A stretch of DNA of 39,500 nt, taken from assembly GCA_019694145.1 (NCBI GenBank), contig JAIBCJ010000008.1, positions 1-39,500 of the forward strand, given 5' to 3'. The translations under genes were made by a program, and so were the position numbers. The notes beneath the pieces are model-generated. The model saw only the letters and a list, made by a program, of their open reading frames with translations, ran no database searches and was not told where the DNA came from. Below, in pieces: positions 1-39,500 of the stretch; the first letter of the stretch is position 1, and each line of letters starts with the position of its first letter. Source of the DNA: Solirubrobacterales bacterium. GTDB lineage: Bacteria; Actinomycetota; Thermoleophilia; Solirubrobacterales; 70-9.

Positions 1-50
1 CCGTGGCCCATCAGACCGCAGCCAACAACCCCAACCTTCTTGATCTCCAT
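1..50 (-). CDS. Rossmann-fold dehydrogenase, N-terminus only (likely 3-hydroxyacyl-CoA dehydrogenase)
   Basis: Reading leftwards from an ATG at 50, sixteen codons give MEIKKVGVVGCGLMGH before the window ends. The GxGxxG pattern (G-C-G-L-M-G) right after a basic start is the NAD-binding loop of 3-hydroxyacyl-CoA/3-hydroxybutyryl-CoA dehydrogenases of the FadB2 type. A strong Shine-Dalgarno AGGAGGAA lies about 8 nt upstream of the ATG (near 59-66), which supports the start. Other Rossmann dehydrogenases cannot be excluded from so short a stretch. If it is the C4 enzyme, it could interconvert acetoacetyl-CoA and 3-hydroxybutyryl-CoA, feeding crotonyl-CoA to Ccr; that link is inference. Confidence 0.6.
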   Translation of the reverse strand, partial: MEIKKVGVVGCGLMGH

Positions 51-128
51 CTGGAGCCTTCCTCCTGTAGCGAAGTTCGTGAATGCCCCCGGGACGGCGG
101 AGGCGACCGGCCACGGAGCCTATTCGAT

Positions 129-476
129 CTAAAGCTCGATCAGGGTGGTGACGCCGAGGCCCAGATCGAGACAGGTCAGGCCGTACCTGGCGTACTTCTT
201 CTGCATCTCGGGACTCATCGCGCAGGTGATTCCGGGCTTGTAGGGACTGCCGGCCCACGGCTTTCCGCCATTGCCCGGCTTTCCGCCACCCTTCGAAGCG
301 TTCTTCAGGCACTGTCGCTTCTTCTTGCCCTTGAACTTCTTGCACTTCTTCTTCGCCTTGGCCGAAGCCGAAGCTGAGGCGTCCGGTGAAGCACCAGCCT
401 GTGATGGCAGGCCGATCGGACCGGCGACCAGGGCGATCGCCACCAGGGCTATCAGGAAGGTCCGGATGCGGTTCAC
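129..476 (-). CDS. Small secreted Lys/Cys-rich protein, function unknown
   Basis: 115 aa. A signal peptide occupies about residues 1-29 (MNRIRT, hydrophobic core, cleavage near SQAGA-SP). It is followed by an Ala/Ser linker, a very basic stretch (KKKCKKFKGKKKRQC) and a Gly/Pro/Lys linker. The C-terminal part contains two further cysteines (ITCAM, LTCLD), so two disulfides are possible after export. The GTG start overlaps the TGA of the upstream NTF2-like gene (GTGA), indicating translational coupling. Basic secreted proteins of this style are common in deep-branching Actinobacteria, but I do not recognise a named family. Confidence 0.7.
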   Translation of the reverse strand: MNRIRTFLIALVAIALVAGPIGLPSQAGASPDASASASAKAKKKCKKFKGKKKRQCLKNASKGGGKPGNGGKPWAGSPYKPGITCAMSPEMQKKYARYGLTCLDLGLGVTTLIEL

Positions 477-865
477 GAGGCCGTCGCCGCTTCGATCCGG
501 CTCTTCATAGCCATGCCGACGGCCTCGAGACCGGAAGCAGGCCTGACCATGACGGTCATTTCGCAGATCTTGCCTTCGTCGTTGAACTTGAGGATGTCGA
601 CGCCCTGAAGTTCCTTGTCTCCGACCCGGGCCTCGAACTGGAGCACGGCAACATCGTCGGTCTCGACGTGGGCGATGTAGTGAAAATCCTCGAAGACCTG
701 GACCACATGGCCAAGCAGGAAACCGAGCGCGTCGATGCCCTCATACGGGGTATGAACGAAGGGGCTGCGGAAGACAACATCCTCCGTGAACAGATCCCTG
801 CCCTGCTCGAAATCCTTTGCTTCCGCCGCTGCCCTGAAACCGTCGCTCTTCATATGCCGAAACAT
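473..865 (-). CDS. NTF2-like/SnoaL-type small protein
   Basis: 130 aa with the layout of the SnoaL-like NTF2 fold: an N-terminal helix (AAAEAKDFEQGRDLFTEDV), then VVFRSPFVHTPYEGIDALGFLL and alternating beta strands ending in ILKFNDEGKICEMTVMVRP. Such proteins form cone-shaped alpha+beta dimers used as isomerases, cyclases or ligand-binding domains; the substrate here is unknown. The annotated start is ATG at 865. An in-frame ATG at 853 (MKSDGF) is an alternative, because a TATAT-like hexamer lies just before it. The gene overlaps the secreted protein downstream by 4 nt, so the two are probably co-transcribed. Confidence 0.75.
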   Translation of the reverse strand: MFRHMKSDGFRAAAEAKDFEQGRDLFTEDVVFRSPFVHTPYEGIDALGFLLGHVVQVFEDFHYIAHVETDDVAVLQFEARVGDKELQGVDILKFNDEGKICEMTVMVRPASGLEAVGMAMKSRIEAATAS

Positions 866-905
866 ATAGCTGACTGAAACACGCGTGCTTTCTGTGCCGC
901 GTTAG

Positions 906-1634
906 CTACCCCGGGATCAGCTGGTCGGTGGGTACCGCGTTCACTTGGCGCTCTGCCGCAATAGCGTTATCTGTGTTTGTCTCGCAGACGACTCTCATTT
1001 CGACACCGTCGGCGTCACCGGGGGGGCTTGAAAGGTCAAGTACTCCGCTGATGGGCAGGGTTGCGAATCCGTTACCGGCAACCGTTGTTCTGGGCAGCCC
1101 CACCGTCTCCGCCGTCCCGGTCTGGATGTCGGACGAATTCACGAAGACCCGGAAAATCTCGCAGCTGGCGTTCACGTCTCCAACATCGTCGCGTTCGATC
1201 ACCAGGTATCCGTCAATCAGGTAACCAGCTGGCCCCAGTGGATAGCCCTCACTGAAGATCAGAGAGCCTCCTGTCGAGAACAGGAAGTTGGGTGTGTCCC
1301 GCTTCCAGGTCACTTCCGAAGGCCCGGCGGGTCCGGTGGCACCAGTGCTTCCCGCGATGCCAGTCGGGCCGGTTGGCCCAGACGTCAGGGCCGAAGGTGC
1401 CAGCTTTGCCGCAGTCACCGAACCGTTCTTGAGCTGTGGTGTGCCAACAGCCGCGTTTCTCAGCTTGGCGGTGTTCACAGCTTTGTTCTTCAGTTGCTTG
1501 GTTGCGACCGAGCCAGGCTTGATTCGCTTGCCATCAATCCATTTTGCTGCCGTCGCCGCGCCGCCCCCAAGCAGGACCAACACGACAACCGCGGCCAAGA
1601 TCGATACCCCGGGACTGCGCTTGAAACCCTTCAT
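906..1634 (-). CDS. Secreted collagen-like repeat protein
   Basis: 242 aa. The start at 1634 (MKGFKRSPG) is chosen because AGGGAGAG lies immediately upstream and the N-terminus is then a clean signal/anchor segment (about residues 9-30, hydrophobic AAVVVLVLLGGG). Next comes an imperfect repeat with the spacing SVxTxQLKNxAVxTxKLxNxAV (about residues 38-82), then a short collagen-like Gly-X-Thr/Pro tract (GPTGPTGIAGSTGATGPAGP, about residues 86-105). The C-terminal ~130 residues are a beta-rich domain of unknown type. The pattern is that of cell-surface stalk/adhesin-like proteins. Nothing shows a catalytic role. It precedes the HMG-CoA lyase operon on the map but is transcribed after it (same strand). 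Confidence 0.75.
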   Translation of the reverse strand: MKGFKRSPGVSILAAVVVLVLLGGGAATAAKWIDGKRIKPGSVATKQLKNKAVNTAKLRNAAVGTPQLKNGSVTAAKLAPSALTSGPTGPTGIAGSTGATGPAGPSEVTWKRDTPNFLFSTGGSLIFSEGYPLGPAGYLIDGYLVIERDDVGDVNASCEIFRVFVNSSDIQTGTAETVGLPRTTVAGNGFATLPISGVLDLSSPPGDADGVEMRVVCETNTDNAIAAERQVNAVPTDQLIPG

Positions 1635-1708
1635 CACTCTCCCTGGTGGCCGGCTGTTCCCGGCTAGATAGACGATCCGCAAATTCTAAGTGCCGCTCTA
1701 CCGTCTCG

Positions 1709-2671
1709 TCAAGGATTCCGCTCGGAAAGGTCCTTCCAGTCAATGGGCCCGGCCTTGAGGACGTGGGAACCGAGAGGTCGGCCGAGTACCTTCTGGACCT
1801 CGGCCGAGACCTCGATCAGCTTTGGCAGGTCCACCCCGGTTTCGATGCCCATCTCGCCCAACATGGAGATCAGGTCTTCCGATGCGATGTTCCCGGTTGC
1901 GCCGGGCGGAACAGGACAGCCACCGAGCTCGCCGAAGCTCGACTCGAACGAGTCGATGCCTTCCTCCAGCGCTGCGAGGACATTGGCGAGACCCTGTCCG
2001 CGGGTGTCATGGAAGTGCGCGGTCAGCTCCGTATCCCCCAGCCCCTCCTGCTTGAAGCGCTCGCGGACCGTCGAGAAGAAGCGCCGGACCTGAACCGGGT
2101 TGGCCATGCCGGTCGTGTCCCCGAACCCAACTTCCACGCAGCCCGCCCTGGCCAGCCGCAGGGCCAGCGCGAGCACGTTCTCGACCGGCACATCGCCTTC
2201 GTAGGGACAACCGAAGGAAGTGGAAATCACCCCTTCGCAGCGGAGCCCGGCTTCCACAGCCACCGGGATCGTCTCTTTCAGACCGCTCATCGACTCCTCG
2301 ACGCTGCGATTGACGTTCTTGCGGTTGTGTGTCTCGGAAGCGGAGAGGAAGAAGTTGGTCTCGTCGAAGCGGTCGCGAAGATCGAGTGCGTTCTCGAGCC
2401 CACGACGGTTCGGGATCAGTACCGAGTAGGAGACACCTTCGGGACGATCGATGCCGTTCAGGACTTCAACCCCATCCGAGAGCTGCGGGATCACGTCGGG
2501 CCGAACGAAGGAAGTGACCTCGATCCGCCTCAGGCCAGTCTGGCCGAGCATGTTGATCAGCCGGATCTTCTCCTCTGTCGGGATTACTTCGGGCTCGTTC
2601 TGGAAGCCGTCACGCGGTCCTACCTCGCGGATCCTGACCGCCTTGGGGAAGTTCTCTTCGCTGAAGGCCAT
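1709..2671 (-). CDS. Hydroxymethylglutaryl-CoA lyase family protein
   Basis: 320 aa, the usual length for bacterial HMG-CoA lyase. The family cleaves HMG-CoA to acetoacetate and acetyl-CoA (end of leucine degradation) using a TIM barrel and a divalent metal. Seen motifs: the N-terminal VGPRDGFQNE with catalytic Arg20 and metal-binding Asp21, the metal ligands His219 and His221 in HFHDTRGQ, and the signature loop GELGGCPVPPGATGN carrying the active-site Cys252. The FlK-like thioesterase gene is 11 nt upstream, so the pair forms one operon. Related lyases acting on other 3-hydroxy-3-methyl acyl-CoAs cannot be excluded; the family assignment itself is firm. Confidence 0.88.
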   Translation of the reverse strand: MAFSEENFPKAVRIREVGPRDGFQNEPEVIPTEEKIRLINMLGQTGLRRIEVTSFVRPDVIPQLSDGVEVLNGIDRPEGVSYSVLIPNRRGLENALDLRDRFDETNFFLSASETHNRKNVNRSVEESMSGLKETIPVAVEAGLRCEGVISTSFGCPYEGDVPVENVLALALRLARAGCVEVGFGDTTGMANPVQVRRFFSTVRERFKQEGLGDTELTAHFHDTRGQGLANVLAALEEGIDSFESSFGELGGCPVPPGATGNIASEDLISMLGEMGIETGVDLPKLIEVSAEVQKVLGRPLGSHVLKAGPIDWKDLSERNP

Positions 2672-2682
2672 GGGTTCCCCGC

Positions 2683-3054
2683 TCAGGCGACATTGAAGGT
2701 GATCGCGCGACGTTCGTGGGTTCCAACCCCGAGAACCCTGTCGCCTTCGCGGACCTCAACCGAGAAGCGGAACTTGCGCTCGTCGATTACCTCGTCGAGG
2801 CGACCCCAGGCGGTGCACTCGGCCCCTTCACCCGCTCCGGAGACATGCTTGACGTTCACCTCGAAGCCGACCGTGGCCGATCCTTCGGGCAGGAACTCCT
2901 GGACCAGAAGGGCACAGTTCCGCTCCATCATTCCGATCATCCCGGGGGTCGAGAGCACCCCGGTCTCGAGAAGACCGCCGACGTCGGTCATCAGCATCCC
3001 CTCGACGGTGAAGTTTTCCTCGCGCTCGGTCCCGGTCTTCTCGGCAATCGACAT
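2683..3054 (-). CDS. FlK-like hot-dog acyl-CoA thioesterase
   Basis: 123 aa hot-dog fold protein similar to the fluoroacetyl-CoA thioesterase FlK. The Thr-Glu-His set of FlK (T42, E50, H76 in the S. cattleya enzyme, from general knowledge) is matched with the same spacings by T36 (STPGM), E44 (MMERN) and H70 (VNVKHVSG). The C-terminal strand ends in GVGTHERRAI, also typical. The family includes many non-fluoroacetate thioesterases, so the substrate is open; in this operon with HMG-CoA lyase a short-chain acyl-CoA is plausible. It appears leaderless: TATTCT at 3061-3066 followed by TGGCCC and the ATG. It is divergent from npdG across 45 bp. Confidence 0.8.
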   Translation of the reverse strand: MSIAEKTGTEREENFTVEGMLMTDVGGLLETGVLSTPGMIGMMERNCALLVQEFLPEGSATVGFEVNVKHVSGAGEGAECTAWGRLDEVIDERKFRFSVEVREGDRVLGVGTHERRAITFNVA

Positions 3055-3060
3055 GGGCCA

Positions 3061-3066
3061 AGAATA
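3061..3066 (-). promoter_or_regulatory. -10 hexamer of leaderless FlK-like gene
   Basis: TATTCT on the minus strand, followed by 6 nt (TGGCCC) and the ATG at 3054. No Shine-Dalgarno sequence. Confidence 0.55.
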
Positions 3067-3085
3067 GTTGGGCTGCGGCTTGACC

Positions 3086-3091
3086 TAGACT
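3086..3091 (+). promoter_or_regulatory. -10 hexamer of leaderless npdG
   Basis: TAGACT followed by 8 nt and the GTG at 3100. It lies back to back with the FlK-gene -10 element, 19 bp away, so the two promoters share one short divergent region. Confidence 0.55.
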
Positions 3092-3099
3092 GCGACCCC

Positions 3100-3795
3100 G
3101 TGAGCGAGAACAGCGAATCACCTGTCATCCCTGTAATCGGCGGAACGGGAGCGCTCGGCTCCGGCCTCGCCAAACGCTGGGCTGCCGGAGGCGCCAGGGT
3201 CGTGATCGGCTCTCGTGACGCCGGCCGTGCGGCAGAGGCCGCGGCAAAGATCGCCGAAGAGACGGGTGGAACGGTCGAAGGCATGTCCAACGAGGATGCC
3301 GCGAAAGCCGCCGACATCGTCTTTCTCACCATTCCCTTCCGGAACCAGTCCGAGTACCTGACCAATCTCAAGGGATCGCTGACCGAAGGTCAGATCCTGG
3401 TCGACTGCTCGGTACCTCTTGCCGCAGCGATCAGTGGCAAGGCGACCCGAACGATCGGCGTCTGGCAAGGCTCCGCGGCCGAACAGGCGCAGGAGATGGT
3501 CCCCGACGGGGTGACTGTGGTCTCCGCTCTCCACACCGTCAGCGCCCCCGGACTCGCCGACCTGTCACATGACCTTGACGAGGACGTGCCGGTCTGTGGC
3601 GACAGGAAGGCCGACAAGGCGAGGGTCGCCGAACTGATTTCGAGGATCGAAGGCCTGCGCCCGGTAAATGCCGGCGCCCTCGAGATCTCGCGGATCGTCG
3701 AACAGATCACCGCCCTGATGATCTCGGTCAACATCAGGTACAAGACCCACGCCGGGCTCAAGTTCACGAACCTCCCCGAGGGCGAGACTTTCTGA
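3100..3795 (+). CDS. npdG: F420-dependent NADP oxidoreductase (NPDG family)
   Basis: 231 aa cytoplasmic enzyme passing hydride between NADPH and coenzyme F420. The N-terminus carries the NADP-binding loop IPVIGGTGALGSGLAKRWA and the family segment VVIGSRDAGRA; further on are IVFLTIPF and ALHTVSAPGL. The length matches the family (about 210-240 aa). The start is GTG 3100, selected because a -10 hexamer sits 8 nt upstream; the longer open frame to 2716 runs antisense through the FlK-like gene and is rejected. It is the first gene of a run whose last three members make F420, and its stop overlaps the ATG of fbiA (TGATG), so reductant supply and cofactor synthesis are translationally linked. Confidence 0.88.
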   Translation: MSENSESPVIPVIGGTGALGSGLAKRWAAGGARVVIGSRDAGRAAEAAAKIAEETGGTVEGMSNEDAAKAADIVFLTIPFRNQSEYLTNLKGSLTEGQILVDCSVPLAAAISGKATRTIGVWQGSAAEQAQEMVPDGVTVVSALHTVSAPGLADLSHDLDEDVPVCGDRKADKARVAELISRIEGLRPVNAGALEISRIVEQITALMISVNIRYKTHAGLKFTNLPEGETF

Positions 3796-4721
3796 TGAAG
3801 GTCGCCCTGCTGGCCGGGGGCACTGGCGGGGCCAAGCTTGCTGCCGGGATGCAGGCGGTGGTCGGCGACGGGCTGACCGTGATCGCCAACACCGGCGACG
3901 ACATCGAGACCCTCGGCGTCTACGTCTCACCCGACCCGGACCTGGTCACCTACTGGCTGTCCGGACAGGTGGACGAAGTGCGGGGCTGGGGCATCAAGGA
4001 CGATGGTTTCGACGTCTTCCAGCGGATGGCACGATTCGGAGCCCCCGACTGGTTCGGACTCTCCAACCTCGACCTCGCCGCCTGCCTCTACCGCAAGGAC
4101 TTCATGGCCTCAGGCGGACGCCTGACGGATGCCCAGGCGCAGATCACGAGGGGGCTCGGAGTCAGGGCCACCGTGCTGCCGATGTCTGACCAGCCAGTCC
4201 GCACGCGGATCAAAAGCAGCGGGGAGTGGCGCGGGCTGCAGGAGTATCTGATCATCGAGGGCGGCCAGACCGAGGTTGAAGGCGTCCAGCTCGACGGAAT
4301 CGAGGAAGCCGAACCAACCCCCGAGCTGATCGAGGCGATCAGTTCGGCGGACCTGATCGTGATCGGCCCTTCCAACCCGGTGATCAGCATCGGTCCGATC
4401 CTCGCCGTGCCGGGGATCCGCGACGCGATGATCACTGCGCCTGCTCCGGTCGTCGCGGTCAGCCCCTATGTGGCCGGCAAGGTGATCAAGGGCCCGACCG
4501 ACCTCTTCATGAAGGCGATTGGCCGGCCAACCACGGCGACCGGAGTGGCCGGTCTCTATCAGGGTCTGATCAACGCGATGATCACCGACGCCGATGATCC
4601 GGACCCGCCGCCGACCGAGGTCCGTTCCTTCTCCACGGCGACCCTGATGCACAGCGCCGAGAGCCGGGCAACGGTCGCCCGGGCCGTGATCAAGGTCGGC
4701 GAGACCCTGGCCGGATCTTGA
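3795..4721 (+). CDS. fbiA: 2-phospho-L-lactate/enolpyruvate transferase (F420-0 synthesis, CofD/FbiA)
   Basis: 308 aa. CofD/FbiA joins the GDP-activated 3-carbon acid to the deazaflavin Fo, giving (dehydro)F420-0. Seen motifs: LLAGGTGGAKLAAG at the N-terminus, IANTGDDIETLGVYVSPDPD about 30 residues on, the family segment DWFGLSNLDLA, and VIGPSNPVISIGPIL in the C-terminal half. Length matches the family. The ATG overlaps the npdG stop, and the TGA overlaps the TTG start of the next gene, so translation is coupled on both sides. In Actinobacteria the activated donor is thought to derive from phosphoenolpyruvate. Confidence 0.93.
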   Translation: MKVALLAGGTGGAKLAAGMQAVVGDGLTVIANTGDDIETLGVYVSPDPDLVTYWLSGQVDEVRGWGIKDDGFDVFQRMARFGAPDWFGLSNLDLAACLYRKDFMASGGRLTDAQAQITRGLGVRATVLPMSDQPVRTRIKSSGEWRGLQEYLIIEGGQTEVEGVQLDGIEEAEPTPELIEAISSADLIVIGPSNPVISIGPILAVPGIRDAMITAPAPVVAVSPYVAGKVIKGPTDLFMKAIGRPTTATGVAGLYQGLINAMITDADDPDPPPTEVRSFSTATLMHSAESRATVARAVIKVGETLAGS

Positions 4722-5371
4722 ACTCGGTCGCGGTAATCACGGCAAAGAGATTTCCCGCGGCCAAACAGCGCATGGCCGGCGGAGTGCCCGAAGAGAGGCG
4801 CCTGGCCCTGGTCGAGGCGATGCTCGGCGACGTGCTCGAGGCAGTGACCGGGGCAAGGCAGGTCAACTTCACGGTAGTCGTCACCGGCGAGGTTGCCGCG
4901 GCAGACCTGGCGGCCGGCCATGGCGCCGAGGTGATCCACGACCCGGAGGACGCCGGTCACATCGGTGCCGCCGAACTCGGGATCGAGCGGGCGATCGAAC
5001 TCGGAGCCGAGTGCGTGATCCTCCTGCCGGGCGATTGTCCGCTGCTTGAGGCCCGTGAAATCGACAGCCTGCTGACCGGCATCCCGGAGAAATTCGTCAC
5101 GGTTGTTCCAGATCGGCACGGAACGGGTACGAACGCCCTTGTGCTCCGTCCTCCTGATGCGATCAAACCGGCTTTCGGCGAAGGAAGCTGCCAGAGACAC
5201 CTCCGCCTCGCCCGGGATGCGGGGCTGCCGCACGACACGGAAGAGGTTGCGGGACTGGCCCTGGATCTCGATACTCCAGCTGACATCGTTGCCCTGACCA
5301 CAAAGATCGAGATGGTTCGTGCCACCGGGGGAAATCCGGCCCCGCGGACCGCCGCCGTCCTGGGCATCTAG
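4718..5371 (+). CDS. fbiD: Phosphoenolpyruvate/2-phospholactate guanylyltransferase (CofC/FbiD)
   Basis: 217 aa nucleotidyltransferase that activates PEP (actinobacterial FbiD) or 2-phospholactate (archaeal CofC) with GTP for FbiA. The GT-A-like nucleotide-binding segment is altered to ITAKRFPAAKQRM at the N-terminus, and the metal/substrate motifs ILLPGDCPLL and VPDRHGTGTNAL are present. The start is TTG overlapping the fbiA stop (TTGA). The encoded donor preference (PEP or 2-phospholactate) cannot be read with certainty by eye; PEP is assumed from the actinobacterial context. Confidence 0.88.
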   Translation: MNSVAVITAKRFPAAKQRMAGGVPEERRLALVEAMLGDVLEAVTGARQVNFTVVVTGEVAAADLAAGHGAEVIHDPEDAGHIGAAELGIERAIELGAECVILLPGDCPLLEAREIDSLLTGIPEKFVTVVPDRHGTGTNALVLRPPDAIKPAFGEGSCQRHLRLARDAGLPHDTEEVAGLALDLDTPADIVALTTKIEMVRATGGNPAPRTAAVLGI

Positions 5372-6124
5372 ATGGACGCCGCGATGATCATCCCGGTCGA
5401 GGGTCTGCCAGAGGTGACCGAAACCTTCAACATCGGCAAGGCGATTGCCGAGCGGGTTCAGATGACCGACGGCGACATCGTCGCGGTTTCGCAGAAGATC
5501 GTCTCCAAGTCGGAAGGTCGCGTCGTCAGGTTGGATGAGACCGACCCCGGACCGGATGCCGTCTCGCTGGCCGCCCGGACCGGCAAGGATCCGAGGCTGG
5601 TGCAGCACGTGCTGAACGAGAGCCGGAACCTGATCCGGGTTGACGAGCAGCGGAGCGTCCTGATCACCGAGACCCATCACGGCTACATCTGCGCAAACGC
5701 CGGCATCGACCAGTCGAATACGGCCGGCGAGAACCAAGCGATCCTGCTGCCGCTGGACCCGGACGGTTCGGCCCGGCGGATCCGGGTTGAGCTGGAAACC
5801 GCATCGGGGGTCAAGGCGGCGGTGGTGGTCACCGACAGCTTCGGCCGGGCCTGGCGTCACGGCCAGGTCGAGACCGCGATCGGCTGCGCCGGAATCGACC
5901 CGCTGGACGACTGGCGCGGCCAGGAGGACCAGCGGGGCCGGGAGCTGACCGCAACCGTAATCGCGGTGGCCGACCAGATCGCCGCCGCTTCCGACCTGGT
6001 CCGGACCAAGACCGACGGCGTGCCAGCCGTGGTCCTGAGAGGGCTCGACCATTTCGTCACGGAAGACGACGGCCCGGGCTGCGCGGCCCAGCTGCGCGAA
6101 CCCGGTGACGACCTCTTCCGCTAG
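5372..6124 (+). CDS. cofE: F420-0:gamma-glutamyl ligase (CofE; stand-alone FbiB N-domain)
   Basis: 250 aa. CofE adds glutamates to F420-0 with GTP. Typical segments are present: GDIVAVSQKIVSKSEGR, HGYICANAGIDQSN, VVVTDSFGRAWR and QEDQRGRELT. The ATG follows the fbiD stop with no gap. In mycobacteria FbiB is a fusion of this domain with a C-terminal FMN-binding nitroreductase-like domain that reduces dehydro-F420; here the protein ends at the ligase domain, so that reduction must be done by a separate protein. The RibD-like reductase 13 bp downstream is one untested candidate. Confidence 0.92.
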   Translation: MDAAMIIPVEGLPEVTETFNIGKAIAERVQMTDGDIVAVSQKIVSKSEGRVVRLDETDPGPDAVSLAARTGKDPRLVQHVLNESRNLIRVDEQRSVLITETHHGYICANAGIDQSNTAGENQAILLPLDPDGSARRIRVELETASGVKAAVVVTDSFGRAWRHGQVETAIGCAGIDPLDDWRGQEDQRGRELTATVIAVADQIAAASDLVRTKTDGVPAVVLRGLDHFVTEDDGPGCAAQLREPGDDLFR

Positions 6125-6125
6125 T

Positions 6126-6131
6126 TACCCT
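6126..6131 (+). promoter_or_regulatory. -10 hexamer of leaderless RibD-like gene
   Basis: TACCCT, then GAGTCC and the ATG at 6138 (6 nt). It lies within the short gap after cofE, so the gene can be transcribed apart from the F420 operon. Confidence 0.5.
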
Positions 6132-6137
6132 GAGTCC

Positions 6138-6704
6138 ATGGGACGACTCATTTACGGATCGATGTCGATCACGCTGGATGGCTACTTTGCTGACGCCGAC
6201 GGCGGTATCGGCTGGACCGTGCCGGAGGATGAAGTCCACCGGCTCGCCAACCAGCAGGTTCGAGGTCACGCGGCCGTCATCATGGGCCGCGGCCTCTACG
6301 AGATGATGGTCCCGTACTGGTACGACCTCCTGGGGTCCGGCGAGGGCGGTGAAATCGAGCAGGAGTTCGCCATGGTCTGGGACGAGATACCGAAGTTCGT
6401 TGCCTCGCGCACCCTGACCGCGGTTCACGAGACCTGCCAGCTGATCGAGGGCGACGCGGTGGACTGGATTGCCCGCAAGAAGGCCGAGACCGACGGCGAC
6501 ATCGAGGTGAGCGGCATCGACCTCGCCTCCCAGGTCGAGGCAGCCGGGCTGATCGACGTCTACCGCTTCAATCTCCTGCCCGTCGTCCTCGGCGGCGGCA
6601 AGCCGTTCTTCCCCGGGAACGGAACCCGGCGGGACCTTGAACTGACCGATCTCCAGCGCTTCCCGGGCGGCACCGTCGCGCTCGAGTACACCGTCAAACG
6701 GTGA
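6138..6704 (+). CDS. RibD C-terminal/dihydrofolate reductase-like protein
   Basis: 188 aa. MGRLIYGSMSITLDGYFAD is the usual opening of the RibD_C/DHFR-like family, followed by AVIMGRGLYEMM (nucleotide-binding region) and the C-terminal LLPVVLGGGKPFFP. Members reduce pteridine/flavin-related substrates with NAD(P)H; most are uncharacterised. The start at 6138 is chosen over an upstream in-frame ATG at 6105 because the family consensus begins here and a -10 hexamer lies 6 nt before it. It follows the F420 operon closely and its 3' end overlaps the convergent alcohol dehydrogenase gene by 11 bp. Confidence 0.82.
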   Translation: MGRLIYGSMSITLDGYFADADGGIGWTVPEDEVHRLANQQVRGHAAVIMGRGLYEMMVPYWYDLLGSGEGGEIEQEFAMVWDEIPKFVASRTLTAVHETCQLIEGDAVDWIARKKAETDGDIEVSGIDLASQVEAAGLIDVYRFNLLPVVLGGGKPFFPGNGTRRDLELTDLQRFPGGTVALEYTVKR

Positions 6705-7677
6705 GTACGGTGGAACCTTCCGAGGCGCCGCTCCGGATCCCGTCCAGCGCCTGATTCGCACTTTCGAGGGGAAGCAGCTCGACCATCGGCTCGACCCGGT
6801 GCCGGGCCGCGAGCTCCAGCAGGGCGGTGCCGTCGGCCCGGGTCAGGTTCGCCACCGAATGAAGGCTCCGCTCCTCCCAGAGCAGCTCGTAGGGGAACGA
6901 GGGGATGTCGCTCATGTGGATGCCGGCGCTGACGATCCTCGCCCCGCGCTCGCTGGCCCGGAGGGCATCGACCATCAGCGAACCGACCGGGGCGAAGACG
7001 ATCGCCGCGTCGAACGGCTCCGGCGGAGTCTCGTCCGACCCCCCGGCCCACTCGGCCCCGAGCGAGCGGGCAAATGCCTGGCCGGCCTGGTCACCGGGTC
7101 TGGTGAAAGCGAAAACGCGGCGGCCCTCGGCGGCCGTGATCTGGCAGAGGATGTGAGCGGAGGATCCGAAACCGTAGAGACCCAGTCGCTCGCCGTCTCC
7201 GGCGATCGCCAGCGCCCGGTAGCCGATCATCCCGGCGCAAAGGAGCGGTGCCACGTGAGTGTCATCGATCGCCGCGGAAAGGGGGAAACAGAACCTCTGG
7301 TCGGCGACCGCGAACTCCGCGTACCCGCCGTCGGAGTCATAACCGGTGAAGCGGGCGTTCTCACAGAGGTTCTCCCGGCCCTCCCGGCAGAAGCGACAGT
7401 CCCCGTCGGTCCAGCCCAGCCAGGGCACGCCGATCCGGTCACCGGTCCCGAAGCGGTCCGCGTCTTCTCCCGCGGCCTCGACCGTGCCGACGATCTGGTG
7501 GCCGGGAACCAGCGGCAGCTTCGGCTCGCTCAGCTCGCCGTCAACGATGTGCAGGTCGGTCCGGCAAACCCCGCAGGTTGAAACCCGGATCAGAATCTGG
7601 CCGGGACCGGGCTCGGGGACGGGAAGTTCCCGCGGGACGAGGTCGCCGGGCTGGCTTTCGAGGACCATCGCGCGCAT
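6694..7677 (-). CDS. Zinc-dependent alcohol dehydrogenase (MDR superfamily)
   Basis: 327 aa. Catalytic zinc site: Cys35 in STCGVCRTDLH and His60 in VPGHQIVG; the usual GHE glutamate is Gln61 here. A structural-zinc lobe with clustered cysteines (DGDCRFCREGRENLC) follows, then the nucleotide-binding segment LGLYGFGSSAHILCQ. It resembles the AdhA/AdhP-like group of actinobacterial alcohol dehydrogenases; the substrate is unknown. The start at 7677 is preceded by GGGAGGGG, and it lies 18 nt downstream of fbiC, so the two are probably co-transcribed. Whether it uses NAD(P) or another acceptor was not tested; the F420 neighbourhood alone is not evidence for F420 use. Confidence 0.82.
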   Translation of the reverse strand: MRAMVLESQPGDLVPRELPVPEPGPGQILIRVSTCGVCRTDLHIVDGELSEPKLPLVPGHQIVGTVEAAGEDADRFGTGDRIGVPWLGWTDGDCRFCREGRENLCENARFTGYDSDGGYAEFAVADQRFCFPLSAAIDDTHVAPLLCAGMIGYRALAIAGDGERLGLYGFGSSAHILCQITAAEGRRVFAFTRPGDQAGQAFARSLGAEWAGGSDETPPEPFDAAIVFAPVGSLMVDALRASERGARIVSAGIHMSDIPSFPYELLWEERSLHSVANLTRADGTALLELAARHRVEPMVELLPLESANQALDGIRSGASEGSTVLTV

Positions 7678-7695
7678 CGCCCGGCCCCTCCCGAT

Positions 7696-10047
7696 TCAGG
7701 CCGCGGCGGGATCCGCGATTTCGGGGGCCGGTTCCTCCCCCGGCCAGGCCAGGTCGATCAGCATCTCGGGCGGCGGGGAGGTCACCGAATCGGGGAACTC
7801 GCGGATGATTTCGTAAGAGGTATTCCGCTGGGCGGCCCGGCGACCGGCACGATGGGCGGCGTCGACCAGTTCCTCGACCTCGAGCCGGACTCCGTGCTGG
7901 GAACCGGCCATACGGGAGATGCTCTCCTCCATCAGGGTGCCGCCGAGATCGTTCACACCCCAGTTGAGCGCTTCAGTCGCTCCCGGCAGGCCCATTTTCA
8001 CCCAGCTCGCCTGGAGGTTCGTGACCGACTTGCCGAGCGCGAGGCGGAAGGCCGCGGTGTGCTTGAGGTTCTCGTCGATCGAGATCTCCTCCACCCCGTG
8101 AGTTCGCCCGAGCAGCGTGTTGAACGGAATGAAGCTCAGCGGCACGAATTCGGTGATGCCGCCGGTGCGGCCCTGAAGGTCACGGATCACCTTCATGTGA
8201 CGGGCAAGTTCGCGCGGTTCCTCGATGTGACCGAACATCACCGTCGAGGTCGACTTCAGCCCGGCCCGGTGTGAAGCCTCGATGATCTCGACCCAGCGGG
8301 CCACCGGCAGCTTGTTCGGAGAAATGCGCTGGCGCACTCCGTCGTCGAGCACCTCGGCCGCGGTGCCGGGGGTCGAACCCAGACCGCATTCGATCAGGTA
8401 TTCGAAGACCTCAGACGGCGGCAGACCCGAGACCTCGCACATGTGGTTGATCTCCATCGGCGAGTAGGCGTGGAGGTGGATGTCGGGCGCAACCTGCTTG
8501 GCGAGCTTCAGCCAGCTCCCGTAGGCCTCGAGGTCCAGTTCGGGGTGGATTCCGCCCTGCATGCAGAGCTCGGTCGCGCCGAACTCGACCGCCTCCTCGA
8601 CCCGGCCGATGAACTCCTCCTCGGTCGACTCGTAGGCGTCGGGCGAGCGGCGACCCTGGCCGAAGCCGCAGAAGGCGCAGCCGACCGTGCAGATGTTGGT
8701 GAAGTTGATGTTGCGGTTGACCACGAAGGTGGCCGTGTTGCCGGCCAGTTCGGCCCGCAGTTCGTCGGCGGCGACCCGCATCGCCTCGATTACTTCGGGC
8801 CGGGTCTCGGCGAAGAGCGCGGTCAGCTCGTCCTCGGTCAGTTCTTCCCCCTCGCGGCCCTTGGCGATCGCCTCGATCGCCAGCCCGGGGTCGATCGTCT
8901 CCTCGCTGACCCGGCCGGAGCCGAGCCGCGGAATGAAGCTCCAGTACTTGAGCTTGATCACGTCGAGGACGCCCTGTTCCATCCAATCGGCGTTCATGTA
9001 TTGCGGGTAGACGCAAAGCCGCTCGGTCAGGGCGTAACCCATCGGCTGCAGCTCCTTGCGGACCTGGTGGGGGCTCGGGAAAGGGTGCTCGGGCGAGATG
9101 TGGTCACCGTTGGCGGAGAGCCCCCCGAGGTCGGTTGCCCCGGCCTCGACCAGCTCCGCCCACCAGTCGGAAAGGTTCGGTGGCACCTGGACCCCGACCC
9201 CCGGCATCAGCCGGGCCGTTTCGCGGATCAGGTGCTTCAGGTCCCCGATCGATACCGGGCAGGCCCAGTCCGGCAGCGGGATGGTCGGGCGTCCGGGGTC
9301 GTGGTTTGCCGTTTCTTCGCCGGCCCCGGCTTCGATGCCGGAATCGAGGCTCACGACCGTCCCCGATTCCTTCCAGCGCCGGTCGGAAGCTTCGGCCGCG
9401 ATGTCAGCCGGTTCCTGCCCGTAGTAGCGGGGATGCGGCACGAAGTTCTGGATGATCACTTCCTGGATGTGGCCGTACTTCTGCTGCAGGGCGGCCAGCG
9501 CCTCAAGCGACTCGATCCGTTCTTCCGGGGTCTCGCCGATTCCGACCAGGATGCCGGTGGTGAAGGGAATCTTCAGCTGGCCGGCCGCTTCGATCGTCTT
9601 CAGGCGATGAGCCGGATGTTTGGTCGGCGAGCCGGCGTGAACGGTCTTCATCAGGCGCTCGGAAGACGATTCGAGCATCAGGCCCTGGGAGGCGGTGACC
9701 TCGCGCAGTCGTGCCAGGTCCTCCTTGCCGATTGCGCCGATGTTGGTGTGGGGAAGGATCCCCCGCTCCATCGCCCGTTCGCAGGCCCAGATCACATATG
9801 AGGTGAAGTCATCGTGCCCCCAGGAGCGCAGCTGCTCCTTCACGGCCGGGTTGACTTCCGGCTTCTCGCCGGTCAGGAAGAGCAGTTCCTTGGCCCGCCG
9901 CTTGACCGCCTCGTCCAGCATTCGCTCGACTTCGCCGGGCGGGTGAACATGGGCCTGATGCGTAGCGAAGGCGCAGTACTTGCAGTAGCACTGGCAGGTC
10001 CGCGAAAGCGAGATCGTGTAATTGCGCGAAAAGGTGACCCGACGCAT
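7696..10047 (-). CDS. fbiC: Fo synthase, fused CofG-CofH radical-SAM enzyme
   Basis: 783 aa bifunctional enzyme making the deazaflavin Fo from tyrosine and 5-amino-6-ribitylaminouracil. Two radical-SAM domains are visible. The N-terminal one is CofG-like, with Cys18-x3-Cys22-x2-Cys25 (TCQCYCKYCAF) and FLTGEKPE. The second is CofH-like, with Cys453-x3-Cys457-x2-Cys460 (NICTVGCAFCGFGQG) and ATELCMQGGIHPELDLE. The domain order matches the mycobacterial fusion. It is transcribed away from the cupredoxin gene, with TAGGTT at 10057-10062 and 9 nt to the ATG, so it is probably leaderless. Together with fbiA/fbiD/cofE it completes the path from Fo to polyglutamylated (dehydro)F420. Confidence 0.95.
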   Translation of the reverse strand: MRRVTFSRNYTISLSRTCQCYCKYCAFATHQAHVHPPGEVERMLDEAVKRRAKELLFLTGEKPEVNPAVKEQLRSWGHDDFTSYVIWACERAMERGILPHTNIGAIGKEDLARLREVTASQGLMLESSSERLMKTVHAGSPTKHPAHRLKTIEAAGQLKIPFTTGILVGIGETPEERIESLEALAALQQKYGHIQEVIIQNFVPHPRYYGQEPADIAAEASDRRWKESGTVVSLDSGIEAGAGEETANHDPGRPTIPLPDWACPVSIGDLKHLIRETARLMPGVGVQVPPNLSDWWAELVEAGATDLGGLSANGDHISPEHPFPSPHQVRKELQPMGYALTERLCVYPQYMNADWMEQGVLDVIKLKYWSFIPRLGSGRVSEETIDPGLAIEAIAKGREGEELTEDELTALFAETRPEVIEAMRVAADELRAELAGNTATFVVNRNINFTNICTVGCAFCGFGQGRRSPDAYESTEEEFIGRVEEAVEFGATELCMQGGIHPELDLEAYGSWLKLAKQVAPDIHLHAYSPMEINHMCEVSGLPPSEVFEYLIECGLGSTPGTAAEVLDDGVRQRISPNKLPVARWVEIIEASHRAGLKSTSTVMFGHIEEPRELARHMKVIRDLQGRTGGITEFVPLSFIPFNTLLGRTHGVEEISIDENLKHTAAFRLALGKSVTNLQASWVKMGLPGATEALNWGVNDLGGTLMEESISRMAGSQHGVRLEVEELVDAAHRAGRRAAQRNTSYEIIREFPDSVTSPPPEMLIDLAWPGEEPAPEIADPAAA

Positions 10048-10056
10048 CCGGCTTCC

Positions 10057-10062
10057 AACCTA
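10057..10062 (-). promoter_or_regulatory. -10 hexamer of leaderless fbiC
   Basis: TAGGTT on the minus strand, 9 nt before the ATG at 10047. Confidence 0.5.
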
Positions 10063-10103
10063 CCGCAGTGAACCTTCCGCTTCGGCCCGGCGTAGCACCC
10101 GGG

Positions 10104-10109
10104 TAGTGT
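10104..10109 (+). promoter_or_regulatory. -10 hexamer for cupredoxin gene (leadered)
   Basis: TAGTGT; transcription would start near 10116. Unlike many neighbours this gene has a short leader with a clear Shine-Dalgarno AAGGAGAA at 10138-10145. Confidence 0.45.
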
Positions 10110-10149
10110 GAATGCACTTCCCGTCCATCGACCCCCCAAGGAGAACGCG

Positions 10150-10587
10150 ATGAAAGCTTCATGGAAGTATCTGGTCGTACCGCTTGCGGTTGGAGCCCTG
10201 ATCTTCGCCGGCTGCGGTAGCGACGATTCATCCGACGACAGCGGATCCAGCGACACCACCACAACCCAGAGCCAGCCCGCCGACAACAGTGCCATGGGCG
10301 GACAGGTTCTGAAGCTGGCTGCCGATCCGTCGGGTGCCCTCGCTTATGACACGACCGAGCTGTCCGCCAAGTCAGGCAAGGTCACGCTCGACTTCACGAA
10401 TGATTCGCCGGTCGGCCACGACGTGGTGATCGAGGACTCGAACGGCAAGGAAGTCGGTTCGACCGACGTGATCACCGGGCAGAGCACGACGGCCGAGTTC
10501 ACGGTCAAGCCTGGCACCTACACCTTCTACTGCTCGCTGCCGGGCCACGAGGAAGCGGGAATGAAGGGAACGCTCACCGTCAAGTAG
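10150..10587 (+). CDS. Cupredoxin-domain lipoprotein
   Basis: 145 aa. Lipoprotein signal with lipobox LIFAGC (lipidated Cys22), a Ser/Asp/Thr linker, then a plastocyanin/azurin-like domain. All four type-1 copper ligands are recognisable: His90 (VGHDVV), Cys128 (FYCSLPGH), His133 and Met138. It should sit on the outer face of the membrane and carry electrons or bind copper. The start is ATG 10150, set by AAGGAGAA upstream and by the signal peptide; the in-frame ATG at 10108 overlaps the promoter and is rejected. The redox partner is not evident from neighbours. Confidence 0.9.
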   Translation: MKASWKYLVVPLAVGALIFAGCGSDDSSDDSGSSDTTTTQSQPADNSAMGGQVLKLAADPSGALAYDTTELSAKSGKVTLDFTNDSPVGHDVVIEDSNGKEVGSTDVITGQSTTAEFTVKPGTYTFYCSLPGHEEAGMKGTLTVK

Positions 10588-10596
10588 ACGAAGGGG

Positions 10597-10602
10597 TACC
10601 TT
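10597..10602 (+). promoter_or_regulatory. -10 hexamer of leaderless crcB pair
   Basis: TACCTT, then 9 nt and the ATG at 10612. No fluoride riboswitch fits in the 24-nt gap after the cupredoxin gene. Confidence 0.45.
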
Positions 10603-10611
10603 CCTGCCCTG

Positions 10612-11013
10612 ATGTTTCAGCGCCACCCACTTAGAAAGCTCACTGCGATCTATGTGGGTGGCGTCGTCGGGGCCCTCTTGAGGGTCGGCCTCGCCGAAGC
10701 CTTTCCCCACGCGGTCGATGCCTGGCCCTGGCCCACCTTTGCGGTCAACCTGGCCGGGGCATTCCTGATCGGTTACTTCTTCACCGCGCTCGCCGGTCAG
10801 GCGCCCGACCGGCTGCACCACCCTTTCCTGGCAACCGGGATCTGCGGAACCCTGACCACCTTCTCGACCCTCCAGCTCGAAATCTTCAACATGGTCGACG
10901 GCGGGGAGCCCGGGCTGGCCTTCGCCTACGCGGCCCTCACCGTTGCCCTCGGCTACCTCGCAGTGAGGCTGGGCATCGTGGCCGCCAGACCAGGGCCGGG
11001 GGTTCGGCCTTGA
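10612..11013 (+). CDS. crcB: Fluoride channel subunit CrcB/Fluc (first of pair)
   Basis: 133 aa, four predicted membrane helices. Fluc hallmarks: VGGVVGALLRVGLAE near the N-terminus, PTFAVNLAGAFLIGYF, and GICGTLTTFSTLQLE with the Thr-Thr-Phe-Ser-Thr segment that lines the pore and binds the central Na+. These dual-topology channels export fluoride. It is immediately coupled to a second crcB gene (TTGA overlap). Divergent tandem genes usually make heterodimers in Gram-positive bacteria, each with fixed opposite topology. Confidence 0.92.
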   Translation: MFQRHPLRKLTAIYVGGVVGALLRVGLAEAFPHAVDAWPWPTFAVNLAGAFLIGYFFTALAGQAPDRLHHPFLATGICGTLTTFSTLQLEIFNMVDGGEPGLAFAYAALTVALGYLAVRLGIVAARPGPGVRP

Positions 11014-11381
11014 CCGTCTTTGGTGTGAGCCTGTTCGGCTGGGCTGCGGTCGCCGGGTTGGGCGGGCTTGCGGCCGGCGCCCGCTACCTGCTCGACGCCG
11101 AAATCTCCCGCCGCTCGGACAACCCCTTCCCGGTCGGGATCCTCGTGGTCAACCTGCTGGGCTCCTTCCTGCTCGGCCTCGTCGCCGGCAGCACAATTCA
11201 CGGCCAGGCCCTGGTCATCGTCGCCGGCGGCGTGATCGGCTCGTTCACCACCTTCTCGACCTGGATGCTCGACACCCATCTCCTCGCCTCGGCCGACCTG
11301 GCGAAGCTGGCCTGGCTGAACGTTGCGATCAGCCTGGCCCTCGGCCTCGCCGCGGTCACGCTCGGCCAGGCGATCACCTGA
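11010..11381 (+). CDS. crcB: Fluoride channel subunit CrcB/Fluc (second of pair)
   Basis: 123 aa, four predicted helices. GGLAAGARYLLDAEI, PVGILVVNLLGSFLLGL and GVIGSFTTFSTWMLDT match the Fluc consensus. The start is TTG at 11010 overlapping the upstream stop. It is clearly different in sequence from its partner, as expected for an obligate heterodimer. A hairpin terminator follows at 11403-11427. Confidence 0.92.
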   Translation: MTVFGVSLFGWAAVAGLGGLAAGARYLLDAEISRRSDNPFPVGILVVNLLGSFLLGLVAGSTIHGQALVIVAGGVIGSFTTFSTWMLDTHLLASADLAKLAWLNVAISLALGLAAVTLGQAIT

Positions 11382-11402
11382 GCCGGGCCGCCCCCGACAA
11401 CG

Positions 11403-11427
11403 AAGGGCGGCCCGGAGGCCGCCCTTT
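11403..11427. terminator. Bidirectional hairpin terminator between crcB and aquaporin genes
   Basis: AAGGGCGGCC (11403-11412), loop CGGA, GGCCGCCCTT (11417-11426): a perfect 10-bp stem with a short T run on one side and a short A run on the other. It sits between converging genes. Confidence 0.75.
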
Positions 11428-11471
11428 CGAAACTGCTCGAGTTTTGAGCCCGGCGTGCCGGGCTTGCCGCT

Positions 11472-12224
11472 CTAGGCCTCCGGCGACGGGATCGTCGAGG
11501 GCTTCTTGGCCGGTTCGGACCGGGATCCGTCGTCGACGCCAGGCGCGATCACGAACTTGTAGACCACGAAGGCGAGGACAGCACCGACGATTTCACCGCC
11601 GAGGTAGGGCCAGACACCGCCCCATTCGCCCGAAACGAGGGCGGGGCCGAACCAGCGGGCCGGGTTGACGGCGCCACCGGTCAGCGGAACCAGGATCAGG
11701 CCGACGACACCGAGCGTGAGTCCGATCGCCAGCGGAGCCCAGTCCTTGACCGCACGGACGCCGAGGGCAACCGAAAGCACAGCCAGAACCAGCAGGAAGG
11801 TACCGAGGCACTCGACCACGCCGCCGGCGAAGTTGCCGCTCAGCAGCGGGCTGATCGACACCGCACCGTAGTTGGCGGCGCGCCCTTCGTCTTCCAGCAG
11901 ACCCTTGGTCAGCAGAGCGCCGAGGACACCACCGGAGAGCTGGGCGAGGATGTAGATCACTGCGTCAACCGGGGCGATCTTCTTCATCAGCGCCGCACCG
12001 AGCGTGATCGCCGGGTTGAAGTGACCACCGCTGGGCCCGCCGAAGGCGAATATCAGCGCCGTGAGGATGAAGGCGTAGGTCAGACCGACGACCGCGAAGT
12101 CAGAACCGAATGAGGCGTTATCGCCCACGGCAATGAAAAGCACGCCGACCAGAGTGATTCCGAACACCAGGAAGAACGTTCCCAGCAGTTCGGCGATATA
12201 TGCGGCGAGACCGCGATCTTGCAT
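11472..12224 (-). CDS. Aquaporin / MIP family channel
   Basis: 250 aa, six membrane helices and two NPA half-helices: GGHFNPAITLG in the first half and GGAVNPARWFGP in the second. The Arg after the second NPA is the selectivity-filter arginine. The C-terminal ~20 residues form a charged Ser/Pro/Lys tail in the cytoplasm. Water versus glycerol selectivity is not settled by eye. A Shine-Dalgarno GGGAGG precedes the ATG at 12224 and a -10 hexamer (TAGACT) is 61-66 nt upstream. Confidence 0.92.
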   Translation of the reverse strand: MQDRGLAAYIAELLGTFFLVFGITLVGVLFIAVGDNASFGSDFAVVGLTYAFILTALIFAFGGPSGGHFNPAITLGAALMKKIAPVDAVIYILAQLSGGVLGALLTKGLLEDEGRAANYGAVSISPLLSGNFAGGVVECLGTFLLVLAVLSVALGVRAVKDWAPLAIGLTLGVVGLILVPLTGGAVNPARWFGPALVSGEWGGVWPYLGGEIVGAVLAFVVYKFVIAPGVDDGSRSEPAKKPSTIPSPEA

Positions 12225-12284
12225 GAAGTCAAACCTCCCGTGGCTTGTATCGATTGCGCCCCACCGTTTGCGGCGAGCCGTGGC

Positions 12285-12290
12285 AGTCTA
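12285..12290 (-). promoter_or_regulatory. -10 hexamer of aquaporin gene
   Basis: TAGACT on the minus strand. The leader would be about 50-55 nt and carries GGGAGG before the start. The rest of the 181-bp gap (12225-12405) shows nothing else recognisable. Confidence 0.4.
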
Positions 12291-12405
12291 ACCAGAGCCC
12301 GTTGCCGAACGGTTGGAAGCGCAATACGGGGTCGCATGTTTGGGCCTAGAAATATACGCCGACAAAGGCCCGGTTCCTGCCGCGGGAGGGTCGGGGTGAG
12401 GGTTT

Positions 12406-12726
12406 TCAGTCCAGCAGCCGGGCCGCGAGGCCGGGCAGTTCCCGGGCCATGCGGGACCGGGGAACGACCAGGTCGAGACCGGCTTCCCGGCCCCGGTCGC
12501 GGGTCTCGACGTCGACATGCGAGTAGAAACCGATCGCGGGCGCAGGCAGCTTTGCCACCGCCGCGGGGTCACAGGCTTCGAGATCACAGACGATCAGGTC
12601 GAAGTCGAAATCGGCGGCCACCGGAGGGGTTGGCGCAACCGTCACCTCATGGCCGGCGGCACCGAGCATCCCGCTGACCCGGCTCGAAAGCATCAGGTCG
12701 GGAACAAGGGCGAGCACGCGGGCCAT
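12406..12726 (-). CDS. Receiver-like (Rossmannoid) small protein
   Basis: 106 aa. The pattern of alternating strands and helices (RVLALVPDLMLSSRVSGML, HEVTVAP, FDLIVCDLEACD, PAIGFYSHVDVETRDRGREAGLDLVVPRSRM) resembles a two-component receiver domain. The central Asp (IVCDLEACD) is near the phosphorylation site position, but the acidic N-terminal pair and the Lys are not clear, so it may be a degenerate pseudo-receiver. The start at 12726 (MARVLAL) removes a non-conserved extension. The 120-aa unknown gene lies 20 nt upstream on the same strand, likely one operon. Confidence 0.6.
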   Translation of the reverse strand: MARVLALVPDLMLSSRVSGMLGAAGHEVTVAPTPPVAADFDFDLIVCDLEACDPAAVAKLPAPAIGFYSHVDVETRDRGREAGLDLVVPRSRMARELPGLAARLLD

Positions 12727-12746
12727 TGCGGTTGCCGGACCGGGCC

Positions 12747-13109
12747 TCAGATCGAGCGGCGCTGACGGAACTCTTCGCGCACGCTCTCCGGCCGGCCCCA
12801 CATCTGAACTACCTCGGAGCGGCCTTCACGGACCTCGCGCAGGTTGAGCTCACCGGTGAACCCCTCCTTGTCGAGCCGCCGCAGCACCCCGAGCACCGTC
12901 TGCGGAGCCGCCGCCTTCCCGAAGCTGTGGGCGACCGGAACCCGCCAGTGCCACTCCGCCTGCGAATAAGGCTGGGCGTTGATCAGGCTGAGGTGGACGG
13001 AAGCGTCGATGTATCGGTCTTCGTCATCGATCCGCAGATCGAACTCGAGGTCGGTCCAGTCGGCCGGCAGAGAATCGAGCACATCCTGAAAGTCCTGGGC
13101 GAGTGCCAT
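12747..13109 (-). CDS. Conserved-looking hypothetical protein
   Basis: 120 aa, acidic and cytoplasmic, no signal or membrane segment. N-terminal helix ALAQDFQDVLDSLPADW, then beta strands (LEFDLRIDDEDRYIDASVHLSLI), a conserved-looking WHWRVPVAHSFGKA, and a helical end (GRPESVREEFRQRR). I do not recognise the family. The start at 13109 is supported by TAGGCT at 13118-13123, 8 nt before the ATG; longer frames run antisense to ygfZ and are rejected. Confidence 0.65.
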   Translation of the reverse strand: MALAQDFQDVLDSLPADWTDLEFDLRIDDEDRYIDASVHLSLINAQPYSQAEWHWRVPVAHSFGKAAAPQTVLGVLRRLDKEGFTGELNLREVREGRSEVVQMWGRPESVREEFRQRRSI

Positions 13110-13117
13110 CAGGGCGA

Positions 13118-13123
13118 AGCCTA
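13118..13123 (-). promoter_or_regulatory. -10 hexamer of leaderless 120-aa unknown gene
   Basis: TAGGCT on the minus strand, followed by 8 nt and the ATG at 13109. Confidence 0.5.
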
Positions 13124-13178
13124 GCGCGGCCCGGGTCCGGCTCGCCCCCGGGATGACCCGGCGGGAGTTGGCCCGTCG

Positions 13179-13184
13179 TAGAAT
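13179..13184 (+). promoter_or_regulatory. -10 hexamer of leaderless ygfZ
   Basis: TAGAAT, then TGGCCC and the ATG at 13191. The same 6-nt spacer plus ATG occurs at the FlK-like gene. Confidence 0.55.
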
Positions 13185-13190
13185 TGGCCC

Positions 13191-14159
13191 ATGTCCCCGG
13201 TGACCGAACCCGACCTTGACGCCGAGTACCGGCAGATCCGCGAGGAATGCGGCCTGGTCGAACGGGCCGACCGGGCCTGGCTTGAAGTCACCGGGCCGGA
13301 CGCAGCCGGGTTCCTGCAGAGCCAGGTGACCAACGAGACTGAAGAGCTGGCGGCCGGATCCGGGGTATATGCCGCTCTGCTCGACCGCAAAGGCCACCTT
13401 CAGGCCGAAATGCGAATCCTGCGGCTTGACGGCGAACGCTTTTTGATCGACACCGAGGCAACCACCGGCCCTGCCCTGCTGAAGCACTTCTCGATGTACA
13501 AGATCGGCCGCAAGGTCGAGGTCGGGGAGACCGATCGGGCCCTCTTCTCGCTGATCGGGCCGGCCGCGGTCGAGGTGACCGGCCTCACGCCGGGAAGTGA
13601 AAACGACTTCACCGAGACCGTGATCGCCGGTGCCGGCTGCCTGGTCGTGGTTACCGCGCTCGGGCTGGACGTGATCTGCGATCCGGGCTCCTCGGATGCG
13701 GTCCGAGCCCAGCTCGAAGCTGACCGGGCGGTTCCGGTTTCCGCCGAAGCGGCCGAGATCCTCCGGGTCGAGCGGGGCCGGCCCCGCTTCGGGTTCGACA
13801 TGACCGAAGCCAACATGCCGGCCGAAGCCGGGATCGTCGACCGTGCGGTCAGCTTCACCAAGGGCTGCTACATCGGCCAGGAACCGGTTGCCCGGCTTCA
13901 CTACAAGGGCCGGCCGAACCGTCACCTGCGGGGGCTGAGGCCCGGCGGACCGGTCGCCCACGGGGATCCGGTCCGGCTCGGCGATCGTCAACTCGGAGAA
14001 GTCGGCACCGCGGTCCTCTCCCCCGCATCGGGCCGAATCGCGCTTTCCATCCTTCGCAAGGAGGCCGAGCCCGGCTCGGTGGTCACGGTCGAGACGGAAG
14101 CCGGCGAGGTCGAAGCCGAAGTCGTCGAGTTACCCTTCATCGAAGGGTCCGGGATATGA
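13191..14159 (+). CDS. ygfZ: Folate-binding YgfZ/GcvT-like protein (Fe-S cluster repair/assembly)
   Basis: 322 aa. The YgfZ signature KGCYIGQE is present (about residues 224-231), with its conserved Cys. The N-terminal half is GcvT-like (WLEVTGPDAAGFLQSQVTNE, LLDRKGHLQAEMRI). YgfZ proteins bind tetrahydrofolate and support a subset of Fe-S enzymes such as radical-SAM proteins; true glycine-cleavage T-protein is longer and lacks this motif. The start is ATG 13191 with a -10 hexamer 6 nt upstream. The stop overlaps the start of the acyltransferase gene (ATGA). Confidence 0.88.
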   Translation: MSPVTEPDLDAEYRQIREECGLVERADRAWLEVTGPDAAGFLQSQVTNETEELAAGSGVYAALLDRKGHLQAEMRILRLDGERFLIDTEATTGPALLKHFSMYKIGRKVEVGETDRALFSLIGPAAVEVTGLTPGSENDFTETVIAGAGCLVVVTALGLDVICDPGSSDAVRAQLEADRAVPVSAEAAEILRVERGRPRFGFDMTEANMPAEAGIVDRAVSFTKGCYIGQEPVARLHYKGRPNRHLRGLRPGGPVAHGDPVRLGDRQLGEVGTAVLSPASGRIALSILRKEAEPGSVVTVETEAGEVEAEVVELPFIEGSGI

Positions 14160-15205
14160 GCGAGGTGCGCCGGCAGGGCCTGGGCGGCGGCAAGCTCGGT
14201 GCCGATAGCCCCCTCTTCGGCGGATCCGGCGCTTCGACGAACGGTGATGGCGACCCGGCCGGCGACCGGTTCCGTGAACCCGATGAGCAGCCCGCCTGGG
14301 ATCCGGTTCCCGACGATTTCGCTGAATCACGCGAAGCGGCAGCCGCCGAGGCGAACCGCGCCGCCGAGGAGCTGCTCAAGCTCGGCGACCTGAGGGATCT
14401 GCTCCCGGCCGCCGAGCCCGACCGGGCCCTCGATGACTGGGGCCGCTCCGAAACGGTCGTGTCCCTGATGGAACCGCTGCTCAACTTCTACTACCGGTAC
14501 TGGTTCCGGGTCGAGGTGGAAGGCCTCGAGAACGTCCCTTCCGAAGGCGGCGCCCTGATCGTCTCGAACCACTCCGGAGCCCTGCCTCCGGATGCCCCGA
14601 TGATCATGCAGGCGATCCGCAACGAACATCCGGCCCCGCGTCCGCTTTACATGCTCGGCGAGCATTGGTTCAAGGGCTACCCGGGCGTCTCGATGCTGGT
14701 CAACAAGATGGGCCTGGTTCCCGCCCATCGCGAAAACGCGCAGCGGCTGCTCCACGACGAGGGCCGCCTCGCGGTCGTATTCCCGGAGGGGCAGAAGGGG
14801 ACCCGCAAGGTCTACTGGCAGCGCTACAAGCTTCGCCGTTTCGGTCGCGGCGGGTTCGTGCGGACCGCGATTCGGGCCCGGGTGCCGATCGTGCCGGTGG
14901 CCGTGATCGGCGCCGAGGAATCAGCGCCGATATTCGCCCACTTCAAGCTTCTTCAGAAGCTCTCCGGGCTGATCTACTTCCCGCTCACCCCTTCGTTCCC
15001 GCATTTCGGCCTGCTCGCGCCGTTGATGTACCTGCCCTCGAAGTTCAGGATCCGTTTCATGGAGCCGATCGACATGGCCGAATTCCCGGTCGAGACGATC
15101 GACGATCCGGCCGAGATCCAGGTGATCAGCGAACGGATCAGGGCCCGCATCCAGCATCAGCTGGAAGAGATGCTCGACGCGCGCGAATCGGTCTGGACCG
15201 GTTGA
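14156..15205 (+). CDS. PlsC-type lysophospholipid acyltransferase
   Basis: 349 aa. The first ~95 residues are Gly/Asp/Ala-rich and probably disordered. The acyltransferase domain follows, with VSNHSGALPPDAPM in place of the usual HX4D (here His-x6-Asp, an actinobacterial variant I believe is common), RPLYMLGEHWF, and the substrate-binding VVFPEGQKGTRK. C-terminal strands IVPVAVIGAEES and IRFMEPIDM match the family. It would acylate a lysophospholipid or a related glycerolipid at the membrane. It is translationally coupled to ygfZ by a 4-nt overlap. Confidence 0.85.
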   Translation: MSEVRRQGLGGGKLGADSPLFGGSGASTNGDGDPAGDRFREPDEQPAWDPVPDDFAESREAAAAEANRAAEELLKLGDLRDLLPAAEPDRALDDWGRSETVVSLMEPLLNFYYRYWFRVEVEGLENVPSEGGALIVSNHSGALPPDAPMIMQAIRNEHPAPRPLYMLGEHWFKGYPGVSMLVNKMGLVPAHRENAQRLLHDEGRLAVVFPEGQKGTRKVYWQRYKLRRFGRGGFVRTAIRARVPIVPVAVIGAEESAPIFAHFKLLQKLSGLIYFPLTPSFPHFGLLAPLMYLPSKFRIRFMEPIDMAEFPVETIDDPAEIQVISERIRARIQHQLEEMLDARESVWTG

Positions 15206-15220
15206 CGCCACACAGTCAGG

Positions 15221-15226
15221 TAGTTT
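15221..15226 (+). promoter_or_regulatory. -10 hexamer of leaderless lipoprotein gene
   Basis: TAGTTT, then 7 nt and the GTG at 15234; it supports that start. Confidence 0.5.
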
Positions 15227-15233
15227 TCAGGCT

Positions 15234-15710
15234 GTGAGGGGAATCCGGGTCACAGCCTTCGCCCTGCTGGCTGCAACTGCCGCGATCGCCGGCTGCGGCT
15301 CATCGACCCACGAGAATGAACCGCGCCCGCCGGTTCCAACCGTGGTCAGCATTTCGGTCGGCAAGGACACGATCGACGCCAAGGCGGCCATCGGCCGCGG
15401 AGTCGGCGAGCCGGGGCCCCGCCAGCCGTACCTCAACCAGAACCGGACCGCCCCCCAGAACCAGGCCGATCGCAAGGCCCCGGCCGTCGTGAACTTCGCG
15501 ATCGCGAACCTGACCGACCGGGCCACAGTTCTTCGCATGCAGGGCGAGGTCAGCCGGACCGTGGCCCTGACCCCGGGCGGCTCCGGCTCTTTCATGATGG
15601 CCCTGCCGACCGGCATCTACCGGTTCAGTTCGCCGGCCAGCAGCGACACGGCCCTTCTGAACGTGGGCCCCAGCCGGGTCTCCTCCGGCGGGGACCTGCT
15701 CCTTCCCTGA
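15234..15710 (+). CDS. Small lipoprotein, function unknown
   Basis: 158 aa. N-terminal signal with lipobox AIAGC (lipid anchor at about Cys21). A Pro-rich linker leads to a beta-rich domain with segments VVNFAIANLTDRATVLRM and GGSGSFMMALPTGIYRFSSP, the layout of cupredoxin-like or fibronectin-like folds, but no copper ligands are visible. Start GTG 15234 with a -10 hexamer 7 nt upstream. A two-hairpin repeat element lies right after the stop. Confidence 0.72.
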   Translation: MRGIRVTAFALLAATAAIAGCGSSTHENEPRPPVPTVVSISVGKDTIDAKAAIGRGVGEPGPRQPYLNQNRTAPQNQADRKAPAVVNFAIANLTDRATVLRMQGEVSRTVALTPGGSGSFMMALPTGIYRFSSPASSDTALLNVGPSRVSSGGDLLLP

Positions 15711-15718
15711 TCTCACGG

Positions 15719-15797
15719 CAGTCGGGCCGGTCTTCGCCGGCCCTCCCATTGAAACCCGCCGTCCCACCGAAGCAAAGAATGGATGGGACGGCTCCGC
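15719..15797. repeat. Two-hairpin intergenic repeat, copy A (upstream of ccr)
   Basis: Hairpin 1: GGGCCGG (15724-15730), 6-nt loop TCTTCG, CCGGCCC (15737-15743). Hairpin 2: GCCGTCCCA (15758-15766), 17-nt loop, TGGGACGGC (15784-15792). Shared flanks are AACCCGCC before and GGCTCCG after stem 2. Compared with copies B and C, stem 2 has changed on both arms together. Confidence 0.8.
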
Positions 15798-15823
15798 TTG
15801 AATACTGCCCGGGTAGGTACCAT
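15798..15823 (+). promoter_or_regulatory. Possible ccr promoter
   Basis: TTGAAT at 15798-15803 and TACCAT at 15818-15823, 14 bp apart (shorter than ideal); TAGGTA at 15814 is an alternative -10. It lies directly after repeat copy A. Confidence 0.3.
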
Positions 15824-15868
15824 TCGGCGGAACTTCCACGTCCCACCGAAACCCCCGAGAGGAACGAA

Positions 15869-17128
15869 GTGTCTGTAGACCTCGCTGATGTGAGCAAACT
15901 TGACGTGCAGCCGGGAGAGCTGCCCGAGACGATGGCCGCCTGGGTCATCCGCCCCGAGACCGAGGGCAACGAGCCGAACAAGGCCTTCCAGTTCGAAGAC
16001 ATCGAGACCCCCGAGCCCGGCGCTTTCGAGGTCATCGTCCGCGTGATGGCGGCCGGCGTCAACTTCAACAACGTCTGGGCCGGTCTCGCCGAGCCCGTAT
16101 CCGTCTTCCCCTACGGCGACCACCCGGAGTACGGCCACCACATCGGTGGCTCCGACGCTTCCGGCATCGTCTGGAAGGTCGGCGAGGGCGTTACCCGCTG
16201 GAAGGTCGGCGACGAGGTCGTCGTCCACTGCAACCAGGCCTCCTACGAGGACGTCGAGGTCCACGGGCTCGACCCGATGGCCGCCCCCAGCCAGAAGATC
16301 TGGGGCTACGAGACGACCTGGGGATCCTTCGCCCAGTTCACCAAGGTCCAGGCCCAGCAGCTGCTGCCGCGCCCGAAGAACCTTTCCTGGGCCGAGGCCA
16401 GCTCCTACGGTCTCACCTACTTCACCGCCTACCGGATGCTGATGGACCAGGCCCGGATCCAGGCCGGCAGCAACGTCCTGATCTGGGGCGCGGCCGGCGG
16501 TCTCGGCGTTTTCGCCGTCCAGCTCTGCAAGGCGGCCGGCGCCAACGCGGTCGGTGTCGTCTCTTCCGACGAGAAGGGCGAACTGGTCAAGCAGCTCGGC
16601 GCGGTCGACTACATCAACCGCAACGAGTTCACGGACATGATGCGGACCGGCAACGAGACTCCGGAGGAGGAGAAGGCCCGCTTCAAGGCATCGGTCGGCT
16701 TCGCCAAGAAGGTCAAGTCGATCCTCGGTGATTCGCCTGACGTGGTCTTCGAGCATGTCGGCCAGGCCACCTTCCCGACCTCGGTCTTCGTCGTCAAGCC
16801 GTTCGGCAAGGTCGTGATCTGCGGCGCCACCTCGGGCTACACGCTCGACTTCGACGTGCGTCACCTGTGGATGCGCCAGAAGCAGATCATCGGCTCGCAC
16901 TTCGCCAACGCGTACGAGTGCATGAAGGCCAACCAGCTGATGGCCGAGGGCAAGGTCCAGCCGGTGCTGTGGAAGACGATGGGCTTCGAGGGTGTGCCCG
17001 AGGCGCACCAGATGCTCCACGAGAACCGCCACCTCGGCAAGATCGCCATCCTGGTCGGCGCCACCTCCGAGGACGAGGGCCGCGAAGAAGAAGGTCCGGG
17101 CGCGATCCGGGCCGAGGTCGGGGCCTAG
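15869..17128 (+). CDS. ccr: Crotonyl-CoA carboxylase/reductase
   Basis: 419 aa MDR-fold enzyme catalysing NADPH-dependent reductive carboxylation of crotonyl-CoA to ethylmalonyl-CoA, the key step of the EMC pathway. Seen: MAAGVNFNNVWAGLAEPV (substrate/CO2 pocket region), IWGYETTWGSFAQF with the Tyr-Glu pair, the nucleotide loop WGAAGGLGVFAVQL, and IIGSHFANAYE with the His that together with the Asn and Glu forms the CO2-binding pocket in studied CCRs. Length and overall sequence match CCRs rather than plain crotonyl-CoA reductases. Start GTG 15869 with AGAGGA upstream; the open frame to 15749 runs through repeat A and is rejected. The ABM-like small gene follows after 30 nt. Confidence 0.93.
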   Translation: MSVDLADVSKLDVQPGELPETMAAWVIRPETEGNEPNKAFQFEDIETPEPGAFEVIVRVMAAGVNFNNVWAGLAEPVSVFPYGDHPEYGHHIGGSDASGIVWKVGEGVTRWKVGDEVVVHCNQASYEDVEVHGLDPMAAPSQKIWGYETTWGSFAQFTKVQAQQLLPRPKNLSWAEASSYGLTYFTAYRMLMDQARIQAGSNVLIWGAAGGLGVFAVQLCKAAGANAVGVVSSDEKGELVKQLGAVDYINRNEFTDMMRTGNETPEEEKARFKASVGFAKKVKSILGDSPDVVFEHVGQATFPTSVFVVKPFGKVVICGATSGYTLDFDVRHLWMRQKQIIGSHFANAYECMKANQLMAEGKVQPVLWKTMGFEGVPEAHQMLHENRHLGKIAILVGATSEDEGREEEGPGAIRAEVGA

Positions 17129-17158
17129 ACCTCAAACCAACGGGAAGAAAGAAGACCG

Positions 17159-17455
17159 ATGACCTACATCTCCGAGATTTCCTGGCACGTGACCCCGTTC
17201 CGGTCGCAGCGCTGGATCGACACCTGGGAGCCGGCTGCCGCCAAGGCAACCGAATACGGCGCCACGGAATGGGAGATCTACCGCTCGGACGAGGACCCGC
17301 TGCTCTTTCGGCAGGTGACTCGCTGGGAGAAGAAGTCGGACTTCGAAGCCTGGTGGTACTCGGAGGAGATTTCGGCGATCCGCGCCGAGGTCGTGGACCT
17401 CTACGACAAGCCCCTCCTCCCCGTCTGGTGCTCGCGGGTCATAGCCTCAAGCTGA
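17159..17455 (+). CDS. Small ABM-like (dimeric alpha/beta-barrel) protein downstream of ccr
   Basis: 98 aa, rich in Trp (six) and acidic residues. The layout ISEISWHVTPFRSQRWIDTWEP / EIYRSDEDPLLFRQVTRWEKKSDFEAWW is strand-helix-strand-helix, as in ferredoxin-like ABM/heme-degrading-monooxygenase folds. No catalytic residues can be assigned. It lies 30 nt after ccr and before a strong terminator, so it is co-transcribed with ccr and is the only other member of that operon. A role linked to Ccr is inference. Confidence 0.75.
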   Translation: MTYISEISWHVTPFRSQRWIDTWEPAAAKATEYGATEWEIYRSDEDPLLFRQVTRWEKKSDFEAWWYSEEISAIRAEVVDLYDKPLLPVWCSRVIASS

Positions 17456-17477
17456 CCAAAGCACCAAGCAAGCATCG

Positions 17478-17510
17478 AAAGGGCTCCGGAAATCCGGGGC
17501 CCTTTTCTTT
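17478..17510 (+). terminator. Intrinsic terminator of the ccr operon
   Basis: AAAGGGCTCCGGA (17478-17490), loop AA, TCCGGGGCCCTTT (17493-17505): 13-bp stem with one G-T pair, followed by TCTTT. Confidence 0.85.
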
Positions 17511-17532
17511 GCATCCCGTCACCTGTGGTCAC

Positions 17533-17691
17533 GCCGTGGGGCCGGGTGGGCGTCACCGGGAAGCGGCAAACACCTCGCGCGGCATTCAGCCGCGCTCCGC
17601 CTGAGTATCCCGGTGACGCCCACCCGGCCCCACGGCTACTCCGAAGCGCTCCTCGCTGAGTGTCCCGGTGACGCCCACCCGGCCCCACGGC
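17533..17691. repeat. 28-bp sequence in three copies: two direct, one inverted
   Basis: The block beginning CCCGGTGACGCCCACCCG and ending CCCCACGGC occurs at 17609-17636 and 17664-17691 (55 bp apart, within a longer tandem unit starting CTGAGT). Its exact reverse complement is at 17533-17560. The inverted pair could form a 28-bp stem around a 48-nt loop, which itself contains GCGCGGC-ATTCA-GCCGCGC (17577-17595). The whole 17456-17928 gap (473 bp) has no gene; besides the terminator it holds these repeats and the two GGTGCC/GGCACC hairpins. Confidence 0.85.
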
Positions 17692-17741
17692 TACTCCGGA
17701 TCGCGGAGGCCCTTCCCCCTCACCTGCCCTTTCAGGCCCCG

Positions 17742-17788
17742 AGGTGCCGCACATTCAGGACCGTGATGGGCCTACACGTGCGGCACCT
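17742..17788. repeat. GGTGCC/GGCACC hairpin, variant copy
   Basis: AGGTGCCGCAC (17742-17752) and GTGCGGCACCT (17778-17788): 11-bp stem, 25-nt loop. It shares the outer GGTGCCGCA/TGCGGCACC with the 45-bp element found at 17868 and 33743. Confidence 0.65.
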
Positions 17789-17867
17789 TCCGCCGCTCGG
17801 CTCGACTTTTACGGCCGCCCCCCACCTGTCTTGCGGCACCCTCGAATCACACCCGGCACGGTCTCGA

Positions 17868-17912
17868 GGTGACGCAGGTTTGCGACCTCTCCGGTAGCAA
17901 ACCTGCGGCACC
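17868..17912. repeat. 45-bp hairpin element, copy 1
   Basis: Inner stem GCAGGTTTGC (17874-17883) and GCAAACCTGC (17897-17906) with the 13-nt loop GACCTCTCCGGTA. The outer GGTGAC/GGCACC arms extend it to 16 bp with one mismatch. Copy 2 at 33743-33787 is identical in stem core and loop. Confidence 0.85.
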
Positions 17913-17928
17913 CTTCCAGAGCCGGACC

Positions 17929-18633
17929 TCAGTACGGGTCGGGGATTGCTACGCGGATGTCGGCGAAGGAGCCGATCGCGCCGCGGGCGCTCTGCTTGGC
18001 GCCGATCGAGATGCTCGTGTCCTGCCCGACCAGTGAGGTGCCCTGGTCGTCACGGGCGGCGGCAACCTTGTGGCCGTTGACGAAGCCAACCAGCTGGGTG
18101 TTGCCCTTCTGGCCGGTGAAGGCGCGAAGGGTCAGGCGGTTCGCCTTGCCGGGACCCTTCACCTTGCGGCCGGCCTTGCGACTGCCGAAGTTGATGATCT
18201 GCCCGTTCGGCTGGACCTTGCGCAGGCCGTAGCGGCGCGTGGAGGGCCAGACAACCAGCTGGTAGCGGCTGCCGTCGTTGTTCTGACGGAGGCTGACCCC
18301 GGCATATGCGCGGCGCAGGACCTTGGGCGGGGTCGATTTGAAAATCCTGGCGATCGCGGTGACCTGCAGGTTCTTGCCGGCCATCGGGACCTTGTAGAAG
18401 CACTCCCTCGCCTTCTTCCCGAGCTGGAAGCGGAAGGCGTTGGGGGAACCGCCCCGTTCGCAGTTGGCGCGCGGCGCCATCTGATGGATTTCGGCACGGC
18501 TGTCAGTGGTGTCGAGGTCGTTCTTGTAAATCGTGATTGTGCTGGCGGCGGCGTTGGCAGCGAAAAGCACCGCGCCAAGCGACACCGCGGCCACGATGGC
18601 ACGCAGCAGGGGGTTTTTGGTCAGGGAGCGCAT
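17929..18633 (-). CDS. Secreted protein with beta-sandwich (LamG/concanavalin-like) appearance
   Basis: 234 aa. Signal peptide at residues 1-30 (LTKNPLLRAIVAAVSLGAVLFAANAAAS). The mature part reads like a jelly-roll domain: FRFQLGKKARECFYKVP, LQVTAIARIFK, YAGVSLRQNNDGSRYQLVVWP, NRLTLRAFTG, QLVGFVNGHKVAAARD and GSFADIRVAI. The 'accretes sugar/lipid' type function is not shown; no catalytic residues are visible. Two cysteines (about 58 and 77) may pair. TAGGCT with a 6-nt spacer to the ATG suggests a leaderless mRNA, divergent from ecm. Confidence 0.75.
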   Translation of the reverse strand: MRSLTKNPLLRAIVAAVSLGAVLFAANAAASTITIYKNDLDTTDSRAEIHQMAPRANCERGGSPNAFRFQLGKKARECFYKVPMAGKNLQVTAIARIFKSTPPKVLRRAYAGVSLRQNNDGSRYQLVVWPSTRRYGLRKVQPNGQIINFGSRKAGRKVKGPGKANRLTLRAFTGQKGNTQLVGFVNGHKVAAARDDQGTSLVGQDTSISIGAKQSARGAIGSFADIRVAIPDPY

Positions 18634-18639
18634 GTGAAG

Positions 18640-18645
18640 AGCCTA
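18640..18645 (-). promoter_or_regulatory. -10 hexamer of leaderless secreted-protein gene
   Basis: TAGGCT on the minus strand, CTTCAC, then the ATG at 18633. Confidence 0.5.
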
Positions 18646-18736
18646 AACACAGAAAGTGGCTGAATGGTGCGCCCTGCCGGTCCTGCTTCAAATGCTGCGT
18701 GACGAAATCACACAATCCGGGAACGGTTCCGCCGGG

Positions 18737-18776
18737 CCCGCCGCGAAGGCGGGAAACCGCGACTCGCAGGTAGAAT
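18737..18776 (+). promoter_or_regulatory. ecm promoter with hairpin over the -35 zone
   Basis: TAGAAT at 18771-18776 is followed by 7 nt and the ATG at 18784 (leaderless). The inverted repeat CCCGCC-GCGAA-GGCGGG (18737-18753) covers the place of a -35 box and could be an operator; that is inference. Confidence 0.5.
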
Positions 18777-18783
18777 CGGCTCC

Positions 18784-20784
18784 ATGAGCGACCACCGTCT
18801 GCCCGAACGCGATCGCCCCTGGGTGATGCGCACTTACGCGGGCCACTCCGATGCCCGCCGTTCCAACGAGCTCTACCGGAGCAACCTGGCCAAGGGCCAG
18901 ACCGGCCTCTCGATCGCCTTCGACCTGCCCACACAGACCGGCTATGACCCCGATCACGCCCTTTCGCGCGGCGAGGTTGGCAAGGTCGGCGTCTCGGTGG
19001 CGCATCTCGGGGACATGGAGGCCCTGCTGGATCAGATCCCGCTGGACAACATGAACACCTCGATGACGATCAATGCGGTCGCCGCCTGGATGCTCGGGCT
19101 CTATGTCGCCGCCGCCGAGGAAACCGGCGTCGACAAGTCCCAGCTCAAGGGCACGACCCAGAACGACATCATCAAGGAGTACCTCTCCCGCGGTACCTAC
19201 GCCTTCCCGCCGGAGCCCTCGATGCGGCTGATCGCCGACATGGTCGCCTTCACGGTGAACGAGATTCCGAGCTGGAACCCGATCAACATCTGCAGTTACC
19301 ACCTGCAGGAAGCCGGGGCCACCCCGATCCAGGAGATCGCCTACGCGATGTCCACCGCGATTGCGGTGCTCGACGAGGTAAAGGCCCGCGGCCAGGTTTC
19401 CGAGGAGGACTTCCCCAAGGTCTTCGGCCGGATCTCCTACTTCGTCAACGCCGGTGTCCGCTTCATCGAGGAGATCGCGAAACTCAAGGCGATGGGTCGG
19501 CTCTGGACCGAAATCGGCCGCGAGCGTTACGGCGTCACCGACGAGAAGATGCTGCGCTTCCGTTACGGCGTCCAGGTCAACTCGCTTGGCCTGACCGAAG
19601 CCCAGCCGGAGAACAACATCCAGCGCATCGTGGTCGAGGCCCTCGCCGTGACCCTGGCCAAGGACGCCCGGGCCCGCGCCCTGCAGCTGCCGGCCTGGAA
19701 CGAGGCGATGGGTCTTCCCCGCCCGTGGGATCAGCAGTGGAGTCTCCGCATCCAGCAGGTGCTGGCCTTCGAGACCGACATGCTCGAGTACCCGGACATC
19801 TTCGAGGGCTCGGTGGTGATGGAAGGCCTGGTCGAGGAGTTCATGGCCGGCGCCAGGGACGAGATGGCCGTGGTCGCCGAGAAGGGCGGCGCGGTCGAGG
19901 CGGTCCCGTACATGAAGGCCCGCCTGGTCGAATCCCACCGCGAGCGCTTCGCCCGGATCGAGAACGGCGAGCAGACCGTGGTCGGCCTGAACAAGTACAC
20001 CGAGACCGAGGATTCGCCCCTCACGGCGAGTGCCGACGGCGGCATCATGAAGCCCGACCCGCAGGTCGAGAAGGAGCGGATCGAGGCGCTTGAAGCGTGG
20101 CGCTCCGAGCGTGACCAGGCCGCGGTCGACGCTGCCCTGGCCGAAGTCGCCCGGGTCGCCGGCGCCGACGACGAGAACATCATGCCGGCCACCATCGCCG
20201 CCGCCAAGGCCGGTGCGACCACCGGCGAGTGGGCCGCCACCCTGCGCGAGGTATTCGGCGCCTACCGGGGTCCGACCGGTGTCGGAGGCGCCGCCCCGGC
20301 CGGTGATCGCGATTCGCTGACCGCGACCCGGGAGAAGGTCAACGAGGTTTCCGGGCAGATCGGCCACCGGATTCGGCTGCTGGTCGGCAAACCGGGCCTT
20401 GACGGCCATTCGAACGGCTCCGAGCAGATTGCGCTTCGCGCCCGCGACGTGGGCATGGAAGTCGTCTACCAGGGCATTCGCCTCACTCCGGAGCAGATCG
20501 TCGAATCGGCGGTCCAGGAGGACGTTGACCTGATCGGACTCTCGATCCTTTCAGGATCGCACCTCGAGCTGATTCCCGAGGTCGTGCGACTGCTTCAGGA
20601 GGAGGGCGTCGAGGTGCCGGTGGTCGCCGGCGGCATCATCCCGCCCGAGGACGCGGCCCGGCTGAAGGAAGCCGGAGTGGCCGGGGTCTTCACTCCGAAG
20701 GACTTCGACATGAACGAGATCATGGGCGAGTTCGTCGACCTGGTCGCCGCCAATCACGAGAAGTCGGCGGCCGCAACGGCCTAG
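18784..20784 (+). CDS. ecm: Ethylmalonyl-CoA mutase (B12-dependent)
   Basis: 666 aa, converting (2R)-ethylmalonyl-CoA to (2S)-methylsuccinyl-CoA. The N-terminal catalytic barrel opens with PWVMRTYAGHSDARRSN and GQTGLSIAFDLPTQTGYD, the pattern of Ecm/MeaA rather than methylmalonyl-CoA mutase. The SYHLQEAGATP, GVQVNSLGLTE and LPRPWDQQWSLRIQQ segments also match Ecm. The C-terminal cobalamin domain has the DxHxxG motif as D540-G-H542-S-N-G, His542 being the lower axial ligand. The full-length chain includes both domains, about the size of known Ecm (650-660). Placed between ccr and the mch/mcd operon, it forms the second EMC step. The ethylmalonyl/methylmalonyl-CoA epimerase is not in the window. 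Confidence 0.93.
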   Translation: MSDHRLPERDRPWVMRTYAGHSDARRSNELYRSNLAKGQTGLSIAFDLPTQTGYDPDHALSRGEVGKVGVSVAHLGDMEALLDQIPLDNMNTSMTINAVAAWMLGLYVAAAEETGVDKSQLKGTTQNDIIKEYLSRGTYAFPPEPSMRLIADMVAFTVNEIPSWNPINICSYHLQEAGATPIQEIAYAMSTAIAVLDEVKARGQVSEEDFPKVFGRISYFVNAGVRFIEEIAKLKAMGRLWTEIGRERYGVTDEKMLRFRYGVQVNSLGLTEAQPENNIQRIVVEALAVTLAKDARARALQLPAWNEAMGLPRPWDQQWSLRIQQVLAFETDMLEYPDIFEGSVVMEGLVEEFMAGARDEMAVVAEKGGAVEAVPYMKARLVESHRERFARIENGEQTVVGLNKYTETEDSPLTASADGGIMKPDPQVEKERIEALEAWRSERDQAAVDAALAEVARVAGADDENIMPATIAAAKAGATTGEWAATLREVFGAYRGPTGVGGAAPAGDRDSLTATREKVNEVSGQIGHRIRLLVGKPGLDGHSNGSEQIALRARDVGMEVVYQGIRLTPEQIVESAVQEDVDLIGLSILSGSHLELIPEVVRLLQEEGVEVPVVAGGIIPPEDAARLKEAGVAGVFTPKDFDMNEIMGEFVDLVAANHEKSAAATA

Positions 20785-20796
20785 GCAGGAGGTTCC

Positions 20797-21390
20797 GTGA
20801 ATGATCAGCTCTATCTGCTGACTCACGGAATCCCCGGTGTAATCGCCGGGATCATGCTGGCGTTGACCCTGATCGGGGTCAGCGGTTCGATCTGGGGGAT
20901 CAAACGCGGCCTCGACGGCGGCGAGAAGATCCTCCGGGTCACCGCCGCGATCCTCTGCCTGGTCGGGATCGGAATCGCCGGTTACGTGGTCGTGACGGTG
21001 GAAATCATGAATCAGATTCCGGAATGCGTTGGCGGTGGCGGCGGTTGCGCCGCGGTCGAGCACAGCTCCTACTCGCGAATCGGGGGGATCCACGTTTCGA
21101 TCTTCGGCCTGATCGGCTACACGATGCTGCTGGTCACCTCTTTCATGAAGGGTGACCTGGCCCGGATCGGCGCTTTCTTTCTGGCTCTCTTCGGTTTCGG
21201 GTTCAGCCTCTACCTGACCTATCTCGAGCTTTGGGAGATTCTCGCGATCTGCCAGTGGTGCGTTTCCTCGGCGATCACCATGACCATGTTGTTCGTGGTC
21301 AATACGAGCAGGTTGATCGTGTTCTTTGGCACCGGCGAGAGCAACGGTCTGGCTGAAGGCGTGGAAGACCCTGGCCCGTCGTCTGTGTAG
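20797..21390 (+). CDS. VKOR-family disulfide oxidoreductase (first paralogue)
   Basis: 197 aa integral membrane protein (four or five helices). The VKOR cysteines are present: the loop pair Cys77 and Cys84 (ECVGGGGGCAAVE, five glycines between) and the CxxC Cys152/Cys155 (ICQWC). The conserved Ser/Tyr region EHSSYSRIGGIHVSIFGLIGY follows the loop pair. VKOR reoxidises DsbA-like proteins and passes electrons to quinone, replacing DsbB in many Actinobacteria. GTG start at 20797 with AGGAGG 5 nt upstream. It is 12 nt after ecm, so could be read through from it. Confidence 0.87.
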   Translation: MNDQLYLLTHGIPGVIAGIMLALTLIGVSGSIWGIKRGLDGGEKILRVTAAILCLVGIGIAGYVVVTVEIMNQIPECVGGGGGCAAVEHSSYSRIGGIHVSIFGLIGYTMLLVTSFMKGDLARIGAFFLALFGFGFSLYLTYLELWEILAICQWCVSSAITMTMLFVVNTSRLIVFFGTGESNGLAEGVEDPGPSSV

Positions 21391-21393
21391 GCT
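21388..21393 (+). promoter_or_regulatory. -10 hexamer of leaderless second VKOR gene
   Basis: TAGGCT, 9 nt before the ATG at 21403. Its first three bases are the stop codon of the first VKOR gene. Confidence 0.45.
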
Positions 21394-21402
21394 CGCTTCC
21401 CC

Positions 21403-22002
21403 ATGCTCGAAGACCAGCGGTTCATCATCAGCCGGGACATTCCGATCGAAGTCGGCGGCCTCTTCATTCTCGTCGCTCTGGTGGGCATCGGTTTCGCGAT
21501 ATGGGGTTACCGGACCGGTGGTCCGCGCGGCGAGCAGATCCTCCGTGCGACGGCCGGTGTCCTTTCCGGGCTCGGACTGTTCGTGGCTGGCTACATCGCC
21601 TACAAGACCCAGATCGTGAACGAGCCCTTCCAGTGCGCCGGCGGCGGTGGCGGCTGCGCCCTGGTCGAGAAGAGCAAGTACGCGAACTTCCTCGGGGTAC
21701 ACATGTCGATCTGGGGGCTGATCGGCTACGCGACGATCCTCGGAGCGACGATCTGGAAGGGTGACAATGCCCGGCTGGCCGCCTTCGGACTCGCGCTGTT
21801 CGGCTTCACCGTCAGCCTGGTCCTCCGCTATCTGGAACTCTGGGAGATCCACGCCGCCTGCCAGTGGTGCTGGGCCAGCGCGGTGCTGATGACCGTGTTG
21901 CTGGTGGTCAATTCCTGCCGTCTGATCGGTTACTACGGAACCGGAGATCCGGAGCAGCAAACCTCATTTGCTGACGAGGCAGAGCCAGATCCCGCCTCTT
22001 AG
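21403..22002 (+). CDS. VKOR-family disulfide oxidoreductase (second paralogue)
   Basis: 199 aa, same fold and same cysteine plan as its neighbour: Cys78/Cys85 in QCAGGGGGCALVE and Cys153/Cys156 in ACQWC, with KSKYANFLGVHMSIWGLIGY. The pair is a tandem duplication that has diverged in the helices, while the redox loops are retained. The two may serve different thioredoxin-fold partners or assemble together; only one DsbA-like gene is adjacent. Confidence 0.87.
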   Translation: MLEDQRFIISRDIPIEVGGLFILVALVGIGFAIWGYRTGGPRGEQILRATAGVLSGLGLFVAGYIAYKTQIVNEPFQCAGGGGGCALVEKSKYANFLGVHMSIWGLIGYATILGATIWKGDNARLAAFGLALFGFTVSLVLRYLELWEIHAACQWCWASAVLMTVLLVVNSCRLIGYYGTGDPEQQTSFADEAEPDPAS

Positions 22003-22008
22003 TAGCAT
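22003..22008 (+). promoter_or_regulatory. -10 hexamer of leaderless dsbA-like gene
   Basis: TAGCAT, then CCCCGCCA (8 nt) and the ATG at 22017. It lies 1 nt after the stop of the second VKOR gene. Confidence 0.5.
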
Positions 22009-22016
22009 CCCCGCCA

Positions 22017-22796
22017 ATGGCCACCAAATCGCAGCAGAAGAGAAAAGAACTCCGCGACAAGCGCATGCAGGCCGAGCAGGCTGCGCAGAGCGCCGACAAG
22101 CGTCAGAACCTCGCAAAGATCCTCGGGATCGCGGCCTTTCTGGTCGTGGTCGGCGTGGTCGTGGCGGTCGTCGCGATCAGCTCCAGCGGAGGCGGCGACG
22201 AGCCGAAGGGATCGGGAGACATCGACAAGCTGCTGGCCGGAATCCCGCAGAACGGCACCACGCTCGGCGAAGCAAACAGCAAGGTGACGCTGTACGAGTT
22301 CGGTGACCTGCAGTGCCCGATCTGCGAGCAGTACTCGGAGGACGCCACCCCGGACATCATCAACAACATCGTCCGGCCCGGCAAGGCCAAGTGGAACTTC
22401 AAGCAGTGGGCGATTCTCGGCCCGGATTCGACCCTCGCTGCCAAGGCTGCGCTCGCCGCTGCGGAACAGAACCGTTACTGGGAATTCATCGAGAACTTCT
22501 ACGCCAATCAGGGCATCGAGAATTCCGGTTATGTGACCGACGACTTCCTCACCGAAATCGCCAACGACGCCGGCGTTCCGGACATCGACAAGTGGAATGC
22601 CGATCGGGAGTCCGCCGCGATCGCCAAGCAGGTCGAGCAGACCGACGCGCAGGCCTCGAGCCTCGGCTTCAGCGGCACCCCGTCGTTTGGGGTCCAGGTC
22701 GGCAACGGTGACATCGAGCCGGTCCAGACCACCAGTTCAACTGCGGCAGCCGGCGAGATCGCCAAGGCGATCGAGAAGGCGCAGTCGGGTAACTGA
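22017..22796 (+). CDS. Membrane-anchored DsbA-like thiol:disulfide oxidoreductase
   Basis: 259 aa. Basic N-terminus (residues 1-33), one transmembrane anchor (about 34-55), then an extracytoplasmic thioredoxin fold of the DsbA/BdbD type. Active site Cys100-Pro-Ile-Cys103 (FGDLQCPICEQYS) and a cis-Pro loop at FSGTPSFGV. The helical insert between them (AAKAALAAAEQNRYWEFIENFYANQG) fits DsbA. Natural partner of the two VKOR proteins upstream, oxidising cysteines of exported proteins such as the Cys-containing secreted proteins in this window. Confidence 0.9.
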   Translation: MATKSQQKRKELRDKRMQAEQAAQSADKRQNLAKILGIAAFLVVVGVVVAVVAISSSGGGDEPKGSGDIDKLLAGIPQNGTTLGEANSKVTLYEFGDLQCPICEQYSEDATPDIINNIVRPGKAKWNFKQWAILGPDSTLAAKAALAAAEQNRYWEFIENFYANQGIENSGYVTDDFLTEIANDAGVPDIDKWNADRESAAIAKQVEQTDAQASSLGFSGTPSFGVQVGNGDIEPVQTTSSTAAAGEIAKAIEKAQSGN

Positions 22797-22845
22797 CCCA
22801 CATAGCGAGCCACATGCCCCGCCGAGGTCTCCGAGGCGCAAAGAT

Positions 22846-23409
22846 ATGAGCATGGAGTCCCGTATCTCTTCATGGCTCAGGTGCTACCGGTGCTGGTCAC
22901 GCAACCTCGAGGTTCAGGTCCACTACGACGCGATCCGGCCGATCGACCCGGAGACCGGTATCCCGACCGAGGGCGATGACGAGATCCAGGAATCGGTGGT
23001 CCAGTGCCTGGACTGCATGCATGACCAGCCGCACCTGACTTTCGAGCGGGACCGGGTGGTACCGATCGAGGATCGCTGGGAACGCATGGTGGCCGGGACG
23101 CCCTGGGTCGCCTCATGCACGGTCACGGTCGAGGCCGATCAGGTCGAGGCCTGCGCGGGACCGGAAGCGGTTGAATCGCTGACCTTCGGCGCCTTCGGCG
23201 ATGCCGGAACCCGTGAGTTCTTCACCCACGTCCGCTTCCACAAGCACCACGAAGACCAGATCGCGGTACACCTGCTGGTCGAGCTCTACGCCCGCAACCC
23301 GGAGGAGGCGAGCGAAGTGCTGACCGGCGCCGCCCGGGGAACGATCGAGATCACCTCACTGGCCGAGGAGTCCCGGCCCCCCGCCCACGCCTCGGGCGAC
23401 ACCCATTAA
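22846..23409 (+). CDS. Hypothetical protein with zinc-ribbon-like cysteine pairs
   Basis: 187 aa. Two CxxC knuckles, Cys13/Cys16 (LRCYRCWSR) and Cys54/Cys57 (VQCLDCMHD), about 38 residues apart, suggest a small zinc ribbon at the N-terminus. The rest is an acidic alpha/beta domain with FTHVRFHKHHEDQIAVHLLVELYARNPEEA. No signal peptide. I do not recognise a family. The start at 22846 is chosen for CGAGG 9 nt upstream; an alternative ATG is two codons later. Copy B of the two-hairpin repeat lies right after its stop. Confidence 0.65.
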   Translation: MSMESRISSWLRCYRCWSRNLEVQVHYDAIRPIDPETGIPTEGDDEIQESVVQCLDCMHDQPHLTFERDRVVPIEDRWERMVAGTPWVASCTVTVEADQVEACAGPEAVESLTFGAFGDAGTREFFTHVRFHKHHEDQIAVHLLVELYARNPEEASEVLTGAARGTIEITSLAEESRPPAHASGDTH

Positions 23410-23412
23410 GAA

Positions 23413-23492
23413 GTCGGGCGGGGTCCGACCCGCCCTCCACCAGTAACCCGCCCCTCCCACTCATACGATCTAATTGTTGGGAGGGGCTCCGT
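23413..23492. repeat. Two-hairpin intergenic repeat, copy B
   Basis: Hairpin 1: GGGCGGG (23416-23422), 6-nt loop, CCCGCCC (23429-23435). Hairpin 2: GCCCCTCCCA (23450-23459), 18-nt loop, TGGGAGGGGC (23478-23487), with the shared AACCCGCC and GGCTCCG flanks. It lies between converging genes. Confidence 0.85.
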
Positions 23493-23508
23493 CCGGCGGC
23501 GCATCGGG

Positions 23509-23712
23509 TTAATTGCCCACCGGCTTGTCCCGGTCTACGACTTCTTTCTTTGCCTGTTTTGCCTTTTCGGCGAGTGAGCCGTCGCCGGCGAGGATCTCGC
23601 GTAGCTCCTTGGCGTCCCGCTTCAGGTTCTCGGGCTCGGCCCGGTCCCCCAGCTTGTCCTCAGCCTGTTTCTTCAACTTCCCGGCCTGCTGACCAAGTTT
23701 CCTGAAGTCCAT
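23509..23712 (-). CDS. Small charged helical protein
   Basis: 67 aa, about 40% Lys/Arg/Asp/Glu, entirely helical in appearance: MDFRKLGQQAGKLKKQAEDKL then a second helix KRDAKELREIL and a third AEKAKQAKKEVV. It recalls Rv0909-like/CsbD-like small actinobacterial proteins in character, but the match is weak and no toxin partner gene is next to it. Start chosen at 23712; an ATG at 23736 would add eight residues. The 258-bp gap to the mch gene (23713-23970) shows no further feature. Confidence 0.5.
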   Translation of the reverse strand: MDFRKLGQQAGKLKKQAEDKLGDRAEPENLKRDAKELREILAGDGSLAEKAKQAKKEVVDRDKPVGN

Positions 23713-23970
23713 ACGCCCATCAAAGCAAAAGGACAACCCGGAAGTTGCCCTTGCAGACTCTCAGCGGGTGGATGCCAGGGGCCTCCAGCCGTTCGCTGCC
23801 GAGGAGACAGGCCGGAAATGGCCGCGATCGTACGTGGGTACTTGAGCTGCCGTTTCCGGCCGTCGACGAAGCCATCCGGCCGTTCAGCGAGACCGTCATT
23901 GAACGACCATCGAGCGAACGAGCCGGATGTTCCTTGTGTTGCGGCTGGTGGTTCCTGGCGCCGCCCGGGC

Positions 23971-24513
23971 TCAGTCGACGTCGTTGGTCTCGGTGGGAAC
24001 GCCGTGAACCTTGCGGGGGATCAGGGCGGTCCGCTTGAAGTGGCAGACGAGGGTGCCGTCCTGGTTGAAGACGCGGGTGTGGACCTTGACCAGGCCGCGG
24101 TCGAGCTTGCTCTTGGACTCGCGGACCTCGAGGACCTCGGACTCGCAGAAGAGCGTGTCACCGTGGAAAACGGGGGCCGGGTGGCTGAGTTCGTCGGTGG
24201 CGAGGTTGGCGATCGCCTTGCCGGAGAAGTCGGAAACCGACATGCCGACTGCCAGCGAGTAGACCAGCGGGCCGACCACGACGTTCTTGCCCTGCTGCGA
24301 GGCGTTCGCATGAACGTCATTGATGTGCAGCGGGTGGTGGTTCATGGTCAGCAGGCAGAAGAGGTGGTCGTCGTATTCGGTGACCGTCTTGGCCGGCATG
24401 TGCTTGTAGGTGGCGCCGACCTCGAACTCCTCGAGAAAGCGGCCGTAGGGGTGCGAGCCGGACTCTTCGCGGATTGCCTGGTCGGTGGTGAAGTCGTTGT
24501 TTTCTTCGCTCAT
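23971..24513 (-). CDS. mch: MaoC-like hydratase, probable mesaconyl-CoA hydratase
   Basis: 180 aa single hot-dog MaoC domain, last gene of the operon headed by the dehydrogenase mcd. Expected role: hydrating mesaconyl-CoA to methylmalyl-CoA, between Mcd and Mcl. The active-site motif normally Asp-x-Asn-Pro-Leu-His reads N58-H-H-P-L-H63 (TMNHHPLHINDVHA): the His is kept but the Asp is Asn and the Asn is His. FHGDTLFCESEVLEVRESKSK and GLVKVHTRVFNQDG are typical MaoC strands. Proteobacterial Mch is about twice this length, so assignment rests on family plus location. A general enoyl-CoA hydratase is the alternative. Confidence 0.72.
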   Translation of the reverse strand: MSEENNDFTTDQAIREESGSHPYGRFLEEFEVGATYKHMPAKTVTEYDDHLFCLLTMNHHPLHINDVHANASQQGKNVVVGPLVYSLAVGMSVSDFSGKAIANLATDELSHPAPVFHGDTLFCESEVLEVRESKSKLDRGLVKVHTRVFNQDGTLVCHFKRTALIPRKVHGVPTETNDVD

Positions 24514-24557
24514 TGTCTGGTTGGTTTTCCTTGGTTGGTGACTTAAGAAGTCAGTGT

Positions 24558-24923
24558 TCAGTGGACTTTCTTCAGCTTCGCCCGCTGTTCATGCGCCTCG
24601 ATTACGCGGATGACCAGCTTCGCCACATTCGAATCTCCCTCGAACCGGATGTGACCTGTTTCGGCGGCACGCCGGTAGGAACCGACCGTGCTTTTTTCGT
24701 CGGCCAGCTGATTGAACTGCTGGCGGTCGATCTCGACCCGGCAGCGTTCGTCCTCTCCTCTTCCCTTGCTCACCTTCGGCCCGGGCAACTCGACCCGGTA
24801 CGTCTGCATGTCACCCTTTGCCCGGAGATCGAGACCGAAGACCAGCTTCAGCTTCTTCAAGGCCGGCACCTCCTCCTGGAGGTGGGTGACGGCGGATTCG
24901 ATCATCTGCGCTGTGGATGCCAT
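24558..24923 (-). CDS. Unknown protein, possibly SCP2-like, in the mcd-mch operon
   Basis: 121 aa, cytoplasmic, Lys/Glu-rich. The second half (CRVEIDRQQFNQLADEKS then AAETGHIRFEGDSNVAKLVIRVIEAHE) resembles the strand-helix plan of SCP2 sterol-carrier domains, which bind acyl-CoAs and lipids, but I do not see a decisive match. It lies 34 nt after the DUF1801 gene and 44 nt before mch. No Shine-Dalgarno is obvious before the ATG at 24923. Confidence 0.6.
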   Translation of the reverse strand: MASTAQMIESAVTHLQEEVPALKKLKLVFGLDLRAKGDMQTYRVELPGPKVSKGRGEDERCRVEIDRQQFNQLADEKSTVGSYRRAAETGHIRFEGDSNVAKLVIRVIEAHEQRAKLKKVH

Positions 24924-24957
24924 GCGTGGTGTTTATCAGGGAAACCGCGTGATTGCC

Positions 24958-25398
24958 TCAGGCGAGGCCGCGGCTCTTCTCGTAAGTCTGGATGTAGTCG
25001 TTGACGCTGAACCGGCCGACCGCTTCGGTGACGAGGTCCAGCGGCAGGTCCCCGAGCCGCTTGAACCGGACGCAGGACTTGCCGATATCCAGCTTGGTCC
25101 CGCGCTCCTTGAGGGCGTTCTCGAACCAGGCCCGGTTGCCTTCGTCCGAGTAGATGCCCATCAGGTAGAGGGCCATGTGGTTTTTCTGCGAGGCGAGCGA
25201 CACGTAGGCGAGTGGCTGGCCGTTGTAGGTCTCCGGATAGGTCTCGAGCGGGATCTCCCAGCTGATCATTCCCCAGCGGAGTTCTTCCGCGTAGCCCTCG
25301 GGAATTCCGGCCGCTACGGCCGACCGGACCGCTTCGATCGCTTCCCGGCGGTCTTCGGGAAGGGAATCGAGATATTCGTCAATTGTTTCGACGGCCAT
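24958..25398 (-). CDS. DUF1801-family protein
   Basis: 146 aa. TIDEYLDSLPEDRREAIEAVRSAV at the N-terminus, then ELRWGMISWEIP and PLAYVSLASQKNHMALYLMG, the usual DUF1801/YdhG-like pattern; the fold is small and alpha/beta, the function unknown. GGGAAGGG precedes the ATG at 25398. It is 27 nt downstream of mcd, clearly in its operon, though nothing known links DUF1801 to the EMC pathway. Confidence 0.8.
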   Translation of the reverse strand: MAVETIDEYLDSLPEDRREAIEAVRSAVAAGIPEGYAEELRWGMISWEIPLETYPETYNGQPLAYVSLASQKNHMALYLMGIYSDEGNRAWFENALKERGTKLDIGKSCVRFKRLGDLPLDLVTEAVGRFSVNDYIQTYEKSRGLA

Positions 25399-25425
25399 CC
25401 CGATCCCTTCCCTCAGCCCGTCAGA

Positions 25426-26625
25426 TCAGATCTTGTGGCGCTGGAGCAGCTTCTTGCCGATCACCATGCGCTGGATTTCCGACGTGCCCTCGCCGATCAG
25501 AAGCAGCGGGGCGTCCCGGTAGAGGCGCTCGATCTCGTATTCCTTCGAGTAGCCGTAGCCGCCGTGGATGCGGAAGCATTCCTCGACGCATTCCTTGCCG
25601 GTTTCGGAGGCGATCAGCTTGGCCATTCCGGCTTCGAGGTCGGAACGGATGCCGGCGTCCTTCATGTTGGCCGCCTTGCGGGTGACCAGGCGGGCCGCTT
25701 CCAGCTTGGTCGCCATGTCGGCCAGCTTGAACTGGATCGCCTGGTGGTTGGCGATCGGCTTGCCGAAGGTCTTGCGCTCCTGGCTGTACTGAAGGGCGAG
25801 CTCGAGGGCGCGCTGGGCGATGCCGACGCCACGGGCGGCGACGTTGACGCGGCCGACCTCGAGGGCGTCCATCATCTGCGGGAAACCCTTGTTCAGGCCG
25901 GCTTCCTCGCCGCCGAGGATGTTCTCGGCCGGGCAGCGGTAGCCGTTGTAAACCAGCTCGGTTGACTCGACGCCCTTGTAGCCCATCTTCTTGATCTTGG
26001 GCGGAACGTTGAGGCCGGCGTACTCGCCGGTGTTCTCCTCGACCCACGGCACCTTCTCGGTGATGAAGCAGGTCATGCCCTGATGGGCCTTCTCCGCCCC
26101 CGGGTCGGTCTTGGCGAGCAGGAAGACGAGGCTCGAGCCGAGTCCGTTGGTGACCCACATCTTCTGGCCGTCGATCACGTAGGCGTCGCCGTCCTTCTTG
26201 GCGCCTGTCTTGATGCCCTGGACATCGGAGCCGACCTCGGGCTCGGAGAGCGAGAAGGCGGCACGCATCTCGCCGGTGGCCATCTTCGGCAGATACTTCT
26301 GCTTCTGCTCTTCGCTACCGAACTGCTGGAGCAGGTAGACGCCGATGAAGTGGGTATTTACCACACCGGAGATCGAGATCCAGCCGCGGGAAAGCTCCTC
26401 GACGATCAGTTCGTAGGTCGAGAGGTCGAGCCCCATCCCGCCGTATTCCTCGGCGATGGTCACTCCGAAGAGGCCCAGTTCCTTCATCTGCTCGACGATC
26501 GGCTCCGGGAAGGAATCCTCGTGGTCGTAGTGCTCGGCGTTGGGGATGATCTGCTCGTCGACGAACTGATGGACCATCTCGATGATGGCCTTCTGGTCCT
26601 CGGTGATCTCCTGATAGCTGGACAT
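25426..26625 (-). CDS. mcd: Acyl-CoA dehydrogenase, probable (2S)-methylsuccinyl-CoA dehydrogenase
   Basis: 399 aa FAD enzyme of the acyl-CoA dehydrogenase family. N-domain helices (QKAIIEMVHQFVDEQIIPNAE), FAD/substrate segments FSLSEPEVGSD and KMWVTNGLGSSLVFLL, the GVGIAQRALELALQYSQERKTFGKPI helix, FRIHGGYGYSKEYEIERLYRD, and the catalytic base as Glu379 in GEGTSEIQ. Residues DALEVGRVNVAARGVGIAQRA are close to the actinobacterial enzymes found beside ccr. It oxidises methylsuccinyl-CoA to mesaconyl-CoA in the EMC pathway. It lacks the N-terminal extension of proteobacterial Mcd, so substrate is inferred from context. Start at 26625 with AGAGGAG upstream; the open frame beyond is noise. It heads the four-gene operon ending in mch. 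Confidence 0.78.
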   Translation of the reverse strand: MSSYQEITEDQKAIIEMVHQFVDEQIIPNAEHYDHEDSFPEPIVEQMKELGLFGVTIAEEYGGMGLDLSTYELIVEELSRGWISISGVVNTHFIGVYLLQQFGSEEQKQKYLPKMATGEMRAAFSLSEPEVGSDVQGIKTGAKKDGDAYVIDGQKMWVTNGLGSSLVFLLAKTDPGAEKAHQGMTCFITEKVPWVEENTGEYAGLNVPPKIKKMGYKGVESTELVYNGYRCPAENILGGEEAGLNKGFPQMMDALEVGRVNVAARGVGIAQRALELALQYSQERKTFGKPIANHQAIQFKLADMATKLEAARLVTRKAANMKDAGIRSDLEAGMAKLIASETGKECVEECFRIHGGYGYSKEYEIERLYRDAPLLLIGEGTSEIQRMVIGKKLLQRHKI

Positions 26626-26678
26626 GGCTCCTCTTGGGGTTTGGTGGCGCAGACTGAGTTGAAGCGCGCTGTGGCGCG

Positions 26679-26702
26679 GAAAAGACCCGCGAAAAGCACG
26701 GG
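26679..26702 (-). terminator. Weak terminator-like hairpin after the collagen-like gene
   Basis: On the minus strand, CCCGTG / CGCGGG (one G-T pair) with a 5-nt loop, followed by TCTTTTCC. It lies in the 137-bp gap before mcd. Confidence 0.4.
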
Positions 26703-26762
26703 CAAAAAGGGGCAACAAGGATATCGGGATTGGCCTTCTGACGCGGTTTCCGGGAGCCGGCC

Positions 26763-27527
26763 CTAACCGACCGCGAGGCTGCGGCGGACCAGCGTTGCGC
26801 GACCCCTGGCGGTGCGCGCACCAACCGTTACGGCCAAGCGACCGGGCGAGACCGACCGGTTCAGTTTGCGGGCCAGGCGAGCGGGCAGCACCACCCTGAT
26901 CCGGGCGCTCTTGCCGGCCCTCAGCGTGCGCGGCGCGATGACCGCCAGCGACTTCGCACGGGAGACTCCGTGCCAGGCTGCCCTGAGGCGGAAGATCGAA
27001 CAGCCGCGGCTGCCAGACGGGCAATGGACCCGGGCTACCGCGGCCGGTCCCGGTTCCAGTCCGCGGAATGCCCTGGCGGCAAACCTGACCGACGGGGCGG
27101 GACCCCGCGGACCGGTCACTCCCGTCGGGCCGGTGGGTCCGGTCGGCCCGGTACCGCCGGTGGGTCCGGTCGGCCCGGTACCGCCGGTCGGCCCGGTGGT
27201 GCCGGTGCTGCCGCTGCTTCCCGTTGGTCCCGTGGGGCCCGTTGCGCCGATCGGGCTTACGGTTCCGACCACGATCAGATCCGCCTGGATCACGGTCGAA
27301 GAGTTCGAGGGCAGGGTCAGCCTGCCCACCCGCAGTCCCTCGCCCTGGGGCGTCGCTGCCACCCAGACCCGGCAGGAGTCACCGAAGCCCAGGGCCCGGC
27401 CGGAACAGCGGTTGGACACGACTCCGAAGTCACCGGGGTTGGAACCTGTAATCACCGGTGGTCCGGAGATCGTCAGCCGGGCCGAACCACGGTTCGTGAT
27501 CGTGACCGGCTGGAGCAGACCTGCCAT
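26763..27527 (-). CDS. Collagen-like protein with abnormal N-terminus
   Basis: 254 aa. Residues 1-90 resemble the second half of a choice-of-anchor-D/ASPM-type immunoglobulin-like domain ([45 protein letters not shown]). A collagen-like Gly-Pro/Thr-Thr/Gly tract follows (about 95-142), then a C-terminal beta domain with two Cys and long Arg-rich strands. Such proteins are normally exported, yet no signal peptide is visible at any in-frame start. The start at 27527 is chosen because a clear -35/-10 promoter (27577-27605) sits just upstream and AGGGG precedes the ATG. Either the export signal was lost (5' truncation) or the protein is not exported by the usual route. Confidence 0.55.
27130..27183. 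repeat. Exact 27-bp tandem duplication in the collagen tract
   Basis: Two adjacent identical 27-bp units beginning CCGGTGGGTCCGGTCGG (27130-27156, 27157-27183) inside the collagen-like reading frame (nine residues each). Exact identity suggests recent slippage, so repeat number may vary between strains. Confidence 0.7.
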
Positions 27528-27576
27528 CGCCCCTGATAAAGCCCCTGATCCCCGCGTCCTTTCGTGGCACCTCGCC

Positions 27577-27605
27577 AAGATATATGTCGCCCGCGGACCA
27601 GTCAA
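27577..27605 (-). promoter_or_regulatory. Consensus-like promoter of the collagen-like gene
   Basis: On the minus strand: TTGACT (-35, 27600-27605), 17 bp, TATCTT (-10, 27577-27582). It is the best classical -35/-10 pair in the window and lies inside the open frame's first residues, arguing for the downstream start. Confidence 0.65.
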
Positions 27606-27720
27606 CAGCGACATGCGACCCAGAGGGCCCGCGAGCCGCGATCCCTATACGCTTTTCGGTGGCGCTGATGCTGCTTTTCGCGCCGAATAGCTCTTCTCTA
27701 ACCAACCCTCAAGGAGAACC

Positions 27721-28770
27721 TTGCGTAACCCCCGGAACTTCTTCAAGCCCAAGGCGATCGGCGCCCCCGACCCGATCACCCAGGTCCCCTTCGGCCCCTC
27801 CCGGATGATCCACTTCTTCGACGCCTCGAACGAGAAGATGGCGGCCAAGGTGCCGGACATGGCAACCCAGGCGGACATCCTGCTCGGCAACCTCGAGGAT
27901 GCGGTCCCGGTCGACAACAAGGAAGCCGCCCGCGCCGGCCTGGTCAAGGTCGCCAGGGAAGCCGATCTCGGCGGCACGCCCCTCTGGACCCGGATCAACT
28001 CGCTCGAGAGCCCCTGGGTGCTCGATGACCTGACCACCCTGGTCACCGAAGTCGGCAACAAGATCGACGTGATCATGGTCCCGAAGGTCGAAGGTCCATG
28101 GGACATCCATTACGTCGACCAGCTGCTCGCCCAGCTCGAGGCCAAGGGCGAAGTGACCCGGCCGATCCTGATCCACGCCATCCTCGAGACCGCCCAGGGC
28201 GTGACCAACGTCGAGGACATCGCCGCGGCCAGCCCCCGCATGCAGGGCATGAGCTTCGGACCGGCCGACCTCGCCGCCTCCCGCCGCATGAAGACCACCC
28301 GGGTCGGCGGCGGCCACCCGGGCTACCGCTCGATGGAGGACCCGGACGCCGGGAACCCCGAGGCGGCCCGCGTCACCGCCCAGCAGGATCCGTGGCATTA
28401 CTCGATCGCCCGCATGGTCGATGCCTGCACGGCCAATGACATCCTCCCGTTCTACGGCCCATTCGGTGACATCAAGGACCTCGAAGGCTGCGAAACCCAG
28501 TTCCGCTCGGCCTTCCTGCTCGGCTGCGTCGGCGCCTGGTCGCTCCACCCGGCCCAGATCGCGGTCGCGAAGAAGGTCTTCTCGCCGCCGGTCGACGAAG
28601 TGATCTTCGCCAAGAAGGTGATCGAGGCGATCCCGGACGGCCGCGGTGTTCACATGATCGACGGCAAGATGCAGGATGACGCCACCTGGAAGCAGTGCAA
28701 GGTGATGGTCGGCCTGGCCGAGATGCTGGCCGAGAAGGATCCGGAGCTCAAGGAGCAATACGGCTTCTGA
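27721..28770 (+). CDS. mcl: L-malyl-CoA/beta-methylmalyl-CoA lyase
   Basis: 349 aa CitE-like TIM-barrel lyase. It splits methylmalyl-CoA to glyoxylate and propionyl-CoA and can act on malyl-CoA. Sequence resembles the Chloroflexus-type Mcl (348 aa) throughout: [30 protein letters not shown] (metal Glu/Asp), [59 protein letters not shown] and [14 protein letters not shown]. The start is TTG 27721 with AAGGAG 4 nt upstream. Divergent from the collagen-like gene. Last step of the EMC set in this window; the thioesterase that hydrolyses malyl-CoA is not seen. Two-hairpin repeat copy C follows. Confidence 0.93.
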
Positions 28771-28781
28771 ACTTAACTGCA

Positions 28782-28861
28782 GTCGCGCCGGTCTTCGCCG
28801 GCGCTTCAATTCGAACCCGCCCCTCCCACTCGAAGAAAATGACGGTTGGGAGGGGCTCCGC
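28782..28861. repeat. Two-hairpin intergenic repeat, copy C
   Basis: Hairpin 1: GCGCCGG (28785-28791), 6-nt loop TCTTCG, CCGGCGC (28798-28804). Hairpin 2: GCCCCTCCCA (28819-28828), 18-nt loop, TGGGAGGGGC (28847-28856), same flanks as copies A and B. It lies between the converging mcl and hydrolase genes. Confidence 0.85.
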
Positions 28862-30103
28862 CTATCGGCGCACGATGCGGAAGGTCACTGTCCGCTCGTT
28901 GCCCGGCCTTCCGCTCGGGTAGAGCGCTCGCACCCGGAAGACGTGTTTGCCGGGTTTCAGGCGGTAGTCCCTAGGGCTGCGGCAGCGAGTAAACGGCTGG
29001 CGGTCGATCCGGCACTGGAAGCCGCTGGCCCGGCCGGTGCCGACGAAGCCGAACCTGACCTGGCGCCCGGGCCTTAGGGCCCCGCGGCGCTTGACCACGA
29101 TCGTCCTGGCCGGGCGCCGGACCATCCTGACCCCGGCCGGCCTGGCGCCTTCCGCGACCTTCCGGACAAACTGGCTCACCCGGGCGGTTTCGACGGTCCC
29201 GTCGGTGATCGAACCCAGCGCCTCGTTGATCCCCTCGTGGTCGAGCGGCACCCCGACCACCGATTGGGCGGGGTCCTGGCCGAGGGCGGTCGCCATCTCG
29301 TCGTTGGCGGCCATTCGCAGGACCTTTTCCCCCTGGGTTACCAGCAGGAAGGGCGGGTCAGCGGGATCGGCGAAGGCGAGTGGCGAGGAGCGTTCCCAGC
29401 GTGCCTCGACCGCTTCTTCATCCGGTGTGCCGAAGGCATTCCAGATCAAGGCGAGCTGCTGGCTTGAATTGGCCGGATTGGCGGGGTCCGCCGAAGCGGC
29501 CACGTCGAAGGTGTCGGTGTCCAGTGAAACGACCCCGATGATCTGCTTCGGTGAGACCCGGCGGCCCTTGATCCAGGCCGGGCTCGTCCCGGCCAGGGAA
29601 ACCAGATGGGCTCCCGCCGAATGCCCGGCCAGGACCAGCCGGTCGGGGTCGCCGCCGTAGTGGCGGACGTTGTTCGACACCCAGGCGATCCCTTCGGCAA
29701 CGTCGGCGATGTGATCCGGCGAGCGGACCCTGGTCGGGTCCCAGGTTCCGTCAAAGCTGCCCTCCGATATGTCGGGCGAGAGCCGGTAGTTGAGGCTGGC
29801 CACGATGTAGCCGAGCGAGTTGAACAGGTTCACCTTGTCGGTCATCCGGTTTGACTTGTCCCCGGTCATCCAGGCCCCGCCGTGAACCCAGACCACGACC
29901 GGACGCAGACCTTCGAAGCCGTCGTCGGTGGCCGGCAGGTAGAGATCGAGACTGTTCGAGGTCGATTGCGCCGGCCCCACCTCGTCGGCGTTGTAGTTGA
30001 TGTCGGTGATTACCCTTGCCGGTTCGGCTGCGGCCGGAACCGCGACCAGCATCAGACCCGCCATCGCGAGCGAACAGATTGCGGCTGTGATCCGACCGGT
30101 CAT
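28862..30103 (-). CDS. Secreted alpha/beta hydrolase with C-terminal beta domain
   Basis: 413 aa. Signal peptide at about residues 1-27 (MTGRITAAICSLAMAGLMLVAVPAAA). Esterase/lipase domain of the BD-FAE/HSL-like kind: oxyanion HGGAW (VVVWVHGGAWMTGDK), nucleophile elbow LAGHSAGAH, and a His in VPLDHEGINEA; the usual catalytic Asp position (FLLVTQGEKVLR) is not obvious. The last ~100 residues are a separate beta domain with FQCRIDRQPFTRCRSPRDY, as in many actinobacterial surface proteins. Third gene of a same-strand set after the 31001 hydrolase and the SGNH protein; its start (ATG 30103; TTG 30130 is possible) follows the latter by 37 nt. Confidence 0.8.
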   Translation of the reverse strand: MTGRITAAICSLAMAGLMLVAVPAAAEPARVITDINYNADEVGPAQSTSNSLDLYLPATDDGFEGLRPVVVWVHGGAWMTGDKSNRMTDKVNLFNSLGYIVASLNYRLSPDISEGSFDGTWDPTRVRSPDHIADVAEGIAWVSNNVRHYGGDPDRLVLAGHSAGAHLVSLAGTSPAWIKGRRVSPKQIIGVVSLDTDTFDVAASADPANPANSSQQLALIWNAFGTPDEEAVEARWERSSPLAFADPADPPFLLVTQGEKVLRMAANDEMATALGQDPAQSVVGVPLDHEGINEALGSITDGTVETARVSQFVRKVAEGARPAGVRMVRRPARTIVVKRRGALRPGRQVRFGFVGTGRASGFQCRIDRQPFTRCRSPRDYRLKPGKHVFRVRALYPSGRPGNERTVTFRIVRR

Positions 30104-30140
30104 ACCCGGAAAACCCGGCTCCGGGGCCAACGGAGCGGCC

Positions 30141-31004
30141 TCAGGCCTTGAACGGATTCTGAAGCTGACCGTTCAGCCAGTTGGTCAGCAGGCGGGCGTA
30201 GGTGGCGCTGATGTGGCCGCGGTCGCGGTACTTGAGGACGTTCCCGTGGACGGCACGGCACTTGCCTCCGGGGCAGACCTTGGGCAGCGGATCGATGATC
30301 TGCACCGCCTTGAGCCGTTTCGCAGCGGCGAAATCGTAGGCCTGGGAAAGGGGCCGGCGGGCCGGGAAGGTGCATCGTCCGGGCTGGTCGACGTTCTCTG
30401 AAACGCAGACCGAGGGCAGGAAGGCCTTTGACATGGGCAGGTCACGCATCACCGTCACCTGCGCTCCGTACTTGCGCAGCTTCAGCAGGGTCTCGTACAT
30501 CCCCTGCCGGAAAAGGGGTTCGCTGGCTGCCCGGCCCAGCCGCCTGCCGTTCTTCATCACGAAGGTGTTGGGGGCGGTGTTGCTCGCGACGAAAACCAGG
30601 GTCGGCTTCTCCCGCCTGATCCGCTTCAGTGCGTTGTGACGCCAGCGGTTGCAGTAGGGATCGATATTGACCAATGCGGCAGTGCAGTTGGCATGAAGCA
30701 GCATGGTCAGCTCCCAGCCCCGTTCCCTGGCGAGGTTGATCAGCGGTGGAGTCCACTGCAGGGCATGCGAGTCGCCGAGGACCGTCACCTTGCGGCTGGA
30801 ACCGACCTCGCCGTAACGGCAGGGCGGCGAGGTGGCCCGCTTTGTGTAGATCAGACAACCCTCGCGGAAGACCGGGCCCTTGTCGGTACTTACCGCGGCA
30901 AACGAGGGTTCGTAGGTGCGGGCCGAAGCCTGCGTGGCGATCCCGGAAAGCGCGAAAAGGCCGGCCACGGCCACAAGCAGCAGAACACGGATTGAACGGC
31001 TCAC
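30141..31004 (-). CDS. Secreted SGNH-domain protein
   Basis: 287 aa. The start is GTG 31004, overlapping the upstream stop (GTGA), which yields a good signal peptide (residues 1-28, SIRVLLLVAVAGLFALSGIATQASA). The SGNH hydrolase blocks are present: VTVLGDSHALQW (block I, nucleophile Ser), an Asn in FVASNTAPNTF, and DRGHISATYAR near the C-terminus (block V with Asp and His). It resembles the SGNH domain of OafA-like acyltransferases, here without the membrane domain. Six or more cysteines suggest disulfides. It would remove or transfer acyl groups on an exported glycan or lipid. Confidence 0.8.
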   Translation of the reverse strand: MSRSIRVLLLVAVAGLFALSGIATQASARTYEPSFAAVSTDKGPVFREGCLIYTKRATSPPCRYGEVGSSRKVTVLGDSHALQWTPPLINLARERGWELTMLLHANCTAALVNIDPYCNRWRHNALKRIRREKPTLVFVASNTAPNTFVMKNGRRLGRAASEPLFRQGMYETLLKLRKYGAQVTVMRDLPMSKAFLPSVCVSENVDQPGRCTFPARRPLSQAYDFAAAKRLKAVQIIDPLPKVCPGGKCRAVHGNVLKYRDRGHISATYARLLTNWLNGQLQNPFKA

Positions 31005-32236
31005 CGGATCACCCGCAGCTTGACCGTCGTCAGACCGGCAGCGCGACCGGTGTTGCCATAGGCCCAGACCCGCAACCGGTGAAGACCCGGCGGCGACTTC
31101 ATCGCGACCGGACATACCGACTGGACGCCGCGGTCGACCTGGCATATGAGGGCCCGGGCGGCCGGCTTCGAGCTGAACTTCAGCCGGAAGGTTCCGTATC
31201 CGTCCCGTCCGGCCCTCACGATCCGCGTACCGCGGACGGTCGGGGTGTAGCGGACCGGGTTGACCGCCGCGTGGGCGAACCGCATCAGCGGTGCGGTGAC
31301 TCCCATGTCACCGGACGGATTGCCGAGCAGCGGCACGACGCCGGCATGTTCGGTCTTGACCCGGTGGGAGACGAGGCCCAGTCGCTGGCCCAGCTTTCTG
31401 GCCATCACGTGGGCATCCACCCAGCGGTCCGGGCTGGTGGTCGGGACCACGAAAAAGATCGGCGGATCAGTCCGGCCGGCGAAGTTGATCGGCGAAGCGG
31501 CCGCCCAACGGTGATTCCTCTTTTCCTCCGCGGGAGTTCCGAAAGCGTTGAACATCATCCGCTGGAACCCCGAGTTGATCCTCCGGTAGGCCGGCGTCAT
31601 CATCCGCGCAACGTCGTAGCCGACCGCATCGAGCGCGAGCACGCCCTTGATCTGACGGGTCGACATCCCCCGCGCCTTGAGGAACGCGGGCTTGGTCGCC
31701 AGCAGGCTCGAGATCTGTCCGCCGGCCGAATCACCGCCGATCACCATCTTCTTCGGATTTCCGCCGTACTGGCCGATGTGTTTGTTGACCCAGCCCAGCG
31801 CGCGGGCAGCGTCCAGGTAATGAGCCGGGAAGATCAGACGGCCCTTCGAGAGCGCCTTCGGGCCGGCCAGATCAGGGGAAAGCCGGTAGTTGACCGAAAC
31901 GAAGATGAATCCGTTGTCAACCAGGGTCTTCGCCTTGTATTCCATGGTTCCACCGGCCTTGTCACCGGTGAACCAGCCGCCACCGTGAATCCAGACGAAG
32001 ACCGGCCGCGGTTTGGCCGAATCGGCCTTCGGGACGTAGACGTCAAGCAGGTTGGAGCCAGCCTGGGCGTTGGCGGGCGCGTAGGGAATGTTGGATTCGA
32101 CCGTGTAGGGATCGGCCGACCTCGCAGGCGCCGCCAGGACCGCAAAAGCGGTCAAAACGGCCGCCAGAGCGGCGAGGATCATGCCTCCGGAAAGCAGGCG
32201 CGATCGACTGGCTGTGGAGTTCCCCGGCTGGAGCAT
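31001..32236 (-). CDS. Secreted alpha/beta hydrolase (paralogue)
   Basis: 411 aa, signal peptide about residues 1-41 with core GGMILAALAAVLTAFAVLAAPARS. Esterase motifs: VFVWIHGGGWFTGDKAGG, MVIGGDSAGGQISSL (nucleophile elbow GDSAG) and a late His in VKTEHAGVV, with SPDRWVD as candidate Asp. A C-terminal beta domain mirrors that of the 28862 gene (ALICQVDRGVQSVCPVAMKSPPGLHRLRVWAYG). It heads the three-gene secreted-hydrolase operon, coupled to the SGNH gene by overlap. The sequence just before the ATG (TTAACTACCCCGA) suggests a leaderless start. Confidence 0.82.
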   Translation of the reverse strand: MLQPGNSTASRSRLLSGGMILAALAAVLTAFAVLAAPARSADPYTVESNIPYAPANAQAGSNLLDVYVPKADSAKPRPVFVWIHGGGWFTGDKAGGTMEYKAKTLVDNGFIFVSVNYRLSPDLAGPKALSKGRLIFPAHYLDAARALGWVNKHIGQYGGNPKKMVIGGDSAGGQISSLLATKPAFLKARGMSTRQIKGVLALDAVGYDVARMMTPAYRRINSGFQRMMFNAFGTPAEEKRNHRWAAASPINFAGRTDPPIFFVVPTTSPDRWVDAHVMARKLGQRLGLVSHRVKTEHAGVVPLLGNPSGDMGVTAPLMRFAHAAVNPVRYTPTVRGTRIVRAGRDGYGTFRLKFSSKPAARALICQVDRGVQSVCPVAMKSPPGLHRLRVWAYGNTGRAAGLTTVKLRVIR

Positions 32237-32290
32237 TCGGGGTAGTTAACAACCTTTACCGGTCGGGGGTGCGCCCGGTCCCGGGAAATT

Positions 32291-33652
32291 TCAGGCGATC
32301 GCCGGTGCCTCCGGCAGGCGCTCGATCGCGGCGTCCAGTTCCTCCTGATCGAGTTCGAGATCCTCAAGCTCTCCCGACAGGTACGCCTGATAGGCGGACA
32401 TGTCGAAATGACCGTGGCCGGAAAGCCCGAGCAGGATCACCCGCTCCTCACCGGCCTGCTTCGCCGCTTCGGCTTCCTCGATGACGGCGCGGATCGCATG
32501 GGCCGGTTCCGGGCCGGGAATGATCCCTTCGGTGCGGGCGAAGAGCAGCGCCGCCTCGAAGGCCGCACCCTGGGGAACGGCGGTCGCCTCGACGAAACCC
32601 TCGTGAACGAAGGCGCAGAGGCTGGGGGCATCGCCGTGATACCTGAGGCCTCCCGCGTGAACGGGTGCGGGCACGAAGTCATGACCGAGCGTGTACATCG
32701 GCATCAGCGGAGTCATGCCTACGGTGTCACCGAAGTCATAGGCGTACTTGCCCCGGGTCAGGGTCGGGCAGGCGGCCGGTTCCGCGCCGAGGAAGCGGGT
32801 CGTCTTGCCGTTTCGGATGTTCTCGCGCAGGAAGGGGTTGATCAGGCCGGCGAAGTTCGAGCCGCCACCGACGCAGCCGACCACCACATCCGGGTATTCG
32901 CCGGCCATCTCCATCGCGGCGATCGCTTCCTGGCCGATCACGGTCTGGTGGAGGCAGACGTGATTGAGGACGGAACCCAGGGCATAGTTGGCGTCCTCGG
33001 AGCCGGCCGCGACCTCGACCGCTTCCGAGATCGCGATGCCGAGGCTGCCGCTCTCGTGAGCTGCCTGGGAACGGCCCGCTTCGGTCAGGTCCGAGGGGCT
33101 GCGGTGAACCGAGGCACCCCAGGTTTCGATCATCGCCCGGCGATAGGGCTTCTGGTCGTAGGAAACCCCGACCATGAACACCTCGCATTCGATCCCGAAC
33201 CACTGGCAGGCGAGCGAGAGGGCCGAGCCCCACTGCCCCGCCCCGGTTTCGGTAACCAGTTTCCGGGTGCCGGCTTCCCGGTTGTAATAGGCCTGCGCGA
33301 CGGCCGAGTTCAGCTTGTGGGAGCCGGCCGGTGAGGTGCCTTCGTACTTGTAATAGATGTGAGCGGGGGTGTCGAGAGCCTTCTCGAGGCGGGTCGCCCG
33401 GATCAGCGGGGTCGGCCGCCAGAGCTTGTAAGTCTCCCTCACTTCATCGGGAATCTCGACCACCGGCTCCGGTGACATCTCCTGTTCGATCAGGCTCATC
33501 GGGAAGATCGCCGAGAGGTCATCGGGCCCGGCCGGCTGGCCGGTGGCCGGGCTGAGCGGCGGCAAGGGCTCGCCCGGAGCGTCGGCCATGATGTTGACCC
33601 AGCCGGTAGGAATCGCAGACTCAGGCAGCAGAAACTTCTTGTCCTCACTCAT
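32291..33652 (-). CDS. trpB2: TrpB2-type tryptophan synthase beta-like enzyme
   Basis: 453 aa PLP enzyme. PLP lysine is Lys113 in SHKLNSA, preceded by the family segment [14 protein letters not shown]; the phosphate loop is VGGGSNFAG. The length and N-terminal extension ([25 protein letters not shown]) identify the TrpB2 group, which works from indole and serine (or phosphoserine) without TrpA. The start is ATG 33652 because TAAAAT lies 7 nt upstream; it could instead be ATG 33661. No trp genes are adjacent. Confidence 0.9.
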
Positions 33653-33659
33653 GACGGAC

Positions 33660-33665
33660 ATTTTA
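33660..33665 (-). promoter_or_regulatory. -10 hexamer of leaderless trpB2
   Basis: TAAAAT on the minus strand, then GTCCGTC (7 nt) and the ATG at 33652. Confidence 0.55.
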
Positions 33666-33689
33666 CGGCTGTCCGGCATTCCCACATAA

Positions 33690-33787
33690 GCAGGTCGGGC
33701 GGGGTTCGCCCCGCCTTCCAACTGAAACCCCTCCGATACGACGGTGCCGCAGGTTTGCGACCTCTCCGGTAGCAAACCTGCGGCACC
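33690..33787. repeat. Composite repeat: hairpin 1 of the two-hairpin family fused to 45-bp hairpin element, copy D
   Basis: Hairpin 1 form: GGCGGGG (33698-33704), loop TTCG, CCCCGCC (33709-33715), then AAACCCCTCC where hairpin 2 should begin. Instead the 45-bp element follows at 33743-33787: GGTGCCGCAGGTTTGC (33743-33758), loop GACCTCTCCGGTA, GCAAACCTGCGGCACC (33772-33787), a perfect 16-bp stem. Confidence 0.85.
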
Positions 33788-33860
33788 TTGGAGTTCAAAG
33801 ACGCGCGAAGCGAGGCATCTCCCGGTTTGGAGCAGCCGCGGGCGTCACCGCCAGAGCTGG

Positions 33861-34580
33861 TCAGGCGAGATTTGTGATCAGGCTGGTGACCCGTTCCATG
33901 CCGGTGCCGACGGCGCCGATCACGTCGTCCATGCTGAGTTCGTCGGTGGCGATGCCGGCCGCGAGGTTTCCAACCGGACAGACAGCGGCGTAATCGAGGC
34001 CGGCCTCGCGGGCGAGGATGGCTTCGGGCATGCCGGTCATGCCGACGATGTGGCAGCCGTCGGCAGCGAGGCGCCGGATTTCCGCGGCGGTTTCAAACCG
34101 CGGTCCCTGGACCGCGGCGTAAGTGCCGCCGTCGACGAATTCGATCTCCAGCTCGCTCAACGCCCCGGTGACCTTCCCGCGCCAATCGGGTGAATAGGGA
34201 TCGGTGAAATCGAAATGGCGGACCGCATCGCCCTCGCCCTGGAAGGTCATCTCGCGACCCCAGGTGTAATCGATCAGCTGATCGGGGACGACAAGCTTTC
34301 CCGGCTGACAGGCCGGAGCGATCCCGCCGACGCTGGAAACGGCGAGGACCCGGTCGCAGCCGGCCTCACGCAGGGCGTGGATGTTGGCCCGGTAATTGAC
34401 CCGATGCGGGGCGATCGAATGATCGGCCCCGTGGCGGGCGATGAACGCAACCCCGCCTCCGACCTCGTGAATGACCGTGGGGCCCGATGCCGGGCCCCAC
34501 GGGGTTGAAACAGCCTTGGGCCGGCCTGAGGCGCTCAGGCCGTAGAGACCGCTGCCGCCGATGACCCCGAGCAGGCCCAC
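33861..34580 (-). CDS. Purine nucleoside phosphorylase, MTAP/MTIP family (6-oxopurine type likely)
   Basis: 239 aa. Family motifs: GVIGGSGLYGL, FIARHGADHSIAPHRVNYRANI, QGPRFETAAEIR and VGMTGMPEAILAREAGLDYA. True methylthioadenosine phosphorylases have an Asp-x-Asp pair for the 6-amino base; here the corresponding stretch is VGN205-L-A207-AG, as in methylthioinosine/6-oxopurine phosphorylases. The length (about 240) also fits MTIP rather than MTAP (about 280). It would salvage MTI, inosine or guanosine. Start GTG 34580, 13 nt after pckG, overlapped by the palindrome ACGGCAG-TT-CTGCCGT (34579-34594). Confidence 0.82.
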   Translation of the reverse strand: MGLLGVIGGSGLYGLSASGRPKAVSTPWGPASGPTVIHEVGGGVAFIARHGADHSIAPHRVNYRANIHALREAGCDRVLAVSSVGGIAPACQPGKLVVPDQLIDYTWGREMTFQGEGDAVRHFDFTDPYSPDWRGKVTGALSELEIEFVDGGTYAAVQGPRFETAAEIRRLAADGCHIVGMTGMPEAILAREAGLDYAAVCPVGNLAAGIATDELSMDDVIGAVGTGMERVTSLITNLA

Positions 34581-34593
34581 GGCAGTTCTGCCG

Positions 34594-36399
34594 TCAGGCT
34601 CCGAGCCGGCCCTTGAGGGCTTCGAACTGATTCCGGATCTCGGCCGGCAGTGAATCGCCGAACTTGTCCAGATGCTCTTCGATCTGGGGCAACTGTGCCT
34701 TGACCGCTTCGTCGTCCACGGTCAGCAGCACTTCCATCTGTTCCGGGGTCACGTCGACGCCTTCGAGATCGAGTTCCTCGACCTTAGGCAGCAGCCCGAT
34801 CGAGGTCTCGACCGTCTCGCCCCGGTCGTCGCAGCGGTTGAAGACCCACTCGAGCACGCGGCTGTTGTCGCCGAATCCAGGCCAGATGAACTTGCCGTCT
34901 TCGTCCTTGCGGAACCAGTTGACATAGAAGATCTTCGGCAGCTTCGCCCCCTCGGTCTGGCCGATGTCGAGCCAGTGGCCGAAGTAGTCGGCCATGTTGT
35001 ACCCGCAGAAGGGCAGCATCGCCATCGGGTCGAAGCGCAGCTTGCCGACCGCGCCGGCAGCAGCTGCCGTGGTCTCGGAAGACATGGTTGCGGCGAGGTA
35101 AACGCCGTGATTCCAGTCAAAGGACTCGGAAACGAGCGGCACCACACTGGCCCGGCGGCCACCGAAGAGGAAGGCGTCGATCGGCACGCCGGCCGGATCC
35201 TCCCATTCGGAGGCGATGGTGGGGCACTGCGCGGCAGGAACGGCGAAGCGGGCGTTCGGGTGGGCTGCCGGGGTCTCCGAATCAGGGGCCCAGTCATTGC
35301 CGTGCCAGTCGATCAGGTGCTCGGGAGCGGGGCCGATCCCCTCCCACCAGATATCGCCATCGTCCGTCTTCGCGCAGTTGGTGAAGACCGTGTTGTCGAC
35401 GATGGTCGCCATTGCGTTCGGGTTGGAGTCGGCACCGGTGCCGGGGGCGACCCCGAAGAAGCCGGCCTCGGGATTGACGGCGCGCAGGCGGCCCTCGTCA
35501 TCGAACTTCATCCAGGCGATGTCGTCGCCGACCGTCTCCACGGTCCAGCCCTCCATCGTCGGAATCAGCATCGCGAGATTGGTCTTGCCGCAGGCCGAGG
35601 GGAAGGCACCGGTCACGTACTTGACCTCGCCTTCGGGGCTGGTCAGCTTGAGAATCAGCATGTGCTCGGCCATCCAGCCCTCGTCGCGGGCCATCACCGA
35701 GGCGATCCGCAGCGCGAAACACTTCTTGCCGAGCAACGCGTTGCCGCCGTAGCCGGAACCGTATGACCAGATCTCCCGGGTCTCCGGGTAGTGGACGATG
35801 TACTTGTTCTCGGCGTTGCAGGGCCACGGCACGTCTTCCTGGCCTTCCTCGAGCGGCATGCCGACCGAGTGGACGCAGGGAACGAACTCGCCATCACCAA
35901 GCACGTCGAGCGCGCCCTTGCCCATCCGGGTCATGATCCGCATCGACGCGGCGACGTAGGCCGAGTCGGTGAGCTGAACACCGATGTGGGCGATGTTCGA
36001 GCCGAGCGGGCCCATCGAGAACGGCACCACGTACATGGTGCGGCCCTTCATCGAGCCCTCGAAGAACGGCTTCAGGGTGGCCCGCATCTCCTCGGGGTCG
36101 CGCCAGTTGTTGGTCGGCCCGGCGTCTTCTTCCTTCTCCGAACAAATGAAGGTTCGGTCCTCGACCCGGGCGACGTCACCGGGATCCGAAAGGGCGAGGT
36201 ACGAGTTGGGGCGCTTTGCGTCAGAGAGCTTTTCGAAGGTCCCGGCTTCCACCAGGCGCCCGGCGAGGGCGTTGTACTCCTCGGCGGAACCGTCACACCA
36301 GTAGACCTGATCGGGCTGGGTCAGCTCGGCGATCTCATCCACCCAGGCAAGCAGCCTGGCGTTCTTGGTCGGGGCGGTCACCTGGGTCGTTTCACTCAC
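34594..36399 (-). CDS. pckG: Phosphoenolpyruvate carboxykinase (GTP)
   Basis: 601 aa, converting oxaloacetate and GTP to PEP, CO2 and GDP. The P-loop is SACGKTN with Lys272 and the hyper-reactive Cys270, characteristic of the GTP-dependent class. Also seen: the [17 protein letters not shown] metal/nucleotide region and the lid/anchor segment [22 protein letters not shown]. Start GTG 36399 with AAGGAG 13 nt upstream. In a cell assimilating C2 units by the EMC pathway, it would draw C4 acids toward gluconeogenesis. It is co-oriented with the phosphorylase gene downstream. The 181-bp gap upstream (36400-36580) shows only this ribosome site. Confidence 0.95.
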
Positions 36400-36580
36400 T
36401 GGCGCTCTTCAACTCCTTGGTCAACGCGCCTGCGAAGGAGAGGGCGGCGCGGATTTAGCCGGTTACGGAATTGTGACGGAGATCAGTGCGAATTGCGGTC
36501 TGACCAGCGAGGGTCTGCGGATAACTACCGAACATGATTCACAGACGACTCCGCCGGTTACCACCACTGGTTTGGCCGAA

Positions 36581-36880
36581 TCAGGGGGCGGTGAGCGACA
36601 GCATCCGCAAATCGCCGTCATCGGAGGTGACTTCGAGTTCGGCCACGGCGTCATCGCCCGACTTCGCCACCACGTGACAGGTGAAGCGGGTGCCGACCGA
36701 GACCGGCACCCCGGACGGGCAGGTCACCGAGCGCACCGGCTCCCCGGTGGCGTCCTGCACGTCGAACCGGACCGCGATCTCGGTCTTCTGATCGTCGATC
36801 ACGTCACCGGCTCCGCAGCCGGCAAGGATCATGGCGGCCAGAAACGGGCCGGCGAGCAGGAAGAGAGGACGGACCAACAC
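36581..36880 (-). CDS. DUF4333-like lipoprotein
   Basis: 99 aa. Lipoprotein signal with lipobox MILAGC (lipidated Cys about residue 21). The mature domain has SVTCPSGVPVSVGTRFTCHVV with two cysteines, as in the actinobacterial DUF4333 family (unknown function, envelope). The GTG at 36880 is preferred over the GTG at 36889 because TAGTGT (36888-36893) is 7 nt upstream and would leave no transcript for the earlier start. Confidence 0.75.
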   Translation of the reverse strand: MLVRPLFLLAGPFLAAMILAGCGAGDVIDDQKTEIAVRFDVQDATGEPVRSVTCPSGVPVSVGTRFTCHVVAKSGDDAVAELEVTSDDGDLRMLSLTAP

Positions 36881-36887
36881 GGGCCGC

Positions 36888-36893
36888 ACACTA
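36888..36893 (-). promoter_or_regulatory. -10 hexamer of leaderless DUF4333 gene
   Basis: TAGTGT on the minus strand, GCGGCCC, then GTG at 36880; it decides the start. Confidence 0.5.
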
Positions 36894-36961
36894 CATAGCG
36901 TCCGGTCGCGCCGCCGATTCCTAGCGACTCAATCGGAATAACCGGTCGCCCGGTTCTGGAA

Positions 36962-36967
36962 TAGATT
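36962..36967 (+). promoter_or_regulatory. -10 hexamer of leaderless sucC-like operon
   Basis: TAGATT, then 9 nt and the ATG at 36977. The inverted repeat AACCGG-TCGC-CCGGTT (36940-36955) lies 6 bp before it and may be an operator. Confidence 0.55.
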
Positions 36968-36976
36968 TTCGCCGCA

Positions 36977-38191
36977 ATGATCTTCTACGAATACGAGGCA
37001 AGAAAGATCGTCGAGCTGGCCGGAATTCCGGTCACCAAGTACGGCTTCTGCCAAACCCCCGAAGAGGCACGGAAGATCGCCGAGGAAATTGGCGGTCCGA
37101 CCGTGATCAAGTCCCAGGTCCTGACCGGTGGCCGCATGAAAGCGGGCGGCGTAAAGTTCGCCGACACCCCGGATGAGGCCGCGCAGCACGCCGAGGACAT
37201 TCTCAAGCTCGAGATCAACGGCCACATGCCGGTCGGCGTCCTGGTCGACCCGAAGGCCGAGGTCAAGCAGGAGTACTACGCCTCGGTGGTCTGGGACGGC
37301 ACTGCCAAGAAGCCGCTGATGCTGTTCAGCGACATGGGCGGCATCGACATCGAGCAGGTCGCCGAGGAGCACCCGGACCACGTGGGCCGCGGTCACATCT
37401 CGAACCTGCTTCCGGTCGGTGACTACGAGGCCAAGCAGGTCATCGCTGCAACCGGCGTGACCGGCAGCCAGTTGAACCGGGCAACGCCGATCCTCGCCAA
37501 GCTGGCCCGCCTCTTCCGTGAAAACGACATGATCCTGGCCGAGATCAATCCCCTGGCCGAGCTGACCGACGGGACCTTCGTCGCACTCGACGCCCACATG
37601 GAGATGGAGTCCGAGGCCGAGGGTCGCCAGAAGAAGCTCCTGCGGAAGGAACTCGGGATTGCCGAGGACGACAACCGCGACCCGTATGTCCCGTCCGAGT
37701 TCGAGAAGAACGTCAAGGAGATCGACGCGGCCGACCATCGCGGCGTGATCCAGGGCAAGGACCACGGCTTCGAAGGCAACCTCGGCCTGGTGATCGGCGC
37801 CGGCGGCGGTTCGCTGACTCTGACCGACGCGGTTCGCTCCCAGGGCGGCAAGCCGGCCAACTACTCGGAGATCGGCGGCAACCCCTCGGTCGCCAAGGCC
37901 TGTGGTCTCGCCAAGGAAGTCCTCAAGAAGGACGGCGTCGAGAAGATCGCCGTGATGATGTCGATCGTTTCCAACACCCGGGTTGACATCGTGGCCCGTG
38001 GCGTGATCAAGGCCTGCCTCGAACTCGGCAAGGATCCCGGCGAGACCATCGCCATCTTCCGCATCCCGGGCGCCTGGGAAGACGAGGGCAACAAGATCCT
38101 CGACCACTACGGCGTCGAATACTGCGACCGTTCGGTCTCCCTCTGGGATGCCGCCGGACGAGCCGTCGCCAAGATCCAGGAGCAGAACTAA
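36977..38191 (+). CDS. Succinyl-CoA synthetase beta-like ATP-grasp subunit (substrate uncertain)
   Basis: 404 aa, a little longer than SucC (about 390). ATP-grasp domain: FYEYEARKIVELAGIPVTKYG, TVIKSQVLTGGRMKAGGVKFA (purine/phosphate binding) and LAEINPLAELTDGTFVALDAHME. The C-terminal CoA-ligase domain keeps LGLVIGAGGGSLTLTDAV and NYSEIGGNPS, but where SucC and malate-CoA ligase MtkA have the loop FxGIxRCD it has S329-I-V-S-N-T-R-V-D337, a clear departure near the acid-binding region. So succinate, malate or another acid are all possible. The stop overlaps the start of the alpha subunit (TAATG). Confidence 0.83.
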   Translation: MIFYEYEARKIVELAGIPVTKYGFCQTPEEARKIAEEIGGPTVIKSQVLTGGRMKAGGVKFADTPDEAAQHAEDILKLEINGHMPVGVLVDPKAEVKQEYYASVVWDGTAKKPLMLFSDMGGIDIEQVAEEHPDHVGRGHISNLLPVGDYEAKQVIAATGVTGSQLNRATPILAKLARLFRENDMILAEINPLAELTDGTFVALDAHMEMESEAEGRQKKLLRKELGIAEDDNRDPYVPSEFEKNVKEIDAADHRGVIQGKDHGFEGNLGLVIGAGGGSLTLTDAVRSQGGKPANYSEIGGNPSVAKACGLAKEVLKKDGVEKIAVMMSIVSNTRVDIVARGVIKACLELGKDPGETIAIFRIPGAWEDEGNKILDHYGVEYCDRSVSLWDAAGRAVAKIQEQN

Positions 38192-39102
38192 TGTCAATTC
38201 TCCTGAACAAGGACACCACCTTCATCGTCCAGGGCATCACCGGCCGCGAAGCGGTCAACCTGACCAAGGAATGCCTCGACTACGGCTCGAAGGTCGTCGG
38301 CGGCGTGACCCCCGGCCGCAAGGGCCGCGAAGTCCACGGCGTGCCGGTCTTCGACACGGTCGAGCAGGCGGTTGAAAACCATGGCAGCCAGATCGACGGC
38401 TCGATCGTCACCGTCCCCCCCGGCTTCACCAAGGACGCGGTGATCGAGGCGATCGACAACGGGATCAAGCTGATCGTCGTCGTCACCGAACGCATCCCGC
38501 GCGGCGACGTGGCCGAGATGGTCGAGTTCGCCAACATGCATGACGCCCGGATCATCGGTCCGAACTGCCTCGGCCTGATCGTCCCCGAGGTATGCAAGAT
38601 GGGCGGCATCGGCGGCCCGGCCAAGGACGCCGCCAAGTCGTACAGCCCCGGTGTCGTCGGCGTGATGTCCCGCTCCGGCGGCATGACCACCGAGATCTCC
38701 TCCTCGCTCACGGCCGCCGGCCTGGGCGTCTCGACCGCCGTCTCGATCGGAGGCGACGCGATCATCGGCTCGAGCTACGCCGAGCTTATGCCGTACTTCG
38801 AGGCTGATGAGGAAACCAGGGCGATCGTCATCTACACCGAGCCGGGTGGCCGCATGGAAGCCCAGCTCGCCGACTGGCAGGCCGAGAACAATTCCCGCCT
38901 GCCGATCGTCGCTTTCATGGCCGGCAAGTTCATGGACGATGAGTCGATGAAGGGCATGACCTTCGGCCATGCCGGCACCATCGTCGAGGGCAAGGAAGAC
39001 TCGGCGACCGAGAAGATCAAGCGTCTGGAATCGGCCGGCATCACCGTGGTCGAGCGGATCGACGAGATCCCCGACGCAGTCAAGGAAAGGATCGGAGCAT
39101 GA
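38191..39102 (+). CDS. Succinyl-CoA synthetase alpha-like subunit
   Basis: 303 aa. CoA-binding Rossmann domain at the N-terminus (FIVQGITGREAVNLTKECLDYGSKVVGGVTPGRKG) and the ligase domain with the phospho-His as His260 (TFGHAGTIVEG). GPNCLGLIVP and GVMSRSGGMTTEISSSL are typical of SucD/MtkB. Translationally coupled to the beta-like gene and to the small ferredoxin-like gene, so a three-subunit product is suggested. The reaction is acid + CoA + NTP to acyl-CoA; which acid depends on the atypical beta subunit. Confidence 0.88.
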   Translation: MSILLNKDTTFIVQGITGREAVNLTKECLDYGSKVVGGVTPGRKGREVHGVPVFDTVEQAVENHGSQIDGSIVTVPPGFTKDAVIEAIDNGIKLIVVVTERIPRGDVAEMVEFANMHDARIIGPNCLGLIVPEVCKMGGIGGPAKDAAKSYSPGVVGVMSRSGGMTTEISSSLTAAGLGVSTAVSIGGDAIIGSSYAELMPYFEADEETRAIVIYTEPGGRMEAQLADWQAENNSRLPIVAFMAGKFMDDESMKGMTFGHAGTIVEGKEDSATEKIKRLESAGITVVERIDEIPDAVKERIGA

Positions 39103-39335
39103 GCAACGAAACGATGGACAGCGTCTTCATCGACATCGAGCTCGACGAGCCCGCCGCCTCGGATCCCGAGCTGGCCAAGAAGCTGGAAGAGGTCTGCACC
39201 GTCGGCATCTTCAAGGCGACCGAGAACGGCACCGAGATTGTTCGCGGCCAGCTCGACGAGTGCGTCCTCTGCTACCTCTGTGAAGAAGCCGCTCCCGAGG
39301 GATCCCTGCGGATCATCAAGAAATACGAGAACTAG
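39099..39335 (+). CDS. Tiny ferredoxin-like protein coupled to SucCD-like genes
   Basis: 78 aa, acidic. Exactly four cysteines: Cys33 (EEVCTVGIFKA), then Cys55-x2-Cys58-x2-Cys61 (DECVLCYLCEEAAPEGSLRI). The layout is that of the C-terminal half of FixX/PorD-type ferredoxins, where a remote Cys followed by a short hydrophobic strand joins the CxxCxxC to bind one [4Fe-4S] cluster; the normal fourth Cys of the motif is Ala. The ATG overlaps the stop of the alpha-like gene (ATGA). It is the last gene of this operon and is followed by a long hairpin. An electron-transfer or structural role with the acyl-CoA synthetase is inference. Confidence 0.75.
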   Translation: MSNETMDSVFIDIELDEPAASDPELAKKLEEVCTVGIFKATENGTEIVRGQLDECVLCYLCEEAAPEGSLRIIKKYEN

Positions 39336-39344
39336 CTTCGGTTA

Positions 39345-39413
39345 GAGCGGGTCCGGGCAGTACACCCCTCCTCGGCCCGAAACGTCGTCGGGGCGCACTG
39401 CCCGGACCCGCTC
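39345..39413. terminator. Long inverted repeat after the sucCD-like operon
   Basis: GAGCGGGTCCGGGCAGT (39345-39361) and its exact complement ACTGCCCGGACCCGCTC (39397-39413): 17-bp perfect stem, 35-nt loop. There is no T run, so it may be a 3'-end protector or attenuating hairpin rather than a simple terminator. Confidence 0.55.
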
Positions 39414-39453
39414 AACCAAACTCGTTCGAAAGGGTGGCCCGAAACGTCGTCGG
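39374..39453. repeat. 18-bp direct repeat
   Basis: GGCCCGAAACGTCGTCGG at 39374-39391 (inside the loop of the preceding hairpin) and again at 39436-39453. Past 39336 no gene is seen to the window end (165 bp). Confidence 0.7.
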
Positions 39454-39500
39454 CGGGCACTCCCGCAACCAGGTCGCCCGGGCATCTCGATTGTCCGACC

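What the first reader, a model, noticed from the sequence alone, without database searches (positions are those of the whole stretch)
17533..17691. Nested inverted/direct repeat cluster after the ccr terminator
A 28-bp block occurs twice directly (55-bp period) and once inverted, making a potential 28-bp perfect stem with a smaller hairpin in its loop. It sits with two other hairpin elements in the largest gene-free gap of the window (473 bp). This density of palindromes could be a regulatory RNA, a recombination hotspot or a nucleoid-protein binding region.
Basis: seen in the sequence. Interest (0 to 1): 0.6.

Follow-up and report, generated by a model that had tools for sequence, protein, structure and literature searches.

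The report
Dispersed long hairpin repeats behind genes
The repeated 28-letter block is the arm of a roughly 115-letter folding DNA repeat, found about 20 times in this uncultured bacterium and in several sister species, usually just behind genes; it resembles the known 'REP' repeats but is much longer, is constrained to fold on one particular strand, and has no recognisable enzyme to move it.

Summary
A 29-bp block (17533-17561) pairs perfectly with two direct copies (17608-17636, 17663-17691). Simulated windows gave at most 14 bp. The block belongs to a ~115-nt element ('A', 17525-17645) followed by a truncated second copy. The two other hairpins ('B', 'C') are separate short repeats. All three are dispersed in the genome (about 12 full A copies plus several at contig ends). 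A also occurs in six sister species of an uncultured Solirubrobacterales genus, with related subfamilies in two more.

Across 34 A copies the stem covaries strongly. Wobbles are almost all G.U on the minus strand (94 against 6 A.C). A middle helix also covaries. The minus strand carries a GTAG tag at its 5' foot, an asymmetric ACUC bulge and a UGAAU loop. Copies sit a median 13 nt behind stop codons, are present or absent at orthologous sites, and have apical parts homogenised within genomes.

Best reading: a new, unusually long GTAG-tagged REP-like repeat, spread as a folded single strand and now lying in 3' intergenic regions. No Y1/RAYT transposase, reverse transcriptase or TnpB was found in carrier genomes, so the mobiliser and any RNA role are open. 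Nucleoid binding and assembly artefact find no support.

The parts
17525..17645 (-). Full element A (about 115-121 nt). The constrained strand is the minus strand: 5'-GTAG foot, P1, ACUC bulge, P2, P3, back down P1, GTGACCAC foot
   Evidence: Dispersed copies; alignment and structure; strand asymmetry
17533..17561 (.).
17608..17636 (.).
17565..17570 (-). P2 helix, 3' side on the minus strand (pairs with 17596-17601)
   Evidence: Covariation among 19 distinct linker pairs, 0 of 2000 shuffles
17596..17601 (-). P2 helix, 5' side on the minus strand
17577..17595 (-). P3 apical hairpin, 7 bp, loop UGAAU on the minus strand (ATTCA on plus)
   Evidence: Nearly invariant in 34 copies, with one C-G/G-C swap pair 17:17
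17603..17606 (-). Asymmetric bulge ACUC on the 5' side of the minus-strand fold
   Evidence: Conserved in A and seen in subfamily E
17636..17639 (-). GTAG tag at the 5' foot of the minus-strand hairpin
   Evidence: 29 of 34 copies have GTAG
17646..17698 (-). Truncated second copy of A (its 3' half in plus orientation), holding the third 29-bp block at 17663-17691
   Evidence: Matches A positions 68-119 at 94%; direct repeat D1
17743..17787 (.). Hairpin B, 45 nt, dispersed short palindromic repeat
   Evidence: About 20 places in this genome, three more in G011 and G013
17868..17912 (.). Hairpin C, 45 nt, dispersed short palindromic repeat of the same general form as B (GGTG.CGCA...TGCGGCACC)
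33743..33787 (.). Second copy of hairpin C in the window
   Evidence: 98% match
17478..17511 (+). Intrinsic terminator of the ccr-ABM side; conserved neighbour, not part of the repeats
   Evidence: Hairpin plus T-run also in G011, G010, G001, G014
17159..17455 (+). Flanking gene, ABM-domain protein downstream of ccr
   Evidence: PF03992; conserved in the genus
17929..18633 (-). Convergent flanking gene, hypothetical protein with no Pfam match; the minus strand of A lies downstream of it

Best explanation
The cluster is an accretion of three dispersed palindromic repeat families between two convergent genes. The main one, A, is a non-autonomous REP-like element. On the minus strand it has a GTAG foot, a 29-bp stem P1, an asymmetric ACUC bulge, a covarying helix P2 and an apical hairpin P3 with loop UGAAU. 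Shown: it is dispersed, present at some orthologous sites and not others, located just behind stop codons, constrained to fold on one strand, and homogenised within genomes. Inferred: copies spread when a HUH-type or other hairpin-recognising enzyme acts on the folded single strand, as RAYTs do for GTAG REPs, or by templated copying between elements. They persist behind stop codons because insertion there is tolerated, and where read through they would form very stable 3'-UTR hairpins. The third 29-bp block is half of a second copy.
For: Dispersed copies in the own genome and six sister species. 98.8% of stem cells paired on the minus strand against 89.6% on plus, 14 of 34 pairs with double changes, 0 of 500 shuffles. 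94 G.U against 6 A.C on the minus strand, repeated in subfamily D, 25 against 3, with no C/T bias in unpaired columns. P2 covaries. GTAG foot in 29 of 34 copies. Median 13 nt behind stop codons; TAG stop in 11 of 12 when 5 nt or closer. Present/absent at orthologous sites. Inner part identical among dispersed copies of one genome but different at orthologous sites. No target-site duplication. GTAG REPs share the tag, the position, TAG stops and G-T pairs (PMC3733652).
Against: No Y1 transposase (PF01797) was found in any carrier genome, although the identical apical parts suggest recent activity. The stem is 29 bp where GTAG families have 5-13 bp. The GTAG end points away from the adjacent stop codon, whereas in described GTAG REPs the GTAG end often supplies the TAG stop. 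Some sites are shared between species, so many copies are old. Movement itself was not observed, and cells in the pair counts are not independent.
Confidence: 0.6

Rival explanations
1. A is a structured regulatory RNA element of 3' UTRs: on the minus strand it is transcribed as read-through from the convergent gene and acts as an mRNA stabiliser, a factor-dependent terminator, or a shield against antisense transcription into the neighbouring gene.
For: G.U tolerance, compensatory changes and conserved unpaired motifs. In 19 of 36 classified copies the upstream gene on the constrained strand runs into A, and A stands just before the other gene's 3' end.
Against: The asymmetry is the same in tandem contexts where no minus-strand gene feeds A (24 G.U to 1 A.C) as in convergent ones (48 to 4). 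The element is absent at the same site in several relatives. The ccr side already has its own conserved terminator.
Confidence: 0.25
2. A is an ordinary MITE, moved by a cut-and-paste (DDE) transposase through its inverted terminal repeats.
For: Short, non-coding, inverted repeats, dispersed, site-polymorphic.
Against: No target-site duplication signal in 38 copies. Strand-specific wobble is not expected for duplex recognition. The apical part is structured and conserved.
Confidence: 0.08
3. The palindromes are binding sites for a nucleoid-associated or other double-strand DNA-binding protein.
For: Palindromic, intergenic, multi-copy.
Against: A double-strand site has no reason to prefer G.U on one strand or to conserve an asymmetric bulge and loop.
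Confidence: 0.03
4. Assembly artefact.
For: Several A copies in G000 lie at contig ends, and one copy sits in a contig binned as Geminicoccaceae.
Against: Independent MAGs from several studies carry A inside long contigs, including a 10-contig genome with about 14 copies, and sites are shared between species.
Confidence: 0.02

Closest known systems
GTAG-tagged REP sequences / BIMEs with RAYT transposases (PMC3733652, PMC2817692)
   Same: GTAG at the 5' foot of a hairpin, multi-copy, mostly behind ORFs and often within 20 bp of stop codons, TAG stops frequent, G-T stem pairs, subfamilies with compensatory stem changes, accretion of several repeats in one gap.
   Different: Stem 29 bp against 5-13 bp; length about 115-135 nt against 20-40; structured apex with conserved bulge and loop; tens of copies rather than hundreds; GTAG end points away from the adjacent stop; no RAYT in carriers; no actinobacterial term occurs in PMC3733652.
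YPAL / RU-2 palindromic elements of Yersinia (reviewed in PMC2229807)
   Same: About 168 bp, internal inverted repeats, no TA ends, not A+T-rich, empty and filled sites known, long RNA stem-loops.
   Different: YPAL makes target duplications of 3-26 bp, A shows none; different sequence and host; strand asymmetry is not described there as far as read.
ERIC/IRU and Correia/NEMIS elements (reviewed in PMC2229807)
   Same: Intergenic, about 100-155 bp, long RNA stem-loops, suggested RNA-level effects on neighbouring mRNA.
   Different: They have TA target duplications and terminal TA; A has a GTAG foot and no duplication.
Integron attC sites (from general knowledge)
   Same: Hairpin of one strand lying right behind a stop codon, conserved foot and variable apex.
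   Different: Ends of A have GTT on the 5' side and AAC on the 3' side, the reverse of the attC core-site order; copies are dispersed, not in a cassette array.

Membership tests
GTAG REP / REPtron system | Unpaired GTAG (or close variant) at the 5' foot of the hairpin | tested here: met
   29 of 34 copies have GTAG, the rest are one or two letters away
GTAG REP / REPtron system | Small palindrome, 20-40 bp, stem mostly 6-13 bp | tested here: not met
   Stem P1 29 bp, element about 115 nt (definition from PMC3733652)
GTAG REP / REPtron system | Predominantly downstream of coding regions, between convergent or tandem genes | tested here: met
   31 copies a median 13 nt behind a stop codon; convergent 19, tandem 10 of 36
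GTAG REP / REPtron system | A RAYT (Y1 tyrosine transposase) in the genome, flanked by the repeat | tested here: not met
   PF01797 absent from all carrier genomes; these are incomplete MAGs and loss is possible
GTAG REP / REPtron system | Single-stranded hairpin recognised and cleaved at GTAG by the transposase | not testable with these tools
   Only indirect: strand-specific wobble on the GTAG strand
MITE of a DDE transposase | Target-site duplication flanking the inverted repeats | tested here: not met
   Flank words no longer than in shuffled flanks, 186 of 500 shuffles as high, 38 copies; copies may be old
Known Rfam RNA family | Match above the family's gathering score | tested here: not met
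   None in the window; permissive search of A and of D/E loci gave only sub-threshold generic hairpin hits
omega-RNA / TnpB or retroelement RNA | TnpB or reverse transcriptase in carrier genomes | tested here: not met
   PF07282 absent from all 18 genomes; PF00078 only in G004, which has no A
Integron attC | RYYYAAC ... GTTRRRY core-site order and cassette array | tested here: not met
   By inspection of the alignment ends; dispersed copies. No integrase search was made; the attC definition is from general knowledge

The most novel reading that the evidence does not exclude
A is a lineage-specific mobile structured element (ssDNA or RNA) whose conserved bulge and apical loop are read by an unidentified, genome-specific partner that is neither a Y1 transposase, a reverse transcriptase nor TnpB. 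That partner both spreads the element and homogenises its apical domain across copies while the stems drift by compensatory change, which would be a new kind of hairpin mobility or 3'-UTR control system.
Probability: 0.2. Interest if true: 0.75.

Novelty: new variant of a known kind. Interest (0 to 1): 0.45.

Why it matters
GTAG REP repeats have been described mainly in Proteobacteria, where they are short and usually tied to RAYT transposases. A long, GTAG-tagged, strand-constrained palindrome with a structured apex, homogenised in actinobacterial genomes that lack a recognisable RAYT, would mean that another enzyme or a conversion process can keep such repeats alive. It also gives a natural test of whether GTAG hairpins are selected as single-stranded DNA or as RNA.

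Tried and rejected
Rfam at gathering and permissive thresholds: only generic hairpin hits, mostly miRNA. Y1 transposase, reverse transcriptase and TnpB as mobiliser: none in carriers; the G004 Y1 protein is unusually lysine- and isoleucine-rich for this GC-rich genus and may be contamination. Target-site duplications: none. Plasmid, phage and viral occurrence: none. Mutational strand bias as the cause of the G.U asymmetry: argued against by unpaired columns. Dependence of the asymmetry on a neighbouring minus-strand gene: not seen, tandem and convergent contexts agree. attC site: end motifs in the wrong order. Strand asymmetry in B/C: 15 A.C against 8 G.U on plus over few copies, not decisive. 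Literature searches for palindromic repeats in Solirubrobacter or Actinobacteria gave nothing relevant in the held library.

Full report
Observation. The loop holds a 7-bp hairpin, and two further hairpins lie at 17743-17787 and 17868-17912. In 20 simulated windows with the same dinucleotide statistics the longest perfect inverted repeat was 14 bp. The gap of 473 bp lies between an ABM-domain gene downstream of ccr (PF03992) and a convergent hypothetical gene. An intrinsic terminator at 17478-17511 serves the ccr side and is conserved in relatives without the repeats.

What recurs. A search of the window's own genome with the gap gave 73 matches that fall into three groups: A (window 17525-17640), B (17743-17787) and C (17868-17912, also at 33743-33787 in the window). 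A has about 12 full copies in this incomplete genome plus several cut by contig ends, about 14 in the 10-contig relative G010, and copies in G007 and G011-G014. A pattern scan of one genome per species returned only Solirubrobacterales/Actinomycetota MAGs (67-14, HKST-UBA63/64, SCN18 and a WHONDRS bin) and one contig binned as Geminicoccaceae. That contig carries the same locus as a G011 copy, so it is most likely misbinned. No copy was found in viral contigs, plasmids or phages. The third 29-bp block is half of a second copy (17646-17698): it matches A positions 68-119, and its inner edge resembles another G000 subfamily (G000:C21).

Structure and strand. An alignment of 34 copies folded on the minus strand gives a long stem P1 and an apical hairpin P3. 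Of pair cells, 98.8% are standard pairs, and 14 of 34 pairs show changes on both sides; none of 500 shuffles comes near and slid versions collapse. On the plus strand only 89.6% are paired. The difference is wobble: on the minus strand 94 stem cells are G.U and 6 are A.C. Subfamily D, found with the covariance model, repeats this (25 against 3). Within subfamilies, one-sided departures from Watson-Crick gave 21 G.U and 2 A.C, while unpaired columns show no C/T against A/G bias, so a mutational strand bias is unlikely. Between P1 and P3 a short helix P2 covaries among the 19 distinct linker pairs (0 of 2000 shuffles), behind an asymmetric bulge ACUC that recurs in subfamily E with a different apex. 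Cells are not independent because copies are related, but the pattern recurs in separate families and positions. The minus strand also has GTAG at its 5' foot in 29 of 34 copies.

Position and history. With home-made gene calls, 31 copies have a gene ending towards the non-GTAG end: median distance 13 nt, 25 within 26 nt. When 5 nt or less separate them the stop is TAG in 11 of 12, against 24 of 67 for genes in the same loci, a background that includes some of the adjacent genes. The window gap is 473 bp in G000; it is about 350 bp in G011, with an A-like left-foot remnant, and about 190, 170 and 75 bp without A in G010, G001 and G014. Behind another gene A is present in G000, G013 and G007 and absent in G014, G001, G011, G010 and G015. 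About eight sites are shared between species, yet the inner part at a shared site usually matches the element's own genome: five G010 copies share one identical inner part and four G000 copies share another, while orthologous pairs differ by 10-38%. L009/L041 is an intermediate case, of the subfamily common to G000 and G013. Stems within these groups vary, mostly by G.U or double changes. No target-site duplication is seen.

Mechanism. Shown: dispersal, site polymorphism, folding constraint on one strand, stop-codon proximity, homogenisation. Inferred: the element is recognised as a folded single strand. GTAG REPs share the tag, the location behind ORFs, the TAG-stop habit and G-T pairs (PMC3733652), and an E. 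[quoted passage not shown] But no PF01797 protein was found in any carrier genome, nor a reverse transcriptase or TnpB, and the stem is far longer than in described GTAG families. I therefore call it REP-like, not a member. An RNA role is possible: in 19 of 36 copies the minus strand would be read-through RNA of the convergent gene. The same asymmetry in tandem contexts (24:1) and convergent ones (48:4) suggests that the constraint belongs to the element itself rather than to its local transcript.

Limits. Genomes are MAGs of about 73-96% completeness. Covariance-model hits in other genera and the link of subfamilies D and E to A rest on shared feet and general architecture and were not tested further. 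B and C were characterised only as dispersed hairpins. Gene calls were made with a simple codon-usage script, not a standard gene finder.

Noticed in passing
window 39337-39420: Another long hairpin (17-bp stem) about 10 nt behind a TAG stop, of a different dispersed family with a shared core CTCGGCCCGAAACGTCGTCGG in nine species of the genus. Contig C131 begins with 52 bases identical to 39374-39425, so the two contigs may be neighbours.
   Followed up: partly
L015:1469-1620 (G000:C75) and L098-L109: Subfamily D: about 133-nt hairpins with the same GTAGCCG foot but a different, highly conserved apex (AAAGUGGCUUCCGAUUACUGCUC...). No Rfam match; in L015 one lies 4 nt from an A copy.
   Followed up: partly
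L103:2050-2181 and L104:1001-1132 (G007): Two D copies that are identical in sequence and share the right flank but differ in the left flank, a hint of recent duplication or movement.
   Followed up: no
L079 (JAGRGG010000012.1): A contig binned as Geminicoccaceae carries the same A locus as Solirubrobacterales HKST-UBA64; probably misbinned.
   Followed up: partly
L013, L018, L022 (G000), left of A: Tandem copies of the left foot GTGGTTACGCCGCGGGG stand in front of A, as if element ends accumulate.
   Followed up: no
G027, G034, G066, G069, G072, G073: Covariance-model hits of 39-60 bits in two other genera of the family; they may be related long hairpins or generic GC-rich palindromes.
   Followed up: no
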